DNA of 64,000 nt from Methanoregula sp. PtaU1.Bin051 (GTDB lineage: Archaea > Halobacteriota > Methanomicrobia > Methanomicrobiales > Methanospirillaceae): positions 62,001 to 126,000 of the forward strand of contig MVRE01000012.1 of the NCBI GenBank assembly GCA_002067895.1, in the 5' to 3' direction. Every line of letters begins with the position of its first letter. Position 1 is the stretch's first letter. Under the pieces are notes generated by a model. That model did not search any database. It was given only the letters and a program-made list of their open reading frames with translations, and had not been told where the DNA came from. Below, piece after piece: positions 1-64,000 of the stretch. A program made the translations under genes and the position numbers.

Positions 1-633
1 AAGCGCCCGGATCAGCGGCTCGACCGCCCGTATATCCTTGATCCTGCCCAGCGCAATCGCCGCCCCCCACCGCTGGTTCCCGTCTCCCTCTTTCAGGGCC
101 CGGATCAGGGGATCGACTGCCGGCTCGCCGATCATGCCGAGGGCGAGGGCGGCACGCCCCTTGACGAACCGGTCGGTATCGGAGAGGAGCCGGATCAGCG
201 GTTCGATTGCTTTTGTGTCCCCGATCTCCCCCAGCGCGACAGCCGCCTTCCACCGCACGTCGTCGTCAGGGTGGGAAAGGGCGGCTATCAGAGGTTCGAC
301 CGCCGGAGGGCCGATGCGGACGAGGGCTTCGGCAACCTTCCACCGCACGGCAGTAAACCCTTCAGATGTAAAGAGCCTCGCGAGCGGTCCGACCGTTGCA
401 GGATCCCGGATCTCCCCGAGCGCAGAAACCGCCTCGTACTGGATATCGGCGTCCGGGTGCGTGAGCGCAGCAACAAGGGCCCTGATATCGCGGGACTTCT
501 GCAGCCGCCGGATCCCGCTGACGGTTAAAAACGACTCCTGCAACCGGTCGAAGAGGCCGAGGACCAGGATGACGGCAAGTACCATAACGCCCCGGAAGCG
601 GGGATCCGGAGCCTGCCGTAGCGGGCTACTCAT
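1..633 (-). CDS. HEAT-repeat membrane-anchored protein (partial, C-terminus beyond left edge)
   Basis: On the minus strand an open frame starts at an ATG at 633 and is still open at base 1, giving 211 codons. After about 15 polar residues comes one hydrophobic stretch (residues about 16-31, [13 protein letters not shown]), then helical repeats with the HEAT pattern, for example [19 protein letters not shown], each about 31 residues with an Asp-Pro or His-Pro turn. HEAT (PBS-lyase type) repeats are protein-binding scaffolds; the specific role is unknown. The anchor suggests a membrane-attached repeat domain. It resembles the soluble HEAT protein at 9704-10891. The long frame on the other strand (38-853) is its shadow. 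Confidence 0.8.
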
Positions 634-782
634 CAGAATGGTACCTTGGATCATGGCAGATAAAAATGTACGGAATGGCGACCTTTTTTTTCATGACGTA
701 AGCTACCGTAAAAGAATTTACCTGTGCCCAACAGATTGTATCTGGCAAATCTCTTCGATCACGAAAGGACCAGGTACCGGAA

Positions 783-1913
783 ATGGACGCAATGATTACC
801 GTCAATATCGGGTTATTCATCATCTTCTGCCTCGTTCTTACCCTGCCGTTTAAGGTCCGGAAAGTCGAGGAGAACCTCGAGGTCTTCCTCTTTACCTGCG
901 GCATCCTCGCCCTGACCGTTGCCGGGTTCGCGGAGATCGAGGGAGAGACATTCGGCTGGACCGTTGCAATCATCGAAGAGGCGCTCCGTGCCCCTCTCAT
1001 GATCACGACATTGTTCGGCATCCCGGTAGGAATCGTCCAGATCGTGCTCCTCGTAGGCCTCGTCATCCATTTCTGGCACCGTCCCATCCAGCAGGGGATC
1101 CAGTGGCTGGTCTCACGCTTCTCCTTAACGGCGCTCGTCTTTGCAATCATCGTCGTCCCCGGGCTCGTCTCAAGCATCATCTCCGCAATCCTTGCCGCCA
1201 TTATCCTCGTCGAGCTGGTCTGTGCGCTGCCCATCAACCGTGGCGGGAAGGTGACGGTGACGGTCATATCCTGCTTCTCCATCGGGCTCGGCGCTGCGCT
1301 TACCCCGCTTGGCGAACCGCTCTCCACGATTGCCGTCGCCAAGCTGGCCGGCCCGCCCTATTACGCCGGGTTCGGTTACCTCGCAGGGCTTCTCGGCCTC
1401 TACGTCGTCCCCGGCATCATCGCGCTTGGGATCGTGGGGGTCGTCCTCTTCCGGCGTAGCGGGCTCCCGCAGACGAGCCTTGCCTGCCACCTCCAGGCGG
1501 ACTCCCTGCGGGAGGTCGTCATCCGGGCCGCCAAGGTATACCTCTTCATCATGGCGCTCGTATTCCTCGGCGAGGGGTTCAAGCCCTTAATCGTCCAGTA
1601 CATCATCCGGATCCCCTCCGAAGGCCTGTACTGGGTCAACATGGTCTCCGCCGTGCTCGACAACGCGACGCTCGCCGCCGCAGAGATCGGGCCGCTCCTT
1701 ACCGAGCAGCAGATCAAAAGCGCCTTAATGGGACTCCTCATCGCCGGGGGCATGCTGATCCCCGGCAACATCCCCAACATCATCTCGGCAGGAAAGATCG
1801 GCATCACCAGCAGGGAATGGGCAAGGATCGGCGTCCCGATTGGTGCCGCAATGCTGCTTGTCTATTTCATCCTGTTATTCGTCCCGGCCTACATTGGCGG
1901 AATATCCGGATAA
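783..1913 (+). CDS. DUF1646 family membrane protein, predicted cation transporter
   Basis: The 376-residue protein is almost entirely hydrophobic, with roughly ten to twelve membrane segments. Recognisable DUF1646 features are the N-terminal segment followed by the charged turn KVRKVEENLEVF, and the conserved region GLGAALTPLGEPLSTIAVAKL, which recalls the half-helix motifs of NhaD/arsenite-pump-like carriers. The family (COG4756) is annotated as a predicted cation transporter; no substrate is established. Two in-frame ATG codons lie at 783 and 792, and the first was kept. It is divergent from the HEAT gene at 633, with about 150 bp between them holding AT-rich promoter-like sequence. I am sure of the family and unsure of the function. 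Confidence 0.8.
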   Translation: MDAMITVNIGLFIIFCLVLTLPFKVRKVEENLEVFLFTCGILALTVAGFAEIEGETFGWTVAIIEEALRAPLMITTLFGIPVGIVQIVLLVGLVIHFWHRPIQQGIQWLVSRFSLTALVFAIIVVPGLVSSIISAILAAIILVELVCALPINRGGKVTVTVISCFSIGLGAALTPLGEPLSTIAVAKLAGPPYYAGFGYLAGLLGLYVVPGIIALGIVGVVLFRRSGLPQTSLACHLQADSLREVVIRAAKVYLFIMALVFLGEGFKPLIVQYIIRIPSEGLYWVNMVSAVLDNATLAAAEIGPLLTEQQIKSALMGLLIAGGMLIPGNIPNIISAGKIGITSREWARIGVPIGAAMLLVYFILLFVPAYIGGISG

Positions 1914-2263
1914 GTATACCGGAAATAATACGCAGATAACATATTGGGGCTCTGCCCCAGACCCGGTAGGATTGACGCCGCCGCCACGAAGGTTACCTTC
2001 TCAACAGCCTTCGGCTGTCCCCGCGGGGAGGCGGCCCTGATCAATTTGTCAGGGCTGGCTGGAGAAAATTTCCTTACAGGGAATTTTCGACTCGCCCCCG
2101 CGGCGGATCAGGAAAGGTTTCTCCATCAACCGAACCTGCCCAGCGATGAAGTCGAAGAATTCAGATGAATTCTTCTCCAATCGGTCGCAGAATGCGACCG
2201 AGCGACACCCGAATGGGTTGGGAAGGTTCGCAAGTCAGAGAGTGTTTTTCGTAAGAGAGTATC
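1914..2263. repeat. Intergenic chain of short hairpins (no gene)
   Basis: This 350-bp gap has no convincing gene but holds a string of small inverted repeats. The stems are: TGGGGC/GCCCCA (1945-1959), GAAGGT/ACCTTC (1988-2000), ACAGCC/GGCTGT (2004-2018), the palindrome CCCCGCGGGG (2019-2028), GCCCTGA/TCAGGGC (2034-2055), a 10-bp stem with one G-T pair (2064-2088), GAAGAATTC/GAATTCTTC (2154-2175), CGGTCGC/GCGACCG (2182-2200) and ACCC/GGGT (2207-2218). It lies between converging genes (DUF1646 on plus, AcnX on minus). It could be a palindromic repeat element, a structured RNA or a decayed insertion; the sequence alone does not decide. A smaller chain with matching edges is at 20196-20268. Confidence 0.7.
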
Positions 2264-3427
2264 TCATGCCGTCCCGACCCGTACGCAGTCCTCGATCGTC
2301 CCGATCCGGGAGACCGCCCCGCACATGTCGGGGACGTACGCGAGTGCCTTGCCGGAATTCACCATGATCGCCTTGTACCGCTCCATCACCGGCGAGACGA
2401 CCATGCAGGTGTCGGCATAGACCTTAGCGCCGCTCTTCTCGATCGAGGCGACTGTCGCCCTGTTCGCATCGATCACCCCCTGTGCCACAAAGATGTAGAA
2501 CGGGAGGGTGACCCGCTTTCCCTCCAGGAGCGCTGCAATCCGTGCAAGCTCGTTAGCCGAGCAGTGGGGGCAGCCGACAGCAATGGCATCCACCGGGATA
2601 TCCGTAAAGAGCCGGCGGATCTCCTCCTTTGTGACCGTGATCTTCTCTAGCCTGTTTGTATCGAACCCGGTCTTTACCGCCTCTAGTGTGACCCCCTCGA
2701 CATGGTACAGGGCAACGGCACCGGTCGCCGCCATCGCCGCCCCCAGAGCCTTGAGCCCGTCAGGGTCCGGGCGGATGCCAGTAAAGTACGGGATCCTGTT
2801 GCCGACGAGTTTTCCCGCATGGTACCCGAGCGCCCCGTAGTGTGCGATGGAGAGATCCGTTCCCCGGGCTTCCACCTGCACGAGTACCTTCGGCTTCCGG
2901 TTCTCCGTAAGGTGCAGGCCATAACAGGGGGTCTTTCCGATCAAGGCGGCGGCAAGAGCGCCAGGCCCCCCCTCGCGGTTGGTCCGGGCCCCGATCACCG
3001 AGTTCGCGTAGCTCACCGCCGACGACTCCGACCATGCGAGATGATCGCCGAATGCGGGGGAGTTCAGGTAATAGGGGGTGCAGGTGCATTCGAGACGGAT
3101 ACCAAGCCGCCCGTATGCAGCAATAACGGCCTGCTGCTTTTCTGCAAAATCACGGTCAATCCCCATCTCCTCCCATCTGCCCCTCGGCATGCCGATGGGG
3201 TTCAGGACGGCGGGCACGACCGCTTTCGCGTCGAGCTGGTTTAACCACTCGAGCCCGTACTTCCCGATCGTCTTGTACGAGGCCCCGCTCACCTGTGCGC
3301 TTTTGATCCGGACGAGCCGCTCTGCCCCGAAGACTTTTCCGAGAGCCACGAGCAGCTCCATCATCTGCCGGCGGGTCTCGCCCGACTCACCGGCAAGGAT
3401 CCGCTCGTCCCCGGGTTCGAGCTCCAT
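2264..3427 (-). CDS. Phosphomevalonate dehydratase large subunit (AcnX type, DUF521)
   Basis: A protein of about 387 residues of the aconitase X (AcnX, DUF521) family, with the family's ECTCTPYYL motif, the SSAVSYANSVIGARTNREG segment and the C-terminal VGCPHCSANEL cysteine motif. In archaea the AcnX large and small subunits form phosphomevalonate 5-phosphate dehydratase of the modified mevalonate pathway, giving trans-anhydromevalonate 5-phosphate. Directly upstream are a UbiD-type decarboxylase and UbiX, the next enzyme and its cofactor maker, which supports this role over bacterial AcnX roles in hydroxyproline metabolism. I chose ATG 3427, preceded by GGTGAG overlapping the UbiD stop; a GTG at 3445 is also open. 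No small subunit (DUF126-like) is seen nearby. Confidence 0.86.
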   Translation of the reverse strand: MELEPGDERILAGESGETRRQMMELLVALGKVFGAERLVRIKSAQVSGASYKTIGKYGLEWLNQLDAKAVVPAVLNPIGMPRGRWEEMGIDRDFAEKQQAVIAAYGRLGIRLECTCTPYYLNSPAFGDHLAWSESSAVSYANSVIGARTNREGGPGALAAALIGKTPCYGLHLTENRKPKVLVQVEARGTDLSIAHYGALGYHAGKLVGNRIPYFTGIRPDPDGLKALGAAMAATGAVALYHVEGVTLEAVKTGFDTNRLEKITVTKEEIRRLFTDIPVDAIAVGCPHCSANELARIAALLEGKRVTLPFYIFVAQGVIDANRATVASIEKSGAKVYADTCMVVSPVMERYKAIMVNSGKALAYVPDMCGAVSRIGTIEDCVRVGTA

Positions 3428-3431
3428 CCCC

Positions 3432-4667
3432 TCACCAGGTAGCACGCTTAAACTCGTCTTCCCTTCCCAGCACCATCGTGGCGTCGACCCCGATCTTGAC
3501 GTTGGTGCCGTCCTCCAGCTGGCTCGGGTCGAGCGACGAGCCCCGCACGCCGGTGATCACCATGACGTCGGTATCGCCCCTCACCCGGGTCGCGATCGCG
3601 TACTCGACGTCATCGCTATCGCTGATGTCGATATCGTCGTCCACGACGACAACGTGCTTGAGGGACGTGTGGGCGGCAAACGCCGCCATGATCGCGTTCT
3701 TGGCATCGCCCTGCGTGCTCTTTTTAATCTGGATTATTGCGTGGAGGTACCCGCACCCGCCGCGGGTCAGCACGACGTTTTTAACCCGCGTCACCCCGGC
3801 GACCGCACGGTAGATCTTCGGCTCGTACGGGCAGCCCATCAGCACCTTGTGCTCGTTGCCGCCCGGGAGGATTGCGTGGTAGATGAAGTCCGGTTTTACG
3901 TGCATGCCGGTGAACGTGATCACCGGCTGGAGGCGGACCGGGTCGTACGTCCCCGTGATATCCACGAACGGCCCCTCGTCGGTAACATCGGGGCCGATGA
4001 ACCCTTCCAGCACGATCTCCGCATCGGGCACCAGCACCCCGTTGCTGCACCGCTTTACCTTAATCTCCCCGCCCAGCAGCTCGGCGGCGTACGCGAGCTC
4101 CTTTCCCTCGGGGACCCGGGTGCAGCTCGCAAAGGTGACCGCCGGGTGCGTCCCGATAGTGACCGCGATCGGGAGCTTCTCCTCCTTTGCAAGGGCATTC
4201 TGGAGCATCACGTGCGTGTGCCGGCCCTCGACCAGCCGGGCGGCGACCCGGGACTTGTCAAGCACCAGCATGCGGTGGATGGAGGCGTTCTCCACCCCGC
4301 CATACTTTGCAAAGACGATGCCCGCGGTGATGTACTTCCCGGCGTCCTTAGGGAAGTGTTTCAGGACCGGGATCTTCGAAAGGTCTGGCTTCTCCATCTT
4401 AAGTGTCCCTTCCTCGATTACCTTCCCGTCATACGAGACGTCCGCGAGCTTTTTTACGATCTCCTGCTCGTCCATCTTAAGTGCGACCGCAAGTGCCTTC
4501 CGGTTCGCGGTCACGTTCATGACCATGCGCCGGCCACCGACATCTTTAAAGAAGAGGATGTTGTCGGTTCCGGCAGCCTTCTTTGCCGCCTCCATATCGG
4601 CGGAACAGGGGGCTGCAACTTCGGTGACGAGCCCCTGTTTCCGCATCTTCTCGATGAACTCACGCAT
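3432..4667 (-). CDS. UbiD-family decarboxylase, probable anhydromevalonate phosphate decarboxylase
   Basis: A 411-residue UbiD-family protein whose C-terminal half shows the family's VVVVDDDIDISDSDDVEYA segment and the prenyl-FMN-binding barrel. The frame opens further upstream (to 4805), but the family-like N-terminus is MREFIEKMRKQG at 4667, 8 bp inside the 3' end of ubiX; the longer N-terminus would be antisense-like and low quality. Archaeal members clustered with AcnX decarboxylate trans-anhydromevalonate 5-phosphate to isopentenyl phosphate using prenylated FMN. Translational coupling with ubiX upstream and AcnX downstream makes this role likely, though other UbiD substrates cannot be excluded from sequence. 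Confidence 0.87.
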   Translation of the reverse strand: MREFIEKMRKQGLVTEVAAPCSADMEAAKKAAGTDNILFFKDVGGRRMVMNVTANRKALAVALKMDEQEIVKKLADVSYDGKVIEEGTLKMEKPDLSKIPVLKHFPKDAGKYITAGIVFAKYGGVENASIHRMLVLDKSRVAARLVEGRHTHVMLQNALAKEEKLPIAVTIGTHPAVTFASCTRVPEGKELAYAAELLGGEIKVKRCSNGVLVPDAEIVLEGFIGPDVTDEGPFVDITGTYDPVRLQPVITFTGMHVKPDFIYHAILPGGNEHKVLMGCPYEPKIYRAVAGVTRVKNVVLTRGGCGYLHAIIQIKKSTQGDAKNAIMAAFAAHTSLKHVVVVDDDIDISDSDDVEYAIATRVRGDTDVMVITGVRGSSLDPSQLEDGTNVKIGVDATMVLGREDEFKRATW

Positions 4668-5211
4668 CGGCGCCACCCCAGCGTTCCGCGAGCATGTGCT
4701 CCACCCCCAGGTGGTCGAGGATGCGTGCAACGACCATGTCGACGAGGTCGTCGATCGTCTCCGGGCGGTGGTAGAAGGGGGGCGAGGCGGGCATGATTGT
4801 CGCACCGGCCCGGTGTGCTGCGAGCATGTTCCTTATATGAATCTCGGAGAGCGGCATCTCGCGGGGGACAAGGATGCAGGGGCGGCGTTCCTTTAAGCAG
4901 ACGTCCGCGGTTCGCGTAATGAGGTTGTCGCCATACCCGTTGGCGATAGCGGCAAGCGTCTTCTGGCTGCAGGGGATTATCACCATACCGTCGTACCGGT
5001 ACGACCCGCTCGCGATCTTTGCAAACATCTTGTCGTTCTTATGGTATTCCGCAGCAAAACCCGTAAGATCGACCCCCTCGTGGGCCGCGATCCTCTTTGC
5101 GACATCCGAGACGATTACGTGCACTGTCGCATCCGCACAGAGGACTTCCAGCAGTTTTCGGGCATAGCAGATCCCGCTTGCGCCAGTGACCCCGACGACA
5201 TATTCCTTCAT
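4660..5211 (-). CDS. ubiX: UbiX flavin prenyltransferase
   Basis: A 183-residue flavoprotein with the UbiX start MKEYVVGVTGASG and the motifs VIIPCSQKTLAAIANG and VPREMPLSEIHIRNM, which bind FMN and the prenyl donor. It prenylates FMN to make the cofactor used by UbiD enzymes, here the decarboxylase encoded immediately downstream with an 8-bp overlap. The ATG at 5211 was chosen over a frame opening at 5244 because it begins the Rossmann-like strand at the usual distance from VTGASG, and a GGGAG-like ribosome site lies upstream. It heads a three-gene operon (ubiX, ubiD-like, acnX). Confidence 0.92.
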   Translation of the reverse strand: MKEYVVGVTGASGICYARKLLEVLCADATVHVIVSDVAKRIAAHEGVDLTGFAAEYHKNDKMFAKIASGSYRYDGMVIIPCSQKTLAAIANGYGDNLITRTADVCLKERRPCILVPREMPLSEIHIRNMLAAHRAGATIMPASPPFYHRPETIDDLVDMVVARILDHLGVEHMLAERWGGADA

Positions 5212-5275
5212 GATCCCGTGCTCCCGCTCCCTTAAGCATACCAATGTCGGAGCCGGAACTAAAAATGGCTTGTGT

Positions 5276-5281
5276 AAAAAA
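5276..5281 (-). terminator. T-run terminator after the 5285-6216 pair
   Basis: A run of six T on the minus strand lies just past the stop of the gene ending at 5285, the usual archaeal termination signal. No stem precedes it. Confidence 0.4.
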
Positions 5282-5284
5282 CGG

Positions 5285-5734
5285 TTATTTTTTTATTGGC
5301 GTAAAGAACCGGAACCGGACCTGCGCCTCCTCCATGCTCTTCGCATGGCCCGGGTTCACGTCGCGCCGTGCCTCGATCACGAGGGTGTTTAAGATGTTGT
5401 GGAGCCGGAGCGCATCGAAGTCCTTCCCCATGTGCTCGGAAAGGAAGTCCAGGAGATCGTTGGTGCTTTTCAGCACGCCGGGGCTTGCGACGAGGTTCAG
5501 CCGGTTGACCGTATATGCGAGGTCCTTCTTTGCTTTCTCGAGCTTGTAGGGATCCTCCCCGGCAAGGTTCAGCTCGGTCACGGCGTGCAGGAGGTCGGAA
5601 TAGACCTGCATCTTGTACCTGCCCTCGAACATGCGCCGCTCCTGCCTCCGGAGGGCAACGAGCGTAGCGCAGATCACGCAGACAACGACAACCACGCCGG
5701 ATATTACGACAATCCAGTCGTCGGACACGGCCAT
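5285..5734 (-). CDS. Membrane-anchored coiled-coil hypothetical protein
   Basis: A 149-residue protein not recognised as any named family. It has one N-terminal membrane segment (residues about 8-28, WIVVISGVVVVVCVICATLVAL) followed by a basic RRQERR stop-transfer patch and a helical, charged cytoplasmic part. A GTG three bases upstream of the ATG is an alternative start. It begins only 8 bp after the lipoprotein gene upstream (5743-6216), so the two probably share a transcript. Function unknown. Confidence 0.65.
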   Translation of the reverse strand: MAVSDDWIVVISGVVVVVCVICATLVALRRQERRMFEGRYKMQVYSDLLHAVTELNLAGEDPYKLEKAKKDLAYTVNRLNLVASPGVLKSTNDLLDFLSEHMGKDFDALRLHNILNTLVIEARRDVNPGHAKSMEEAQVRFRFFTPIKK

Positions 5735-5742
5735 CACTGTTC

Positions 5743-6216
5743 TTATGGCTTTATCTTTGCGATATCAACCCTTACGCTGACCCGGTTCCCGGTCATCTCG
5801 ACCTTGTAAGGCCCGCTGGCGTACATCCGGTGCAGCTGGTACTTGTCATAGGCGAATTCACGGCCGTACCCGAACGTGTCGGTCTTGCCGGTGTCCATCT
5901 GGGTCAGCTTAATCTTGAACCAGGTGTACTGCGGGTCCTCGTTCGTCGGGTTCACGGTGAACTCGACCCCCCACGGCTCGTTCGTGGCCCGGAACTGTTC
6001 CGTGTAAAGGTCCTTCTCGCTTGTGAACGAGTACGGCGTCGGGTGGCTTAAGTACGATGCTCCCAGTTCAAAGGACTCGGCCGGTGTTGCCGCAACGGTT
6101 GGCGATCCCGCGGCAGTGGTCTGCACCGGCGGGGTTGCGGTCTGGGTGCCCGTGCAACCGGCAAGGAGAACGGTGATAAGAATCATACATGCTAGGAGTG
6201 GTACAAATGCTTTCAT
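5743..6216 (-). CDS. Predicted lipoprotein, unknown function
   Basis: About 157 residues starting MKAFVPLLACMILITVLLAGC, a signal peptide ending in a lipobox (LLAGC), then a Thr/Pro/Ala-rich linker and a compact domain of about 110 residues with aromatic-rich beta strands. The frame extends to 6270 but the ATG at 6216 puts the signal at the N-terminus. The protein should be exported and lipid-anchored outside the membrane. It is followed closely by the membrane protein gene ending at 5285. I do not recognise the domain. Confidence 0.7.
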   Translation of the reverse strand: MKAFVPLLACMILITVLLAGCTGTQTATPPVQTTAAGSPTVAATPAESFELGASYLSHPTPYSFTSEKDLYTEQFRATNEPWGVEFTVNPTNEDPQYTWFKIKLTQMDTGKTDTFGYGREFAYDKYQLHRMYASGPYKVEMTGNRVSVRVDIAKIKP

Positions 6217-6388
6217 ACACGTGAGTGTATGGTGCCGGGTATATATTAGGATTGCAGGTTTCTGTTGCATGGAGCCCGGTACTTCCGCCCAGCGGCCATT
6301 CGTGCGGTTTCGTTATCCCCGTTCTACGGGCCATACGCCTGCGGTTTGTCGGTTCCGAACCGTACATGGCAAAATGAATTAAGCGCAT

Positions 6389-7591
6389 TCAGAAGAGCTT
6401 GTCCTGCCGGGTCGGTTTCTTCACATGCAGGATTTCCGTTGCGGCTGCAAGTACCGCCTCCCTCTGGTCCGGCAGGGTGTACACCCCGAGACGCCACTGC
6501 TCCCGGCGGGTCGCGTTCAGGGTATGCATTCTCGGAGATATCTCCTCAAAGCTCACGACCACGTGCCGGTTCTTCACCTGTACCCCCATGGACATGTCGG
6601 TCGGGAACGGGGGGATGTCGACGAGCACCGTATCAGCCCCGACACCGGCAGAACGGGCAATCGATACGGCAAGGGCCCGGCTCTTCTGAAGCGAGATCCC
6701 CGACGTGAATTCCGCGGCATTCACCTGGTCTGCGCCGGCATAGAGAGCACGCTTGAACAGACGCCTCCTGTAGATCCCGAACATGAGTGCCCGGGCGGTT
6801 TCGTTCTTGGAGGTACGGAGAGCCTGCATGCAGGCCATATCGTCCATTTCAAGCAGGTGTTTTCCGTTGCCTGAAGTTTCCCGCAGGTGCTCCTGCACGG
6901 CGAGGTGGAACATGCTCTCGCCGATCCTGCTGACGTGGTGATAGTAGACCGTCGGGCGCATCAGCGTCCGTGCGATAAGCAGCGATTCCGCGGCATTGAT
7001 CCCGTTCTCGTCGAGTACAAAACCCTCATCCGTGCGGATCATGTGCCGGATCAACCGCTGGGCATCGACGGTACCGTACGGTGCGCCGGTGTAATAGGCG
7101 TCCCGCAGCAGGTAGTCCATCCGGTCCACGTCGAGCTCCCCGTGGATGATGCCGGCAAGCGGGTGCTGCCCCCGGACGATAGAACGTACCTCTTCGGGAT
7201 CGATCCCGTGCCGGAGGAGGATACTCCCGGCTCTGTCGTGTACGATCTCTGATATATCATCGTGCGTGCGGTGAAGGTACTCTTCCAGCAGGGGTTCGCT
7301 CGCATGGGAGAACGGCCCGTGGCCGATGTCATGGAGAAGGGCGGCGGCTGATACGAGCTTCCGCTCTTCGTCGGAAAAACCGAACTTCCTGCAGGCTGTA
7401 TCGGCAAGGTACATCGTGCCCAGCGAATGCTCGAACCGGGTGTGGTTTGCACCCGGGTAGACGAGGTACGAGAAGCCCAGCTGACGGATGTACCGCAGGC
7501 GCTGGAGCGCGGGCGAGTCCAGCAGGTCGAGCGCATACTCCTCGACCTCGACGTAGCCATGGACAGGATCCTTGATGATCTTCAAAGGCAC
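6389..7591 (-). CDS. HD-superfamily phosphohydrolase (SAMHD1/dGTPase-like)
   Basis: About 400 residues starting at a GTG at 7591 (VPLKIIKDPVHGYVEV), the typical N-terminus of the HD hydrolases related to SAMHD1 and dGTPases. The metal-binding residues are visible as TRFEHSLGTMYLA, LLHDIGHGPFSH and, further on, the ELDVDRMDYLLRDA motif. Archaeal members are expected to hydrolyse nucleotides or other phosphates, but substrates are largely unknown. The open frame runs on to 8071 but that part is antisense to cofD. Only 39 bp separate it from the divergent cofD start, so the two share a compact intergenic promoter region. Confidence 0.85.
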   Translation of the reverse strand: MPLKIIKDPVHGYVEVEEYALDLLDSPALQRLRYIRQLGFSYLVYPGANHTRFEHSLGTMYLADTACRKFGFSDEERKLVSAAALLHDIGHGPFSHASEPLLEEYLHRTHDDISEIVHDRAGSILLRHGIDPEEVRSIVRGQHPLAGIIHGELDVDRMDYLLRDAYYTGAPYGTVDAQRLIRHMIRTDEGFVLDENGINAAESLLIARTLMRPTVYYHHVSRIGESMFHLAVQEHLRETSGNGKHLLEMDDMACMQALRTSKNETARALMFGIYRRRLFKRALYAGADQVNAAEFTSGISLQKSRALAVSIARSAGVGADTVLVDIPPFPTDMSMGVQVKNRHVVVSFEEISPRMHTLNATRREQWRLGVYTLPDQREAVLAAATEILHVKKPTRQDKLF

Positions 7592-7630
7592 TAAAGAATC
7601 TTCATATACATGGCATAAAAGTATTGAGTA

Positions 7631-8533
7631 ATGATCACGTTCCTCTCGGGCGGCACCGGCACGCCCAAGCTGCTCCGCGGTTTTATGAAAGTTACCGACC
7701 GTCACGAGATCGCGGTCATCGTAAACACGGCCGAAGACATCTGGATCTCGGGCAACCACATCTCGCCGGATATCGATACCGTCATGTACCTCTTCTCCGG
7801 TGTCCTGAACACGGACACGTGGTGGGGGCTCCGCGACGACACCTTCACGACCCATGACGAAGCCCTCCGGCTTGGGATCGACGAGTTCATAACGATCGGC
7901 GACCGTGACCGGGCCGTCCACATAGCGAGAGGCAAGATGCTCCAGAACGGGATGCGCCTGACCAACGTGACCAAAGTCCTCTGCGAACGTTTCGGGGTGC
8001 GCGAGACGGTGTTGCCGATGACGGATACTGAGGTTACGACCCAGATCAGGACCGATCTCGGGCTGATCCATTTCCAGGAGTACTGGATCAAGGCAAAAGG
8101 CGCCCTCGATATCCGCGAGGTCGTACGGGCATCGGCAGAACCCCCGAAAACCACGGAAGAGGTGCTTGCCGAGATCGCAGCGAGCGACACTGTCGTGATC
8201 GGACCAAGCAACCCGATAACGAGCATCCTGCCCATCCTCGAATGCGACGGGATTGTAAAGGCGCTAAAAGAGAAAAGGGTGATCGCGGTGAGCCCGTTCA
8301 TCGGCGATTCCCCGGTGAGCGGCCCGGCTGCCGCTTTAATGCTGGCAAAAGGATACGAACCCTCCTCGAAGGGTACTCTTGACTGTTACGGGGGTATCGT
8401 CGATGTCTTCGTGCAGGACATCCGCGATCCTGTCGAGGTGAAAGGGTCCGTGCGGCTCGACACGCTCATGACCGACGAGGACAAAAGCATCGCTCTGGCG
8501 CGCGATATCCTGCGGGTTGCAACAGGTCCCTAG
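7631..8533 (+). CDS. cofD: 2-phospho-L-lactate transferase CofD (coenzyme F420 synthesis)
   Basis: A 300-residue protein with the CofD N-terminus [18 protein letters not shown] and the motifs [20 protein letters not shown] and [10 protein letters not shown] that bind the lactyl-phospho-guanosine donor and Fo. It transfers the phospholactyl group to 7,8-didemethyl-8-hydroxy-5-deazariboflavin, giving F420-0, the deazaflavin carrier needed in methanogenesis. The length matches the archaeal family. It stands alone as a short transcript, divergent from an HD hydrolase gene. Confidence 0.94.
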
Positions 8534-8553
8534 CCTCCCCTAATTACAACAAA

Positions 8554-8563
8554 CATATTTATC
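8554..8563 (+). promoter_or_regulatory. TATA-like box before the PEGA lipoprotein gene
   Basis: CATATTTATC sits about 30 bp before the 8584/8593 start codons, so the transcript would begin at or near the start codon, a leaderless arrangement. Inferred from spacing only. Confidence 0.4.
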
Positions 8564-8583
8564 AGCACGGAATAACGGTTATC

Positions 8584-9528
8584 GTGAGAGACATGAGTGT
8601 ACAAAGGATCCTCGGATCCGTTTTTTTACTGCTGGCATTCATCCTGATCTGCGGATGCACCTTAAACCAGGATGCGGGGAAAGGCACCGTCCAGTTCACA
8701 TCGTCGCCTTCCGGGGCGGAAATTTACCTTGACAACCAGTACCGGGGGACCGCCCCGGCTACCGTTACCGGTATCGAACCGGGAAACCACACCCTCGAAT
8801 ACAGGCTCTCAGGATACGCCACGTGGTCGGGAACCATCACGGTATCCCTAGGAACGTCCCGGTTCCAGGCTGCACTCTCGCCGAAGTCAGCCGGACAGCA
8901 GCCGGACAGCCAGACGGCGACGGGAACCGGCCAGAAACCGGTGGCTTCCCAGGCACCGGAAATAACGGTCCAGGTCAGCAGGGACACAATCGTTATCGGG
9001 GACGCAGTGACGTTTTCCGGGAGCAGTTCCGGAATTAACGAGATCGTGCTTACGGTATACGGGCCGGGGTACTATGCCAATGGCGTGAAGCTGGCCGAGA
9101 TCAGGCCGAACTCCGTCGGCCTCTGGACATACACGTGGACCCCGGGGCCAAAGATACAGCACGGCCTGTACGCGATCGTGGCAGGCGACGCTGCGGGTAT
9201 TACGACGGGCAGGGCCTCGTTCCGGGCAGTCGGCGGCGGGGTCGTATCGGTTGTCTCCAGCACCTTTGCTGTTTCGCCGGGTGACACCGTCACCTTCTCT
9301 GGCCAGTGCTCGACAGGGGCCCAGAATGTCATGGTGATGCTCAACGGCCCGGGCAGGTATGCAAGCGGCATCGACCTTGGCACCGTATCCGTAGGGGCGG
9401 ACAACATGTGGAGCCTGAAATACACCCTTGACGCGAATATGCCGACAGGGACCTATACGATCTCTGCCTACGATGTGCCGAAAACTACCTATGGGTCGTC
9501 GCAGTTCACGGTAGGTTTTGCATCCTGA
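8584..9528 (+). CDS. PEGA-domain lipoprotein with two repeated beta domains
   Basis: About 314 residues. A signal peptide ends in the lipobox FILICGC, followed at residues about 35-95 by a PEGA domain (SSPSGAEIYLDNQYRG, then the GNHTLEYRLSGYATW strand). After a Gln/Thr/Pro linker come two related domains of about 95 residues that share the pattern GDxVTFSG, then GPGxYAxG, then a trailing strand; these resemble modules of methanogen surface proteins. Likely a cell-surface lipoprotein binding other envelope parts. The start is GTG 8584 or ATG 8593; the second gives a cleaner signal peptide. Confidence 0.78.
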   Translation: MRDMSVQRILGSVFLLLAFILICGCTLNQDAGKGTVQFTSSPSGAEIYLDNQYRGTAPATVTGIEPGNHTLEYRLSGYATWSGTITVSLGTSRFQAALSPKSAGQQPDSQTATGTGQKPVASQAPEITVQVSRDTIVIGDAVTFSGSSSGINEIVLTVYGPGYYANGVKLAEIRPNSVGLWTYTWTPGPKIQHGLYAIVAGDAAGITTGRASFRAVGGGVVSVVSSTFAVSPGDTVTFSGQCSTGAQNVMVMLNGPGRYASGIDLGTVSVGADNMWSLKYTLDANMPTGTYTISAYDVPKTTYGSSQFTVGFAS

Positions 9529-9703
9529 CGGTTCATCCCCGCGCCCTCTTTTTTGTATCGTTGGGTCTGTCTCATACCGGCCGATACGGGCGGTTAATCG
9601 TGTAAAAACCAAATAAAAGGACTTCCGGGTGAAACCGTTTCGGTATCGGTACCCGATACCTATTTGAAGGAATTTATTCCAATAATCGGTAACGGAGCTG
9701 ATT

Positions 9704-10891
9704 ATGGGAATCATCAAGTCGTTCTTAAACGTTTTCCGGTCAGGCAAACGGGAGGACGAGGAGGCACGGATCCAGTCCCAGAAGGAACGGTACGACAACT
9801 TCCTCAGGGCCCTGACAGAAGGCGATCTCGATACCCGCTGGAACGCCGTGCGTTCCGTAGGCGATCTGGGAGAGCCGTTCATCGGGCCGCTCATCCGCGG
9901 ACTGTCCGATGAATACTGGGTCATCCGCCGCGGTTCTGCCGATACGCTGGGCAAGATCGGTGCCCCTGCGGTAGAGCACCTCATCGAGGCACTGGCAACC
10001 ACCGGTGACGATGTCCGGCAGGAGGCGATCCGGGGGCTCCTGCTCATCGGCGAGCCCGCGTTTTCTCCTCTTGTCGCAGCGACAAAGAATGCCCAGCCAC
10101 TGATCCGAAGAGGAGCAGTAGAGGCCCTCGGCAGTATGGGGGATGCACGGGGTGTTGCGACCCTGATTGAGGCGTTAAAAGATGCGGACCCGGCTGTCCG
10201 CAGGGAGGCCGCAATCGGTCTCGGGCGCCTCGGGGATGCCCATGCCGTCGGCCCCTTAATCGAGTGCTTAAGCGATGCCAAAGAGCCGGTCCGCATGGCT
10301 GCGATGGCAACACTCTGTTCTCTTAACGAACCTTCGATCGATCCACTGATCCGGGCACTGATCGACGTAAACGAGGACGTCCGGCGCAGGGCAGCACTCG
10401 CCCTCGTCACGATCGGAGAGCGTGCGGTCGCGTCGCTGATCAAGGCCGCCGGCGATGCGAATGCCGGCATCAGGAAAGGCGCCATCGAAGTCCTTGGCCA
10501 GATCGGCAATACCAGGGCGATCCCGACTATCATAGGGGCGCTCGATGATCCGGAACGGTCGGTCCGGATCGAGGTGGTAAAGGCCCTCGCAGCGATCGGC
10601 GTTCCGGCGATAGCGCCCCTCATGCAGGTCTTCCGCGACGGGGACCTTCGGGTGCGGACCTGCGCGATGGAGGCCCTCTGGATGATCGGGCAGCCGGCAA
10701 CAACCCCGCTGATCATGGTGCTCAAGGACAACCAGAGCGATATCAGGAAACGGGCCGCGCTCCTCCTCGGGGAGATCGGTGACCCAAAGGCCGTCGACCA
10801 TATAACCGCCCTCCTGTCAGATGAGAACGTCTCGGTGCGCCGGGAAGCATTCGAAGCCCTCGAGATGATCAAGAAGAAGAACCGGAAATAA
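9704..10891 (+). CDS. Soluble HEAT-repeat protein
   Basis: A 395-residue protein of about eleven consecutive HEAT (PBS-lyase) repeats of about 31 residues, each with variants of ALGRLGDAHAVGPLIECL and a following D-x-x-x-VR helix. No enzyme motif, signal peptide or membrane segment is seen. Such proteins act as binding scaffolds. A ribosome site (GGAG about 7 bp ahead) supports the ATG at 9704. It is a relative of the membrane-anchored HEAT protein at the left edge of the window. Confidence 0.85.
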   Translation: MGIIKSFLNVFRSGKREDEEARIQSQKERYDNFLRALTEGDLDTRWNAVRSVGDLGEPFIGPLIRGLSDEYWVIRRGSADTLGKIGAPAVEHLIEALATTGDDVRQEAIRGLLLIGEPAFSPLVAATKNAQPLIRRGAVEALGSMGDARGVATLIEALKDADPAVRREAAIGLGRLGDAHAVGPLIECLSDAKEPVRMAAMATLCSLNEPSIDPLIRALIDVNEDVRRRAALALVTIGERAVASLIKAAGDANAGIRKGAIEVLGQIGNTRAIPTIIGALDDPERSVRIEVVKALAAIGVPAIAPLMQVFRDGDLRVRTCAMEALWMIGQPATTPLIMVLKDNQSDIRKRAALLLGEIGDPKAVDHITALLSDENVSVRREAFEALEMIKKKNRK

Positions 10892-10934
10892 AAAAGTCAG
10901 TTACATCAGAAGGGGATATTGTTCCCTCTCAATC

Positions 10935-10942
10935 TTTTTTTT
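10935..10942 (+). terminator. T8 terminator after the HEAT gene
   Basis: A run of eight T about 45 bp after the stop codon at 10891, in a non-coding gap, fits archaeal T-run termination. Confidence 0.5.
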
Positions 10943-11072
10943 CTGCCGCCTGAAACCAGGTGCCGGCCTGCCCGGAGATCCGCTGTTGTAAAAATCCGGG
11001 GCAAATAACGCGATTGCGGAAGCGAAACCCTAGTATGGCAAAAGGCGCTACTGATTGGTAAGGAGATCCGGT

Positions 11073-11429
11073 ATGATCGAAGTGGAAATGCAGAGGTTTC
11101 TGGCCGGTTTTGCGGTAGAGCAGCTTGATCCGGAAACCGACCGTGTCACGACCCCGTTTTCCGACAGGGATGGGCGCTCAATACGCATTTACGTGAACAG
11201 GCGCGGAAGCCAGTTCTACCTGTCCTGCGGGAATGACAGGACCTTCGGACCGGACAGGATCGGGCGGTCCGCCCGGCAGGATGCAAGGGAGCGGCTGAGG
11301 GAGGTGCTCCGCAGGTTCGACGTGTACCACATCAACGGGGAGATCTCGACAGAGGCCACGAAGGATAACCTCCCCGTGCGCCTCAAAAACCTCCTGCAGG
11401 CACTCATCCTGCTGGATGTCATGTTCTAA
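11073..11429 (+). CDS. DUF1828-like small protein
   Basis: A 118-residue protein. The region IYVNRRGSQFYLSCGNDR, followed by a helical segment and LLQALILLDVMF at the end, resembles the DUF1828 domain, found in mobile-element and defence-linked proteins of unknown function. The ATG at 11073 is preceded by AAGGAG with 7 bp spacing, which decides the start over the frame opening at 11055. Family assignment is from motif memory and moderate; function unknown. Confidence 0.6.
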   Translation: MIEVEMQRFLAGFAVEQLDPETDRVTTPFSDRDGRSIRIYVNRRGSQFYLSCGNDRTFGPDRIGRSARQDARERLREVLRRFDVYHINGEISTEATKDNLPVRLKNLLQALILLDVMF

Positions 11430-11484
11430 ACCGGGGACTGCCATTGGTACTGAGGTAAATCCCCGGTACTGCGGCCAGTCTCTC

Positions 11485-11491
11485 TTATATA
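11485..11491 (+). promoter_or_regulatory. TATA box before the cytosine deaminase gene
   Basis: TTATATA about 36 bp before the ATG at 11527 predicts a short leader of roughly 10-15 nt. Inferred from sequence and spacing. Confidence 0.45.
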
Positions 11492-11526
11492 TGGACTGTT
11501 GCCCCATAGTTCTTCAGAGACGCTTT

Positions 11527-11961
11527 ATGGACCCGTTCATGCAGGAGGCGATCATGGAGGCGGAGAAGGGCAGGTCCGAGGGGGGGATCCCGATCGGGTC
11601 GGTGCTGGTAAAAGGCGGCCGGATCATCGGCCGGGGGCATAACAGGCGGGTGCAGGACGGCGATCCCGTCATCCATGCAGAGATCGACTGCTTAAGGAAC
11701 GCAGGCCGGATCGGCTCGTACCGCGAAACGACCCTCTACTCAACACTGATGCCATGCTTTCTCTGTGCCGGGGCCGTCGTCCAGTTCAGGATTCCCCGCG
11801 TGGTTGTCGGGGAGTCCCGGACTTTTGCGGGAGCCCGTGCGTTTATGGAGGAAAACGGCGTCGTCATTGTCGACCTCGACCTCCCCGGATGCAGGGCGAT
11901 GATGGAAGAGTTCATCGATAAGAACCCGGTGCTCTGGAACGAGGACATCGGGGATCTCTGA
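11527..11961 (+). CDS. Cytosine deaminase, yeast FCY1-like zinc enzyme
   Basis: A 144-residue protein of the CMP/dCMP-deaminase fold. The zinc site and proton shuttle are visible: HAE at residues 50-52 and PCFLC at 76-80. The order and wording of motifs follow yeast cytosine deaminase closely: EGGIPIGSVLV, GRGHNRRVQDG, TTLYSTLMPCFLC, VVVGESRTF and the C-terminal EEFIDKNPVLWNEDIG. FCY1 converts cytosine to uracil for pyrimidine salvage, and the C-terminal Trp/Asp-Ile-Gly tail is part of its active-site lid, so that activity is favoured over guanine or tRNA deaminases. The start at 11527 was chosen from the motif distance and the upstream TATA box. Confidence 0.85.
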   Translation: MDPFMQEAIMEAEKGRSEGGIPIGSVLVKGGRIIGRGHNRRVQDGDPVIHAEIDCLRNAGRIGSYRETTLYSTLMPCFLCAGAVVQFRIPRVVVGESRTFAGARAFMEENGVVIVDLDLPGCRAMMEEFIDKNPVLWNEDIGDL

Positions 11962-12019
11962 AAGGTCCCATCCCCCCTGTTCCGCAATATTCATATTTCC
12001 TAAGAACAGGGACTCCTGT

Positions 12020-13228
12020 GTGGTCACGTTCGCAGCTGTCCAGGAAGCAAAGGACCGGATATCGCCCCATATCATCCGGACGCCGCTGGTTTTTTCGCCG
12101 ACGTTCTCGGAGAGAACCGGTGCCCGCGTCTACCTGAAGCTGGAAACGTTCCAGAAGGCTGGTTCGTTCAAGGTGCGGGGGGCGACCAACAAGATACTCC
12201 GGAACCTTGATATTGCCGGGAAGTACGGTGTGGTTGCGGCATCTGCCGGCAACCATGCACAGGGCGTTGCGGTCGCAGCACGCAATGCAGATGTCGCAGC
12301 AACCATCGTCATGCCGGTCTGGGCATCGCTCGTCAAGCAGGAAGCCACGAAATCGTACGGGGCCAGGATCGTCCTTCATGGGCAGACGCTCGAAGAGAGT
12401 GTCGCGTATGCAGAGTCACTTGCCCGTAACGGGATGCTTTTTGTCCACCCGTACGATGACGACGAAGTGATTGCCGGGCAGGGGACAGTCGGCCTCGAGA
12501 TCCTCGAAGACCTGCCGGAAATGGACGTGGTGGTTGTCCCCGTCGGTGGCGGGGGCCTGATCGCAGGTATCGCAACTGCAACAAAGGCACTACGCCCGTC
12601 CTGCAGGATCATCGGCGTCCAGTCAGAGAGTTGCCCCTCGGCGTTCGAAGCGCTCCGTACTGGAAAACCGGTCTGCGTCATCCCGAAACCAACGCTTGCC
12701 GACGGCATCCGGGTCGCCCAGCCCGGATTGGCGACCCTCCCGGTCATCATGGAACGGGTCGAACGAATCGCAATCGTAGGCGAGGACGCAATAGCCGATG
12801 CGGTGTTGTCCTTAATCGAGCGCAAGAAAGTTATTGCGGAAGGTGCCGGTGCAACACCGCTTGCCGCACTGCTCAGCGGGGCGGTTGAGGTAAAAGGGGG
12901 CAGCACGGTTGTCCTCGTCATAAGCGGCGGGAACATCGACACGCCCCTGCTCGAACGGGCTATCCGTCGTGCACTGGTACTCCGGGGGAGGATCCTGCAG
13001 TGCCGGGTGACGATCGGGGACGCATCGGGAACCCTTGCCCGCATGCTCGCGGTCGTGGCGCGGGAAGGAGGTAACATCACGCATATCCACCACGAAGCCG
13101 GGGCCATGGACGTTCCGGTCCAGTCGGTGCGCGTCCTTCTCGAGATCGAGACACGGGGGCCGGATCACATCAGGTCGATCGTTGCAGCTCTTGAGGGCGG
13201 GGGCTATCGGACCGATCTGACGGAGTAA
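12020..13228 (+). CDS. ilvA: Threonine ammonia-lyase with C-terminal ACT domain
   Basis: A 402-residue PLP enzyme of the serine/threonine dehydratase family. The PLP lysine is in KAGSFKVRGATNK, the phosphate loop is VPVGGGGLIAG, and the last about 75 residues (RVTIGDASGTLARML onward) form an ACT-like regulatory domain. It deaminates threonine to 2-oxobutanoate for isoleucine synthesis, or degradatively; the 400-residue ACT form is usual in archaea. Start is GTG at 12020. Whether this organism also uses the citramalate route to isoleucine cannot be seen here. Confidence 0.9.
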   Translation: MVTFAAVQEAKDRISPHIIRTPLVFSPTFSERTGARVYLKLETFQKAGSFKVRGATNKILRNLDIAGKYGVVAASAGNHAQGVAVAARNADVAATIVMPVWASLVKQEATKSYGARIVLHGQTLEESVAYAESLARNGMLFVHPYDDDEVIAGQGTVGLEILEDLPEMDVVVVPVGGGGLIAGIATATKALRPSCRIIGVQSESCPSAFEALRTGKPVCVIPKPTLADGIRVAQPGLATLPVIMERVERIAIVGEDAIADAVLSLIERKKVIAEGAGATPLAALLSGAVEVKGGSTVVLVISGGNIDTPLLERAIRRALVLRGRILQCRVTIGDASGTLARMLAVVAREGGNITHIHHEAGAMDVPVQSVRVLLEIETRGPDHIRSIVAALEGGGYRTDLTE

Positions 13229-13282
13229 AAAAGGATTGGTTTTGTTTGGTCACACTGGAGAGGACTGCTGCACGGCAGCGGT

Positions 13283-13948
13283 TCAGAGCTCTCCCAACCT
13301 CTTCCAGTGGTCGTACTCGTGTTCCCAGAGGTCTTTGTTCAGTAAGACAAGCCGCTTGAAGTATTCCTTCCTCTCCGCCTGGAATTTTGACTGTTCCGTA
13401 TCCTTCCATTTTGTTTTGATCGCTTCGGCCAGCTTCCGGCCAAGTTCCTTTGCCTCTTTTTCTGCGGGCACGATCGCGTCAGGGTTGCCCATGAAATTCA
13501 ATCCCACACGGCCAACTGTCGTGGCCCCGAGACTTAACAGCGTCCCGTTCATGTAATCCGCGACATCCTCGGCCTTCGATCCACCGGCGGTAGAGACTGC
13601 ACACCCGTACTTTCCTGCGAAGAACTGGCAGTGGATCGAGTCCGCCATGCGGTCGAACACGGTCTTGAGCTGGGCGGTAACCGAGTTGATGTAGTTGGGG
13701 GAGCCAAGAACAATGCCGTCTGCCTCCAGCATCGTTGCCAGCAGCTCCGGAAAGTCGTCGTCATGGATGCACTCCCCTTTTGCATAGCAGTTCCCGCAGG
13801 CCGTGCAGTAGTTGATCTCAAGACCGCAGATGTCGATGAAGGTTGTGTCCGCGCCGGCCCTGCGTGCCCCTTCCAGCACAGCCATGACCAACCGCCGGGT
13901 CTGGCTCTTTTCCCCTTTCGGGCTCCCGTTGATTCCGATAATCTTCAT
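13283..13948 (-). CDS. NADPH-dependent FMN reductase-type iron-sulfur flavoprotein
   Basis: A 221-residue flavodoxin-like protein starting MKIIGINGSPKG, the FMN phosphate loop. It has the compact cysteine cluster CTACGNCYAKGEC (residues about 47-60), typical of archaeal iron-sulfur flavoproteins that carry a 4Fe-4S cluster beside FMN, and LGSPNYINSVTAQLK for flavin binding. In methanogens this family moves electrons from ferredoxin and may reduce peroxide or oxygen. The upstream extension to 14179 is antisense to the cupin gene, so ATG 13948 was chosen. It is divergent from the cupin gene at 14021. Confidence 0.87.
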   Translation of the reverse strand: MKIIGINGSPKGEKSQTRRLVMAVLEGARRAGADTTFIDICGLEINYCTACGNCYAKGECIHDDDFPELLATMLEADGIVLGSPNYINSVTAQLKTVFDRMADSIHCQFFAGKYGCAVSTAGGSKAEDVADYMNGTLLSLGATTVGRVGLNFMGNPDAIVPAEKEAKELGRKLAEAIKTKWKDTEQSKFQAERKEYFKRLVLLNKDLWEHEYDHWKRLGEL

Positions 13949-14020
13949 AGCCTTTTCACAAGGGTTATTGTGAGCAATGCCGAAGGATAAATGTGCGTAT
14001 CCTGGTTGGGAGTTTGAACC

Positions 14021-14392
14021 ATGCTGATCCGCCATACCGATGACTGCCCGCACCGGCGCGTCATGGACGCATCGCTCCTCTGCGAGCTCCTGCACCCCGA
14101 ACATGTCAGTGGGGCCGGAAAAGCCGGGTGCAGCATCGCCCATGCAGTCGTCCCGGCAGGGGAATCGACACTCCCCCACCGGCTCAGGACATCAACAGAG
14201 ATCTACTACATCCTGTCCGGAACTGGCAGGATGCGGATCGGGGGAGAGGTTAAGGAAGTCGGGCCGGGGCATATTGTCATGATCCCGCCACTGGCAGTCC
14301 AGCATATCGAAAATACCGGTACCGCGGATCTCTGTTTTCTCTGCATCGTTGCACCCCCGTGGAGAGGGGAGGACGAGGAACTGGTCTGGTAA
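14021..14392 (+). CDS. Cupin-domain protein
   Basis: A 123-residue single cupin. The first cupin motif is seen as PHRLRTSTEIYYILSGTG and the second as PGHIVMIPPLAVQHIENTG, which supply His and Glu metal ligands. Small stand-alone cupins of this type bind a metal and may be sugar isomerases, dioxygenases or binding proteins; nothing in the sequence picks one. It diverges from the iron-sulfur flavoprotein gene with a 72-bp gap. Confidence 0.83.
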   Translation: MLIRHTDDCPHRRVMDASLLCELLHPEHVSGAGKAGCSIAHAVVPAGESTLPHRLRTSTEIYYILSGTGRMRIGGEVKEVGPGHIVMIPPLAVQHIENTGTADLCFLCIVAPPWRGEDEELVW

Positions 14393-14430
14393 GGCATAAC
14401 GGGATATGCCGTCGGTTTCGTTTCCATATA

Positions 14431-14440
14431 CTATATATAG
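14431..14440 (+). promoter_or_regulatory. Strong TATA box, leaderless start for the gene at 14461
   Basis: CTATATATAG lies 21-30 bp before the ATG at 14461. With the usual archaeal spacing the transcript would begin at the start codon itself; the bases before the ATG (TTACTCCT) have no ribosome site, consistent with a leaderless mRNA. Confidence 0.55.
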
Positions 14441-14460
14441 GATTACTCAGATTTACTCCT

Positions 14461-14817
14461 ATGGAAATATCCCGGCAGCTGCCGGAAAAGAGGACATACC
14501 TTTTCTTCCTCCTCATCCTGCTCGCAGCTGTCCTCTGGGCAACCTTTCTCCTTGTCACCGGGACACTGGTCTATCTGAGCATCTCTATCGTGATCATCGC
14601 AGCATTCATCTCCCTCTTCTCCTTTACATACTACCGCAAAATCCGGACATGGATCTTTTTTTATCTCATCGTGCTCGTCGCCCTGCTCTGGGCGGTCTTC
14701 CTCCTCCAGCAGGGCGTCATGCTCTGGGTGAGCGTGCTCCTCTTCGTCATGGCGGCCGGCATGAGCTTCTTCTCCTTTGTCATGGAGGATGAAGCGCCAG
14801 CAAAAGGGGAGAAATAA
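14461..14817 (+). CDS. Small four-helix membrane protein with internal duplication
   Basis: A 118-residue protein with four membrane segments. It is two copies of a two-helix unit: the first has LFFLLILLAAVLWATFLL then LSISIVIIAAFISLFSF, the second has FFYLIVLVALLWAVFLL then VSVLLFVMAAGMSFFSF. The matching order and the conserved LLWA-FLL and SFFSF endings show an internal duplication. No family is recognised. The start at 14461 follows from the TATA box and from the hydrophobic pattern; the frame is open upstream to 14359 inside the cupin gene. Function unknown. Confidence 0.72.
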   Translation: MEISRQLPEKRTYLFFLLILLAAVLWATFLLVTGTLVYLSISIVIIAAFISLFSFTYYRKIRTWIFFYLIVLVALLWAVFLLQQGVMLWVSVLLFVMAAGMSFFSFVMEDEAPAKGEK

Positions 14818-14851
14818 CCCGTTTTAAAACGACTTGCGATGGGGCGGTGCA

Positions 14852-15478
14852 GTGACAGGGAATGACCCACACGGGGAATACGGCATCTCGAAATCACGGC
14901 TCGAGGCGCTCGTGGACGGGATCTTTGCATTCGCAATGACCCTTCTCGTAACCGGGCTCGTCATCCCGCAACTCACCAAGTCCGAGGCGTCTGCCGAGCT
15001 GCCCGGGAAAATCGCCGCAATGCGGCCGGAATTCTTCGCCTTCTTCATTGCATTCTTCATCCTTGCGTCGTTCTGGCTTGTCCACCACCGCAATTTCCAT
15101 TTCGTCCGTGCCGTCAATCCCATGCTTGTCCGGATCAACCTGTTTATCCTCGCATTCATTGTCATGGTGCCGTTTACGACGAACATCAGCGGCGATTACC
15201 CGGATACGCAGATTGCTGTCTGCCTCTTCCATCTCAATTTGTTCATTGTCGGGCTCCTTTTCCTCTTCCACTGGTGGTACATGAATAAAAAAACCGGTAC
15301 CATCTCCGAAGGAATCGACAGGCGTGACGCGGTTAACGGATTTCGCAGGGGGTTCGTTGTCCCGATGGTGTCGGCACTGGCAATTTTTATATCCTTTGCA
15401 AGCCCGCCGTATTCGATGGCAACATATCTCCTGCTCATCCCGTCTTTCTGGATGGTCCAGAGATTCTCCCGCGATTAA
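14852..15478 (+). CDS. TMEM175/DUF1211 family membrane protein, predicted K+ channel
   Basis: About 208 residues, six membrane segments. The first helix carries the family motif in the form RLEALVDGIFAFAMTLLV, matching the R-x-x-x-FSDG-FA-A-TL-V motif of TMEM175-type potassium channels (DUF1211). Here Ser/Phe before Asp are changed (ALVDG). The second hallmark, FWLVHHRNFHFV after helix 3, is also present. Prokaryotic members are K+-permeable channels. The start is taken as GTG 14852; a TTG at 14834 is also open. Confidence 0.8.
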   Translation: MTGNDPHGEYGISKSRLEALVDGIFAFAMTLLVTGLVIPQLTKSEASAELPGKIAAMRPEFFAFFIAFFILASFWLVHHRNFHFVRAVNPMLVRINLFILAFIVMVPFTTNISGDYPDTQIAVCLFHLNLFIVGLLFLFHWWYMNKKTGTISEGIDRRDAVNGFRRGFVVPMVSALAIFISFASPPYSMATYLLLIPSFWMVQRFSRD

Positions 15479-15507
15479 CAGAAAAAAAGGTACGATGTTT
15501 CCCGCGG

Positions 15508-16086
15508 TCAGTTCCAGTATTCCTTCACAAACAGTCTCGATTTCGCAACCTTCGGGGTCAGGTAGAAGAGTGCCGGCAGCAGGATCAGCGCAGTCAGGAT
15601 TACGTTTGAAGCAAACCAGCTTGTAAACACTGACGTAACTTCAGCCCATTCGATCACGTGGCCGAGAGCGAGGGTCACGCCTCCCCACGCAGCCCCGAAG
15701 GCGTTGTTGATGATGACTGCAAAGAGGATCACGTTCACCAGGTCGCGGCGGGTGCTGAGATCGAGATTTATGCGCAGCATCCTGAGCGCGACAAGCGGGA
15801 TTAACGCCTGCCAGAAATCGGCAAGCGCCCAGTAGACGGCGACCTCCGGGGGGACGGTTCCCCGTAGTATGCCGGCGCCGATGAACCCGCCGGCATAGGC
15901 TGCAATCGCGCCGTATGCACCAAAATAAAGGGTAAAAAGGATCATGACTGCAACCGCGGGGTAGATGCTTGGCTCCCCGCCTGGCCCCAGCGGGATCGAG
16001 AGGAGCCATGCAATCAGCGTGTTGACGAAGATCAGCGCAATCGTAAGGAGGAGGAACGAATAGGTGGGTTTATGGGTAATTCTCAT
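15508..16086 (-). CDS. Polytopic membrane protein, MASE1- or ECF-like, unknown function
   Basis: A 192-residue protein with about five or six membrane segments. After the first helix comes IPLGPGGEPSIYPAVAVMIL and then glycine-rich helices (LYFGAYGAIAAYAGGFIGAG), a pattern shared by MASE1 sensor domains and by substrate-binding subunits of ECF transporters. No soluble domain follows, so it is not a complete sensor. The ATG at 16086 was chosen as the first Met next to the first helix. Assignment beyond 'membrane protein' is weak. Confidence 0.6.
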   Translation of the reverse strand: MRITHKPTYSFLLLTIALIFVNTLIAWLLSIPLGPGGEPSIYPAVAVMILFTLYFGAYGAIAAYAGGFIGAGILRGTVPPEVAVYWALADFWQALIPLVALRMLRINLDLSTRRDLVNVILFAVIINNAFGAAWGGVTLALGHVIEWAEVTSVFTSWFASNVILTALILLPALFYLTPKVAKSRLFVKEYWN

Positions 16087-16202
16087 AACGTACACCTATC
16101 TCCATATGAAGGCGGTTCGTAAATATTATTTATCGTACAAAATTTGTCTGGTTCGCCGTTATTATAAGCCGGGACCCGTAGTATCCTGTAGGAGCTGTGG
16201 TT

Positions 16203-17312
16203 GTGAGCGCGAAACGAAACGACATATCAGGGAGGCCCGCCGGACTGGAAGAGGATCTCCTGCAGGCCGCTCCCGTAATGATGGATGAACGCAGGGATGC
16301 GGGCCTCGAGGGGCTGGTAGGAGGGCTCGATGCGGCAATAATCACGACCGAGCATGATCATTTCTTACCTGCGGCAGCCGAACTGCTGCGGTATACCGGC
16401 CTCTCCTGCACCGGCATGCATACCTGCCGGTCCGCCCGTTTCTGTACCCTTTCGCGGACAGGATCAGCCTCGGTTGTCCTGCAGGCCCGCAACCAGGGGG
16501 CAAACCCATTCTCGCGGTTCAACAGCGCCCCTGCAGCGAAAAGGCTCCGGAATACCCGGCTCGAGACGCTGGTCTTTTCCACACCGGACATCGCCGGATA
16601 CGTCACCATCCAGCGGAAGCGGGGGGTGAGGTTTCTCACAAGAGAACCGATTGAACTGGAAGACGGGCTGTTCATCCAGACAGTTCCTTCGCGGTTCACC
16701 GGCAATTCCCTGGGGTTCGTGGAATGGCATACCGAACAACGGGCCTACCGGCCAAAGGAGAGGGCGACCGAATTGCCGGTGTTGCCCAAACCCTCCTATG
16801 CATATCTCGGCAGCATCGGGAGACTCGACCATGCGGCAACCCGGGTGCGGGCGCAGGAGCGCAATGCCGCGATCCTCGAATTCCTCTCGCTCACCAACTA
16901 CCATTATGCCTTTTCCGTCTATGTCAGATCGTTAAACTCGATCACCAGTGTTACCCGGCGTGGCCCTGAAGACTTCGCTATGGTCTTTACTTCCGGCATC
17001 ACGCCCGATACCGGCGCTTCAGCCGCACCGGGCCCCACCGAGGCGTTCATCCGCAACTACGGGACGCGGGTGCACCATATTGCGTTCCATACCGATGAGA
17101 TCGAGCAGACGGTCGCCACCCTTGGCGGGGACGGCCTATCCTACATGCTCGATCTTGTCGGGTCCCCTGAAGAGGGCCTGAAACAGATCTTCACGAAACC
17201 GTCTCCCCACACGATGCTGGTCACCGAGTACATCCACCGGTACGGGGGCTTTGACGGGTTCTTTACAAAAAGCAATGTGGAGAGGCTGACCGCGGCAACA
17301 GCAGGACAGTAG
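16203..17312 (+). CDS. 4-hydroxyphenylpyruvate dioxygenase-like protein (VOC fold)
   Basis: A 369-residue protein of full HPPD length, two vicinal-oxygen-chelate domains. In the C-terminal catalytic domain the three iron ligands expected for HPPD and hydroxymandelate synthase are present: His in GRLDHAATRV, His in RVHHIAFHTDEI, and Glu in VTEYIHRYGGFDGFF, followed by the family's Phe-rich, Asn-containing tail (FFTKSNVERL). The N-terminal domain is divergent. HPPD uses O2, which is unexpected in a strict anaerobe, so the substrate or reaction may differ. GTG 16203 has GGAG 8 bp upstream. Monocistronic. Confidence 0.75.
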   Translation: MSAKRNDISGRPAGLEEDLLQAAPVMMDERRDAGLEGLVGGLDAAIITTEHDHFLPAAAELLRYTGLSCTGMHTCRSARFCTLSRTGSASVVLQARNQGANPFSRFNSAPAAKRLRNTRLETLVFSTPDIAGYVTIQRKRGVRFLTREPIELEDGLFIQTVPSRFTGNSLGFVEWHTEQRAYRPKERATELPVLPKPSYAYLGSIGRLDHAATRVRAQERNAAILEFLSLTNYHYAFSVYVRSLNSITSVTRRGPEDFAMVFTSGITPDTGASAAPGPTEAFIRNYGTRVHHIAFHTDEIEQTVATLGGDGLSYMLDLVGSPEEGLKQIFTKPSPHTMLVTEYIHRYGGFDGFFTKSNVERLTAATAGQ

Positions 17313-17467
17313 CAGGGAGTCCTTCTCCTTTCAGCCAGCCCCATGGAAAGGGCGCCCTGTTTTCCGGGTCCAAACAGCCGTTATTGCCGGATATCCCATA
17401 ATTACGAATATTTTCGCAGTTAACGCCAGATTCATTACCTTTTTTAGCGAACGATATCCTGATTATC

Positions 17468-19603
17468 ATGGTGCGATATGCAATTCTCTTTCTTGCAGCA
17501 GTGCTCATAGTGCTCGGTGCAGTCCTCGCATGCGGGTGCACCAGCTCAACGGTGACTCCGTCGGCAGGGGAGATAAAAAAGTTCAGTTCGGCGGACGAGA
17601 TCCGCCAGTATATCGAGGAGAACACAAAGCTTGCAGCGGAGGCGGAGGGCGGTTATTATACCAACGGCGCAACGTTGTCGCGGGACATCGCCATCGCACC
17701 CCCGCAGGCGGCGGTTGCCGAGGCGTCCTCAAAAGGCCTTGCCGCACCCATACCTTCCGCAGGGACCGGCGCTTCCGACTACTCCCAGACGAACGTGCAG
17801 GTGGCCGGTGTCGACGAGCCGGACTTTGTCAAGAACGACGGAAAATACATCTACCTCATTTCGGGCGACACCTTAACCATCGTAGATGCTTACCCTGCAA
17901 CATCGGCCGCAATCGTTTCGCAGACAACTCTCGACGACACTCCGAAGGAGATCTTCGTCTCGGGTAACCGGCTCGTGCTCTTCATGACCGGTCCTGCCCT
18001 ATCCGGCAGCGGCGACGGCCCGGTCTATGCTGAGGGCCTGAAAGCGATGCCGTATTACCGGGGCTACAACCCTGTCACCCACGCGGTCTTCTACGATATC
18101 AGCGACCGGAAGAGCCCGGTGGTCGTGAAGGACTACGAGATCGATGGCGATTACTTCGACGCACGGCTGATCAAAAACAACCTCTACCTCGTTACACGGG
18201 AGCAGGTTTACCTGTACAAGGAGGAGGAGATCATCGTCCCGTGCGTCCGTGCGGGCGGGAAATGCGTTGTCACGCCGGATGTATACTATTTCGATAACCC
18301 GGAGCGGCAGTACGCGTTCACCACGGTCTCGTCTTTTGACATAAACGGCGGCAATGAGAAGGATGCAAAGACATACCTTGTCGGAAGCGGGAACATCATG
18401 TACGTATCGCCTGACGCGATGTACATCAGCTACCAGAAATACCACAACATCTACCGCAGTGGAGTGCCGGAGCCCGTTTTTGCTGTTGAAGACAGGGCAT
18501 CAGGAAGCTCTGGCAGCTCGTCCGGCGTTTCCACGCAGGTCCTCTGGGAGGACTTCAATAAGATGAGCGAGGCCGAAAAGCAGCGGGTGATTGCTGAGAT
18601 GAAGGCACAAGAGAAGGAGAAAGTCGTAAAGAGAGAGATCGACCAGACAACGACTGTCATCCACAAGATCGCGATCGAGAACGGCGCCATTACCTACCTT
18701 GCCCGGGGCGAGGTGCCGGGATACCTGGACAGCCAGTTTTCCATGGACGAGTATAACGGCAACCTCCGCGTCGCGACGACTTCAAACGTGTACACGAGCC
18801 GGGGGTTGTACGAGTACAACAACGTCTTTGTCCTCGATTCGGGCATGAAGACAATCGGCGAACTGACGCATGTTGCGGAGCAGGAGAAGATCTACTCGAC
18901 CCGGTTCATGGGCGACCGGCTCTACATGGTAACGTTCAGGCGGGTCGACCCGTTCTTTGTCATCGACCTCTCCACACCCGAAAAACCGAAGATCCTCGGA
19001 AAGCTCAAGATCCCCGGCTATTCCGATTACCTCCACCCGTATGACGGGAACACCATCATCGGCCTTGGCAAGGAGACCGCGACCAACGACTGGGGCGGTG
19101 TCTCGACGCAGGGGCTCAAGCTCGCCCTCTTTGACGTAAGTGACGTTGAGCACCCCCGGCAGGTGGGCAAGGTCGAGATCGGCGATGCCGGCTCGGACTC
19201 CGCCGCTCTATACGACCACAAGGCGTTCCTGTTCAGCAGGGAGAGGGACCTCATCGTGATCCCGGCCCGGGTCGTCGTGAATCAGGGCACAATGACGGCA
19301 GATACTGGTAAATACACGGGCCCGCGGGTATGGTACGGGGCATATGTCTTCGGTGTCGACCCGGCCACCGGTTTTGTCCTCAAAGGCACGGTTGAGCACG
19401 GTTCCCATGACGAGACATACTACTGGTACGGCAGCTCGAAAAACGAGGTGAAGCGTTCGCTCTATATCGGCGATATGCTCTACACGCTCTCAACGGCGAA
19501 GATCCTTGCAAACCCGATAAACAATATCAACCAGACTGCAGCAACCGTAACCCTTGATTCGCGGGATGACGTACTCTACCCGCCGGTGCGGGTCCTGGAA
19601 TAA
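17468..19603 (+). CDS. Secreted lipoprotein with C-terminal beta-propeller domain (COG4880 type)
   Basis: A 711-residue protein. The signal peptide ends VLACGC, a lipobox-like site. After a short linker the hallmark YSQTNVQVAGVDEPDFVKND begins a beta-propeller family (Beta_propel, COG4880), with blades marked by YIYLISGDTLTIVDAYP, RLVLFMTGP, YDISDRKSPVVVKDYEI, FDVSDVEHPRQVGKVEI and similar 'display-then-state' strands. Members are secreted archaeal and bacterial proteins of unknown role, probably binding or envelope functions. A Lys/Glu-rich helical insert lies near residues 355-395. Confidence 0.84.
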   Translation: MVRYAILFLAAVLIVLGAVLACGCTSSTVTPSAGEIKKFSSADEIRQYIEENTKLAAEAEGGYYTNGATLSRDIAIAPPQAAVAEASSKGLAAPIPSAGTGASDYSQTNVQVAGVDEPDFVKNDGKYIYLISGDTLTIVDAYPATSAAIVSQTTLDDTPKEIFVSGNRLVLFMTGPALSGSGDGPVYAEGLKAMPYYRGYNPVTHAVFYDISDRKSPVVVKDYEIDGDYFDARLIKNNLYLVTREQVYLYKEEEIIVPCVRAGGKCVVTPDVYYFDNPERQYAFTTVSSFDINGGNEKDAKTYLVGSGNIMYVSPDAMYISYQKYHNIYRSGVPEPVFAVEDRASGSSGSSSGVSTQVLWEDFNKMSEAEKQRVIAEMKAQEKEKVVKREIDQTTTVIHKIAIENGAITYLARGEVPGYLDSQFSMDEYNGNLRVATTSNVYTSRGLYEYNNVFVLDSGMKTIGELTHVAEQEKIYSTRFMGDRLYMVTFRRVDPFFVIDLSTPEKPKILGKLKIPGYSDYLHPYDGNTIIGLGKETATNDWGGVSTQGLKLALFDVSDVEHPRQVGKVEIGDAGSDSAALYDHKAFLFSRERDLIVIPARVVVNQGTMTADTGKYTGPRVWYGAYVFGVDPATGFVLKGTVEHGSHDETYYWYGSSKNEVKRSLYIGDMLYTLSTAKILANPINNINQTAATVTLDSRDDVLYPPVRVLE

Positions 19604-19626
19604 GAAAAAAGAGTATCTTTTTTTTT
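19604..19626. terminator. Bidirectional A-run/T-run terminator
   Basis: Between the converging genes ending at 19603 and 19625 lies an A6 run followed by a T9 run, giving a T-run terminator for each strand. The plus-strand T-run is 19618-19626. Confidence 0.5.
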
Positions 19627-20131
19627 ACACCGGCACGGCGTTCATGCCGGGAGGGATCAGCCGCCGCAGGAGGATCTCAGGGATCTGGTCCGATGTGCGG
19701 ATGGTCAGGTCAAACAGGGCGTTCTTGCCGGAAGTCCCGAGGTATTTAAGCGTGATCTGGAAATCCGTATCCATCACCGGGAGGCCCATTGTAGACACCT
19801 GTGCATAATGCGGGCTGATTATGCGTTCCTGCCCGACCACCAGTTTCTCCTTTACGCCGTCCACTTCGGTCAGCACCTCATCCCCGTAGGTCACGACGAG
19901 GATCCTGGTGGCGCCGATTGTTACGGGCTCGCCATCAGGCAGGGTTACGCGGTACGAGGTGCTGTAGGGAAACGATCCCCCGTTCTGCGTGTCCAGTACG
20001 ATGACGGTAAGGGTGATTATGGCGAAGAAGGTTATGACGACGATAAGAGCGACGACACCGATGGCAATCTTCGTACCGGTGCTCCAGCCGGCATCACTTG
20101 GGGGATCCTTCTTCTCAATGGCGTTTGTCAT
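19625..20131 (-). CDS. Single-pass membrane protein, archaellin-like N-terminus, unknown
   Basis: A 168-residue protein: a polar N-terminus, one membrane segment (residues about 21-46, IAIGVVALIVVITFFAIITLTVIVL), then an outer beta-rich domain beginning DTQNGG. This layout is common in methanogen surface proteins (DUF1616 or type-IV-pilin-like), but I cannot assign a family. It converges on the beta-propeller gene and is divergent from aspS, with 194 bp between them. Function unknown. Confidence 0.65.
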   Translation of the reverse strand: MTNAIEKKDPPSDAGWSTGTKIAIGVVALIVVITFFAIITLTVIVLDTQNGGSFPYSTSYRVTLPDGEPVTIGATRILVVTYGDEVLTEVDGVKEKLVVGQERIISPHYAQVSTMGLPVMDTDFQITLKYLGTSGKNALFDLTIRTSDQIPEILLRRLIPPGMNAVPV

Positions 20132-20195
20132 ATGGTTCTCCTATCGTACAAACGGGGCGACGCAATATAAATGTGGCGGGGTTTTGAAATTTCGG

Positions 20196-20268
20196 TCGAA
20201 GACCTCCGGTCTTCTCCTGCCTCGGGTCTGATGACCCTCGGCATTCTCCAGCCCGATGATCCTATCGG
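20196..20268. repeat. Three chained small hairpins between divergent genes
   Basis: Stems: GAAGACC/GGTCTTC (20198-20214), GGGTC/GACCC (20224-20237) and CCGAT/ATCGG (20253-20268). The first two share their outer edges GTCGAAGA and TCTTCTCC with the hairpins at 2151-2200, while the stem sequences differ. This points to a related element family rather than chance, but only two copies are visible here. Confidence 0.5.
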
Positions 20269-20290
20269 AGCATCGGTCTCCCATAAAGTC

Positions 20291-20298
20291 CATTATAT
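20291..20298 (+). promoter_or_regulatory. TATA box of aspS
   Basis: CATTATAT lies about 30 bp before the ATG at 20326, so the transcript should begin almost at the start codon. Confidence 0.45.
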
Positions 20299-20325
20299 CC
20301 CGTACCCCATTGTTATAGGAATTTC

Positions 20326-21618
20326 ATGCGAATACCGATTCAGTCAGTTACACCGGCTTCCGGCACGGCAGAGGTTATCGGGTGGGTGCACGAGATGCGT
20401 GATCTCGGCGGCCTCGCATTTTTCCTGATACGCGACCGGACCGGCATTATCCAGGTCACGGTCCCCAAGAAAAAGGCGCCTGAAGCGGTGCTTGCCGCAG
20501 TAAAAGCCGTCTCCCGCGAATCGGTCGTGCGGGTTGCCGGGACGGTCAAGGCGATGGAGAAGGCACCGGGCGGGCGCGAGCTCATTCCCGATACATTCGA
20601 GATTTTAAGCATGAGCGAGAGCCCTCTCCCGCTCGATGTCGTGGAGAAGGTACCGGCTGAGCTCGACACCCGGCTAGACGCGCGGTTCCTCGACGCCCGC
20701 AGGCCACGGGTCGCTGCCGTCTTCCAGATCCGGAGCGCTGCGATGCACGCAATCACCGGTTTTTTCGAGAGGGCCGGGTTTACCAATATCACCACGCCCA
20801 AGATTGTCGCCGCCGCAACGGAAGGCGGGACCGAGCTCTTCCCGATAGCCTATTTTGACAAAGAGGCGTTCCTGAACCAGAGCCCGCAGCTGTACAAGCA
20901 GATGATGATGGCGGCCGGCTTCGAGAAGGTATACGAGATCGGGCCGATCTTCCGGGCCGAGGAGCACAATACGACAAAGCACCTTAACGAGGCGACCAGC
21001 ATCGATATCGAGGTCTCGTTTGCCGATCACAACGATGTCATGAAGATCCTCGAAGACTTAATCGTCGAGACCTATGCCCATGTCAGGAACACCTGCGGCA
21101 CCCAGCTCGCAAATCTCGAGATTACAGACTTTGAAGTTCCCAAAGCTCCGTTCCCCCGCCTCCCCTATGCAGAAGCGATCGGGATCGCACAGAAGAAGAT
21201 CGCAGAACCGATCAGGTACGGGGACGATATCGGGACCACCGCGGAAAAGGCGATCGGCGAGGAGATGGGGGGGCATTACTTCATCGTGGACTGGCCCACC
21301 GAGATCCGTCCGTATTACGCGATGCCGTACGAGGACGATCCCTCGATCTGCAGGGCGTTCGACCTGATGCACCCGAGAATGGAGCTTAGCAGCGGCGCCC
21401 AGCGGGTCCACGAGCATGATCTTCTCGTAAAACAGATCACAAAGAAGGGCCTTAATCCTGAGAACTTCGAATTTTACCTGCGCCCGTTCCGGTACGGGAT
21501 GCCCCCGCATGCAGGCTGGGGCCTTGGCGCGGAACGGCTCATCCAGACGATGCTTGATCTCGGAAACGTCCGCGAGGCCGTCCTCTTCCCGCGGGACATG
21601 CACCGGCTGGTGCCCTGA
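20326..21618 (+). CDS. aspS: Aspartyl-tRNA(Asp/Asn) synthetase, archaeal type
   Basis: A 430-residue class II synthetase of the archaeal AspRS type: N-terminal OB-fold anticodon domain (residues about 1-105) and catalytic domain with motif 2 ([15 protein letters not shown]) and motif 3 (GWGLGAERL). In the OB fold the loop reads [11 protein letters not shown] with His22, where discriminating archaeal AspRS have Trp, and the second loop has Gly rather than Lys (KAPGGRE). Both match known non-discriminating enzymes that also charge tRNA(Asn) with Asp, later amidated by an amidotransferase. That specificity is inferred from these positions only. Confidence 0.93.
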
Positions 21619-21679
21619 CCAATTACCTTTTTACCGCGAAGGTCAACCCGGATCTACCATAGTATCTGTCGGATCCAAT

Positions 21680-22585
21680 ATGTCAAAGGACTATTTCGTC
21701 AACAAGGTGCTGGCGACAACCGTCGTAGGAAGTTATCCCGTTGTCAAAGGCACCGGTATCAGGAGCCTCTTCGACCCGCTCCAAGCCGCAGTCGAGACCG
21801 CCGTTTCCGACCAGATAGCAGCCGGCATCGACATCATCTCCGACGGGCAGGTCCGGGGCGACATGATCGGGGCATTTGCCGGGAAAATCCCCGGTATCAA
21901 GGGGCAGGAAGTGACCAGCAAGATCCAGCCGGCCGCAGTGGGGATCACGGTTGCAGATACGAAGTATGCCCGGGGCAGGGCCCCACGGGTGAAGGGCATC
22001 ATCACCGGCCCCTCGACCCTTGCCCATGGCCTTCACATCAGCACCCCGATGTACCGGGACAAGGAGGAACTCGTTGCCGATCTAGCCGCGGCCCTCGTTC
22101 CCGAAGCCCGTGCGCTTGAAGCGGCGGGAATCGTCCTCCTGCAGGTCGACGAGCCGATCCTGTCAACCGGAGTCGCCGACCTCGAAGCAGCAAGGCAGGC
22201 TATTGACCTGCTGGTAAAATCCCTGCGGGTGCCGGTCTGCATGCACGTCTGCGGCAGCCTCGGAAACGTCATCGACGAGATCCTGAAGTTCAACGTGCAG
22301 GTCTTCGATTTCGAGTTCGCAAACAACCCTGCAAACCTCGATCTGATGTCCCGCCGCGACCTTGGCGGGCGGATGATCGGGTACGGCTGCGTTGACTCGA
22401 CGACAGAGACTGTCGAGAGCGTTGCCGAGATCAAACGCCAGATCGAGAGGGGCGTGTCGATCTTCGGCCCAAAGACCATGCTTATCGACCCTGACTGCGG
22501 ACTGCGGATGCGCAGCCGGAACGCTGCATATGCCAAACTGAAAAATATGTGCGACGCGGCCAAGGAAGTCCGGCTCGCGTTATAA
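21680..22585 (+). CDS. Core-MetE-type methionine synthase
   Basis: A 301-residue protein equal to the catalytic barrel of MetE without its N-terminal half, as in archaea. Start MSKDYFVNKVLATTVVGSYP. Zinc ligands are seen in CMHVCGSLG (His and Cys) and DPDCGLRMRS (second Cys), with a Glu in DFEFANN between. Archaeal core-MetE enzymes methylate homocysteine from a corrinoid-bound methyl group instead of folate. The frame is open upstream to 21509 inside aspS, but the ATG at 21680 gives the family N-terminus. It lies 61 bp after aspS and may be co-transcribed. Confidence 0.87.
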   Translation: MSKDYFVNKVLATTVVGSYPVVKGTGIRSLFDPLQAAVETAVSDQIAAGIDIISDGQVRGDMIGAFAGKIPGIKGQEVTSKIQPAAVGITVADTKYARGRAPRVKGIITGPSTLAHGLHISTPMYRDKEELVADLAAALVPEARALEAAGIVLLQVDEPILSTGVADLEAARQAIDLLVKSLRVPVCMHVCGSLGNVIDEILKFNVQVFDFEFANNPANLDLMSRRDLGGRMIGYGCVDSTTETVESVAEIKRQIERGVSIFGPKTMLIDPDCGLRMRSRNAAYAKLKNMCDAAKEVRLAL

Positions 22586-22612
22586 AAAAGCATCAGTACC
22601 GGTATTCACCAA

Positions 22613-24113
22613 CTAATGCCGGCCTCTCCTCCGGAGGATATGCGCCGCGATCCCGATACAGGCCAGCCCGGCCCCGTATCCTGGTGCCCGCGTAGTTTCC
22701 AGCACGCCTTTTTGATCTGCCGGGATCTCCGCTACGGTTGCAGTTTCCGTTTGTCCCCCTTTTTGGGATCCTGAAGGTGCCGGAGTTGCCTGATCCGAGA
22801 CCTGTCCGGTCCTGACACCCGTTGCGGATGCCGTGGCACGCACGGAGAATACGTGGATGATCGGCTGGTCGCCGTCCGCGAACGGTTCGGCTATATACAG
22901 GAACCCCCGTTCGTCGTCAAATGCCACATCGCCGACATGCATCTTCTGGACGGGCCCGGTGATGTGCCACAGGTACCGGTCGACCTTCATCTCGGCATAC
23001 GGCTGCGGTTCCCACGGCGCCATGGAGCCTGCCGCAACCTTTGCAAGGTCACCGGGATCGTAGAAGATGATTACCCCCTCGAACGAGTCCGCCCACCAGC
23101 CCCGGTCATCATGGGGCGGCGGGGGGATCTCGGGATACGGCGGGTTGTCCGGCCAGACGACCCCGTTCGAAAAGCCGTACCAGAAGTTTCCCCGCCCCTT
23201 CGTACCGGCAAAAATTACCGCTGATCTGTCACCGGCCGTCACCCATTCGCCCCCGCTCCAGTCGTCAGCGTTGTTATACCCTGTCATGACTCGGTCCCCC
23301 CCCCTCCTGCTCGTAGCCTTTCCCGTATAGCAGCAGCGGGGTGACGCGGGTGAGCCGGGCGTTCTTGGCAGGCGGGTTCCCCTCGTTCCACGGCCCGAAT
23401 GCGAACAGTGCGGGGCCGCTGCCGCCAAGGCTTCCTTCACGGAACCGGCCCGTTGCAAGGTTCTGGCCCGGAGTGTTCCGGGCAGCCCAGCTCTCAGGGA
23501 TTGCAAAAAGGTAGTCATTGGTGGCAAAATTATCGTATTCCGCAAGGTACCACGGCCCTTTCACCTGCGGGTCTGAGAGGTCGGTCCTGCTCCATGCATG
23601 CGACGGCACCTGCTCGTACTGGAAGTGCTCCCCCCATGTCAGGTAGAGCCTGCCCTCATACTGCCCGTCCTGCCTTGGAAGGTAGGCCACGTCAGCCAGC
23701 TTCGGCAGCCCGTCGTCGGTATATGCGAAGACTCCCGAGAAGAGATCTGTAAAAGGTTGGAGTGTTCCCGCAGTGTTCAGGTCTTCAAGGCGTTTTCCAA
23801 AAGATACCTTCGGTACCGGGATGCTGATCTCGCTCACCAGGTTGCGCTGGTCGTTCCCAATCCCGAAAAGGGAGCCGGGATAACCGTCAGAGCTCCCGCC
23901 CGGGTCTCCCACAGGGTAGTAGGCCAAGCCCCTTCCTCCATACGCCCAGCCGTCGCCGGTTGAGGGGAGACGGAACGCCCCCAGATAGGTAAAATCGCCG
24001 GGCTGGAGGAGATTGTCCTGCCCGGATGCAGGAACGGTGATTGTCAGCAGTACCGCAATACAGGTACAGAGAATGAAAAATGCATCATTTACGGGTATTT
24101 GATAAGCGCTCAT
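22613..24113 (-). pseudogene. Secreted surface protein with PGF-CTERM-like tail, split by frameshift at a G9 run
   Basis: Two overlapping minus-strand frames are parts of one gene. The N-terminal part (24113 to about 23305) has a signal peptide (FFILCTCIAVLLTITVPASG) and a domain beginning GDFTYLGAFRLPSTGDGW. The frame then continues in another register from DRVMTGYNNADDWSGG to 22613. The break lies in nine consecutive G on the coding strand (23296-23304): removing one G, or adding two, restores a product of about 500 residues. The C-terminus (APGYGAGLACIGIAAHILRRR) looks like a PGF-CTERM surface-sorting signal. A real frameshift, phase variation or a sequencing error are all possible. Function unknown, probably envelope. 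Confidence 0.75.
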
Positions 24114-24429
24114 ACAACTGCATACGTCGGCAGCATGATAAAGATTCTGTGCGCCCGGTCACCGATATTTTCCAGCGGTAATGGATAAGCAGTGGATTAT
24201 TGGTTTCCCGGAATCCCTAATCGTTACGGGATTAATCTGTCAGTTTTGGTATAATATTAAGACCCTTCGATTTTAAATGATCATTTGTAATTTCAGGAAA
24301 GGTATTGTCATCGGCAATGCTAGCAGCCATTCTCAATAATAAAAATTGAGAGGGGGATCAGTCCGGACAAATAAGAATTCGGCATCTATTCAGCACAAAA
24401 GATGCACCGAAAGAAAACAGGCAGAGTGG
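24114..24429. other. AT-rich intergenic region with promoter-like sequence
   Basis: The 316 bp between the divergent surface-protein genes are clearly more AT-rich than the flanks. They hold a TATA-like GGTATAATATTAAG near 24248-24261 and a hairpin TCTCAAT/ATTGAGA (24331-24351). I see no gene in it. Confidence 0.45.
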
Positions 24430-27400
24430 ATGAGTGGGATAAAAGTAAGCGGGCAAATAAAAAGGGATTCTGGTTATTGTTGCGTCAGGTGCACAAATAC
24501 AATCTCTCGCTGGTATGAAACGGCATTGCAGGTAACCGTACTATCTGCAAGAGCACTCCACAAATCCCGTAACGGTACGCCATTGTCCGTGTCCGGATCT
24601 CTCTCAAAAACAGGACTGCTGCTGCTTTCCGTTTTTCTTATGATGGTTGTGTTCGGATCGCCAGCTGCTGCAGATCCGCCGGTCATCTTTTCCGTAACCC
24701 TGAATACAACCGCCCCTCATGCCGGCGATCCCATTCTCGTCACAGTATATGCAGATGACGTAACAAGCGTGGTAGCGGACTCCACGCCCCTGATATATGA
24801 CAACGATGACATCTGGAATGGCACAATCACCGCAATTGTGGGAACACATGTCGTAAATATCTCGGCAACCAAAGATGGTCAGGACCTGACCTTCAACGCA
24901 ACACAGTCATATACCGCAATATCAGATCACTACCTCAACTGGACGGACATGGGAATCGTTTATACCGCTCCGGCCGGTAGCGCATACTACCCGAGCGTCA
25001 TCTATTCTGCCGATGGTTTCGGAACAGGGGCGGCCTACTCGATGTGGTACTCTGATGGCGAAGGATCCGTGTTCAGGACCATGTCGACCGACGGGGCCAC
25101 CTGGGGACTGCCGGTTACGATGACCGGGATCCCTGATGCCCACCATGTACAGGTCATTTACAGCAGTGATGGCTTCAACGACGCTCCCACTGCGAAATAC
25201 AGGATCTGGTACTGGAACCAATCCGCACACCTGTACTCCATCTCTTCAATGGCAACTGCTTATTCGACAGACGGGGTGAACTGGACAGGTGTCGCCCCGC
25301 TCACCCAGAATCCCGCTGCTCCTTTGGTCACAGGTAGCAACAACAACTATGACTGGCACCGCGGTTCCTACGGTCCGGTTTCGGTCTTCTATAACAGGAG
25401 TGCCCCCAATGCCGGGGTAAATCCATGGGCATACGCTTACACGATGTACTTCGACGGAACAAACGGCGGCTGGGAACAGACCGGGCTCGCGTACTCTTCG
25501 GATGGGATCTATTGGACCGCCGTCTCCCAGGACCCGGTGCTTGGAAAATCCCCGGTCCCGGCATGGGACTCGGAGGACACGGTTTACGGCACGGTCTATG
25601 CCGATGCTGCCGGCTATCACTACTGGTACAGCGGGGGCCCGTCGACTCCTTATAACGGTATCGGGTACGCTTTCTCGGCCAATGGCATAGACTGGACCAA
25701 GGATAAAGACCCCATATTTACGGTGGCAGACGGTTTCACATACAGGGACAAGAGAACGTACACACCCTCCGTTATTGACAAGGGATACGGCAACCTGATG
25801 ATGTACTACTCCGCGGCGGGGAGTTCGGGCGGATCTGTCAAAAAAATCGGGCTGGCGGTTCTCCCGCCTTCCGACAAAATACCGCCCACGGTGAGTTCAA
25901 CGAATCCTGCCAATAGTGCTGCCGGAGTGGTAATCAACATCAAGCCGGCTGCTACCTTCAGCGAAGAGATGGATCCCCTGACAATCACGACATCAACATT
26001 TACTTTGACCGGACCGAATGCAACTCCAGTTGGAGGTTCCGTGACCTGTACCGGTTTTACAGCGACATTTGCGCCGGCTGCCAATCTTACCCCGGAGACA
26101 GTTTACACGGCTACAATTACGACCGGAGCCGGCGATCTTGCTGGCAATAAACTGGCCGGCGCATACGTCTGGAACTTTACCACCGGCAATGCAATAGCGC
26201 CGGCACCCCCGGTTGCCGGTTTAACAGCGGACAAGACCGAGGGTCTGGCACCGTTCAGCACGCGTTTCTGGGATAACTCGACCGGCATCAGGACCGCGTG
26301 GCTCTGGGATTTCGGGGACGGGAATACATCGACGGTGCAGAACCCGTCTTATACTTATAATGCAACCGGTACCTACACGGTCTCCCTGACTGCCTCGAAT
26401 AGCGGTGGTAGCAACATGACAACCAGATCCGGGTACATCACGGTCAGCGCACCGGTGATAACCACGAGCACGTTCTCGTTGCCCAGTATTTCAACCTCGA
26501 TAGTCGGGAACACACAGAATGTTACTATCACCAGCGCAAACGCGACAATATCCGGAAATGTCGTCAATGTGACCGGTACCGGCACAACATGGAACCATAT
26601 TGAGATTACACTGACAGATGCACCGGTTTTTGATGGGACGAACCTGACCGGCAACGTAAGCAGCGTTCAGGCCGTTACAAATGAGGTGACCGTCCCGATC
26701 CCGTCACTGGGCAACCCGAACGTCAGCCTGTCTCTGGAACTGGCCCAGATCCCGGGTTCCGGCGCTTCAATCACAAGCACCATCTCTTCCGATCCCACGG
26801 CAACAGAACAGAGTTCGTTTACTCTTGCTGCAACGAACAGCGGGAACCAGATAACTGCCGTTGCATATACCGTGGCGTTCGGAAAGACCGGGATAGATAA
26901 TGCAGCAGACGGGGGGATTATCCGGAATGCAACAATTACCATGACCGTCAGTCCCGACTGGGTTGTAGCATATGGCGGTACCGGGCGAATCGTAATCATG
27001 CACCGGTCCGATGACGGTACGACAACCCTCCTCCAGACACAGTTTTCCGGTACCGATATAAGCGGAAACTACATTTTCACCGCAATATCTCCGACGGGTC
27101 TTTCGACGTTCGTACTTGCGGCCATCTCCCCCGTCCCGGCATCAGCAACGAACGGTGGCACAAGCATCCAGCAGGATTCAGGTTCGGATTCCTGTTACGG
27201 CGGAGGCATATCGTCAGGAACCTCGGCCCGGCAACAACAGGCAGATGAGGCGGCTCCGGCAAAGGTTCCGGATGCTCCGGAAGCTCCGGAGTCCAGGCAA
27301 CAGCCGCAACTGGCTCCATTGGAGAGGGAGACGCCTGCAACGGGACCGCAGGCCGGCGAAGGCCTGGCTGGAAACCTATCAGAACATACCGCCCTTCCAC

Positions 27401-27516
27401 CAGGATTGAATAAGTTGCCTCTCGCAGCGCTCATTGTATCTGGGATTGTTATCATCGGTATATCCATCGTAATCTATCTGAAAATGAGAAAACGCAGGCT
27501 TGATCCGCTCCGCTAA
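24430..27516 (+). CDS. Large cell-surface protein: propeller-like domain, Ig-like domain, PKD domain, C-terminal anchor
   Basis: About 1,028 residues. A signal sequence (TGLLLLSVFLMMVVFGSPAAA) is followed by a glycosidase-like propeller region with repeated YSxDGxxW strands (STDGVNWTG, SSDGIYWTA, SANGIDWTK), a SbsA-type Ig-like domain (IPPTVSSTNPANSAAGV), a PKD domain (WLWDFGDGNTS), a Thr/Ser/Asn-rich beta region, a Pro/Glu-rich stalk and a C-terminal membrane helix plus basic tail (VIYLKMRKRR). Many N-x-S/T sequons suggest N-glycosylation. The signal sits far from the first ATG, so GTG 24589 or TTG 24583 may be the true start. Likely a surface adhesin or glycan-binding protein. Confidence 0.78.
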   Translation: MSGIKVSGQIKRDSGYCCVRCTNTISRWYETALQVTVLSARALHKSRNGTPLSVSGSLSKTGLLLLSVFLMMVVFGSPAAADPPVIFSVTLNTTAPHAGDPILVTVYADDVTSVVADSTPLIYDNDDIWNGTITAIVGTHVVNISATKDGQDLTFNATQSYTAISDHYLNWTDMGIVYTAPAGSAYYPSVIYSADGFGTGAAYSMWYSDGEGSVFRTMSTDGATWGLPVTMTGIPDAHHVQVIYSSDGFNDAPTAKYRIWYWNQSAHLYSISSMATAYSTDGVNWTGVAPLTQNPAAPLVTGSNNNYDWHRGSYGPVSVFYNRSAPNAGVNPWAYAYTMYFDGTNGGWEQTGLAYSSDGIYWTAVSQDPVLGKSPVPAWDSEDTVYGTVYADAAGYHYWYSGGPSTPYNGIGYAFSANGIDWTKDKDPIFTVADGFTYRDKRTYTPSVIDKGYGNLMMYYSAAGSSGGSVKKIGLAVLPPSDKIPPTVSSTNPANSAAGVVINIKPAATFSEEMDPLTITTSTFTLTGPNATPVGGSVTCTGFTATFAPAANLTPETVYTATITTGAGDLAGNKLAGAYVWNFTTGNAIAPAPPVAGLTADKTEGLAPFSTRFWDNSTGIRTAWLWDFGDGNTSTVQNPSYTYNATGTYTVSLTASNSGGSNMTTRSGYITVSAPVITTSTFSLPSISTSIVGNTQNVTITSANATISGNVVNVTGTGTTWNHIEITLTDAPVFDGTNLTGNVSSVQAVTNEVTVPIPSLGNPNVSLSLELAQIPGSGASITSTISSDPTATEQSSFTLAATNSGNQITAVAYTVAFGKTGIDNAADGGIIRNATITMTVSPDWVVAYGGTGRIVIMHRSDDGTTTLLQTQFSGTDISGNYIFTAISPTGLSTFVLAAISPVPASATNGGTSIQQDSGSDSCYGGGISSGTSARQQQADEAAPAKVPDAPEAPESRQQPQLAPLERETPATGPQAGEGLAGNLSEHTALPPGLNKLPLAALIVSGIVIIGISIVIYLKMRKRRLDPLR

Positions 27517-27612
27517 ACGCCACAGGCAGGCGAAAAACTGACTTTATCTAACAGCGGAACTGAAATTCGCTTGAAAACGGCGGTGTCCGGATGACTATTC
27601 AAAAAGGGATGA

Positions 27613-28233
27613 TTACACGACTCTCGATGTCGTGGACGCCTCGATTCCTCTCTCCGTGATATTGAAGGGGATCATCCGCTGGGGCACGGGGCTGTCCTTG
27701 ACCTTGTGCACGCAGATAAGCCGTTCGACATCGTTCTGGGAAGTATGGCTTGTCAGTTCGATGACGATATCCGCCGACCGCATCAGCCGGGTCATCTCCA
27801 TCGGGGTGTGGATGCCGGTATAGACTAGAAAGATGAGGTTTGCCCCGCGTTTTTTTATCTCCTCCCTTGCAAGGCGCAGGAACTTGATCGCCCCTTCAAT
27901 CCCGTACTTGACAATGACATTCGAGAGCGAGTCAATAACAATCCTGCTGCCCGCCATCTGGGGGAGATACATCTCCGGGTGTAGATCCGTGGCATCGATC
28001 ATACCCGCGTCGATGTCCCCGTCGTTCATCAGGTACGACCCTTCCTCCCCCTCTACCTTCCAGAACTGCTGCGCTGCCACATCGAGACCAGAAGTCGGCG
28101 TCCCGTAGATCATGATAACCGAGCCCTGCATAAACCCCCCGTCAAGAAGGAGGTCAAGCCCGACAATGCCGGTAGAACGTTTCTTTGGTTTTCCCGTTAT
28201 CGGGACGTCCATGATCCGGCTCTTAATATCCAT
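27613..28233 (-). CDS. KaiC/RAD55-like RecA-superfamily protein with degenerate P-loop
   Basis: A 206-residue protein of the KaiC/GvpD/RAD55 type: TGIVGLDLLLDGGFMQGSVIMIYG at the start is the usual pre-P-loop helix and strand (quoted in part: GLDLLLDGGFMQG). The Walker A position reads YGTPTSGLDVAAQQ, lacking the Gly-Lys-Ser/Thr that binds ATP phosphates, although the Walker-B-like strand RIVIDSLSNVI is kept. It may bind nucleotide weakly or act as a regulator rather than an ATPase. The ATG 28233 (MDIKSRIMDV) was preferred over 28245. It is the next gene downstream of the acyl-CoA synthetase gene on the same strand, 104 bp away. Confidence 0.78.
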   Translation of the reverse strand: MDIKSRIMDVPITGKPKKRSTGIVGLDLLLDGGFMQGSVIMIYGTPTSGLDVAAQQFWKVEGEEGSYLMNDGDIDAGMIDATDLHPEMYLPQMAGSRIVIDSLSNVIVKYGIEGAIKFLRLAREEIKKRGANLIFLVYTGIHTPMEMTRLMRSADIVIELTSHTSQNDVERLICVHKVKDSPVPQRMIPFNITERGIEASTTSRVV

Positions 28234-28336
28234 GGGGGATTGCACCGGCTAATATTATTAAGAGGCCGTTTATAAGGTTTGTGGGGATTTACGTCGTTTT
28301 TCGCAGAATTTCCGGTGAACGGACTTTCGGGCAGAT

Positions 28337-29884
28337 TCATGTCCCGCCTTTACAATAAGTCTCCCGGAGGGTCCGGCGCAACAGTTTCCAGCCATGGACC
28401 CGTGGCAGGTTTTCAGTGAGGACAAGCCGGCGAGGCACCTTGTATCCCGCAAGCCGGTCACGGCAGTATGCCTCCAGTTGTTCTTCGGTGAGGGTCTCCC
28501 CTTCTTTAAGGACAACGGCCGCTACCGGCATCTCCCCCCGCCGTTCATCTGGGCAGCCGAAGACCGCCGCGTCCCGGATGGCCGGGTGCTGGAGGAGGAT
28601 GTTCTCGACCTCGGTCGGGTACACCTTCCAGCCAGACATGATGATCATGTCCTTCTTCCGGTCGGTGATGTAGAGGATCCCGTCCGCGTCAAGGTATCCG
28701 ATGTCCCCGGAGAGGAACCACCCGTCCGGGCGGAAGACCTCTGCCGTCGCTTCCGGCATGTTCCAGTACCCCATTGCAACGGCCGGGCCCCGGATCGCGA
28801 TCTCCCCGATCTCGCCCGGGGGAAGTTCCTGCTCGGGAGCGGATACGTCCACGATCCGGATCTCCGTGTAGCCGACCGCAACGCCGACACTCTGGTAATC
28901 CTTCGTAAGATGGGGGTATTCGGGGAGCGTTGTCGTCCCTGAGCCGATCACGATCGTCTCGGAGAGGCCGTAGCTGTTCGCGACCGGGATATGGTAGCGC
29001 CGGTCGAACGCCTCCCAGACCACCGGCAGGAGCTGGCCCCCCCCGGAGATCATTACCCGTACTGTGGAGAGATAATCCTCGGTTCCCGGCGGGCTGTTGA
29101 CAAGGGTATGGATGACCGGTGGCATACCGGCAAGCACCGTGACCCGGTGCTCCTTGCAGAGGGAGAGATACTTGTCGGGCTCGAAGCGTTCCATTATGAC
29201 AAACGTACCGCCGGCCCTGAGCATCGCGAGCCCCCACGAGAGCCCTACGTGCCCCATCGGGTAGATCCCGAGATAGACATCGTCTGGAAGCATCCGGAGT
29301 GCCTCGCGCTCGGCATCAAGCGCCGTCATCCAGTTCCCATGGGTGAGCATCGCCCCCTTGGGTTTTCCCGTTGTCCCCGAGGTATACTGGAGCTGGCAGA
29401 GATCGTCCCATGCACAGTTCGCCGCCCGCATTGCCTGGGGTGCCGGAAGGAACGAATCCCATGCGATGGTACTGCCTTCGCTGCTGCCGCAACCGATGCA
29501 GATGACGTACTGGAGCGCCGGGGCGCGGGAACGGATCGCATTCACGACATCAGCGCCCTGCCGGTCGGTGATGACTGCACGGGCGCCGGCATCGTTGAGT
29601 GCATAGAGAAGCTCGTCGCCCTTATAGACGATGTTGGTCGGGACAGCGACGGCCCCGATCCGCCAGATGGCGAAATAGCTGACGAGATACTCGGGCGAGG
29701 AGTCGAGGTAGATGCAGACCCGATCTCCTTTGTGTATCCCGAGCGACCGGAGACCCTGCCCGATCCGGTTCATCTCGTTACGGAGCCTTCCGTAGCTGTA
29801 GGTCTCGTTCCACGACGGACAGACAAGCGCCGGTTTCGCTTCAGGGACGCTCCTTGCATCGAGGAGTGTGGTTACATTTACCAT
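28337..29884 (-). CDS. AMP-forming acyl-CoA synthetase
   Basis: A 515-residue enzyme of the ANL adenylating family. The ATP loop is QYTSGTTGKPKGAMLTHG, the A5 motif is NSYGLSETI, the A8 hinge region is WFLSGDIGYLDADGILYITDRKKDMI, cited here by its core SGDIGYLD, and the catalytic lysine region near the end is GYKVPRRLVL. Length and motifs match long- or medium-chain fatty-acid/aromatic acyl-CoA ligases; the substrate is not readable. It activates a carboxylate as acyl-AMP and transfers it to CoA. Start ATG 29884. It is divergent from the STAS fusion gene. Confidence 0.88.
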   Translation of the reverse strand: MVNVTTLLDARSVPEAKPALVCPSWNETYSYGRLRNEMNRIGQGLRSLGIHKGDRVCIYLDSSPEYLVSYFAIWRIGAVAVPTNIVYKGDELLYALNDAGARAVITDRQGADVVNAIRSRAPALQYVICIGCGSSEGSTIAWDSFLPAPQAMRAANCAWDDLCQLQYTSGTTGKPKGAMLTHGNWMTALDAEREALRMLPDDVYLGIYPMGHVGLSWGLAMLRAGGTFVIMERFEPDKYLSLCKEHRVTVLAGMPPVIHTLVNSPPGTEDYLSTVRVMISGGGQLLPVVWEAFDRRYHIPVANSYGLSETIVIGSGTTTLPEYPHLTKDYQSVGVAVGYTEIRIVDVSAPEQELPPGEIGEIAIRGPAVAMGYWNMPEATAEVFRPDGWFLSGDIGYLDADGILYITDRKKDMIIMSGWKVYPTEVENILLQHPAIRDAAVFGCPDERRGEMPVAAVVLKEGETLTEEQLEAYCRDRLAGYKVPRRLVLTENLPRVHGWKLLRRTLRETYCKGGT

Positions 29885-30045
29885 GGATGGGGCTCTGCTT
29901 GTGAGTGGTACAGGATTAGGTGCCGGGGTATTTAGGCATTCATTTTTGATCCTTTACATTGAAAGACCGGCTGAATTCCCCATGGGATCCTGATCGATCG
30001 TTTTAACAGGCCCCTGCTTCGATATTCTCTCAGGATTCCGGGACG

Positions 30046-31347
30046 ATGGCAATGCAGTTCGAACGGCAAAACGGGATTCTGATCGTTCGTGTCGACGGCC
30101 GGCTTGATGCCTTCGGGGCAAACGAACTGAACGTGCGGATCCGGGACGCCCTGCATGACGACGACCGTGCTCTTCTCCTCGATCTCGCCAGCTGCCAGTA
30201 CTTAAGCAGCGGGGGAATCAGGGTCTTCCTTGCGTATCAGAGAGAGATGCAGCGGCGGCAGGGCGGTTTTGCCTTGGCCGGCGTACAGGAGTACCCTGAA
30301 AAAGTGCTCGATATTGCCGGCTTTACCTGCGTCTTTGGTATCTATCCTTCGGTCGATGCGGCAATGAAGGAACTTAGCAGGTTCTTACCGGGTGGTGAGC
30401 CCGGTGCCGGTCCGCACCGGCAGGATCTTTCCCGCAACAATGTCACATTCACAGAAGCTGCCGGACTGGCTGCCGGCGCGTCCCTCCACATCATCGGCGA
30501 CCTCAACAACGTCCTCTATTCGCGGATCACCGAGCATGATATACGGCTCCGGCGGTTTTCCGAGATTGAATATTCGCTTGGCCTCGGGGCGCTCGGGGTC
30601 TCTGTCGCCGATGCAATGCCGGTTCTCGGTGAGATGATCACCCTGCATGGCTCGATGGTCTGGCTCCCGACAGACGGGCACAATACCCCGGATTTCTTAA
30701 CCCCGCAGGACCCGGATCGCGGGGACGTGCTGGTCTACACCGGGTTCGCCGCAACCCTCCGTGGCTCGTTCAGCGAATACCTTACGGTTACATGCGGAGA
30801 TGAGCCGCTTACCCTGACCGGACTCTACCGCCTCATCTTCACCCATGCAAAGAAACGTCCGGGAGGTTTTTCTGGTATCGTTGCCGTCGCCCTGCTCGGG
30901 ATCGTGGACGGGATAGCCAGCACGGGCGTAAAGAGATCTCCCGTCCGCGCAAATGCACCCGCGGATGGTTCATCCATAATGAGCCCGCCCAACCTCTCTG
31001 AATGGGTCGCAACGGACACCCGTTATACCTATACTGGAGACACTCTTGTTTCGTTCGGGATCGGAATCGACCTCTCGTCCGATCTCTCTGCATTTGATTC
31101 GGCCGACGTCAGCGCCCTCTCCTATATCAACCCGGCAAACAGGGGCGACCAAGAAATGTACCTGCATAACCATGGCGTGGTTTTCAGGAATGTACCTTAC
31201 GATGATACACGCGACCTCAATTCGCAGATCCGGACGATTGTATCTGAGGGAGAATTTCTGGACATGCGCCACCTGCTGGACAGCACACGGATCCGCAGGG
31301 CAAAAGCTGGTATCGCCTACATCCAATCGATAGAGCGGGAACTGTAA
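30046..31347 (+). CDS. STAS domain fused to an uncharacterised 300-residue domain
   Basis: A 433-residue protein. Residues about 1-112 are a STAS domain of the anti-sigma-factor-antagonist type: FERQNGILIVRVDGRLDAFG, then LLLDLASCQYLSSGGIRVFL with the phosphorylatable serines at 54-55. The rest (about 120-433) is a domain I do not recognise, with FLTPQDPDRGDVLVYTGFAA and a Gly-rich VAVALLGIVDGIASTG. Archaea have no sigma factors, so partner-switching must act on something else, for example a kinase/phosphatase pair. A sensor kinase is encoded convergently just downstream (31442-34927). Starts at ATG 30046. Confidence 0.75.
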   Translation: MAMQFERQNGILIVRVDGRLDAFGANELNVRIRDALHDDDRALLLDLASCQYLSSGGIRVFLAYQREMQRRQGGFALAGVQEYPEKVLDIAGFTCVFGIYPSVDAAMKELSRFLPGGEPGAGPHRQDLSRNNVTFTEAAGLAAGASLHIIGDLNNVLYSRITEHDIRLRRFSEIEYSLGLGALGVSVADAMPVLGEMITLHGSMVWLPTDGHNTPDFLTPQDPDRGDVLVYTGFAATLRGSFSEYLTVTCGDEPLTLTGLYRLIFTHAKKRPGGFSGIVAVALLGIVDGIASTGVKRSPVRANAPADGSSIMSPPNLSEWVATDTRYTYTGDTLVSFGIGIDLSSDLSAFDSADVSALSYINPANRGDQEMYLHNHGVVFRNVPYDDTRDLNSQIRTIVSEGEFLDMRHLLDSTRIRRAKAGIAYIQSIEREL

Positions 31348-31441
31348 AAATTTGGGTGGGTGCTATTCGACCCCATTAATTATCATTATCTACCTGACCG
31401 AAGGCGTTCTTTCCTGAAAAAGAGGATAGTATGCTCTCTAT

Positions 31442-34400
31442 TCAGGAGAGTATAGGTGAACCGGCGATTGTTTTGCCTTTCTCATCGATCGAACTGTGGG
31501 TGTTCCGGAACATTCCTTCAGGGACGAGAATCTCAAACCGTGCCCCCTTGCCATATTCCCCGGTCTCATCGATTATAAGGCCGGTGATTGCCAGCACTTC
31601 CCTGACAAGAAACAGCCCGAGGCCGGTATGCCTGCCAAAACCTTTCTGGAATATCCGTTTCTTGTCCGCCGGATCGATTCCGGCACCATCGTCCTCAACG
31701 ACGAGCCTGAAACCTTTCGGTGTTACTTTACCGCTTACTTGGATCTTCGTTATGTTCCCGCCGTGCATAACCGAATTCTCAAACAGGTTGGAGAAAACGG
31801 TTCTCAAGAGGGGATCAGCAAATATCTCGACCTCTTCCAGCTGGCGATCGATCGATACATTCGATATTCCGTCATCCATGCAGACTGAAGTGACAGCGGA
31901 ATAAATATTATGCCACTTTGGCTCCTGCACGCCAATATCCTGGTACTGCCGTGTAAACGAGATCTGGCTCCTGATTCCCTCGCTTGCCCGAATCGCCTTG
32001 ACGAGCCATTGGCGGTGTTCAGCGTCGGACGCATTCAGATCGATTAGTTCGAGAGATCCCTGGAGCACGGTCAGCTGGTTGAGGATGTCGTGCCGCGTTA
32101 TGCTCGAGAGAAGGTTGAGTTTTTTGTTCGATTCCTGCAGCGCCCTTTCCAGTCTCTTGCGCTGGGTGATGTCCCGCCCCACGGACTGGTACTCAACCAG
32201 ATCTCCCCGCGAATTATATACAGCACGGTCGCTCCACTGCTGCCACCGGATCTCACCGGATGGCATGATGATACGGTGCTCTACAATCGCCACCGGGTTA
32301 TCCGGGGTCAGGGAGGACAGGTGCTGTTGCATCAGCTTTCTGTCGTCTGGTGGTATAACCACTGTGTGCAGGGAGCCGATGCAGGTATCTCGGCTCAACC
32401 CGAAATACCGGCAGTATGCTTCGTTGACGAAACTGAGTCGCCCGTCCGGGGTGAACCGGCAGATAAACTCCGTCTGGTCTTCTACGATGTTCCGGTACCG
32501 CTCCTCGCTCTTCTGCAGCTCAACCTGGCTTTTCGCCAGCTCATCGTAGTTCTGCCGAAGTTCCTCCTCAGTCGCTGTCAGCTGCTCGTAGTTCTGGCGG
32601 AGTTCCTCCTCAGTCGCCGTCAGCTGCTCGTATGCGGCATGGAGATCCTCATTCATCCGCTCGAGCTTCTCCTCAGCCTCCTTCCGGTCAGTCGTGTCCC
32701 TCCCGACCGACTGGTACTCAACAATCCGCCCACGATGATCAAAGATTGCCCTGTCCGACCACCTCTGCCATCTGATCTCACCGTCCGGCATCACGATCCG
32801 GTGCTCCACAATCGCCACCGGGTTATCCGGGGTCAGGGAGGACAGGTGCTGTTGCATCAGCTTTCTGTCGTCTGGTGGTATAACCACTGTGTGCAGGGAG
32901 CCGATGCAGGTATCTCGGCTCAACCCGAAATACCGGCAGTATGCTTCGTTGACGAAACTGAGTCGCCCGTCCGGGGTGAACCGGCAGATGAATTCCGTCT
33001 GGTCTTCTACGATGTTCCGGTACCGCTCCTCGCTCTTCTGCAGCTCAACCTGGCTTTTAGCCAGCTCATCGTAGTTCTGCCGAAGTTCCTCCTCAGTCGC
33101 TGTCAGCTGCTCGTACGCGGCATGGAGGTCCTCGTTCATCCGCTCGAGCTTCTCCTCAGCCACTTTCCGATCGGTCGTGTCTCTCCCTACAGACTGGTAC
33201 TCGACAATCCGGCCGCGGGCATCAAAGATCGCCCTGTCCGACCATCGCTGCCACCTTATCTCCCCATTCGGCATCACGATCCGGTGTTCAATGATCGCCA
33301 CCGGGTTATTTGGCGTGAGTGCCGACAAGTGCTGATTGACAATTTTGAGATCCTCTTGCGGAATTACTATCGTATGCGGGGAACCGATACAGGTAGTACG
33401 GTTCAACCCGAAATACCGGCAATACGCTTCGTTGACGAAGCTTAGCCTCCCGTCCGGGGTGAACCGGCAGATGAATTCCGTCTGGTCTTCTACGATATTC
33501 CGGTACCGCTCCTCGCTCTTCTGCAGCTCAACCTGGCTTTTAGCCAGCTCCTCATAATTTGCCCGGAGTTCTTCCTCTGTAGCTGTCAGCTGCTCGTACG
33601 CCGCGTGCAGTTCCTCATTCGTCCGGACGAGTTTTTCTTCAGCCTCCTTCCGGTCGGTCGTGTCTCTCCCTACAGACTGGTACTCGACAACTCGGCCCCG
33701 GTGGTCGAAGATCGCCCTATCCGACCATCGCTGCCACCTTATCTCCCCATTCGGCATCACGATCCGGTGCTCTACGATCGCCACCGGGTTGTCCGGAGTA
33801 AGTGCCGCAAGGTGCTGTTGCATCAGCCTGCGATCCTCCGGCGGGATCACCACGGTGTGCCGCGATCCGATGCAGGTGTCATGGTTCAGCCCGAAATACC
33901 GGCAGTACGCCTCGTTGACGAAGCTTAGCCTCCCGTCCGGGGTGAACCGGCAGATGAATTCCGTCTGGTCTTCTACGATGTTCCGGTACCGCTCCTCGCT
34001 CTTCTGCAGCTCAACCTGGCTTTTAGCCAGCTCCTCATAATTTGCCCGGAGTTCTTCCTCTGTAGCTGTCAGCTGCTCGTACGCCGCGTGCAGTTCCTCG
34101 TTGGTCCGCACGAGTTTGTTTTCAGCCTCTTTCCGTACGGTTATATCACGGATGGCCTCGATCGCACCGATGACATTGCCACGTATGTCATAGAGCGGGG
34201 AGGCAATGAACCAGATATATGCTCCCTTGCCGTTGTACAGGTTCGGGACATATAACTCGGAGATCAGCTTGTCTCCCTGCCGTTGCAGGTGCTGATACTG
34301 CTTTTCAATCATCTTGTCCTTATTGAGGATGAAATCTATGAGAATAGGTCGTCTCTCGCCATAAATCGGAACCGCATATGCATAATCTCCGCTTCCGAGA

Positions 34401-34927
34401 ATAGCAGTACCCGGAATCCCGGTCATCTCTTCCATTGCATGGTTCCAGGCTATCACCCTGCCTTCGAGATCGATGGCAAACGTCGCATCTGGAAGGAAAT
34501 TGATAAGGTCGGCCATCTGCTGCCGCGACTGGTTCAGTTCCTCACGGGCCTGCTTCCGGTCAATGACATGGATGACCGCATGTTCCAGCTCGGCATACTG
34601 CGACTTTGTCTGTCCCCCTTTCTGGAGATAGAAATCGGCGCCATTGTTCAGGGCATCGATTGCGATCTCCTCCCGTCCCTTCCCGGTAAAGAGGATGAAG
34701 GGAATGTCATGGTAGAGCGCGCGCACTTCCCGGAGGAATTCAATCCCGTCCATTACGGGCATCTGATAATCGGAGATTATTCCGTCATATGTCCGGTGCC
34801 TCAGCAGGTTAAAAGCTTCTCTTGCTGACTCTGCCGTTTCAACTATGAGGTTTCCTGACAATTCGAGATGAGTCTTGCCAAGGTGGAGAAGAACGGGTTC
34901 GTCATCGACATAAAGCACCCTGAACAT
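31442..34927 (-). CDS. Hybrid sensor histidine kinase: REC, PAS, four tandem coiled-coil/PAS units, HisKA-like, HATPase
   Basis: A 1,161-residue cytoplasmic kinase. Residues 1-125 are a receiver domain with acidic pocket D8-D9 and phosphoacceptor D53 (IISDYQMPVMDG). A first PAS follows (ADLINFLPDATFAIDLEG), then four units, each a coiled coil (LHAAYEQLTATEEELR) and a PAS (EERYRNIVEDQTEFICRF). The C-terminus has the archaeal H-box (SITRHDILNQL) and a HATPase domain with N-box FENSVMHGG, DDGAGID and HTGLGLFLV. No membrane segment is seen, so the signal is internal, perhaps redox or small ligand. The PAS units are nearly identical in DNA (see repeat entry). It is divergent from the alkylation repair gene. 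Confidence 0.9.
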   Translation of the reverse strand: MFRVLYVDDEPVLLHLGKTHLELSGNLIVETAESAREAFNLLRHRTYDGIISDYQMPVMDGIEFLREVRALYHDIPFILFTGKGREEIAIDALNNGADFYLQKGGQTKSQYAELEHAVIHVIDRKQAREELNQSRQQMADLINFLPDATFAIDLEGRVIAWNHAMEEMTGIPGTAILGSGDYAYAVPIYGERRPILIDFILNKDKMIEKQYQHLQRQGDKLISELYVPNLYNGKGAYIWFIASPLYDIRGNVIGAIEAIRDITVRKEAENKLVRTNEELHAAYEQLTATEEELRANYEELAKSQVELQKSEERYRNIVEDQTEFICRFTPDGRLSFVNEAYCRYFGLNHDTCIGSRHTVVIPPEDRRLMQQHLAALTPDNPVAIVEHRIVMPNGEIRWQRWSDRAIFDHRGRVVEYQSVGRDTTDRKEAEEKLVRTNEELHAAYEQLTATEEELRANYEELAKSQVELQKSEERYRNIVEDQTEFICRFTPDGRLSFVNEAYCRYFGLNRTTCIGSPHTIVIPQEDLKIVNQHLSALTPNNPVAIIEHRIVMPNGEIRWQRWSDRAIFDARGRIVEYQSVGRDTTDRKVAEEKLERMNEDLHAAYEQLTATEEELRQNYDELAKSQVELQKSEERYRNIVEDQTEFICRFTPDGRLSFVNEAYCRYFGLSRDTCIGSLHTVVIPPDDRKLMQQHLSSLTPDNPVAIVEHRIVMPDGEIRWQRWSDRAIFDHRGRIVEYQSVGRDTTDRKEAEEKLERMNEDLHAAYEQLTATEEELRQNYEQLTATEEELRQNYDELAKSQVELQKSEERYRNIVEDQTEFICRFTPDGRLSFVNEAYCRYFGLSRDTCIGSLHTVVIPPDDRKLMQQHLSSLTPDNPVAIVEHRIIMPSGEIRWQQWSDRAVYNSRGDLVEYQSVGRDITQRKRLERALQESNKKLNLLSSITRHDILNQLTVLQGSLELIDLNASDAEHRQWLVKAIRASEGIRSQISFTRQYQDIGVQEPKWHNIYSAVTSVCMDDGISNVSIDRQLEEVEIFADPLLRTVFSNLFENSVMHGGNITKIQVSGKVTPKGFRLVVEDDGAGIDPADKKRIFQKGFGRHTGLGLFLVREVLAITGLIIDETGEYGKGARFEILVPEGMFRNTHSSIDEKGKTIAGSPILS
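32170..34135 (-). repeat. Four in-gene tandem repeats, 483-bp unit (one 525 bp)
   Basis: The same sequence CCGGTACCGCTCCTCG (plus strand) recurs at 32492, 33017, 33500 and 33983. Spacings are 525, 483 and 483 bp, that is 175, 161 and 161 codons; the longer one holds an extra 42 bp (one more EQLTATEEELRQNY, two heptads). Stretches over 100 bp around 33501 and 33984 are identical. This indicates recent duplication or gene conversion of the coiled-coil/PAS module. Confidence 0.9.
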
Positions 34928-35118
34928 CGTTTAGCCTCATCGGTAAGTATAAAAGGTTTCTCTTATCCTGCATATACAATTGTCGATCTTTTATCGTTCT
35001 TTGCATTGCATATCGCAATCTGAACCTTTGAGACAGTATTAGAGCCATTTTTCCTGTTGTATAATCATACCAGGCCGTTCCCGCCATCCTTATCCGCCAT
35101 GCTTTCCCACGTTCTGGC

Positions 35119-35826
35119 ATGGATCTCATAATCACCCGCATCAGGAAAGAGCTCCGATCCAACGCCGATCCGGTAATCAGGAAGTCCTCCCAGCGGTTCT
35201 TCAAGGAAGAGATCACCTGCTACGGAATGAAGACCGCGACCGTTATGGCGATTGCAAAGAAGTACTGGAAGGAGGTCAAAAACCGGCCAAAGCGGGAGAT
35301 ATTCGCCCTCTGCGAGGAACTCTATAAATCGGGATACATAGAGGAGTCCTTCATTGTTTCGAACTGGACATATGCCTTCTCCGGCCTGTACGATTGGGAG
35401 GATCTTATAATTTTCCGGCGCTGGATCGACACGTACATCTCCAACTGGGCCTCGTGCGACGGCTTCTGCAACCATACCATGGGCGACTTCATCGAGCAGT
35501 ATCCCGATACAATCGAGGAACTGAAGCGTTGGACGCAATCAGATAACCGGTGGGTGCGCCGGGCGGCAGCGGTATCGCTTATCGTGCCGGCAAAACGAGG
35601 GGAGTTCCTGAAGGATGTTTTTGAGATCGCGGGCCTGCTGCTGACTGACAGGGAAGACATGGTGCAGAAAGGGTACGGGTGGCTTCTCAAGGAGGCGAGC
35701 CGGAAACACACAGACGAAGTCTTCTCTTACGTCATTAAAAACAAGAAAGTCATGCCCCGGACGGCGTTGAGGTATGCAATCGAGCTGATGCCAAAGGACC
35801 TGAAGTCGGAGGCTATGAAAAGGTAA
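35119..35826 (+). CDS. DNA alkylation repair protein (AlkD-like HEAT-type glycosylase)
   Basis: A 235-residue all-helical protein of the AlkD family, built of HEAT-like repeats. Family features are KEEITCYGMKTATVMAIAKK near the N-terminus, the aromatic/acid region NWASCDGFCNHTMGDFI and NRWVRRAAAVSLIVP. The Trp-x-x-x-Asp arrangement fits the catalytic centre of AlkD, which excises bulky alkylated bases without base flipping. The ATG at 35119 is the first in frame and gives the family N-terminus. It is divergent from the large histidine kinase with 191 bp between them. Confidence 0.85.
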   Translation: MDLIITRIRKELRSNADPVIRKSSQRFFKEEITCYGMKTATVMAIAKKYWKEVKNRPKREIFALCEELYKSGYIEESFIVSNWTYAFSGLYDWEDLIIFRRWIDTYISNWASCDGFCNHTMGDFIEQYPDTIEELKRWTQSDNRWVRRAAAVSLIVPAKRGEFLKDVFEIAGLLLTDREDMVQKGYGWLLKEASRKHTDEVFSYVIKNKKVMPRTALRYAIELMPKDLKSEAMKR

Positions 35827-35857
35827 TAATCCGCTGAAGGGGGGTGTCCGGCTATTA

Positions 35858-36348
35858 TCAGGGCTCCCCGAGATAAAGTTCCCGGTTGTTCAGGAAATCC
35901 TTATAGACCCTTAAATACCCGGTATCCTCGTATCTCACCTTCCGGATCGGGCTGCGATCGAAACTATAGAGATCGGCATCAGGATACGTGAGTAGGATAG
36001 GGGAGTGCGATGCGAAAAATGCACCGGGCACTTTATTGTCGGCCCAATCTATCGCAAGGAAGAGATGAAGTTTGTCCTCAAACCTGTTGTAACGATACCG
36101 TGGTCGTTCCTCGTCTTTCCAGATATGGATGCCGCATGCCCGTGCGATGGCCTGCAGGAAGGTTGATTTGCCGGTCCCGTTTTCGCCGATAAAAAAAATG
36201 TTACCGGTTTTAAAAATTCCAGACATTCCGTCGTATCGAATATATCGAGGTTGAAAGGGTACTTATGCCGCGTCGGGTATTTGTCTTTAAGGAAAAGGAC
36301 TTCTGTTATATGCAAGGCTCTCATGGGTACTCTGCTGCCTGTATACAT
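35858..36348 (-). pseudogene. Decayed AAA-family ATPase: frameshift at T8 and internal deletion
   Basis: Two minus-strand frames make one broken gene. From 36348 the start MRALHITEVLFLKDKYPTR through LEFLKPVTFF is the usual N-terminus of small SMC-like AAA proteins; in the other frame IGENGTGKSTFLQAIARA (Walker A) continues. The join is a run of eight T on the coding strand (36191-36198). The later part goes straight from FEDKLHLFLAIDWADN to FFASHSPILLTYPDADLY, so the region with the signature and the Walker B LLDEPE is missing. Full-length relatives are about 230-250 residues. The gene looks non-functional. Confidence 0.75.
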
Positions 36349-36414
36349 AAAATCGCAGCGTGAAAAAAAGGAGCGATCTTAACGGCAGGTGCCGGATTAT
36401 ATCGGCAGTTCCTT

Positions 36415-36795
36415 TCATGCCGTTTTATCGCCGAATTGCGTCACGCGCTCCCTGATAAGGCCGATAAGCTGATCCAGCTCACGGCACCGGTTGATCTCGT
36501 CGGTACTGATAAAATGGAACAGGCTGCTTCCTTCCTGCATGAAAACAATGGGGAATGTCGTTGATATATTTTTAAAACCAGTACCGAACTCATCGCGGGC
36601 GAGGAACCGGACCGGTATTCCTATATCATGGATGAAACGCTTCCACTCCTTCTTCATGCCGATCGGGGAATAAGTGAGGGCAAGCAGGTTGCATTCGTCT
36701 TTATCAGGAATTGCCGTCCTGATCATCTCATTGGGTTTCGGGAGAGACTCGCTGTCCGCATTGTAGATAAATAGCAAGAGTCGGCCGGACGGCAT
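36415..36795 (-). CDS. Uncharacterised small protein, possibly thioredoxin-like fold
   Basis: A 126-residue protein starting MPSGRLLLFIYNADSES, then LLALTYSPIGMKKEWKRFI and VRFLARDEFGTGF, ending in a helical region. The pattern (LLF-YNAD, a central W-x-x-F, and FL-x-DEF) recalls an uncharacterised family also seen in Bacteroidetes, but the usual Cys residues there are not conserved here. Lower GC than neighbours. Function unknown. Confidence 0.55.
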   Translation of the reverse strand: MPSGRLLLFIYNADSESLPKPNEMIRTAIPDKDECNLLALTYSPIGMKKEWKRFIHDIGIPVRFLARDEFGTGFKNISTTFPIVFMQEGSSLFHFISTDEINRCRELDQLIGLIRERVTQFGDKTA

Positions 36796-36873
36796 ACACT
36801 AAGCCGCTCTCCTTTGTAGGGTATTAACCTTTGGCTCTTTCCTGCCGGGGATTAATCATGAGTCCCCTTCCCG

Positions 36874-37119
36874 CTATGCCCCGCAGTCGTCGAGGAATTC
36901 CAGAAGGTTGTTCCGTACGACGACAAATGACGGGCCGCCGCCGAATTCAACCCCGATTGCAGCCGCTTCCAGTACCTCCGCCCGTGTCGCCCCGGCACGG
37001 ATAGCATTGTTCGTGTGGTTGGCAAGGCAAGGTACGCAGCGGCAGGAGACAGAGGCCGCCACTGCGATCAGCTCCTTATGTTTCAGGTCGAGGGCCCCCG
37101 GCCGGTAATATTCTTTCAT
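36874..37119 (-). CDS. Carboxymuconolactone decarboxylase/AhpD-like protein, N-terminus probably truncated
   Basis: 81 residues from ATG 37119 with the AhpD-like core: GALDLKHKELIAVAASVSCRCVPC, active CxxC plus His (CVPCLANH), GATRAEVLEAAAIGVEFGGG. Members are small thiol peroxidase-like or disulfide proteins. The frame is open upstream and reads APPLFSGFDSLMKEYYRPG, the expected family N-terminus, but has no start codon until past a run of eight A on the coding strand (37243-37250), beyond which MAKK in another frame would fit with one A fewer. So the full gene may start at 37255 with a homopolymer indel. Function not established. Confidence 0.7.
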   Translation of the reverse strand: MKEYYRPGALDLKHKELIAVAASVSCRCVPCLANHTNNAIRAGATRAEVLEAAAIGVEFGGGPSFVVVRNNLLEFLDDCGA

Positions 37120-37373
37120 CAGGCTATCAAAACCTGAAAAGAGGGGCGGTGCCTCTTTCTCCAGCCGGCGGCGGTTCTCCTGCCGTTTCGTTAGGATCTG
37201 CCTGACCCGCCCGCATACAGGTTTCCTATCATATTTGACCGGTTTTTTTTGCCATGGATCTGATATAGGTTATAAGATACAATGAACACGCTGGTCGGCG
37301 GGCCTACCAGCCTGTTGATTCCCAAACCTTCATAACCGGCAAAGGCCCACATCCCGTATACGGCAGGAACCTC

Positions 37374-37619
37374 ATGCTCACGAGCCACGGACTTCTCCTC
37401 AAGTACCGGCACGATGCAAGGTTCTCATTTGGCGATATCGGTGTCTGGTATGTCGACCGAGGTGCTCCGGGCGACCGCTCTCATGTCTCTGGGGGGGGTA
37501 TTCATTCGCTGGATGCCCATTATTTCGAGATTGAATCAGTCACTGGTATGAAGAAATGTATCCCGTATCACCGGATCCGCCGGATCACTTATGCGGGGGA
37601 GACGGTCTGGGAGCGATGA
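37374..37619 (+). CDS. DUF504 (MJ1316-type) small RNA-end-binding domain protein
   Basis: An 81-residue protein with the DUF504 pattern: LLLKYRHDARFSFGDIGV, then YVDRGAPGDRSHVSG and the C-terminal IPYHRIRRITYAGETVWER. The family (MJ1316) is described as an RNA cyclic-group end recognition domain; it occurs alone in archaea and fused to RNA enzymes elsewhere. The ATG at 37374 gives the family's usual start. It lies between genes on the opposite strand, and no operon partner is seen. Confidence 0.85.
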   Translation: MLTSHGLLLKYRHDARFSFGDIGVWYVDRGAPGDRSHVSGGGIHSLDAHYFEIESVTGMKKCIPYHRIRRITYAGETVWER

Positions 37620-37695
37620 ATTGGTGGGACTGCCATACTGGATCCGGAGCATTGCCGGTATATCCCTGATTCTCTTCCCTGACCGCTCCCGGCCA

Positions 37696-39240
37696 TCAGA
37701 CCTTGCATACGCATGTATCCGGCAGCCACATCCCCCGGTTACATGGGGCATAACAGGTATTGTCGGCCTCGCAGCATAACGATCCGGCGGGACAGGAAAC
37801 ATTACCAGCCGGATTGCAGGCAGCACAAGCGGGCCCCGGCAGGGAAGAGATCCCTGATTCCGGCGGAGTAATAGCGTGGTCGACGACATATTTATATGTC
37901 CCCGGCCTGTCGTATCCGTGGGTACTGATGTAATTGTACAGGGTGGCATACCGGTTATGCTCCTCGGCCAGCGCGTTGTACCGGCTGATGTTGGACTCCG
38001 ATGAACGGATCTCCTTCTCAAGACGCATGATTCGTTCCTTCGCCATTTGCGACTGATCCCCGATATACGTGGTCTCATCTGTGGCCGAGAACTTTCTTCC
38101 CCCCTCCCCCAAGGGGATTACCTGCGGAGTACTCTTAAGAATGATGTCTCCACCGAGATGGTCCGGTACAACCCCGACAAATGAGACTTTTGTTGTTTCC
38201 AGGAATGCATAGCTGGTGTTCCGGTAATCATCGTGGTCAGCCCGGATGCCTATTGCCATATGTTTCTCGGGTTCGAAGAGCAGGAGCGCAACGTCATACC
38301 GTTCGCGTGCGAGGAGGCCTGCGAGGAGGAAACTCTTATCCCCGCAGACCCCTCTGCCATCGACAAATGTCTCGACCGGGAACCTGTTCCCGCTGTCAAG
38401 GTTTCGGGCACCGGCATCATCGTACTCCAGCGACTGGACGAACACCGCGATCAGTTCCAGATATTCGTCATCGGAAAGTTTCATCTCCTGCCGGATCGTT
38501 CGTAAGGATGTGATTAGCCCGGTATAGAGTCCATCCTGCTGCCTGTCATCTACGAAAGCCCGGAAATAGCCGGGCGCCCACTCGTACCTGTCGGCACTCT
38601 GCCGGTTCATGACAATGGTCCTCTGCCCGTTTTTTGCGCCGTTATACACAGACCTGTTTACAGTAGCGGCTACAGAAACCGTTTGGTTATGAAACCGGAA
38701 AGTATAGTTTCTTGTAATGGTGCCGCCGGCAGTATCCGCATTGATATGGGGATACGAGATAACACCGGCCAGCGGCGTCGGTACAGGAGTAATCCAGATT
38801 GTCACCGGTACCTTAAGAACCGGTGCCGGGGTCGGGGCAGCGGCTGCAATAGATCCCGCGGACGCCGGCTGGGTCAGCTGCCGGCCTGAAGTATTCAGTT
38901 GTCCTGCCTGACTTTGAGGTTGTATTATCCCGGCGATCCAGAGACCGGCCGCAGATCCTGCGATGACAATTACAGCGATGATGCAGATGATTGCCAATAC
39001 CCGGGCCATCTTTTTCCTTTGCCCTGCAGCAATATCCGTGGTCTGCGGTGGCCGTGAGATTCCCGGGAGACGGTTGTTGCCCCCCGTTTCCATGTTTGCA
39101 GGCTGGTCGAACCACCAGTCATCCCCGTTGATGCAGTCATGAGATGGCGGTAACCGGTGTTCAGCACAAAAACGGCCCCCACAATACGGGCAGAACATGC
39201 GGATATCTTCTTCCTTACCGCAGCGATCACAGCTTACCAT
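37696..39240 (-). CDS. AN1-type zinc finger, membrane segment and transglutaminase-like domain
   Basis: A 514-residue protein. Residues 4-36 are a complete AN1 zinc finger (C4, C7, C17, C20, C25, H28, H34, C36). A membrane helix follows at about 80-105 (VLAIICIIAVIVIAGSAAGLW in part), then a Thr/Pro linker and an outside domain with the transglutaminase-like pattern: Cys299 in GRGVCGDKSF and His327 in EPEKHMAIGI. A coiled coil lies at about 405-445, and the last 45 residues are Cys-rich (PACAACNPAGN, CCEADNTCYAPC). So a cytosolic zinc finger is tied to an extracytosolic protease/transglutaminase-like domain. Function unknown. Start ATG 39240. Confidence 0.85.
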   Translation of the reverse strand: MVSCDRCGKEEDIRMFCPYCGGRFCAEHRLPPSHDCINGDDWWFDQPANMETGGNNRLPGISRPPQTTDIAAGQRKKMARVLAIICIIAVIVIAGSAAGLWIAGIIQPQSQAGQLNTSGRQLTQPASAGSIAAAAPTPAPVLKVPVTIWITPVPTPLAGVISYPHINADTAGGTITRNYTFRFHNQTVSVAATVNRSVYNGAKNGQRTIVMNRQSADRYEWAPGYFRAFVDDRQQDGLYTGLITSLRTIRQEMKLSDDEYLELIAVFVQSLEYDDAGARNLDSGNRFPVETFVDGRGVCGDKSFLLAGLLARERYDVALLLFEPEKHMAIGIRADHDDYRNTSYAFLETTKVSFVGVVPDHLGGDIILKSTPQVIPLGEGGRKFSATDETTYIGDQSQMAKERIMRLEKEIRSSESNISRYNALAEEHNRYATLYNYISTHGYDRPGTYKYVVDHAITPPESGISSLPGPACAACNPAGNVSCPAGSLCCEADNTCYAPCNRGMWLPDTCVCKV

Positions 39241-39314
39241 GATTTGCTATCTCAGGCTGGGAACTCATGGCACTCTTCTGGCAAACAATCCGGAGCATAG
39301 TGTAAAAAAGATAA

Positions 39315-41753
39315 TTATTGGTATTCCGGCGGCTGCACCTGCTGGTGGAGCCCGCCCTTGAAGTGCTGAAGGTGACGCATGTAGTATTCCCGGAGCCGGT
39401 CGTTCATCGTGGGGTGGACTTTCTTCTTCGCCTCTTCAAAATGATGGCGCGTCACGATGGTTGCATTCTCCCGGAGCGCCAGCATCCCGGCCTCCCGGCA
39501 GAGCGATTCAAGGTCCGATCCTACGAATCCCCCGGTCTGTTCTGCAAGAGCTGTGATGAAGGCTGCCCGCACTGGATCTGTAAGGACGAGTGCACGTTCG
39601 GCCATCAGCTCGACAAGCCTGCGCCGGCGTGCCCCGGTACTGATCCCTTTTGTTGCCTCGCGTTTATCAGCGATCCCTTTTCCAAGTTCCATGACATTGA
39701 GGGTGCGATCCTTTCCCCACATCTCGACAAGCTCTGCAATCGAATCTTCATCATATCCTGTAGTGCGCTCAACGATCTCTTCGAGCGCAGATCCTTCAAG
39801 AGGCATGAAGCGGGTATGGATAGCGATGATCTTCTTCCGGTCCTCAAGATCCGGCTCCCCGATATAGACCAGCCGGTCAAACCGGCCTGGACGAAGAAGC
39901 GCGGGATCTACGATATCAGGACGGTTGGTTGCGCCCATAATAACGACATCCTCCAGCTCTATGAGTCCGTCCATTTCTGTTAATATCTGGTTGAGCACAT
40001 TGTCACTCACGTGGGAGTCGCTGGAGGTTCCACGCGCCGGGGCGAGTGCATCGATCTCGTCGAAGAATATGATGGACGGGGCCACCTGCCGTGCCTTTTT
40101 GAATACATCGCGCACCGCCCGCTCGCTCTCGCCTACCCACTTGGAGAGCAGCTGGGGGCCCCGTACAGGGATGAAGTTCGCGCCGCTCTCCGATGCGACG
40201 GCTTTTGCGATCAGCGTTTTGCCCGTCCCCGGCGGCCCATAGAGGAGAACCCCGCGGGGGGGTTCGATGCCGAGGTCTTCGATCCTCCGGGGATCCCGAA
40301 GAGGGAGCTCGATCGCCTCGCGGATCTCCGTCTTAGCCGCATCCAATCCGCCAACGTGCTCCCATTTGACATGCGAAACCTCGAGCATTACCTCGCGCAT
40401 CGCAGATGGCCCCACATCACGAAGTGCACTCCGGAAATCGGCGCCATTTACTTTGAGTGTGTCGAGGATCTCCTGTGGGATCTCTGTAGTTTCGAGATCC
40501 AGCTCAGGTAGATATCGGCGCAGGGCCCGGATCGCCCCTTCACGGGCGAGTGCTGCAAGATCGGCTCCTACAAACCCGTGCGTCTGCTGGGCAAGAACAT
40601 CAAGACTCACATCCTCCGCAAGCGGCATGCCGCGGGTATGGATCTTTAAAATCTCAATCCGGTCAGGTTCGGCCGGTACTCCGATCTCGATCTCCCGGTC
40701 GAACCTGCCCGGCCGGCGCAGCGCGGCATCGATAGCATCGACCCGGTTCGTTGCACCAATCACGACCACCTGCCCGCGTTCCTCGAGACCGTCCATCATG
40801 GTCAGGAGCTGGGCGACAACTCGGCGCTCGACCTCGCCGGTCACTTCCTCCCGGCGAGGCGCGATCGAGTCAAGTTCATCGATGAAAATAATCGAGGGGG
40901 AGTTCTCACGCGCTTCATCAAAGATCTCTCGGAGTTTTTGCTCGCTTTCACCGTAATACTTGGAAATCACCTCGGGGCCTGCAATATGCCGGAAATGCGC
41001 CCCGCTCTCCGATGCGACGGCTTTTGCGATCAGCGTTTTGCCTGTCCCCGGCGGCCCGTAAAGGAGAACGCCTTTGGGCGGCTCGATCCCCAGTTTCTGG
41101 AAAAGCTCGGGATGCCGGAGCGGGAGCTCGATTGTCTCGCGAAGGCGCTGAAGCTCGTCCTTCAAGCCCCCGATATCCTCATACGAGAAACGTTTGAATC
41201 CTTCAAAGCCAGTAGCCGGCTTATCAGAAAATTCAATTTTAGTCTCTTTTGTGATTATTACTGCTTCCTCAGGTTCAATATCCACAACCTTGAACGCCAC
41301 AATTTGCTGTTGAAGAAACGGACCTGGTAAAAGTATTGAAACAAGATCATTTTTTAAAGCGGGATAATCTATAAGTCGGTTCCGTATATGCGGATTATTT
41401 GAGAGAGATAGATTTTTTGGAAAATCTTCTGGAGGTGCAAGGATGATTCTATTCGCACCGACTTCTTGAGATCCTTTAATTGCAGATATCTTAACCACAT
41501 CACTAACACTCACTCCTGCATTAAGTCGGGTGATTTTATCTATTCTTATCATTTCCTGATTCCAATCTTCAGCAACCTGTCGCCATACTTTTGCTACGGT
41601 TCGTCGCTTTCCTTCAATTGCGATAATGTCTCCAGGAGTGAGTCGTAAACCTAGCATCGTCTGAGGATCTAAACGCGCTTTTCCTGTCCCGTTGTCTTCA
41701 GGATATGCCTTTTCTACCCTGAGTTGAACTTCATCCATCACCTTAAAGGTCAT
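39315..41753 (-). CDS. Cdc48/p97/VAT AAA ATPase
   Basis: An 812-residue type II AAA ATPase: N-domain (residues about 1-185, [15 protein letters not shown]), then D1 and D2 rings, both with Walker [16 protein letters not shown] and Walker B ([24 protein letters not shown]), and arginine-finger regions ([17 protein letters not shown]). It unfolds or extracts proteins and feeds the proteasome. The 5' part (41,221-41,700) is about 39 % GC by hand count, far below the AAA parts. ATG 41753 is used; M6 at 41738 is an alternative. Its start is only 32 bp from the divergent larC start. Confidence 0.93.
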
Positions 41754-41758
41754 ATACG

Positions 41759-41776
41759 GAGGGATTTATAAGTACT
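41759..41776. promoter_or_regulatory. Shared TATA region between cdc48 and larC
   Basis: The 32-bp gap holds GGAGGGATTTATAAGTAC. The core TTATAA is symmetric and could serve both directions; spacing suggests very short or absent leaders. Not decisive from sequence. Confidence 0.35.
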
Positions 41777-41785
41777 GTCATTACT

Positions 41786-42982
41786 ATGCGGGTGCTCATC
41801 CTCGATCCATTCCATGGCTCGGCTGGTGATATGGTCGCGGCCGCGCTGCTCGACTGCGGCGCTGATAAGGAACTTGTCGTGAAGGCCATGGCTTCAGTAG
41901 TCGCAGAGCCGTTCATCAGCACGGTGACTCGCTGCGGCATCCGTGCGACACGTGTCGAAACCCGTGCCGGGCGGGCGCAGAGGACCCTCGAAGAAGTACT
42001 GGCACGCTGTGACCAGGCTGATGCACCTCAGGAAGCACTTGCCATGGCGTACCGGGTTTTCCGGCGGATCGCTGCTGCTGAGGAGCGGGTTCACGGTGCA
42101 AAAACCCACTTTCACGAGGTTGGCGCGGACGATGCTATTGCCGATGTAATCGGTGCCTGCACCGCGCTCTATACGCTGGGTGTTGGAGGTGTTACCGTGC
42201 TGCCGGTTGCCCTTGGGGTCGGGATGGTACAGGGATCACACGGTAAATACCCCGTTCCGGCCCCTGCTACTGTCGCCATCCTCGAAGGATCCGGCCTCAG
42301 CACAACTGCCGGTAACGAGCCGGTGGAACTCTGCACTCCGACCGGAGCGGCACTGCTCGTGGAATTTTCCACCCTGTCCCAACAGAAGATCGGAGCCTAT
42401 AAGATTGTACGAACGGGCTATGGCGCCGGGACGCGGAACCCGCAGGATATCCCCAACGTGCTCCGGGCAATGGTCGTGGAAACGGCCGCAGACGCCATGC
42501 CACAGGACAGTGTAGACATACTCGAAACCAATGTCGATGATATCAGCGGCGAGGTACTCGCCCACGTGATTGCCCGGTGCATGGAAGAGGGGGCGCGGGA
42601 CGCGGGAGCGATCCCGATGATCATGAAAAAAGGGCGGCCCGGCCATCTTGTCCGGGTCATCTGCCCGCAGGATAAAAGCCCGACACTTGCGGAACTCCTT
42701 GCACGCGAACTGGGGACACTCGGGATTCGGTGCAGCCCTATGGTACACCGGTTCATCGCAGAACGGACGATGGAAATGACCGCTGTTGTAGTCGGAGGGA
42801 AGCTGCGGAAACTCCCGGTCAAGTTTGGCTGGCTGCATGGAATGGTCTTCACCGTGAAACCTGAGTTTGAGCCGGCACGACAGTGGGCCCTTGAGCTGGG
42901 CGTCCCGGTCCGGGAGGTACTGCAGGCAGCCGCAGAAGCCGGGTGGCGGGAGGTTAAGAAGTGGCATGAGGAACATGCGTGA
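41786..42982 (+). CDS. larC: LarC, nickel insertion protein of nickel-pincer cofactor synthesis (DUF111)
   Basis: A 398-residue protein with the LarC N-terminus MRVLILDPFHGSAGDM and the later motifs HFHEVGADDAIADVIG (as KTHFHEVGADDAIAD) and ETNVDDISGEVLAHV. LarC is a CTP-dependent nickel insertase that finishes the nickel-pincer nucleotide of lactate racemase; LarC-like proteins are common in methanogens, where the client enzyme is often not known. No LarB, LarE or LarA gene is in this window. The gene overlaps radB by 17 bp, so translation is probably coupled. Confidence 0.92.
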   Translation: MRVLILDPFHGSAGDMVAAALLDCGADKELVVKAMASVVAEPFISTVTRCGIRATRVETRAGRAQRTLEEVLARCDQADAPQEALAMAYRVFRRIAAAEERVHGAKTHFHEVGADDAIADVIGACTALYTLGVGGVTVLPVALGVGMVQGSHGKYPVPAPATVAILEGSGLSTTAGNEPVELCTPTGAALLVEFSTLSQQKIGAYKIVRTGYGAGTRNPQDIPNVLRAMVVETAADAMPQDSVDILETNVDDISGEVLAHVIARCMEEGARDAGAIPMIMKKGRPGHLVRVICPQDKSPTLAELLARELGTLGIRCSPMVHRFIAERTMEMTAVVVGGKLRKLPVKFGWLHGMVFTVKPEFEPARQWALELGVPVREVLQAAAEAGWREVKKWHEEHA

Positions 42983-43637
42983 GAGCACCGGCAGCCAGGC
43001 CCTCGATGCCCTGCTTGGCGGCGGGATCGAACACAAAGTAATCACCCAGTTCGTGGGCGAGCCCGCGAGCGGCAAGACCACGTTCTGCCTGATCGCGGCG
43101 GTTGCCTGCCTGCAGACCGGCCGCCCTGTGATCTGGATCGACTCCGAAGGGTTCCCGGTCGAACGGTTCCGGCAGGTTGCCGGGGACGGGGTGGAAAGCC
43201 TGGCTGAAAACCTCTTCCTGTACGAACCGGCGAGTTTCAGCCAGCAGGGCACCATGATCCTCGAAGCCGACCGGACCATCAAGGCGCATAAGGCGGGGCT
43301 TGTCGTCGTCGATTCGGCAACCGCCCTCTACCGCACGGAGCTCGACAAGGGCCGGGACGCCATGCAGGCGTTGACCCGACAGATGCTGATGCTGCTCGGC
43401 TATGCCAAGCGGTACGATATTCCTGTCCTGATTACCAACCAGGTATACTGGGACCCGGTTAAGAGTACATATACCGGCCTCGGAGGTACTGCCCTCGAAC
43501 ATATATCTAAGGCGATCGTACGGCTCGAGCGGTTGAATGGGCTTGGCGAACGCCGTGCAGTACTCCTCAAGCACAGATCCTTGCCGGCCGGCAGTTCTTT
43601 TGACTTTGCCATGACCGGAAACGGGATTGGCACCTGA
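42966..43637 (+). CDS. radB: RadB, RecA-family DNA repair paralog
   Basis: About 223 residues, the archaeal RadB length without RadA's N-terminal helix-hairpin-helix domain. The sequence starts MRNMRESTGSQALDALLGGGIE and has Walker A GEPASGKTTFCLIA, Walker B GLVVVDSATALYR and the RadB-like ITNQVYWDP. RadB assists RadA in homologous recombination. The start lies inside the 3' end of larC (17-bp overlap), with GGAGG upstream; ATG 42975 is an alternative. It is unlikely to be RadA because the N-domain and full DNA-binding loop 2 are missing. Confidence 0.92.
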   Translation: MRNMRESTGSQALDALLGGGIEHKVITQFVGEPASGKTTFCLIAAVACLQTGRPVIWIDSEGFPVERFRQVAGDGVESLAENLFLYEPASFSQQGTMILEADRTIKAHKAGLVVVDSATALYRTELDKGRDAMQALTRQMLMLLGYAKRYDIPVLITNQVYWDPVKSTYTGLGGTALEHISKAIVRLERLNGLGERRAVLLKHRSLPAGSSFDFAMTGNGIGT

Positions 43638-43697
43638 TGCGATTCCGCACTACTTATTGTAATCCTTATATCTTGTCCAAGAGATACATCTGGTGCT

Positions 43698-46145
43698 GTG
43701 ACCCTCAAAAAAGAGATCACTGAACAAATAAAGGACCTTCTCCGGCAGAACCCAAACGGCCTCTCCATCACCGCTATTGTCCGGCAGATCCGGATCAACC
43801 GTAACACGGCGGGGCGCTACCTTGAGAACCTGATGGTTTCCGGGCAGGTAGAGATGCGCCACTTCGGCATGGCGAAGATTTACCGGCTTGCACAGCGTGT
43901 ACCCCTCTCGGCGATGCTTTCAATTTCCTCGGAGCTGATCATGCTCCTAGACAACAGTAGGCGTGTGATCTATGCCAATGAACCTATGCTTGCATTCCTT
44001 GGAACGACCCAGAAAGACCTGTACGGCAGGAATATCGAGTTTACACCCTGCGTCACTGTCTTTGATGCTGCTTTCGATCTTTTAAAAAAGAAAGCCCAGG
44101 GCGGGATCAATGGCAGAGAATGGACCGGGGAGCTGTCGGTGCAAAACGGCTCCCGCGTTTTTGCATGCCGTATCGCACCAGCGGTATTCGAAGAGGGGCA
44201 GCGCGGCGTATCGGTTCTTTTGGAGGATATCACGGAACGCAGGCAGGCCGAAGAGACCATCCGGAACAGCGAACTTCACTTCCGCCTGCTTGCCGAAAAC
44301 ACCTTTGATGTTATCAGCCGCCACAATCCCGAAGGCGTCTGTCTCTACGTATCCCCCGCCATTACGATGATTTCCGGCTTTGAGCCCCGGGAGATTATCG
44401 GCCATGAAGGTTCCGAGTTCGTGCATCCTGACGATGCCCGCCGGATGGAGTTGTACTACGGGGCATTGACGCCAGACAATCCTTCGGGCAAAGTCACCTA
44501 CAGGTGCCGTCACAAAGAAGGAAAGTACATCTGGGTCGAGTCATCGTTTCGGGCAATTTTTGACGACAAGACCGGACAGACAACCGAGATCTACGGTGTG
44601 ACGCGGGATATCACGGAGCGCATCCTTGCTGAAGAGGCGTTACGTGAGAGTGAGGACCGTTACCGCAAGCTTGTCGAGATCTCTCCCGATGCCATCCTCC
44701 TGCACCAAAACGGCAGGATCGTTTACATGAACCCGGCTGCATTCCGCATGATCCGTGCCTCCCATCCTGAAGATATTATCGGGAAGAGCGTTTTCGATAT
44801 CTTCCACCCCGATTTCCATGAGGTAATCCAGTTCTATATCGAGAGGGATCTCAGGGGTGACCGAACCCCGCCTCTTGAGCTGCCATTAATGCGGCTTGAC
44901 GGCACCCACGTTCTCGTTGAAGGGAGGGGTGTGAGGACGATGATCGCAGGTTCGCCGGCAGTCCAGGTGACCCTGCGCGATATCACAGAGAGGAAAAAAG
45001 GAGAAGACGCATTACGGAAGAGCGAGGAGCGGTACCGCTCGCTCGCCGAGGCGTCCTGTGACCTCATCTATGTCATTGACAGGAATGATGTTGTGGAATA
45101 TGCTAACAGCCATGCCTCTACCCTGCTGGGAAAGGGACTGGACCAGATCATCGGGAAGACCCGCGCATCCCTTTTCCCGGGTGAGATCGGGCGTCGTCAG
45201 GCAAAAAGGTTGTATGAGGTATTTGCAACCGGGCGGCCGGTTCGTAGTGAGGGGGCAATGCCGGTAGATGGAAGCATGCACTGGTTCGACCACATTCTCC
45301 TGCCGATCTGGGACTCAATGGGAAAGGTATCATCGGTGCTTGGCATCTCGCGGGACATCACCGACCGGAAAAAGTCTGAGGAGACGCTGCGGGAGAGCGA
45401 GGAACGGTTTCGTGACCTTGTCACGGCAACGTCAGATATCATCTGGGAAGCCGACCGGGATGCCCGTTTTGTCTACATCAGCCCGGCAATAGAAGATATC
45501 CTCGGTTACAGCCCGGATGAGCTGATTGGGCATTCCCCATTTGACTTCCTTGACCCGGCGACCCGGGAGGTGACCCGGGGGGTGTTCGATGCCGCAGCCA
45601 CGAGGAGGGAGTCATTCATTCGTTATGATTCGCGCTGGGTGCACAAGGACGGCCGAATCGTGATTCTTGAAGGCCGGGCACGGCCGATCATCCGGGAGGA
45701 CGGGTCCGTTGCCGGGCTCCGGGGTATTGATCGGGATATCACTGACCGAATCCGTTTCGAAGAAACTCTTCGTGTGCAGGAAGAAGAATTCCGGATGCTT
45801 GCCGAGAACTCGGTGGATATCATCAGCAGGATCCAGCCAGACGGGACATGCATCTATGTCTCGCCGGCCGTGCGGGCCTGCCTCGGTTATAATCCCGATG
45901 AAGTGACCGGCCGTTCGGGATTTGAATACCTCCATCCCGATGACCTCCCCCATGTCATGGAGATGATCAGGAACTTTGAAGCAAATGGTACCGAGACCGG
46001 GACCGACAGGTTCCGCATGAGGCACAAGAACGGTTCGTTCGTCTGGCTGGAGGCGACCATCCGGGCTGTCCGCGAAGATGACACGGGGCATGTTAAAGAA
46101 TTTACGATGGTATCCCGTCCTGTCGGAACCCGGGGCGTTCCCTGA
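43698..46145 (+). CDS. Winged-HTH regulator with six PAS domains and no kinase
   Basis: An 815-residue protein. Residues about 1-65 are a winged helix-turn-helix (LSITAIVRQIRINRNTAGRYL, then a wing QVEMRHFGMAKIYRL). Six PAS domains follow, marked by MLLDNSRRVIYANE, LLAENTFDVISRHN, LVEISPDAILLHQN, LAEASCDLIYVIDRN, LVTATSDIIWEADRD and LAENSVDIISRIQPD, each ended by DITERK/DITDRK. There is no His-kinase or HATPase domain, and the protein ends right after the last PAS. It is therefore a one-component sensor-regulator, unless it pairs with a separate kinase. Start GTG 43698. Confidence 0.87.
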   Translation: MTLKKEITEQIKDLLRQNPNGLSITAIVRQIRINRNTAGRYLENLMVSGQVEMRHFGMAKIYRLAQRVPLSAMLSISSELIMLLDNSRRVIYANEPMLAFLGTTQKDLYGRNIEFTPCVTVFDAAFDLLKKKAQGGINGREWTGELSVQNGSRVFACRIAPAVFEEGQRGVSVLLEDITERRQAEETIRNSELHFRLLAENTFDVISRHNPEGVCLYVSPAITMISGFEPREIIGHEGSEFVHPDDARRMELYYGALTPDNPSGKVTYRCRHKEGKYIWVESSFRAIFDDKTGQTTEIYGVTRDITERILAEEALRESEDRYRKLVEISPDAILLHQNGRIVYMNPAAFRMIRASHPEDIIGKSVFDIFHPDFHEVIQFYIERDLRGDRTPPLELPLMRLDGTHVLVEGRGVRTMIAGSPAVQVTLRDITERKKGEDALRKSEERYRSLAEASCDLIYVIDRNDVVEYANSHASTLLGKGLDQIIGKTRASLFPGEIGRRQAKRLYEVFATGRPVRSEGAMPVDGSMHWFDHILLPIWDSMGKVSSVLGISRDITDRKKSEETLRESEERFRDLVTATSDIIWEADRDARFVYISPAIEDILGYSPDELIGHSPFDFLDPATREVTRGVFDAAATRRESFIRYDSRWVHKDGRIVILEGRARPIIREDGSVAGLRGIDRDITDRIRFEETLRVQEEEFRMLAENSVDIISRIQPDGTCIYVSPAVRACLGYNPDEVTGRSGFEYLHPDDLPHVMEMIRNFEANGTETGTDRFRMRHKNGSFVWLEATIRAVREDDTGHVKEFTMVSRPVGTRGVP

Positions 46146-46216
46146 TCCGGTGATCACTTCCGCCCCGCACACCCCGCCTTTATACCGTTTATCGTATACT
46201 GTCCGGTATATCAGTA

Positions 46217-47290
46217 CTGGAGCAGAAGCTGGCATACCTTTCCTCAGCGAGCCGGTTCGACCTCTGCATACCCGGCGATTGCCTCCAGATGCTTGCCTCA
46301 TCTGCCTGCGTCACTTATTACAAGGGGAATAGAGGTTGCGGGCGGATGCTCAAGGTGCTGATGCAGGGGAGCTGCTCGTACGACTGTGCCTACTGTCCGG
46401 TCCGCACCGACAGTCGCGGATATTCGTTTACACCAGAGGAACTTGCACAGACATTCCTTTCCCTGTACCGGCAGAACCGGGTGGGCGGCCTCTTTCTATC
46501 TTCCGGTATCCCCTATGATGTCGATTCTGCCATGGCAGACCTCATCGACACTGCCCGACTGCTCAGGGCATCGGGCTGCGATGGCTACCTCCACCCCAAA
46601 ATCCTCCCCGGCACGGCCCGCACCGACATTAACGAGGCAGCATGGCAAGCAAACCGGATCAGCATCAATATTGAGACAACCGGGGAAAGTCGTCTCAGGG
46701 CGCTCTCAGGTATCAAGGACTACCAGCAGGATATTAAAAAAGACTGACGTGGGTTGCCGAGGCCAAGCCCGGTAAACACACCCCAGCTCGTCATCGGGGC
46801 GGCGGGGGAGACTGATGCGGTGATCCTGTCCTGCGTCACGGAGCTGTACCGATCCGCGGGGCTATCCCGGATTTATTATTCGGCGTTCCGTGCGATGCCG
46901 GGAACCCGGTTTGCCGGCCACCCAAGTACTCCTGCATGGCGCACGAACCGCTGGTACCAGATTGACTACCTGTTACGGGAGTACGGGATTACGGAGGAGG
47001 AACTCCGCACTGCGATTGGTAAAAACGGTGCGCTGGCCGATGTTGATCCCAAGGAAGTCCTCGCATGGGACCTTGACAGAATTGATCCCAATACTGCAAC
47101 GTATGAGGATCTAATCCGGGTGCCTGGCATCGGGCCGGAAACCGCTCGTACAATCCTCCATCTGCGGAGTAAGAGGCCAATCACCCCCGCTGATATCGGT
47201 ACGGGCGGATTGATCGCCAGGCGGGCCGGGCCGTTCCTCACGATCACGCAGGAGACCGGCCGGCAGGAGACGCTGACACTCTTTTCGTAA
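46217..47290 (+). pseudogene. Radical SAM/helix-hairpin-helix protein (rSAM DNA modification/repair type), interrupted
   Basis: One frame holds the N-terminal part (from about CTG 46217 to a TGA at 46745), with the radical SAM cluster motif CSYDCAYC (Cys-x3-Cys-x2-Cys), and the C-terminal part (to 47290) with helix-hairpin-helix VPGIGPETARTIL. Between them, about 46742-46785, the expected family sequence (LTWVAEAKPGKHT) appears in another frame, so two compensating indels flank it, near an A6 run and a C4 run. Family members are about 400 residues and are annotated as putative DNA modification/repair radical SAM proteins. The start also lacks a normal codon: residues before ATG 46289 (AYLSSASRFDL) look genuine. 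Decayed gene, or errors in the sequence. Confidence 0.72.
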
Positions 47291-47332
47291 TCCAAGATAA
47301 GAATAACAAAAGGATAGCTTGAATGACGCAAG

Positions 47333-47344
47333 GGGGAGCTCCCC
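47333..47344. repeat. Perfect palindrome in gap
   Basis: GGGGAGCTCCCC lies in the 157-bp gap between converging genes; it may aid termination. Confidence 0.35.
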
Positions 47345-47447
47345 TCAGCACAGCCGACTCCAACCAAGGGGGATCCTTTAATCGGACGGGGTGGGGGATC
47401 GCCTTTTCAACCCTTCCGGGGAGTCCTGCGGCGGGTAATACAACGCA

Positions 47448-48806
47448 TCAGACCGGGCAGTCTTCGATTATTCCGTTCTTCCATTTCAGGATCGCGACCC
47501 CCTGTTCATTGATAAAAACGAACGGATGGCGCCTTCCGGTACAGGTTTCGCCATTTTCCGCCACCCAGCAGCCGGTGTTTATGAAGAGGAGGGGCTTTCC
47601 TTTCCTGCTGAGACTCCGCTCCGAGCCGGAGAGGACCGTGCTGTCTTCCTTGTGCGTGTGACCGAAAACTACTACGTCGCAGTCAAACGTGTCCCGGTCC
47701 CTGACAAAGCCCTCGTCAACGGTCTCCTTTGAACTTCGCCCTCTCCTTTTCATATTCTCGTACAACCCACGCATGAAACCCGCGATGAACCTGACTACGG
47801 GGCAGCTGATGAAAAGGAATGTCAGGAGAATGAAAATGATCCAGAAGACCGGGCCGGACATGACACCGGAATAAAGATCCGTGAATAAGATCAGGAGAAC
47901 CAGGATTATCGCCATAATGGTCCAGGCCCCGTATATGAAGAGAACCTGAAGAACCATTTTTTCCCACCCGGCGAATTTACGCTCCCTGATGACTTTTGTT
48001 GCATTTTCCCTGTATCGATCCAGCTGTACCATGGCTGCCAGAACAAGTATCGTCGTAAAGCCCGCTTTCAGTACCGGCTCCTGCAGCCAGAAAAGAAGAA
48101 GTATACTGGTGACCCAGCAGGCAGCAATCGCCCAGAGTTTTGTCTGGTTCATCTCTTTGATAAACGTCACGTTGGCAAGGTCGGTCACGGCATCGACAGG
48201 GTCGAAACGCGACTTTGTAATTTCACCGATATGGTACTGGATTTGTTCGGGGTCCAGCTGGTGGCCGTGGATGAAACTGTACTTCACATCACCGATGATG
48301 ATGCCTGGCAGTACCGTCTCTTCCGCGTCAATACCCGGTAACCTGCGTTTCTCCGTTGCCGGATAATGATCCCGGGACAGCTCGAAATTCGGGCTGTTAC
48401 CTGAGGTACAGCTCCAGGAAAACCTGCCGTCAAGGGTCTCCCGGATCTCGTCGATATCCATGTCATGGTTCCCGGATACATAGATGATCTCCCCGGGAAA
48501 ATCGTGCATGCAGGCCAACGGCCCGACTGCATCCTTCACGATTTGAACACGATCCTGCCTGCGGGGGTCCCACAGGTCGAGGATATCCCCGAGCAGGATC
48601 AGCTTTGACGGACGCCGGAAACAAGTCCGTTCGGATTTCCGCTGATCCCCTTTCCGGAACGTGAACGGGGTATCGGGACATATGCCGGGGTCAGGGATTG
48701 TTTTCAGCCACCGTGTGAATGCGGTAAACTCTTCCGGGCACGCCCCATTTGCGCCGAGGTGAATGTCCGAGACGACATAGACGCACTCAGGGTTGTCTTT
48801 ATTCAT
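47448..48806 (-). CDS. Calcineurin-like metallophosphoesterase interrupted by four membrane helices
   Basis: A 452-residue protein. Metal-binding motifs are in order: SDIHLG (13-18), LLGDILDLW (71-79), GNHD (112-115), FIHGHQLD (178-185) and GHTH (382-385). Between the last two is an insert with membrane segments at about 224-241, 246-262, 285-309 and 318-338. The catalytic domain is thus formed from both sides of a membrane anchor, placing a cytosolic phosphoesterase against the membrane. Related non-membrane enzymes include UDP-diacylglucosamine hydrolase-like and phosphatase types; the substrate is unknown. Start ATG 48806. Confidence 0.82.
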   Translation of the reverse strand: MNKDNPECVYVVSDIHLGANGACPEEFTAFTRWLKTIPDPGICPDTPFTFRKGDQRKSERTCFRRPSKLILLGDILDLWDPRRQDRVQIVKDAVGPLACMHDFPGEIIYVSGNHDMDIDEIRETLDGRFSWSCTSGNSPNFELSRDHYPATEKRRLPGIDAEETVLPGIIIGDVKYSFIHGHQLDPEQIQYHIGEITKSRFDPVDAVTDLANVTFIKEMNQTKLWAIAACWVTSILLLFWLQEPVLKAGFTTILVLAAMVQLDRYRENATKVIRERKFAGWEKMVLQVLFIYGAWTIMAIILVLLILFTDLYSGVMSGPVFWIIFILLTFLFISCPVVRFIAGFMRGLYENMKRRGRSSKETVDEGFVRDRDTFDCDVVVFGHTHKEDSTVLSGSERSLSRKGKPLLFINTGCWVAENGETCTGRRHPFVFINEQGVAILKWKNGIIEDCPV

Positions 48807-48923
48807 ATGACTGAATAGACAATGATTAATAATATAAAGATTTTCATAAACCCGAAAATTCTAAAAAAAACCGGGATTGTCCGGCTCGAGCCGGACAGCC
48901 ATCAATAAAGAAAGAGGAGGCTA

Positions 48924-49742
48924 TCAGAATGTTATGAGCCCGGTAAACACTGTGGCAGCCGGCCCTTCCATTTTCGCCACTCCGTCAAGCGTGATTACGA
49001 GCGGTCCGCCCTGTGTTTCTACCTGCACGGTCGTGCCGACCCTACCCAGCTTATGCGCTACGGCGGCGGCCGCTGTCGCGCCCGTGCCACAGGAGAGTGT
49101 CTCTGCCTCGACGCCGCGCTCGAACGTCCGGATACTGATAGCATCCGGTCCGGTGACCTGAACAAAGTTGACGTTCGCACCTTTCGGGAATGTGTCATGG
49201 AACCGGATTTGTGGGGACTGTGCTGCAACCTCAAACCTGTCCAGTTCATCGACAAAGATTACCGCATGCGGAACACCGGTGTTGACCGCGTAGACCTCAT
49301 GCGGGCCGATCATCTCCCTGTACTCCCCCTCGCCGGTCGCCGGGATATCCCTCCGGTCGAACAGAGGGGTCCCCATCGCTATCGTCGCAAAGAACTCATC
49401 CTCACGGTATCCCGCCGCAACTGGCATCTCCCCGGCAACCGTCTCGACTATGCAGGACTCCTTCACGTATCCCGTATCGAATGCATATTTTGCGAGGCAG
49501 CGGATGCCGTTCCCGCACATCTCGGCCTCACTCCCGTCTGGCTGCAGGATACGCATCTTTAAGTTCCCTTTCCCCGACTTCGACAGGTACAGGACACCGT
49601 CCGCCCCGATACCAAACCTCCGGTCGCAGTACAGGGTGGCGAACTGGGCCTTCATCTCGTCGGGGATGACAGTTTTTTCGTATTCATCTATCAGGATAAA
49701 ATCATTGCCGTTCCCGTGCAGCTTGGTAAAAGGTATCTCCAT
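48924..49742 (-). CDS. dapF: Diaminopimelate epimerase
   Basis: A 272-residue enzyme with both catalytic cysteines: EMCGNGIRC and SCGTGATAAAAV (quoted as SCGTGATA). N-terminus MEIPFTKLHGNGNDFILID is the usual form. It interconverts LL- and meso-diaminopimelate, the last step before lysine. It starts 4 bp after the stop of the ribose-1,5-bisphosphate isomerase gene and is probably co-transcribed with it. Confidence 0.95.
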   Translation of the reverse strand: MEIPFTKLHGNGNDFILIDEYEKTVIPDEMKAQFATLYCDRRFGIGADGVLYLSKSGKGNLKMRILQPDGSEAEMCGNGIRCLAKYAFDTGYVKESCIVETVAGEMPVAAGYREDEFFATIAMGTPLFDRRDIPATGEGEYREMIGPHEVYAVNTGVPHAVIFVDELDRFEVAAQSPQIRFHDTFPKGANVNFVQVTGPDAISIRTFERGVEAETLSCGTGATAAAAVAHKLGRVGTTVQVETQGGPLVITLDGVAKMEGPAATVFTGLITF

Positions 49743-49746
49743 GGCC

Positions 49747-50709
49747 TTACTCTTCCTGTCCGGTATTCAACTCAAAGTTCTTATGGAATTCCTCAAGATC
49801 CCAGCCCAGGTAGTCCCGGATAATGACGTACGCCATCTGTGGCGGGATCGCCCCGGCCTCGGTGACGATCATGTCGACGTATTCAGCGGGGGTTACATCG
49901 AAGGCCGGGTTGCGCACCCTTACATACGGGAGCGTCTTTGCAATCTCATCAGAGAGCACCTCATCTCCCGGCCGCTCCTCGATTGTAATGAATTCCCCCA
50001 TGATTGTCCGGGGGGCGAACTTGTAGGTTTCTGCGGCGACGACCACGTTCACCCGCGCCTCTCTGGCCGTATGGGCAATCATCGAGGTACCTATCTTGTT
50101 CACCACAGCCCCGTTAACGGTTACGGCGTCCGCACCTACGAGCACGAGGTCGATATCGTTGATGAACGACCTGACCGCGGAGTCAACAATGAAATTCGTC
50201 TTGATTCCCGCATCGTTCAGCGTCCGGATCGTGATCAATCCCTGGTTGCGGGGCCGCACCTCTGTCGCGAAGACCTCAACCGACTTTCCGGCCCGGTGCG
50301 CCTCGATGATACAGGAGAGTGCCGCCTCCGAGTTACAGTGGGTGAGGATGATATCCCCGTCCTGGATGTGCCGTGCGCCGATCTGCGCGATCTGTGCAAC
50401 CGCGTTCCGGGAAGATTTAATGAACGCATCGGCCCTCAGGCAGATGCCCTCCCTTGCATCGGCAAGGGTTTTTTCCGTGCCGAGCCCGGCCATCACCATG
50501 TGGACGGCGTTCGGGAGCGACACTGCGGTGGGACGCGTGGCGACAATCAGGCGGGCCGACTCCTCTATTGTGCGGGTGAATTCAGAAAGATCATTCCCTG
50601 AATACGCTTGGGCATGGTCCCGCAGCACTTCCGCCGCTGCCCGGGCGATCCGGCCGGCACCTCGGATCTCCATGCGCTTTATCTTCTCAGCCGTTTCACG
50701 TACCTGCAT
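49747..50709 (-). CDS. Ribose-1,5-bisphosphate isomerase
   Basis: A 320-residue protein of the eIF2B-alpha/R15P isomerase family, starting MQVRETAEKIKRMEIRGAG. The catalytic residues of the isomerase are present: Cys125 in LTHCNSEAA and Asp194 in VGADAVT. It turns ribose-1,5-bisphosphate into ribulose-1,5-bisphosphate in the archaeal AMP phosphorylase/type III RuBisCO nucleotide-recycling pathway. The other pathway genes are not in this window. It is unlikely to be a true translation initiation factor subunit, because the catalytic Cys and Asp are kept. Upstream gene of a pair with dapF; divergent from the HAD gene. Confidence 0.9.
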   Translation of the reverse strand: MQVRETAEKIKRMEIRGAGRIARAAAEVLRDHAQAYSGNDLSEFTRTIEESARLIVATRPTAVSLPNAVHMVMAGLGTEKTLADAREGICLRADAFIKSSRNAVAQIAQIGARHIQDGDIILTHCNSEAALSCIIEAHRAGKSVEVFATEVRPRNQGLITIRTLNDAGIKTNFIVDSAVRSFINDIDLVLVGADAVTVNGAVVNKIGTSMIAHTAREARVNVVVAAETYKFAPRTIMGEFITIEERPGDEVLSDEIAKTLPYVRVRNPAFDVTPAEYVDMIVTEAGAIPPQMAYVIIRDYLGWDLEEFHKNFELNTGQEE

Positions 50710-50770
50710 TCAGCTTCAACAATCCAATGCTATAGAAAACTACATAGAGCTTGTCCCCGGGGAATGATCC

Positions 50771-51589
50771 ATGACGGTTGCTGTCGTCTTCGACTCTGCC
50801 GGCACCCTCCTTTCCACCTATCGTACGGCCAAGGACGTTCGGAAAGGCGAACTCATGCCCGGTGTTGAGACAACGACACTGACCTTTGCCTCACCCGAGC
50901 GGGTTCTCATTGTGCTCCCTGTGCATACGAAGGATATTATCGCTACCCCCCAGGCCATGCTGCTTTCCACTTACCTTGTGGAAAATGACATCGGTTTTGG
51001 CATAAGCTGCACCCGCAAGGTGATCACCGCTGAGGAGATAGGGGATGTCCTCTATAACGATCGGCATGCACTTGTCGGTGACTTGGCCGATTGCATCCGT
51101 GAGGTCTGGAGGGTCTGCCACCGCGAGTCTATCGTGACCCTGAACTCCGGTGCGATCGTGAACATGGCGCAGCAGGGTATCGAATTCACGATCACCGCAG
51201 GAGGCTCCCCATTTCCGGGGGCAAAAGAAGCGATTACCGCGCTGCACCGGATGGGAGTTCCTACGTTCATCGCATCGGGAGACCGGTCGGCCAAGCTGGA
51301 GCGGATGGCTGACCATCTCGGCATCCCCCGTGATCGCGTATACGGTATTGCTACCCCTTCGGTCAAGGCGCAGATCGTAACCGACCTGAGGAAGGAGTAC
51401 GATTCGGTAGTCATGGTAGGGGACGGCATCAACGACCTGAATGCCATGCAGGCCGCGGACATTGCTATCCTCACCGAGCAGCAGCCCGGCGACCGTCCCC
51501 CCGAGCTCTACGCTGCGGCACACCACGTGGTCCGGCATGTCTCCGATGTCGTTACCATTGTAAGAAGCCTGCTGAAACAGCAAAACTGA
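50771..51589 (+). CDS. Soluble P-type-ATPase-like HAD phosphatase
   Basis: A 272-residue HAD hydrolase. Motif I is VVFDSAGTLLS (nucleophile Asp, second Asp replaced by Ala), motif II/III includes FIASGDRSAKL, and motif IV is VMVGDGINDLNAM. This set, without membrane helices, matches soluble phosphatases related to the P domain of P-type ATPases, as in MJ0968. Substrate unknown. The C-terminus ends in a 14-bp tandem duplication (51572-51599) that spans the stop codon. The gene is divergent from the ribose-1,5-bisphosphate isomerase gene. Confidence 0.85.
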   Translation: MTVAVVFDSAGTLLSTYRTAKDVRKGELMPGVETTTLTFASPERVLIVLPVHTKDIIATPQAMLLSTYLVENDIGFGISCTRKVITAEEIGDVLYNDRHALVGDLADCIREVWRVCHRESIVTLNSGAIVNMAQQGIEFTITAGGSPFPGAKEAITALHRMGVPTFIASGDRSAKLERMADHLGIPRDRVYGIATPSVKAQIVTDLRKEYDSVVMVGDGINDLNAMQAADIAILTEQQPGDRPPELYAAAHHVVRHVSDVVTIVRSLLKQQN

Positions 51590-51599
51590 AACAGCAAAA
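51572..51599 (+). repeat. Perfect 14-bp tandem duplication at the end of the HAD gene
   Basis: CTGAAACAGCAAAA occurs twice in tandem. The second copy contains the TGA stop (51587-51589), so copy number changes the last residues. Confidence 0.8.
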
Positions 51600-51621
51600 G
51601 GGGCGGGAATAACAATTGTGA

Positions 51622-51648
51622 CAGCCTAAAGCGTCGGATTATAGGCTG
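51622..51648. promoter_or_regulatory. Inverted repeat just upstream of the MCR-activation operon promoter
   Basis: CAGCCTA and TAGGCTG are separated by 13 bases and lie 8 bp before the TATA box at 51656. They could be an operator for the operon or a terminator for the HAD gene. Confidence 0.4.
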
Positions 51649-51655
51649 AGTGATG

Positions 51656-51665
51656 CATATAAAAG
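51656..51665 (+). promoter_or_regulatory. TATA box of the MCR-activation operon
   Basis: CATATAAAAG predicts a transcript start near 51685, giving a leader of about 20 nt to the atwA ATG at 51705. Confidence 0.55.
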
Positions 51666-51704
51666 GTAATAAGAGTCCTGTATAACATTAGGTATACGGA
51701 TATT

Positions 51705-53318
51705 ATGAAGCCTCCACTGGTCACGGTCGACAACCTCTGCATGGATTTTGATGGTGCGAAGGTCTTGAAAAATATCAGCTTTACTGTCGCTGAAGGGGAA
51801 GTGCTGGGGATCATCGGCAGGAGCGGTGCCGGCAAAACCGTTCTGATGCACCTGATGCGGGGCGTGGAGCAGCCCCCGACCAGCGGGAAGATCATCTACC
51901 ACGTCGCAGTCTGCAGCGGCTGTGAACACCTTGATGTCGGTAGCGCCGCGGGAAAATCCTGCCCCCATTGCGGCGCGAAGCTGACTGCGCGCGATATCGA
52001 TCTTTGGGGCGAACAGGATGACAATCTCCGGCGGAGGCTGATGCGGCGCACCGCGATCATGTTCCAGCGCACCTTCGCCCTGTACGGAAACGACCGTGTG
52101 ATTGAGAACATTCTCCATGCTCTCGATGATGTGGAGTACCCGGAGGAAAAGAAAATTTCGCGGGCAGCTGACCTTGTCGACCAGGTCAAGCTGTCGCACC
52201 GGATGATGCATATCGCCCGTGACCTTTCCGGAGGCGAGAAACAGCGCGTCGTGCTGGCCCGGCAGCTCGCAAAGGAGCCGTTCATGCTCTTTGCCGACGA
52301 GCCGACCGGCACCCTCGATCCGAATACCGCCCGCCTCGTCCATGACATGCTCAAGGCCTCAGCACAGACAAACAATATGGGCATGATCGTCACCTCCCAC
52401 TTCTCGCAAGTGATCGAAGACGTTGCAGCCCGTGCGATCCTTCTCATTGACGGGTCGATCGCAAAGATCGGTGCACCGAAGGAAGTTATCAGCCAGTTCC
52501 TGAAGGGACATGAGGACAAGGAAAAATTCGCCCATGCCGAGCTGGGGGACAAGGTTGTCGTCGCCCGCGACCTCATCAAGCGCTATATCTCGGTAGACCG
52601 CGGCGTTGTCAAGGCAGTCAACGGCGTCTCGTTCGAGGTCTACAACAAGGAGATCTTCGGGATCATTGGCAAGAGCGGCGCCGGCAAGACCACGCTCTCT
52701 TCTATCATATCGGGGATCATTGAGCCGACAACCGGTGAGATCAATATCCGGATCGGGGAGGACTGGGTGGACATGACCAAGCCCGGGATCGAGGAACGAG
52801 GCCGGGCAAAAGTGTATATCGGGCTCCTGCACCAGGAATACGACCTCTTCCCGCACCGGACGGTGCTTGACAATCTCACCGACGCTATCGGGCTCGAGTT
52901 CCCCAAGGAGCTTGCGATGAGGAAGGCTATCGTAACCCTCCGCATGGCAGGGTTCAGCGAAGAGAAGAGTACGGAGATCCTCGACCGGATGCCCGGGCAG
53001 CTCTCTGAAGGGGAGCGCCACCGGGTCGCCCTCGCGCAGGTACTGATCCATGAGCCCCGGATCGTGATCCTTGACGAACCCACGGGCACGATGGACCCGA
53101 TTACCAAGATGGACGTAAAGCACTCCATCATGCATGCACGCGAGGAGATGGAGGAGACGTTCATCGTCGTCTCGCATGACATGGATTTCGTGCAGGACAT
53201 CTGCGACCGGCTCGCACTGATGCGGGGCGGAAAGATGGTGATGATCGGAAAGACTGACGAAGTGCTCGCAAGCCTCACTAAGGATGAACGCGAGGTCATG
53301 AGCAAACCTAACGGCTGA
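51705..53318 (+). CDS. atwA: Methyl-coenzyme M reductase activation component A2 (dual ABC ATPase)
   Basis: A 537-residue protein with two ABC ATPase domains in tandem. Domain 1: Walker A GRSGAGKT (38-45), a four-cysteine insert (C70, C73, C86, C89; CSGC and CPHC), signature LSGGEKQR and Walker B MLFADEPTG. Domain 2: GKSGAGKTTL, signature LSEGERHR and Walker B IVILDEPTG. No transmembrane partner exists. Component A2 supplies ATP for reducing the nickel F430 of MCR to the active Ni(I) state. It is the first gene of the marker-protein operon, 12 bp before marker 3. Confidence 0.95.
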   Translation: MKPPLVTVDNLCMDFDGAKVLKNISFTVAEGEVLGIIGRSGAGKTVLMHLMRGVEQPPTSGKIIYHVAVCSGCEHLDVGSAAGKSCPHCGAKLTARDIDLWGEQDDNLRRRLMRRTAIMFQRTFALYGNDRVIENILHALDDVEYPEEKKISRAADLVDQVKLSHRMMHIARDLSGGEKQRVVLARQLAKEPFMLFADEPTGTLDPNTARLVHDMLKASAQTNNMGMIVTSHFSQVIEDVAARAILLIDGSIAKIGAPKEVISQFLKGHEDKEKFAHAELGDKVVVARDLIKRYISVDRGVVKAVNGVSFEVYNKEIFGIIGKSGAGKTTLSSIISGIIEPTTGEINIRIGEDWVDMTKPGIEERGRAKVYIGLLHQEYDLFPHRTVLDNLTDAIGLEFPKELAMRKAIVTLRMAGFSEEKSTEILDRMPGQLSEGERHRVALAQVLIHEPRIVILDEPTGTMDPITKMDVKHSIMHAREEMEETFIVVSHDMDFVQDICDRLALMRGGKMVMIGKTDEVLASLTKDEREVMSKPNG

Positions 53319-53330
53319 GGTGCCCTTTTC

Positions 53331-54857
53331 GTGGCTGTCATCCACCTCGACGGGGAGAAGATCGAGGTTGCTCCGGGGAGTGCCCTGCATACCGTTATCC
53401 CCGCGCTCCCGGACGGCTGCTGCGTTGCTGTGATCCGGCCGCCCGTACAGGAGCGGGCAGCAACGAACAGTTTTTCAATCCATACGACGGCCGGGGAAGT
53501 CAGGATCGAAGCGGAAGGCGACAAAGCCGCGTTCCTTGCAGCGCGAGGCGCCGCAGACGCTCTTGTGCTGCACTGGCAGGACCGTTACGCTGCTGCGTTC
53601 GGCCCGTTCACCTCGCCACTACAGCCGGTGCGGAAACCGAATCTCTATGAGCGGGGCGACATGATCCTTGGCTGCGGCGGGTATGACCCGAAGCATTCGT
53701 ACCTGATCTTCTCCAAGAGCCGCCATTCCGCTGACCACGGGGCTGATGCAGGCGGAGGGGTAATCGGCAGGGTCGTTGCAGGCCGGGCTGTTCTCGACCG
53801 CTGGACAACGGGGGACCGGATCGAGCGGATCGAGCAGGTAATCAGCTGGGCCGATACGAGCCGGTCGTTCACCACGACCGACCTTACAATCACTCTTGAG
53901 GACGGGATGCAGGTTATAACTTACGTCTCCATTATAGCACAGGGTTACAGCCCCGGCCGGATCACAACGGAGGCGGCAGGAAGCGTCGAGCACATGCTTG
54001 CATCGCTCGCGGCTCACCGGTTCACGGTCAGCCGTGCCACGAGCACCCATATCCTGGATTCCGGTCCGGCTGGCACTGAGGTCGAGGCCGGGCACCGGCA
54101 CCCCCGGCGGGAGGGCGCGGTAACGGTGCGTACTGCCGGTTCGTCTGCCGGCGGGATCTATATCTACCGCGAGGATGTCCAGAGCAGTCCTGCCCACAGT
54201 ATTGTCGGGCAGGTTATCCAGGGGATCGAGCTTGTCAGGATTGCAAAGGAAGGCGATATCCTCTCCATTAGGATACAACCGGAGCGCATCGACCTCCTGG
54301 GTCTCCCGCTTTCGCGGGCGCAAAAGATCGCACAGGAGCGGGGATTTGTGCTCAATGCTGACAGCGATGACGGCAGCAGGATGATCGTTTCGCAGGAGCC
54401 GGCAACAACGCTGGACGTGCTGAAGGAAAAATCAGCGACCGTTACGACAGCCCCGGCCGCAAGGGTCGTCGACCTCGAGCTGGACGATAAAAAGGCCCCG
54501 GTGAGCTGTGCAATCTTCCGGCGAGTAACGGGGCTGATGAACCATGATGCGGGTGTCATCCCGCTCTTCTTCAAGTTCGACGATGTCTACCTCTTCAAAC
54601 CGCCGGTTCCCCCCGGCCTGAAGATAAATCCCGAAAATACCCCCGAAGGGGAGGTCGCTGCTGCGGCGCTTGCGATCACAAACGATTCCCGGAAGGGATC
54701 GGGGATGGTGGGGGTTCGCCTCTCGGCGAACCGGGAATTCGGCCCGACATCCGAGCCGTTCGAAGGTACTAATATCATCGGGCGCGTGATCGATACGGAA
54801 AAACTGAAAGGGTTTAAGGAGAGGGAGAAGGTGTACATCAGGGAGGTACGGCGATGA
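53331..54857 (+). CDS. Methanogenesis marker protein 3 (UPF0288)
   Basis: A 508-residue protein of the UPF0288/marker 3 family, found in methanogens. It starts at GTG 53331 with VAVIHLDGEKIEVAPGSAL and contains the characteristic LILEVHWQ-like region as DALVLHWQDRYAAAFGPF and the GDMILGCGGYDPKHSYLIF segment; a cyclophilin-like fold is proposed for the middle part (GGVIGRVVAGRAVLDRW, quoted in part). Published biochemistry places marker 3 in the MCR activation complex. The stop overlaps the start of marker 6 by 4 bp (ATGA), so translation is coupled. Confidence 0.92.
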   Translation: MAVIHLDGEKIEVAPGSALHTVIPALPDGCCVAVIRPPVQERAATNSFSIHTTAGEVRIEAEGDKAAFLAARGAADALVLHWQDRYAAAFGPFTSPLQPVRKPNLYERGDMILGCGGYDPKHSYLIFSKSRHSADHGADAGGGVIGRVVAGRAVLDRWTTGDRIERIEQVISWADTSRSFTTTDLTITLEDGMQVITYVSIIAQGYSPGRITTEAAGSVEHMLASLAAHRFTVSRATSTHILDSGPAGTEVEAGHRHPRREGAVTVRTAGSSAGGIYIYREDVQSSPAHSIVGQVIQGIELVRIAKEGDILSIRIQPERIDLLGLPLSRAQKIAQERGFVLNADSDDGSRMIVSQEPATTLDVLKEKSATVTTAPAARVVDLELDDKKAPVSCAIFRRVTGLMNHDAGVIPLFFKFDDVYLFKPPVPPGLKINPENTPEGEVAAAALAITNDSRKGSGMVGVRLSANREFGPTSEPFEGTNIIGRVIDTEKLKGFKEREKVYIREVRR

Positions 54858-55312
54858 CCGACTATGTCCCGATGAGACCGGGGACGGTAACCCGTTACGT
54901 GGTGGTCGAGTCCTTAACGATAACCCCGTCCGAGCTTGCGATCCGGGCGTACGAGATCTCGCAGGGGGTCATGATCAAGGAAACCTGCTTCGGCCTTGCC
55001 ATCAACGGCGAAGAGCAGGCCGTTGACAGCCTGATCGCAAAGCTCCGCACCATGGAACCCGACCATATCTTCGTCAAGGACCGGGGCTTCCTGCCCGGTG
55101 ACCCCCGCCGCTGCCGTGCCAACCACGGAGGGGCCCGTCCCGGCTTCCACGGAATCGAATTCGAGACCGCCGTGCTGCCCTACATATCGCACGGCCTCAC
55201 TGAGATCCGGAGCCGCCCCTACTCAGATATCCCGCTGCCGGAGAGTCCGCCTGAAACAAAGAAACTGGACGTGTACAAACTGAAAAAGATAATCGAAGCA
55301 CAGGAGCCCTGA
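54854..55312 (+). CDS. Methanogenesis marker protein 6
   Basis: A 152-residue marker 6 protein. Recognisable parts are VESLTITPSELAIRAYE, KETCFGLAINGE and the basic, proline-rich loop FLPGDPRRCRANHGGAR. No enzyme motif is evident; only methanogens and relatives have it. It starts within the ATGA overlap with marker 3 and ends 2 bp before marker 5. Role inferred from context: MCR maturation or activation. Confidence 0.92.
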   Translation: MTDYVPMRPGTVTRYVVVESLTITPSELAIRAYEISQGVMIKETCFGLAINGEEQAVDSLIAKLRTMEPDHIFVKDRGFLPGDPRRCRANHGGARPGFHGIEFETAVLPYISHGLTEIRSRPYSDIPLPESPPETKKLDVYKLKKIIEAQEP

Positions 55313-55314
55313 CC

Positions 55315-55761
55315 ATGGCAAAGGTATTCATCTACCCCGCAACCAGCCTGATCCTCTCGGATCTCGTCGCCCGGTACGGACACACCCCGCTCTCATCCGC
55401 GATCGCGATCCGGGAGCGCGTCCAGACCGCAGGCATTGAATCGGCACCCCTCCAGATAACCCCTGAAGAACCGAAAAAAGGGCTGAAGTGGGCGGCAGTC
55501 GAGGTTCCGAGCGGGGTCCGGGGCAGGATGTCGCTCTACGGCCCGATGATTGAAGAGTGCGAAGCAGCGATCGTCATCAACGATGCCGATCTCGCTTTCG
55601 GGTGTATGGGGTGCGCCCGCACGAACGAGCTGATCAAATTTCTGGTGCGGGAAAAAGGCGTCCCCCGGCTTGACCTGGACTACCCGAAATCCGAGGAGGA
55701 GGGCGTGCAGTTCGTTGCGGCAATCAAACGTTTCCTTGATGGGCTCGGGGGCGGCAGATGA
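55315..55761 (+). CDS. Methanogenesis marker protein 5
   Basis: A 148-residue marker 5 protein starting [23 protein letters not shown]. The middle has the two-cysteine motif [12 protein letters not shown], which may be structural or cluster-binding. Its stop overlaps the start of marker 15 by 4 bp. Known only from methanogens and related archaea; function inferred from the operon. Confidence 0.92.
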
Positions 55762-56996
55762 CTCCGCCGGTCCGTATCGCCCAGCTCTCCTGCGGGCCGG
55801 AATACAGCGGTGTTCAGCAGGAGATCAACGAAGCGGCAAAGTCCGTGAACGGGGAGATCTTCTTCCCCGACATCGCGTTGAAAGACATTATTAAGGACTT
55901 CAACGAGTTCGGGCTGGACGTCCGGAGCCCCGACCTCAAGCTCGCGATAGCGCGGGCGAAGGCGCTCGTAGAGGGGCGGATCGATGCCGATGCCGTCTTC
56001 ATCGCCACATGCTTCCGGTGCGCCGAAGCTGCGATCGTGAGAAACGAACTCCGGCGCTACATTCACACGCACTCGAAACTCCCCGTGGTCAGCTACTCGT
56101 TTACCGAACGGACGACCGCAGGAACGCTCCTCACACGGATGGAGGCGCTGACAACGATTGCACGGAGACGGGCGCTTCTCGCACGTGAGGTACAGGAGGG
56201 AATCACTCTGGGTGTCGACTCGGGCTCTTCCACGACAAAAGCTATCGTCATGAAGGACAACCAGATCATCGGCACCGGCTGGCAGCCGACGACTGAAGTG
56301 CTCCAGAGCGCCCGTGACGTGATCGCCCATGCCCTTACCGAAGCCCGGATTAAACGTGAGGAGATCGATGCCGTGGGGACGACCGGCTATGGCCGGTTCC
56401 TCGTGGGGAGGGATATCAACGCCGACCTGATCCAGGAGGAACTGACCGTCAACTCGAAAGGGGCAGTCTACCTCGCGGACCGGCAGCACGGGCCGGCGAC
56501 CGTGATCGATATCGGCGGCATGGACAACAAGGCGATCTCGGTGCAGGATGGGATCCCCGGTACCTTCACGATGGGGGGCATCTGCGCCGGGGCGAGCGGG
56601 CGGTTTCTCGAGATGACATCGAAGCGGCTTGGCGTTGATATTACGGAACTCGGGCCCCTTGCCATGAAGGGATTTTCACGGAACGTGCCGATGAACAGCT
56701 ACTGCATCGTCTTCGGCACCCAGAGCCTCGTCAATGCACTTGCCGCCGGCAGCTCCCGCGAGGACGTCGCTGCCGCAGCCTGCCACTCGGTTGCCGAGCA
56801 GGTCTTCGAGCAGCAGCTGCAGGAGGTTGATATCAAGGAGCCGGTCATCATGGTCGGCGGGACATCGCTGATCGAGGGGCTCGTACACGCGATGGGCGAA
56901 CTCCTCCAGACGAAGATTATGGTGCCGAAACACTCCCAGTACATCGGCGCAGTAGGCTCTGCGCTGCTGGCGAGCGGGTTTATCAGGGAACGCTGA
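55758..56996 (+). CDS. Methanogenesis marker protein 15 (BcrA/HgdC-type ATPase)
   Basis: A 412-residue protein. The N-terminal about 150 residues are specific to marker 15 ([17 protein letters not shown]). The rest is an ASKHA ATPase like the activators of benzoyl-CoA reductase and 2-hydroxyacyl-CoA dehydratase: phosphate loop [14 protein letters not shown], second motif [24 protein letters not shown] with the cluster cysteine, and adenosine motif [11 protein letters not shown]. Relatives drive low-potential electron transfer with ATP and a 4Fe-4S cluster, which fits a role in MCR reductive activation. Sits between markers 5 and 17. Confidence 0.93.
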
Positions 56997-56997
56997 G

Positions 56998-57582
56998 ATG
57001 CAGGCCATTGAGTATTTCGAGGTGGAGTGTCCCGAGACGCTGGGTGGCGAGTACTACAAGCAGATAACAAACGACGTGCTGCTCGACCATAACCTGCTCC
57101 GCGTAATCCGGAAGATCCATGTCTATGTCGATCCGAACGTCCCGATCTTCATCGCTGTCGGTATGCTGCACAGGATCACAACGCTTGTTAAGGTCGGGGA
57201 CTTCTGCAATGTCAACCCGCTGGAGGGCAAAATCACGCTCGTACTCTCGAACGAGACGTACCTTGCGCCGATGCTGAAAATATTCTGGCAGAAGTTCGGG
57301 CAGGACCGCGTCGAGCAGGCTGACCGGTTCACCGTCATCCTCCGGGGGATTTCTGCGGGCGTAAAGGAGATCGAGGAGATCGTGGTCGCCGACCCCAGCG
57401 AGTCAGTATACAAGGACCTGATTTACGCTTTGAAATGCATCGCCCCCGAAGGTTTTCGGATCCGGCGCGAGAAATACGGGGGTGGCAGGTTCTACTTCGT
57501 CTCGAGCGAGGACACGCTTCCCGACGAAGTGGATGGTCATATAACAAAATTGTTCTCGAAGATGGGGGAGGCGTTCCCATGA
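56998..57582 (+). CDS. Methanogenesis marker protein 17
   Basis: A 194-residue marker 17 protein starting MQAIEYFEVECPETLGGEYYKQI. No cofactor motif is obvious. Published work on MCR activation reports marker 17 in the complex with marker 7, component A2 and McrC. It begins 1 bp after marker 15 and its stop overlaps the marker 7 start (ATGA at 57579). Confidence 0.92.
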   Translation: MQAIEYFEVECPETLGGEYYKQITNDVLLDHNLLRVIRKIHVYVDPNVPIFIAVGMLHRITTLVKVGDFCNVNPLEGKITLVLSNETYLAPMLKIFWQKFGQDRVEQADRFTVILRGISAGVKEIEEIVVADPSESVYKDLIYALKCIAPEGFRIRREKYGGGRFYFVSSEDTLPDEVDGHITKLFSKMGEAFP

Positions 57583-58517
57583 TCCTCGTTCCTGTCACCT
57601 ATAGGGGGGGCATTTACCGGCACGGGGAAGTGATGGATCTTATCGAGGACATCGGGGGCTATATCGTCCAGAAGCACATAATCGCACAGGAGGTCGTCCT
57701 CCAGTGTTTTGTGCCGCAGGCCGATGTGGAGTTCCTGCGGAACACCGTCAAGCCGATCTCCGGAGAAGTGACCGACTCGCCGCTTGTCGGCACCGAGATC
57801 GCGATCGTCTCCATGTCGCTCGAGATCCACCATCTCCCGCACCCGTCCTGCGACATTGCCGAGTACGTGCGCCGGCTCGGGGCAAAGAGCAACATGGTCA
57901 GCCTCGCCCGGGGGCCGGGCAAGCGGATCTCCCAGCTCAACGACGAAGAGCGTGATGTGATCAACGAGCACGATATCGCTGTCTACCTGCTGGGCAACTT
58001 CGAGAAGTGCATCCAGCAGAAGCTGCCGAACCTGCGGCGCGGGATCGAGGTGCCGATCGTGCTCTGCGGGGGGCCGGACAAGGAGAACCTCCAGCGGATT
58101 ACTGATCCGCCGGTCGACGGCTACGTGGGCAATGTCGGGCGGTTCATGCACCGGACGAAAGAGTCGGAGGAGCTGACCAAGCTGGACGAGATCATCTCAG
58201 AAGTGACCCGTGTGCTCGATGCCCGCAGGGTTGCAATTGCAAAGGACCCCCTCTCGGTCTCGCCAGCCCGGCTCATGGACTTAATCCGGGAAAAGGTGCC
58301 GGCTATCCTCGACGTTACCTCCCCGACGCCGCTCACCGTACAGATGCAGGGGCTCCGGGTCAAGCTGCCATACGATCCCTATGCAACGGAGATCCGGAAG
58401 ATTGAGATCGAGGACGGGGTGACAATTGAAGACATCGCGCGGGTGAACCCCTCGCGAATGCGGGATTATATCCTTCTCCAGATCCTGCCGTTCTCTGAAA
58501 CGAACGTGGTGGTATGA
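57579..58517 (+). CDS. Methanogenesis marker protein 7
   Basis: A 312-residue marker 7 protein starting MILVPVTYRGGIYRHGEVMD at ATG 57579; the frame is open back to 57435 but inside marker 17, so that extension is rejected. Features include LEIHHLPHPSCDIAEYVRRL and PIVLCGGPDKENL, each with a conserved Cys and Gly-Pro/His context that could hold a metal cluster. Published work places marker 7 in the MCR activation complex; recent structural reports describe complex iron-sulfur clusters there. Directly followed (0 bp) by the AhpD-like gene. Confidence 0.93.
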   Translation: MILVPVTYRGGIYRHGEVMDLIEDIGGYIVQKHIIAQEVVLQCFVPQADVEFLRNTVKPISGEVTDSPLVGTEIAIVSMSLEIHHLPHPSCDIAEYVRRLGAKSNMVSLARGPGKRISQLNDEERDVINEHDIAVYLLGNFEKCIQQKLPNLRRGIEVPIVLCGGPDKENLQRITDPPVDGYVGNVGRFMHRTKESEELTKLDEIISEVTRVLDARRVAIAKDPLSVSPARLMDLIREKVPAILDVTSPTPLTVQMQGLRVKLPYDPYATEIRKIEIEDGVTIEDIARVNPSRMRDYILLQILPFSETNVVV

Positions 58518-59000
58518 ATGGGAAGAGCGTCAAAATTGCAATTTGAGGAGAAACTTGCACAGATCGTCGCGCGGGGCGCCGATGTCACTGCAGACGAGTG
58601 GATGAAGGCAATCGAGGTCGATTACGGGCGGGTGCCCCTCATCTTCCAGCGGATGAGCGAGCGCCCCGAGGTGCTCATCTCCCACCTGCTGTACAAGGGG
58701 ACTGTTGCCGAGACCAGCCCGCTCGACCCCAAGTACGTGGAGCTGATCAGCATGGCCGTAGGGGCCGCCCTCAAGTGCCCGCACTGTACGGGCTACCATA
58801 TGCAGGCCGCGGTCAAGATGGGCGCGACACGCGAGGAGATCCTCGAAGTGATCCTGCTCGCCGGCATGATCTCGAACTCTTCCGTGCTTGCCAATGCCTA
58901 CCGTATCGTGGACGAGAAGCTGGAGCGGTGCATCCCCTGCGAGACAAAAGGTGTGCGCCGGAAGGCCCCAAAGAAGACTGCAAGAAAGAAAAGGAGGTAA
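58518..59000 (+). CDS. AhpD/carboxymuconolactone decarboxylase-like protein with basic tail, last gene of the MCR-activation operon
   Basis: A 160-residue protein whose ATG follows the marker 7 stop with no gap. The AhpD-like core is LISMAVGAALKCPHCTGYHMQAAVKMG (cited core CPHCTGYH), giving the CxxC plus His of a thiol redox centre, then GATREEILEVILLAGM. The last about 16 residues are almost all Lys, Arg, Ala and Pro (RRKAPKKTARKKRR), not usual for the family. Context suggests a thiol/redox or chaperone role in MCR activation; that link is inference. The gene may also be a coincidental passenger. Confidence 0.85.
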   Translation: MGRASKLQFEEKLAQIVARGADVTADEWMKAIEVDYGRVPLIFQRMSERPEVLISHLLYKGTVAETSPLDPKYVELISMAVGAALKCPHCTGYHMQAAVKMGATREEILEVILLAGMISNSSVLANAYRIVDEKLERCIPCETKGVRRKAPKKTARKKRR

Positions 59001-59014
59001 GATCTCAATCTCTT

Positions 59015-59215
59015 TTAACTCTCTTCATCAAGCCTGAACATCTCTTCGACCGGCACGTTGAACAGTTTTGCAATCCGGAACGCGACCTCGATAGAGGGGT
59101 TGTATTTCCCCCGCTCGATGGCATTGATCGTTCGGCGCGTGACCCCGAGGAGCTCGGCAAGCTCTTCCTGCGTCATGTCATGCATTGCCCGGTGAACCTT
59201 GATCCTGTTTTTCAT
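59015..59215 (-). CDS. XRE-family helix-turn-helix regulator
   Basis: A 66-residue Cro/CI-type DNA-binding protein. Helices 2 and 3 are MTQEELAELLGVTRRTINAIERG, seen as QEELAELLGV and RTINAIERGKYNPS. It starts at ATG 59215, 6 bp after the stop of the DUF2178 membrane gene (59222), the usual pairing in archaea where the membrane protein may control the regulator. Converges on the MCR operon end (59000). Confidence 0.9.
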   Translation of the reverse strand: MKNRIKVHRAMHDMTQEELAELLGVTRRTINAIERGKYNPSIEVAFRIAKLFNVPVEEMFRLDEES

Positions 59216-59221
59216 TGCAGG

Positions 59222-59785
59222 TTATTCCTCATATTTTCTGGTATAGTAATAAGAAAATGCCGCATAGAGGCCCACAAGCAGGATCACTATCGACCCGAGC
59301 GCGATACCGAAAGTAAACGGGAAATCCCTGACTCGCTGGGAACCGGTAAACATCTGGTTAAGGGCAAGAATATCGTCCATGGTCAGGTTTGTCGGATCTG
59401 CTATGAGGTAGTTTTTTTCATATATCATATGTTCACTGGGATAGACCTGAGTGGCGTGAATCCGCACGGACCCATTATCATAATAATGCATGCCGATTCC
59501 CTGACTCCCTGCGAAATAAAATCCTATTGCGATCGAAAATCCGATTGCTGCGAGCAGGACCGTTACTTCGAGAGCCCGAAGTGCAGCTTTACTGCTGATA
59601 GCCGAATCGAGGTCATCAGTCATGACGTCCGTTACCCTGCTGTGGCAGAACCAGATAGCCCAGACTGCGCACGCGATGATAACGGTGGGCACGAAGATGT
59701 TTCCTGACGGCAGTCCGATGCCGAGAGCGAGGAGCATTGCCACGATGATGGCGGCGAGATAACGATAATATGTCTGCTTTTTCAT
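59222..59785 (-). CDS. DUF2178-like membrane protein paired with XRE regulator
   Basis: A 187-residue protein with about four membrane segments (LAAIIVAMLLALGIGL, FVPTVIIACAVWAIWF, ALEVTVLLAAIGFSIAIG, FGIALGSIVILLVGLYAAFSY) and a polar loop between the third and fourth. Membrane proteins of this type (DUF2178) commonly sit next to a small XRE regulator, as here. Function unknown. ATG 59785 was chosen over 59803 by the basic MKKQ start before the first helix. Confidence 0.75.
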   Translation of the reverse strand: MKKQTYYRYLAAIIVAMLLALGIGLPSGNIFVPTVIIACAVWAIWFCHSRVTDVMTDDLDSAISSKAALRALEVTVLLAAIGFSIAIGFYFAGSQGIGMHYYDNGSVRIHATQVYPSEHMIYEKNYLIADPTNLTMDDILALNQMFTGSQRVRDFPFTFGIALGSIVILLVGLYAAFSYYYTRKYEE

Positions 59786-59995
59786 GATCTCACAATGTAA
59801 CAAGTACTTCTCATTTAGATTAAATAGCTTCTCATATTGGGAATGATTGTTCGCATTTTTATGAAGCCAAGGCAGGATCAGGTACGATCGGCGTAAGGGA
59901 GTTCTCCCTATCCGAATTGATGCCCGGTCCTCTCTTCTTCATGGGCTTACGTAAACCCCACTTCCTTTTAACCTCGCATGCGAACCTGATAGGTA

Positions 59996-61846
59996 ATGTG
60001 CGGGATTGCCGGGCAGTATTGTTTCGACGGTAAGGAACCCGATACGGGACTTCTCGATGCGATGTCCGAACGGCTCGCCCACCGCGGGCCGGACGGCAAA
60101 GGCACCCGGATCTCCGGAAACGTCGGGCTCGTCCACCGCCGTCTCGCTATAATCGACCTCTCGGACGACGCTCTCCAGCCGATGGAAAACGAGGACGGGA
60201 CGCTGCATCTGGTCTTCAACGGGGAGATCTACAACTACGTGGAACTCCGCGGGGATCTCGCCGGCAGGGGCCACCGGTTCGCCTCGAAGTCCGATTCCGA
60301 AGTAATCCTGCACGCGTACGAGGAGTGGGGTGCGGACTGCCTGTCCCGGTTCAACGGCATGTGGGCGTTTGCTATCTGGGATGAGAAGAGGCAGGAGCTC
60401 TTCTGCTCTAGGGACCGGTTCGGGATCAAGCCGTTTTACTATACCGAAGCGGGGGGATCGTTCCTTTTTGCGTCCGAGATCAAGGCGCTGCTTGCCCACC
60501 AGGATGTGGGGAAATGCCCGGATGACGCGATGCTGCGTACCTACCTTGCATGGGGCGTGCTGGACCATACGGAACGCACTATGTTTGATGGGGTCTTCCA
60601 GCTCCTCCCCGCCCATGCGATGGTAGTTGATCATAATGGCCGGAAAGCGCCATTCAGGTACTGGGACGCAAAGGTCAGTTCTGCGATCTCATCGGGAGAG
60701 GACGGGGGGCGGGAAGCGGAGAAGCTTCTCTCGATCCTTCGCAGCGCGACCAGTATCCACCTGCGGAGCGACGTCGCGGTGGGGACCTGCCTCTCGGGGG
60801 GCATCGATTCCTCGACACTGACCATCCTGATCAATGACCTGATCAGGACGGAAAACCCTGCGAGTGTCGGTGCCCGCCAGAAGACATTCTCCGTGTACTT
60901 CGACGACCCCCGGTTCGACGAGCGCCGGTTCATCGACGAGATCGTCTCGACAACCTGCGTTGACGCCTCCCGGACCCGGCCGGAAGCAGGCGGGGCATGG
61001 GACGAGCTGCAGCATCTCCTGTACATGCAGGACGAACCGTTCGGTTCGCTCTCCGTCTATGCCCAGTACTGCGTCATGCGCCTTGCCAGTAAGAAGGTTA
61101 AAGTCGTCCTCGACGGGCAGGGGGCGGACGAGCTGCTGGCCGGCTATCTTGCCTATGAGGGGAGCTATATCTGGGGTCTCCTGCGATCCCTTCACTGGCT
61201 AAGGGCCGCATTGGAGATTATCGGGGCGATCCGACACCACCGCGGGTTCTTCACCGATGCCATGCGGCAGCTCTTTGTCCGGTCGGCGCGCCGGAACCTT
61301 CTGAAAGGCAATATCCCGCAGGTCCTCCGGTACAGCGGGCCTCTCGATGCGGTGCTGCAACGCGAACTTACATCAACCAACCTGCCGGCACTCCTCCATT
61401 ACGAGGACCGGAACTCCATGGCATTTTCGATCGAATCGCGGGTCCCGTTCCTTGACGTGCGGTTCGTGGAATTTATCACGGGCCTCCCGCTGGACCGCAA
61501 AATCAAAAATGGCGTAACCAAGCATATCCTCCGCCGGGCTATCAGGGGCATTGTCCCTGAGCCAGTACGCTGCCGGATGGATAAGATGGGATATGTGACC
61601 CCGGAAGAGGTGTGGATGAAAGAGGATCTCAGGCCGTTTGTCCTTGAACTTCTCTCATCGGAGAGTTTCAGGAAACGCCCGTACTGGGATGCAGATACAG
61701 TTGCAGACAATTATCTTGCGTTCCTGAAGGGGGCATCGGCCTATTCGCCGGAGCTCTTCCGGATTGCATGTGCCGAGATCTGGTTGCGCCGCTTCTTTGA
61801 CGGGGTTGCGGCACGGGAAGTGCCGCTTTCTTCCCCGCCCGCGTAA
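59996..61846 (+). CDS. asnB: Asparagine synthase (glutamine-hydrolysing)
   Basis: A 616-residue class II amidotransferase. Cys2 (MCGIAGQ) is the glutaminase nucleophile; LAHRGPDGKGT and LVFNGEIYNY bind glutamine. The synthetase half has the PP-loop SGGIDSS and SIESRVPFLDVRFVEF. It makes asparagine from aspartate, ATP and glutamine. With a possibly non-discriminating AspRS in the same window, tRNA-dependent amidation may be a parallel route. Its last 106 bp overlap, tail to tail, the YgiQ gene on the other strand. Confidence 0.93.
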   Translation: MCGIAGQYCFDGKEPDTGLLDAMSERLAHRGPDGKGTRISGNVGLVHRRLAIIDLSDDALQPMENEDGTLHLVFNGEIYNYVELRGDLAGRGHRFASKSDSEVILHAYEEWGADCLSRFNGMWAFAIWDEKRQELFCSRDRFGIKPFYYTEAGGSFLFASEIKALLAHQDVGKCPDDAMLRTYLAWGVLDHTERTMFDGVFQLLPAHAMVVDHNGRKAPFRYWDAKVSSAISSGEDGGREAEKLLSILRSATSIHLRSDVAVGTCLSGGIDSSTLTILINDLIRTENPASVGARQKTFSVYFDDPRFDERRFIDEIVSTTCVDASRTRPEAGGAWDELQHLLYMQDEPFGSLSVYAQYCVMRLASKKVKVVLDGQGADELLAGYLAYEGSYIWGLLRSLHWLRAALEIIGAIRHHRGFFTDAMRQLFVRSARRNLLKGNIPQVLRYSGPLDAVLQRELTSTNLPALLHYEDRNSMAFSIESRVPFLDVRFVEFITGLPLDRKIKNGVTKHILRRAIRGIVPEPVRCRMDKMGYVTPEEVWMKEDLRPFVLELLSSESFRKRPYWDADTVADNYLAFLKGASAYSPELFRIACAEIWLRRFFDGVAAREVPLSSPPA

Positions 61847-63615
61847 GCTCCCTGTTTTCCGGACAGATCCTTTCGTCCTGTTATCCTCAGCCCTTCCCGC
61901 ACGAGCCCGCGGTTTTTTACGTCCCGCCACTGCATGAGCGCCCGCTGGATCCTCTTCTCCCGGCCCTTCGGGACATGTACCGGCTTCATCGTGAACGGGT
62001 CGAGGCCGGTATAGTACATGCAGGTCGATACGCTCATCGGTGTTGGCGTGAAGTCCTGAACCTGCTCGGTATACAGGTCATTGTCCCGGATATAGACTGC
62101 GAGGTCGATCATGTCGTCCACTGTGCAGCCGGGATGGCCGGACATGAAATACGGCAGCAGGTACTGCCGCTTCTTTTTTCCCTGCTGGAGCGCCTCAAAC
62201 CTGCCCCTGAAATCATCGAAGACCACAACAGGCGGCTTGTTCATGAGAGTCGTGACATGGGGGGAGATATGCTCCGGGGCGACTTTTACATGCCCGGAGA
62301 TATGGCGGGCGCAGAGTTCGTCAAGGTATCCGGCATCGTCCCGAGGGATCAGGTCATACCGTACTCCAGAACTGACAAAGACGTGTCTGACACCAGGCAC
62401 ATCCCTGATACGCCGCAGCAGGGCGAGATAAGGTGAAAGATTGTATTCCAGCGAAGAACAGGCCGGAGAGCAGTGACGGTCGGCACAAGCGCCGGCTGTT
62501 GCCCATCTCCCGCACGACATGCCATACATGTTCGCTGTCGGTCCGCCAACGTCCTGAACGATCCCCTTGAACTCCGGCATTTTCGTCATCCGCTGTACCT
62601 CGCTTACAATCGAGTTACTGCTCCGGCTCTGGATGATCCGGCCCTGGTGATGGGTCAGGGCGCAGAACGAGCATGCCCCGAAACAACCGCGATGGCTCGT
62701 TACGGAGAATTGCACCGGTTCGAGAGCCGGGACAGGCTGTTTATAATACGGATGGGCCTTGCGGGAAAACGGCAGCCCGTAGACATGATCCAGTTCTTTG
62801 GTTGCGAGCGGGAGGGCCGGCGGATTCTGGATGATGACCGTCTTCGGATGGGGCTGGACAACGGGTTGCCCCCGCACCGGGTCCTGTTCTGCATAGTGAA
62901 GTGCAAACGCCCGGGCATAGGCAGCCTTGTCATGTGACACATCGGTAAATGACGGGATCTCAACAATCCCGTTATGACAGCCGGCCCTCCATTCTTTCGG
63001 CGACATTTTATAAGCTGTGCCACGGATGTCCCGGAGCGCACTGACCGGTTCCCCGGCATCGAGCCGGCGGGCGATCTCAACGATTTGCCGCTCTCCCATA
63101 CCGAAGACGAGGAGGTCTGCAGGTGCATCGGCAAGGATTGACTGCCTTACGGAGTCCTGCCAGTAATCATAATGGGCAAACCGCCGCAGGCTCGCCTCGA
63201 TTCCGCCGATGATGATGGGAATTCCGGGATACAGGGCATGAATCCTGTCGGCATAGACGATCGTGGCCCTGTCAGGTCTTTTCGGGACCCCTCCCGGCGC
63301 ATAGACATTCTCGCTCCGCCTTTTTTTATTCGGCGTATAGTTATTTACCATCGAGTCGACATTGCCGGCCGATATCCCGAAGAAAAGCCGGGGTGTCCCA
63401 AGCGCAGTCAGATCCCGGTCGCTCTTCCAGTCTGGCTGAGCGATGACACCGACAGTAAAACCGGCATCCCAAAGCACCCTGCCGATCAGTGCAGTACCGA
63501 ACGAGGGGTGGTCGACATAGGCGTCCCCGGTGACGAGGATAACATCGAACTGCCGGATCCCGAGGTCTCTGGCCTCATTCATCGACATAGGCAGAAAGGC
63601 CGGCTGCGGGATCAT
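61741..63615 (-). CDS. YgiQ-family radical SAM protein
   Basis: A 624-residue YgiQ-type radical SAM protein. N-terminus: AFLPMSMNEARDLGIRQFD, then VTGDAYVDHPSFG and FGISAGNVDSMVNNYTP, typical of the family. The cluster motif is CFGACSFCAL, followed by GRIIQSRSSNSIV. The C-terminal domain ends with the usual region around ITGRKDL; about 45 further residues (GKQGAYAGGEESGT onward) are basic and poorly conserved, and their codons are antisense to asnB. Function of the family is not settled. ATG 63615. Confidence 0.9.
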   Translation of the reverse strand: MIPQPAFLPMSMNEARDLGIRQFDVILVTGDAYVDHPSFGTALIGRVLWDAGFTVGVIAQPDWKSDRDLTALGTPRLFFGISAGNVDSMVNNYTPNKKRRSENVYAPGGVPKRPDRATIVYADRIHALYPGIPIIIGGIEASLRRFAHYDYWQDSVRQSILADAPADLLVFGMGERQIVEIARRLDAGEPVSALRDIRGTAYKMSPKEWRAGCHNGIVEIPSFTDVSHDKAAYARAFALHYAEQDPVRGQPVVQPHPKTVIIQNPPALPLATKELDHVYGLPFSRKAHPYYKQPVPALEPVQFSVTSHRGCFGACSFCALTHHQGRIIQSRSSNSIVSEVQRMTKMPEFKGIVQDVGGPTANMYGMSCGRWATAGACADRHCSPACSSLEYNLSPYLALLRRIRDVPGVRHVFVSSGVRYDLIPRDDAGYLDELCARHISGHVKVAPEHISPHVTTLMNKPPVVVFDDFRGRFEALQQGKKKRQYLLPYFMSGHPGCTVDDMIDLAVYIRDNDLYTEQVQDFTPTPMSVSTCMYYTGLDPFTMKPVHVPKGREKRIQRALMQWRDVKNRGLVREGLRITGRKDLSGKQGAYAGGEESGTSRAATPSKKRRNQISAHAIRKSSGE

Positions 63616-63665
63616 GGGTCAATCAGCAAGGGAACCCGGCACTATTTAATCCAAAAGGATTGGGA

Positions 63666-64000
63666 TTAACGCCGGGTAAGGTCGCGGATGATATCGGCAA
63701 GGCCTTCAAGCAGTTCCTCATCGGGTTTCGGTTGTTGCGGTTTTTCCTCTTCGGGCGGGGCCTCCGGCACCGGCTCGCCGGGTTTTGCCTCGGCCCCTTT
63801 CTCAGGAGTGCCGAGGACCGGAAGACTCGTCTGGGTGCGGTCATCGAACTCCCTCCGCGCCATAAGCCCGGTGAACTCGATGATGATCGCCTCGACGATC
63901 AGGTAGGTCGCCGCCTTCTCGCGCAGGCAGCCGGTCAGGGCATGCCCGGCCCGGCCTACCGAGGCATGGTAGTGGATATGGGGGCCCCCTTCGCCCGGGT
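63666..64000 (-). CDS. PPC/DUF296-domain DNA-binding-like protein (partial, N-terminus beyond right edge)
   Basis: The minus-strand frame is open from the right edge to a stop at 63666, giving 111 codons. The edge part reads GGPHIHYHASVGRAGHALTG, then EKAATYLIVEAIIIEF, which is the end of a PPC (DUF296) domain: its conserved G-PHIH motif and GHL-like turn. The remaining 65 residues, from RREFDDRTQTSLPV onward, are Pro/Glu/Lys-rich (PGEPVPEAPPEEEKP) and disordered. PPC proteins occur in plants with AT-hooks and in prokaryotes, with unknown role. ATG 63863 inside the frame is not the real start. Confidence 0.72.
   Translation of the reverse strand, partial: PGEGGPHIHYHASVGRAGHALTGCLREKAATYLIVEAIIIEFTGLMARREFDDRTQTSLPVLGTPEKGAEAKPGEPVPEAPPEEEKPQQPKPDEELLEGLADIIRDLTRR

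Follow-up and report, generated by a model that had tools for sequence, protein, structure and literature searches.

The window analysed here, a stretch of 64,000 nucleotides from Methanoregula sp. PtaU1.Bin051, carries at 58518–59000 on the forward strand (+) an open reading frame (ORF) for a 160-amino-acid protein that profile matches assign to the AhpD/carboxymuconolactone decarboxylase (CMD) family. Upstream of it on the same strand lie atwA, encoding MCR component A2 (51705–53318, TIGR03269), mmp3 (53331–54857, TIGR03268), mmp6 (54854–55312, TIGR03272), mmp5 (55315–55761, TIGR03271), mmp15 (55758–56996, TIGR03286), mmp17 (56998–57582, TIGR03291) and mmp7, the gene for methanogenesis marker 7 (57594–58517 with an approximate start, TIGR03274, 424 bits), each of which matches its NCBIfam model above the cut-off. 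The ATG of the CMD gene (58518–58520) abuts the TGA of mmp7 (58515–58517) with zero bases between them, and the frame remains open until a stop at 58998–59000. Since the next gene, a helix-turn-helix gene at 59015–59215, is convergent, the CMD gene is the last of the operon. These readings agree with the preliminary description of this stretch, in which the gene was said to start directly at the marker 7 stop and to close the MCR-activation operon, here A2-mmp3-mmp6-mmp5-mmp15-mmp17-mmp7. A scan for terminators and promoters around the CMD gene, for which the consensus was bacterial only, found nothing above chance. Comparison with four congeners gave dN/dS values of 0.05–0.14, indicating purifying selection, and this, together with the presence of an ortholog in every near-complete Methanomicrobiales genome searched, rules out a chance ORF. 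At the other end of the operon, just 5′ of atwA, we also observed an ORF for a HAD/P-type-ATPase-like phosphatase (50771–51589, +), which is kept there in most of the Methanomicrobiales loci that reach that far.

Judged by its sequence, the 160-amino-acid protein is a member of the carboxymuconolactone-decarboxylase/AhpD superfamily PF02627, scoring 63 bits against this family (cut-off 23) and 40.6 bits against the AhpD domain model TIGR00778 (cut-off 27.8). The CPHC motif and following histidine, previously noted as the redox core of AhpD, are found at residues 87–94 (C87-P-H-C90-TGY-H94, 58776–58799), with a glutamate, E75 (58740–58742), 12 residues before the first cysteine. A second cysteine pair, C138-I-P-C141 (58929–58940), had escaped the preliminary description; no cysteines beyond these four occur in the window protein, and the two pairs are distant in sequence. 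Across 35 diverse orthologs drawn from all mmp7-linked groups, only 13 alignment columns are invariant, and E75, C87, C90, H94, C138 and C141 are all among them. In other families, where orthologs are down to 30–39% identical to the window protein, the C-terminal pair is still invariant; it is spaced as CxxC in most orthologs and as CxxxC in some Methanomicrobiaceae, and two Methanosarcinaceae-like orthologs have a richer cluster, CCDPDCEVC or CCDPNCEVC. In contrast, a C-terminal CxxC is missing from all 22 CMD proteins compared (20 encoded elsewhere in the phylum, two in the window's own genome), and many of them are without one core cysteine, namely the first. A second, small CMD-type ORF is present in the window but outside the operon (36874–37119, −, 81 amino acids, with a CVPC...H core), and the genome's third CMD lies on another contig. 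The Lys/Arg/Ala/Pro tail emphasized in the preliminary description (58953–58997) is real, the residues beyond the last CxxC carrying a net charge of +10, yet it is limited to the genus Methanoregula, where orthologs have tail charges of +3 to +17 as against −6 to +2 in others, and for this reason we rejected it as a key feature.

The predicted structural model is all-helical and conforms to the CMD fold, with a core modelled at a pLDDT of 86–98 and a C-terminal arm at a low-confidence pLDDT of 62–76. Its top fold matches in the PDB are CMD proteins (3bey, 7y4r, 5dik and 2cwq, with E-values of 0.0035 and up). The profile also aligns over 53 residues with M. tuberculosis AhpD (1gu9/1knc), profile positions 64–116 corresponding to chain positions 112–164. 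If these equal-length spans are laid together on the assumption of an ungapped match to 1gu9, E75, C87, C90 and H94 fall on Glu118, Cys130, Cys133 and His137, which we take to be the catalytic set of AhpD.

To follow the gene across genomes, we used a search profile built from 20 orthologs. It detected a CMD ortholog in each of 119 near-complete Methanomicrobiales genomes, which cover 28 genera and six families; mmp7 was likewise present in every one, above its cut-off in 118 of them. In one genome (G100:C375:9719-10235), which is without a full mmp7 match, the CMD match runs across two overlapping frames, likely because of an assembly error or frameshift. Coordinates could be compared in 118 genomes: in 97 of these, no more than 400 bases separate mmp7 from a CMD gene 3′ of it on the same strand, in a further 15 up to 4 kb and in a further three up to 7 kb, for a total of 115, whereas the remaining three have the CMD gene at another place or on a different contig. 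When the search was widened to 247 genomes of the phylum, the CMD gene directly followed mmp7 in every one of the 45 matching genomes of two further families, probably Methanosarcinaceae (f8) and Methanotrichaceae (f21), and lay 1.5–2.7 kb after it in three of three from a third (f14), probably Methanocellaceae; these family names are judged from gene content, genome size and the composition of the phylum. We take these families to represent three more orders, and hence the linkage to hold in at least four methanogen groups. Conservation after marker 7 across methanogens, which the preliminary description had proposed as a check, was therefore observed, and the first half of its own objection, that the gene might adjoin marker 7 in this lineage only, falls away. 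A few genomes have the ortholog away from mmp7 or on another contig (G118, G115, G103, G277 and G317), and in family f29, too, the ortholog is not beside mmp7.

The limits of this linkage were also apparent. Most genomes of the ANME-1-like (f10), Archaeoglobi-like (f9) and other mmp7-bearing families are without an ortholog, and in the 247-genome search neither these families nor f7 had a linked one, different genes following mmp7 instead; the CMD gene is thus not itself a methanogenesis marker present wherever mmp7 is. In the sampled loci, the genes 3′ of the CMD gene differ between families, near relatives excepted, which indicates that the linkage is selective and that synteny ends with the CMD gene; the linkage counts and this turnover of the genes beyond together rule out a chance adjacency to mmp7. 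Methanolinea-like and Methanocellaceae-like loci have opposite-strand genes between mmp7 and the CMD gene, and genus g12 has genes of both strands there, so that co-transcription has probably been lost in these loci while the CMD gene stays nearby. Two other ORFs recur around mmp7. One, beginning M(E/V)(L/V)LADVGG.PG.DC.GFC.YCYF, adjoins mmp7 in family f7 (2066–3283 in L130, 6262–7479 in L131) and, in Methanocellaceae-like loci, is found close to the CMD gene (∼1 kb 3′ of it in L117 and L118); its sequence resembles that of the radical SAM marker Mmp10. The other, a conserved Cys-rich ORF (..CPVPVCHGGDPRALTFCCHP..), adjoins mmp7 in two f12 loci, L134 (6092–6580) and L125 (1018–1515), sharing the strand of mmp7 in one of them but not in the other.

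In a tree built from linked and unlinked CMD proteins, a distant paralog set separates well, though some single-Cys unlinked CMDs fall among the linked orthologs when the tree is left free; a single clade of all linked proteins, which the free tree does not show, is not rejected either (p-AU 0.08). Three orthologs that have left mmp7 cluster with the linked proteins: L138 joins its own genus firmly, and the other two, L121 and L123, join the Methanosarcinaceae-like set.

Almost all methane of biological origin is made by MCR, and a redox protein fixed at the end of the activation operon over a large branch of methanogens is a concrete candidate for a part in reducing its nickel cofactor and keeping it active in the cell. 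The experimental background comes from M. marburgensis and Methanococcus, both class I methanogens. As relayed in PMC9081873 (citing Prakash 2014), MCR is inactivated by heterodisulfide, and in M. marburgensis DTT suffices as a reductant when A2, a crude A3a fraction and ATP are supplied. The complex purified from M. maripaludis, in contrast, needs Ti(III) citrate and fails with DTT, and because of this failure the authors of the 2025 complex structure suspect missing factors (PMC12176620). Mmp7 and McrC carry [8Fe-9S-C] clusters (PMC12176620). The literature that we searched contained no paper linking a CMD/AhpD protein to MCR activation.

With about even confidence, we propose that this AhpD/CMD-fold protein works as a dithiol-disulfide oxidoreductase dedicated to MCR, or to the machinery that activates it, and that it would keep one or the other reduced in a large branch of methanogens, the Methanomicrobia/Methanosarcinia/Methanocellia. 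Because of the protein's membership in the AhpD family, the C87/C90 core dithiol, activated through an E75-H94 relay as in AhpD, would be expected to reduce an oxidised target. The linkage to mmp7 suggests where such a target might be sought: it could be one of the cysteines in the Mmp7/McrC/Mmp17 relay, which bears clusters, or a disulfide, either a CoM/CoB mixed disulfide or CoM-S-S-CoB, by which MCR is locked in an inactive state, or else a peroxide formed nearby. It is the invariance of C138/C141 by itself that suggests a shuttle, in which this pair, on its flexible arm, could mediate electron transfer between the core and either the target or a donor upstream of it. The protein may also associate physically with the activation machinery, and the role with CoM/CoB thiols or with McrC and the markers that was raised in the preliminary description is a plausible possibility. 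The DTT and heterodisulfide observations (PMC9081873, PMC12176620) fit such an oxidoreductase.

The protein seems not to be universal in MCR activation, since nifB is reported next after the M. marburgensis mmp cluster (PMC12176620). Nor can it be an obligatory part of the process, because the Methanococcus complexes, solved or pulled down, work without a listed AhpD/CMD protein (PMC12176620, PMC9584954) and many mmp7-bearing lineages are without an ortholog; the mmp genes of those Methanococcus species are dispersed. It is therefore more probable that the protein has an accessory, protective or regenerating role in a single branch than that it carries out a step common to all. A narrower form of the proposal, that the protein is the physiological dithiol reductant of class II methanogens, the cell's counterpart of DTT, or a factor that clears heterodisulfide, with its C-terminal CxxC arm feeding Mmp7/Mmp17 or the blocked MCR active site, is doubtful. 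The candidate can be tested genetically, for example in the established genetic model Methanosarcina acetivorans.

The same residues and context could be read in other ways. The AhpD catalytic set, and the presence of RclX and several antioxidant-annotated CMDs among the nearest solved folds, would also suit an AhpD-like peroxidase, an oxidant-defence addition protecting F430-MCR or the oxygen-sensitive activation machinery against peroxides. However, the operon is without AhpC or a thioredoxin-type partner, the invariant C-terminal CxxC is foreign to the AhpD mechanism, and the gene is linked to mmp7 rather than to stress genes, and so we consider a peroxidase unlikely. Linkage bears likewise on the idea of a general thiol housekeeping protein whose position beside mmp7 is historical or reflects mere co-expression with energy metabolism: the gene is kept where opposite-strand genes intervene or where it sits elsewhere, as such a protein might be, yet the linkage holds across divergent families despite the turnover of adjoining genes, which makes this reading quite improbable. 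Least probable of all, in our estimate, is a role in handling metals or clusters for Mmp7/McrC, with a metal or Fe-S fragment bound by the C-terminal cysteines, either by themselves or together with the core pair. The nitrogenase-like character of the [8Fe-9S-C] clusters in these partners (PMC12176620) and the richer cysteine cluster of the two Methanosarcinaceae-like orthologs would favour it, but the window protein has only its four cysteines, in pairs far apart in sequence, and the conservation of E75/H94 points to thiol chemistry. We retain the dedicated oxidoreductase as our working interpretation.

Although the CMD fold and its redox core are already known, a subfamily with two invariant cysteine pairs at the end of an MCR-activation operon was not found in the literature searched. 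M. tuberculosis AhpD shares the aligned core but has 177 amino acids, an AhpC partner, no C-terminal CxxC and no methanogen context. The protein is thus not AhpD proper, which is ∼177 amino acids long and encoded beside ahpC, as it has 160 amino acids and an operon without ahpC; nor is it gamma-carboxymuconolactone decarboxylase (PcaC), its context being MCR activation and not the protocatechuate pathway. O27018 from Methanothermobacter (3bey) and RclX (7y4r) are the best fold matches, with TM-scores by target of 0.7–0.84 and a CxxC core, but their chains of 96–112 amino acids leave no room for the N-terminal helices or the C-terminal cysteine pair. The single-Cys CMD paralogs of the same phylum have the PF02627-type fold, and some stand beside linked orthologs in the free tree, but they are without the C-terminal CxxC and the first core cysteine and do not lie beside mmp7. 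Finally, while an AhpD/CMD protein has not been reported in the McrC-Mmp7-Mmp17-Mmp3-A2-DUF2098 activation complex of Methanococcus (PMC12176620), four subunits of that complex, A2, Mmp3, Mmp17 and Mmp7, are encoded in the operon that the CMD gene closes.
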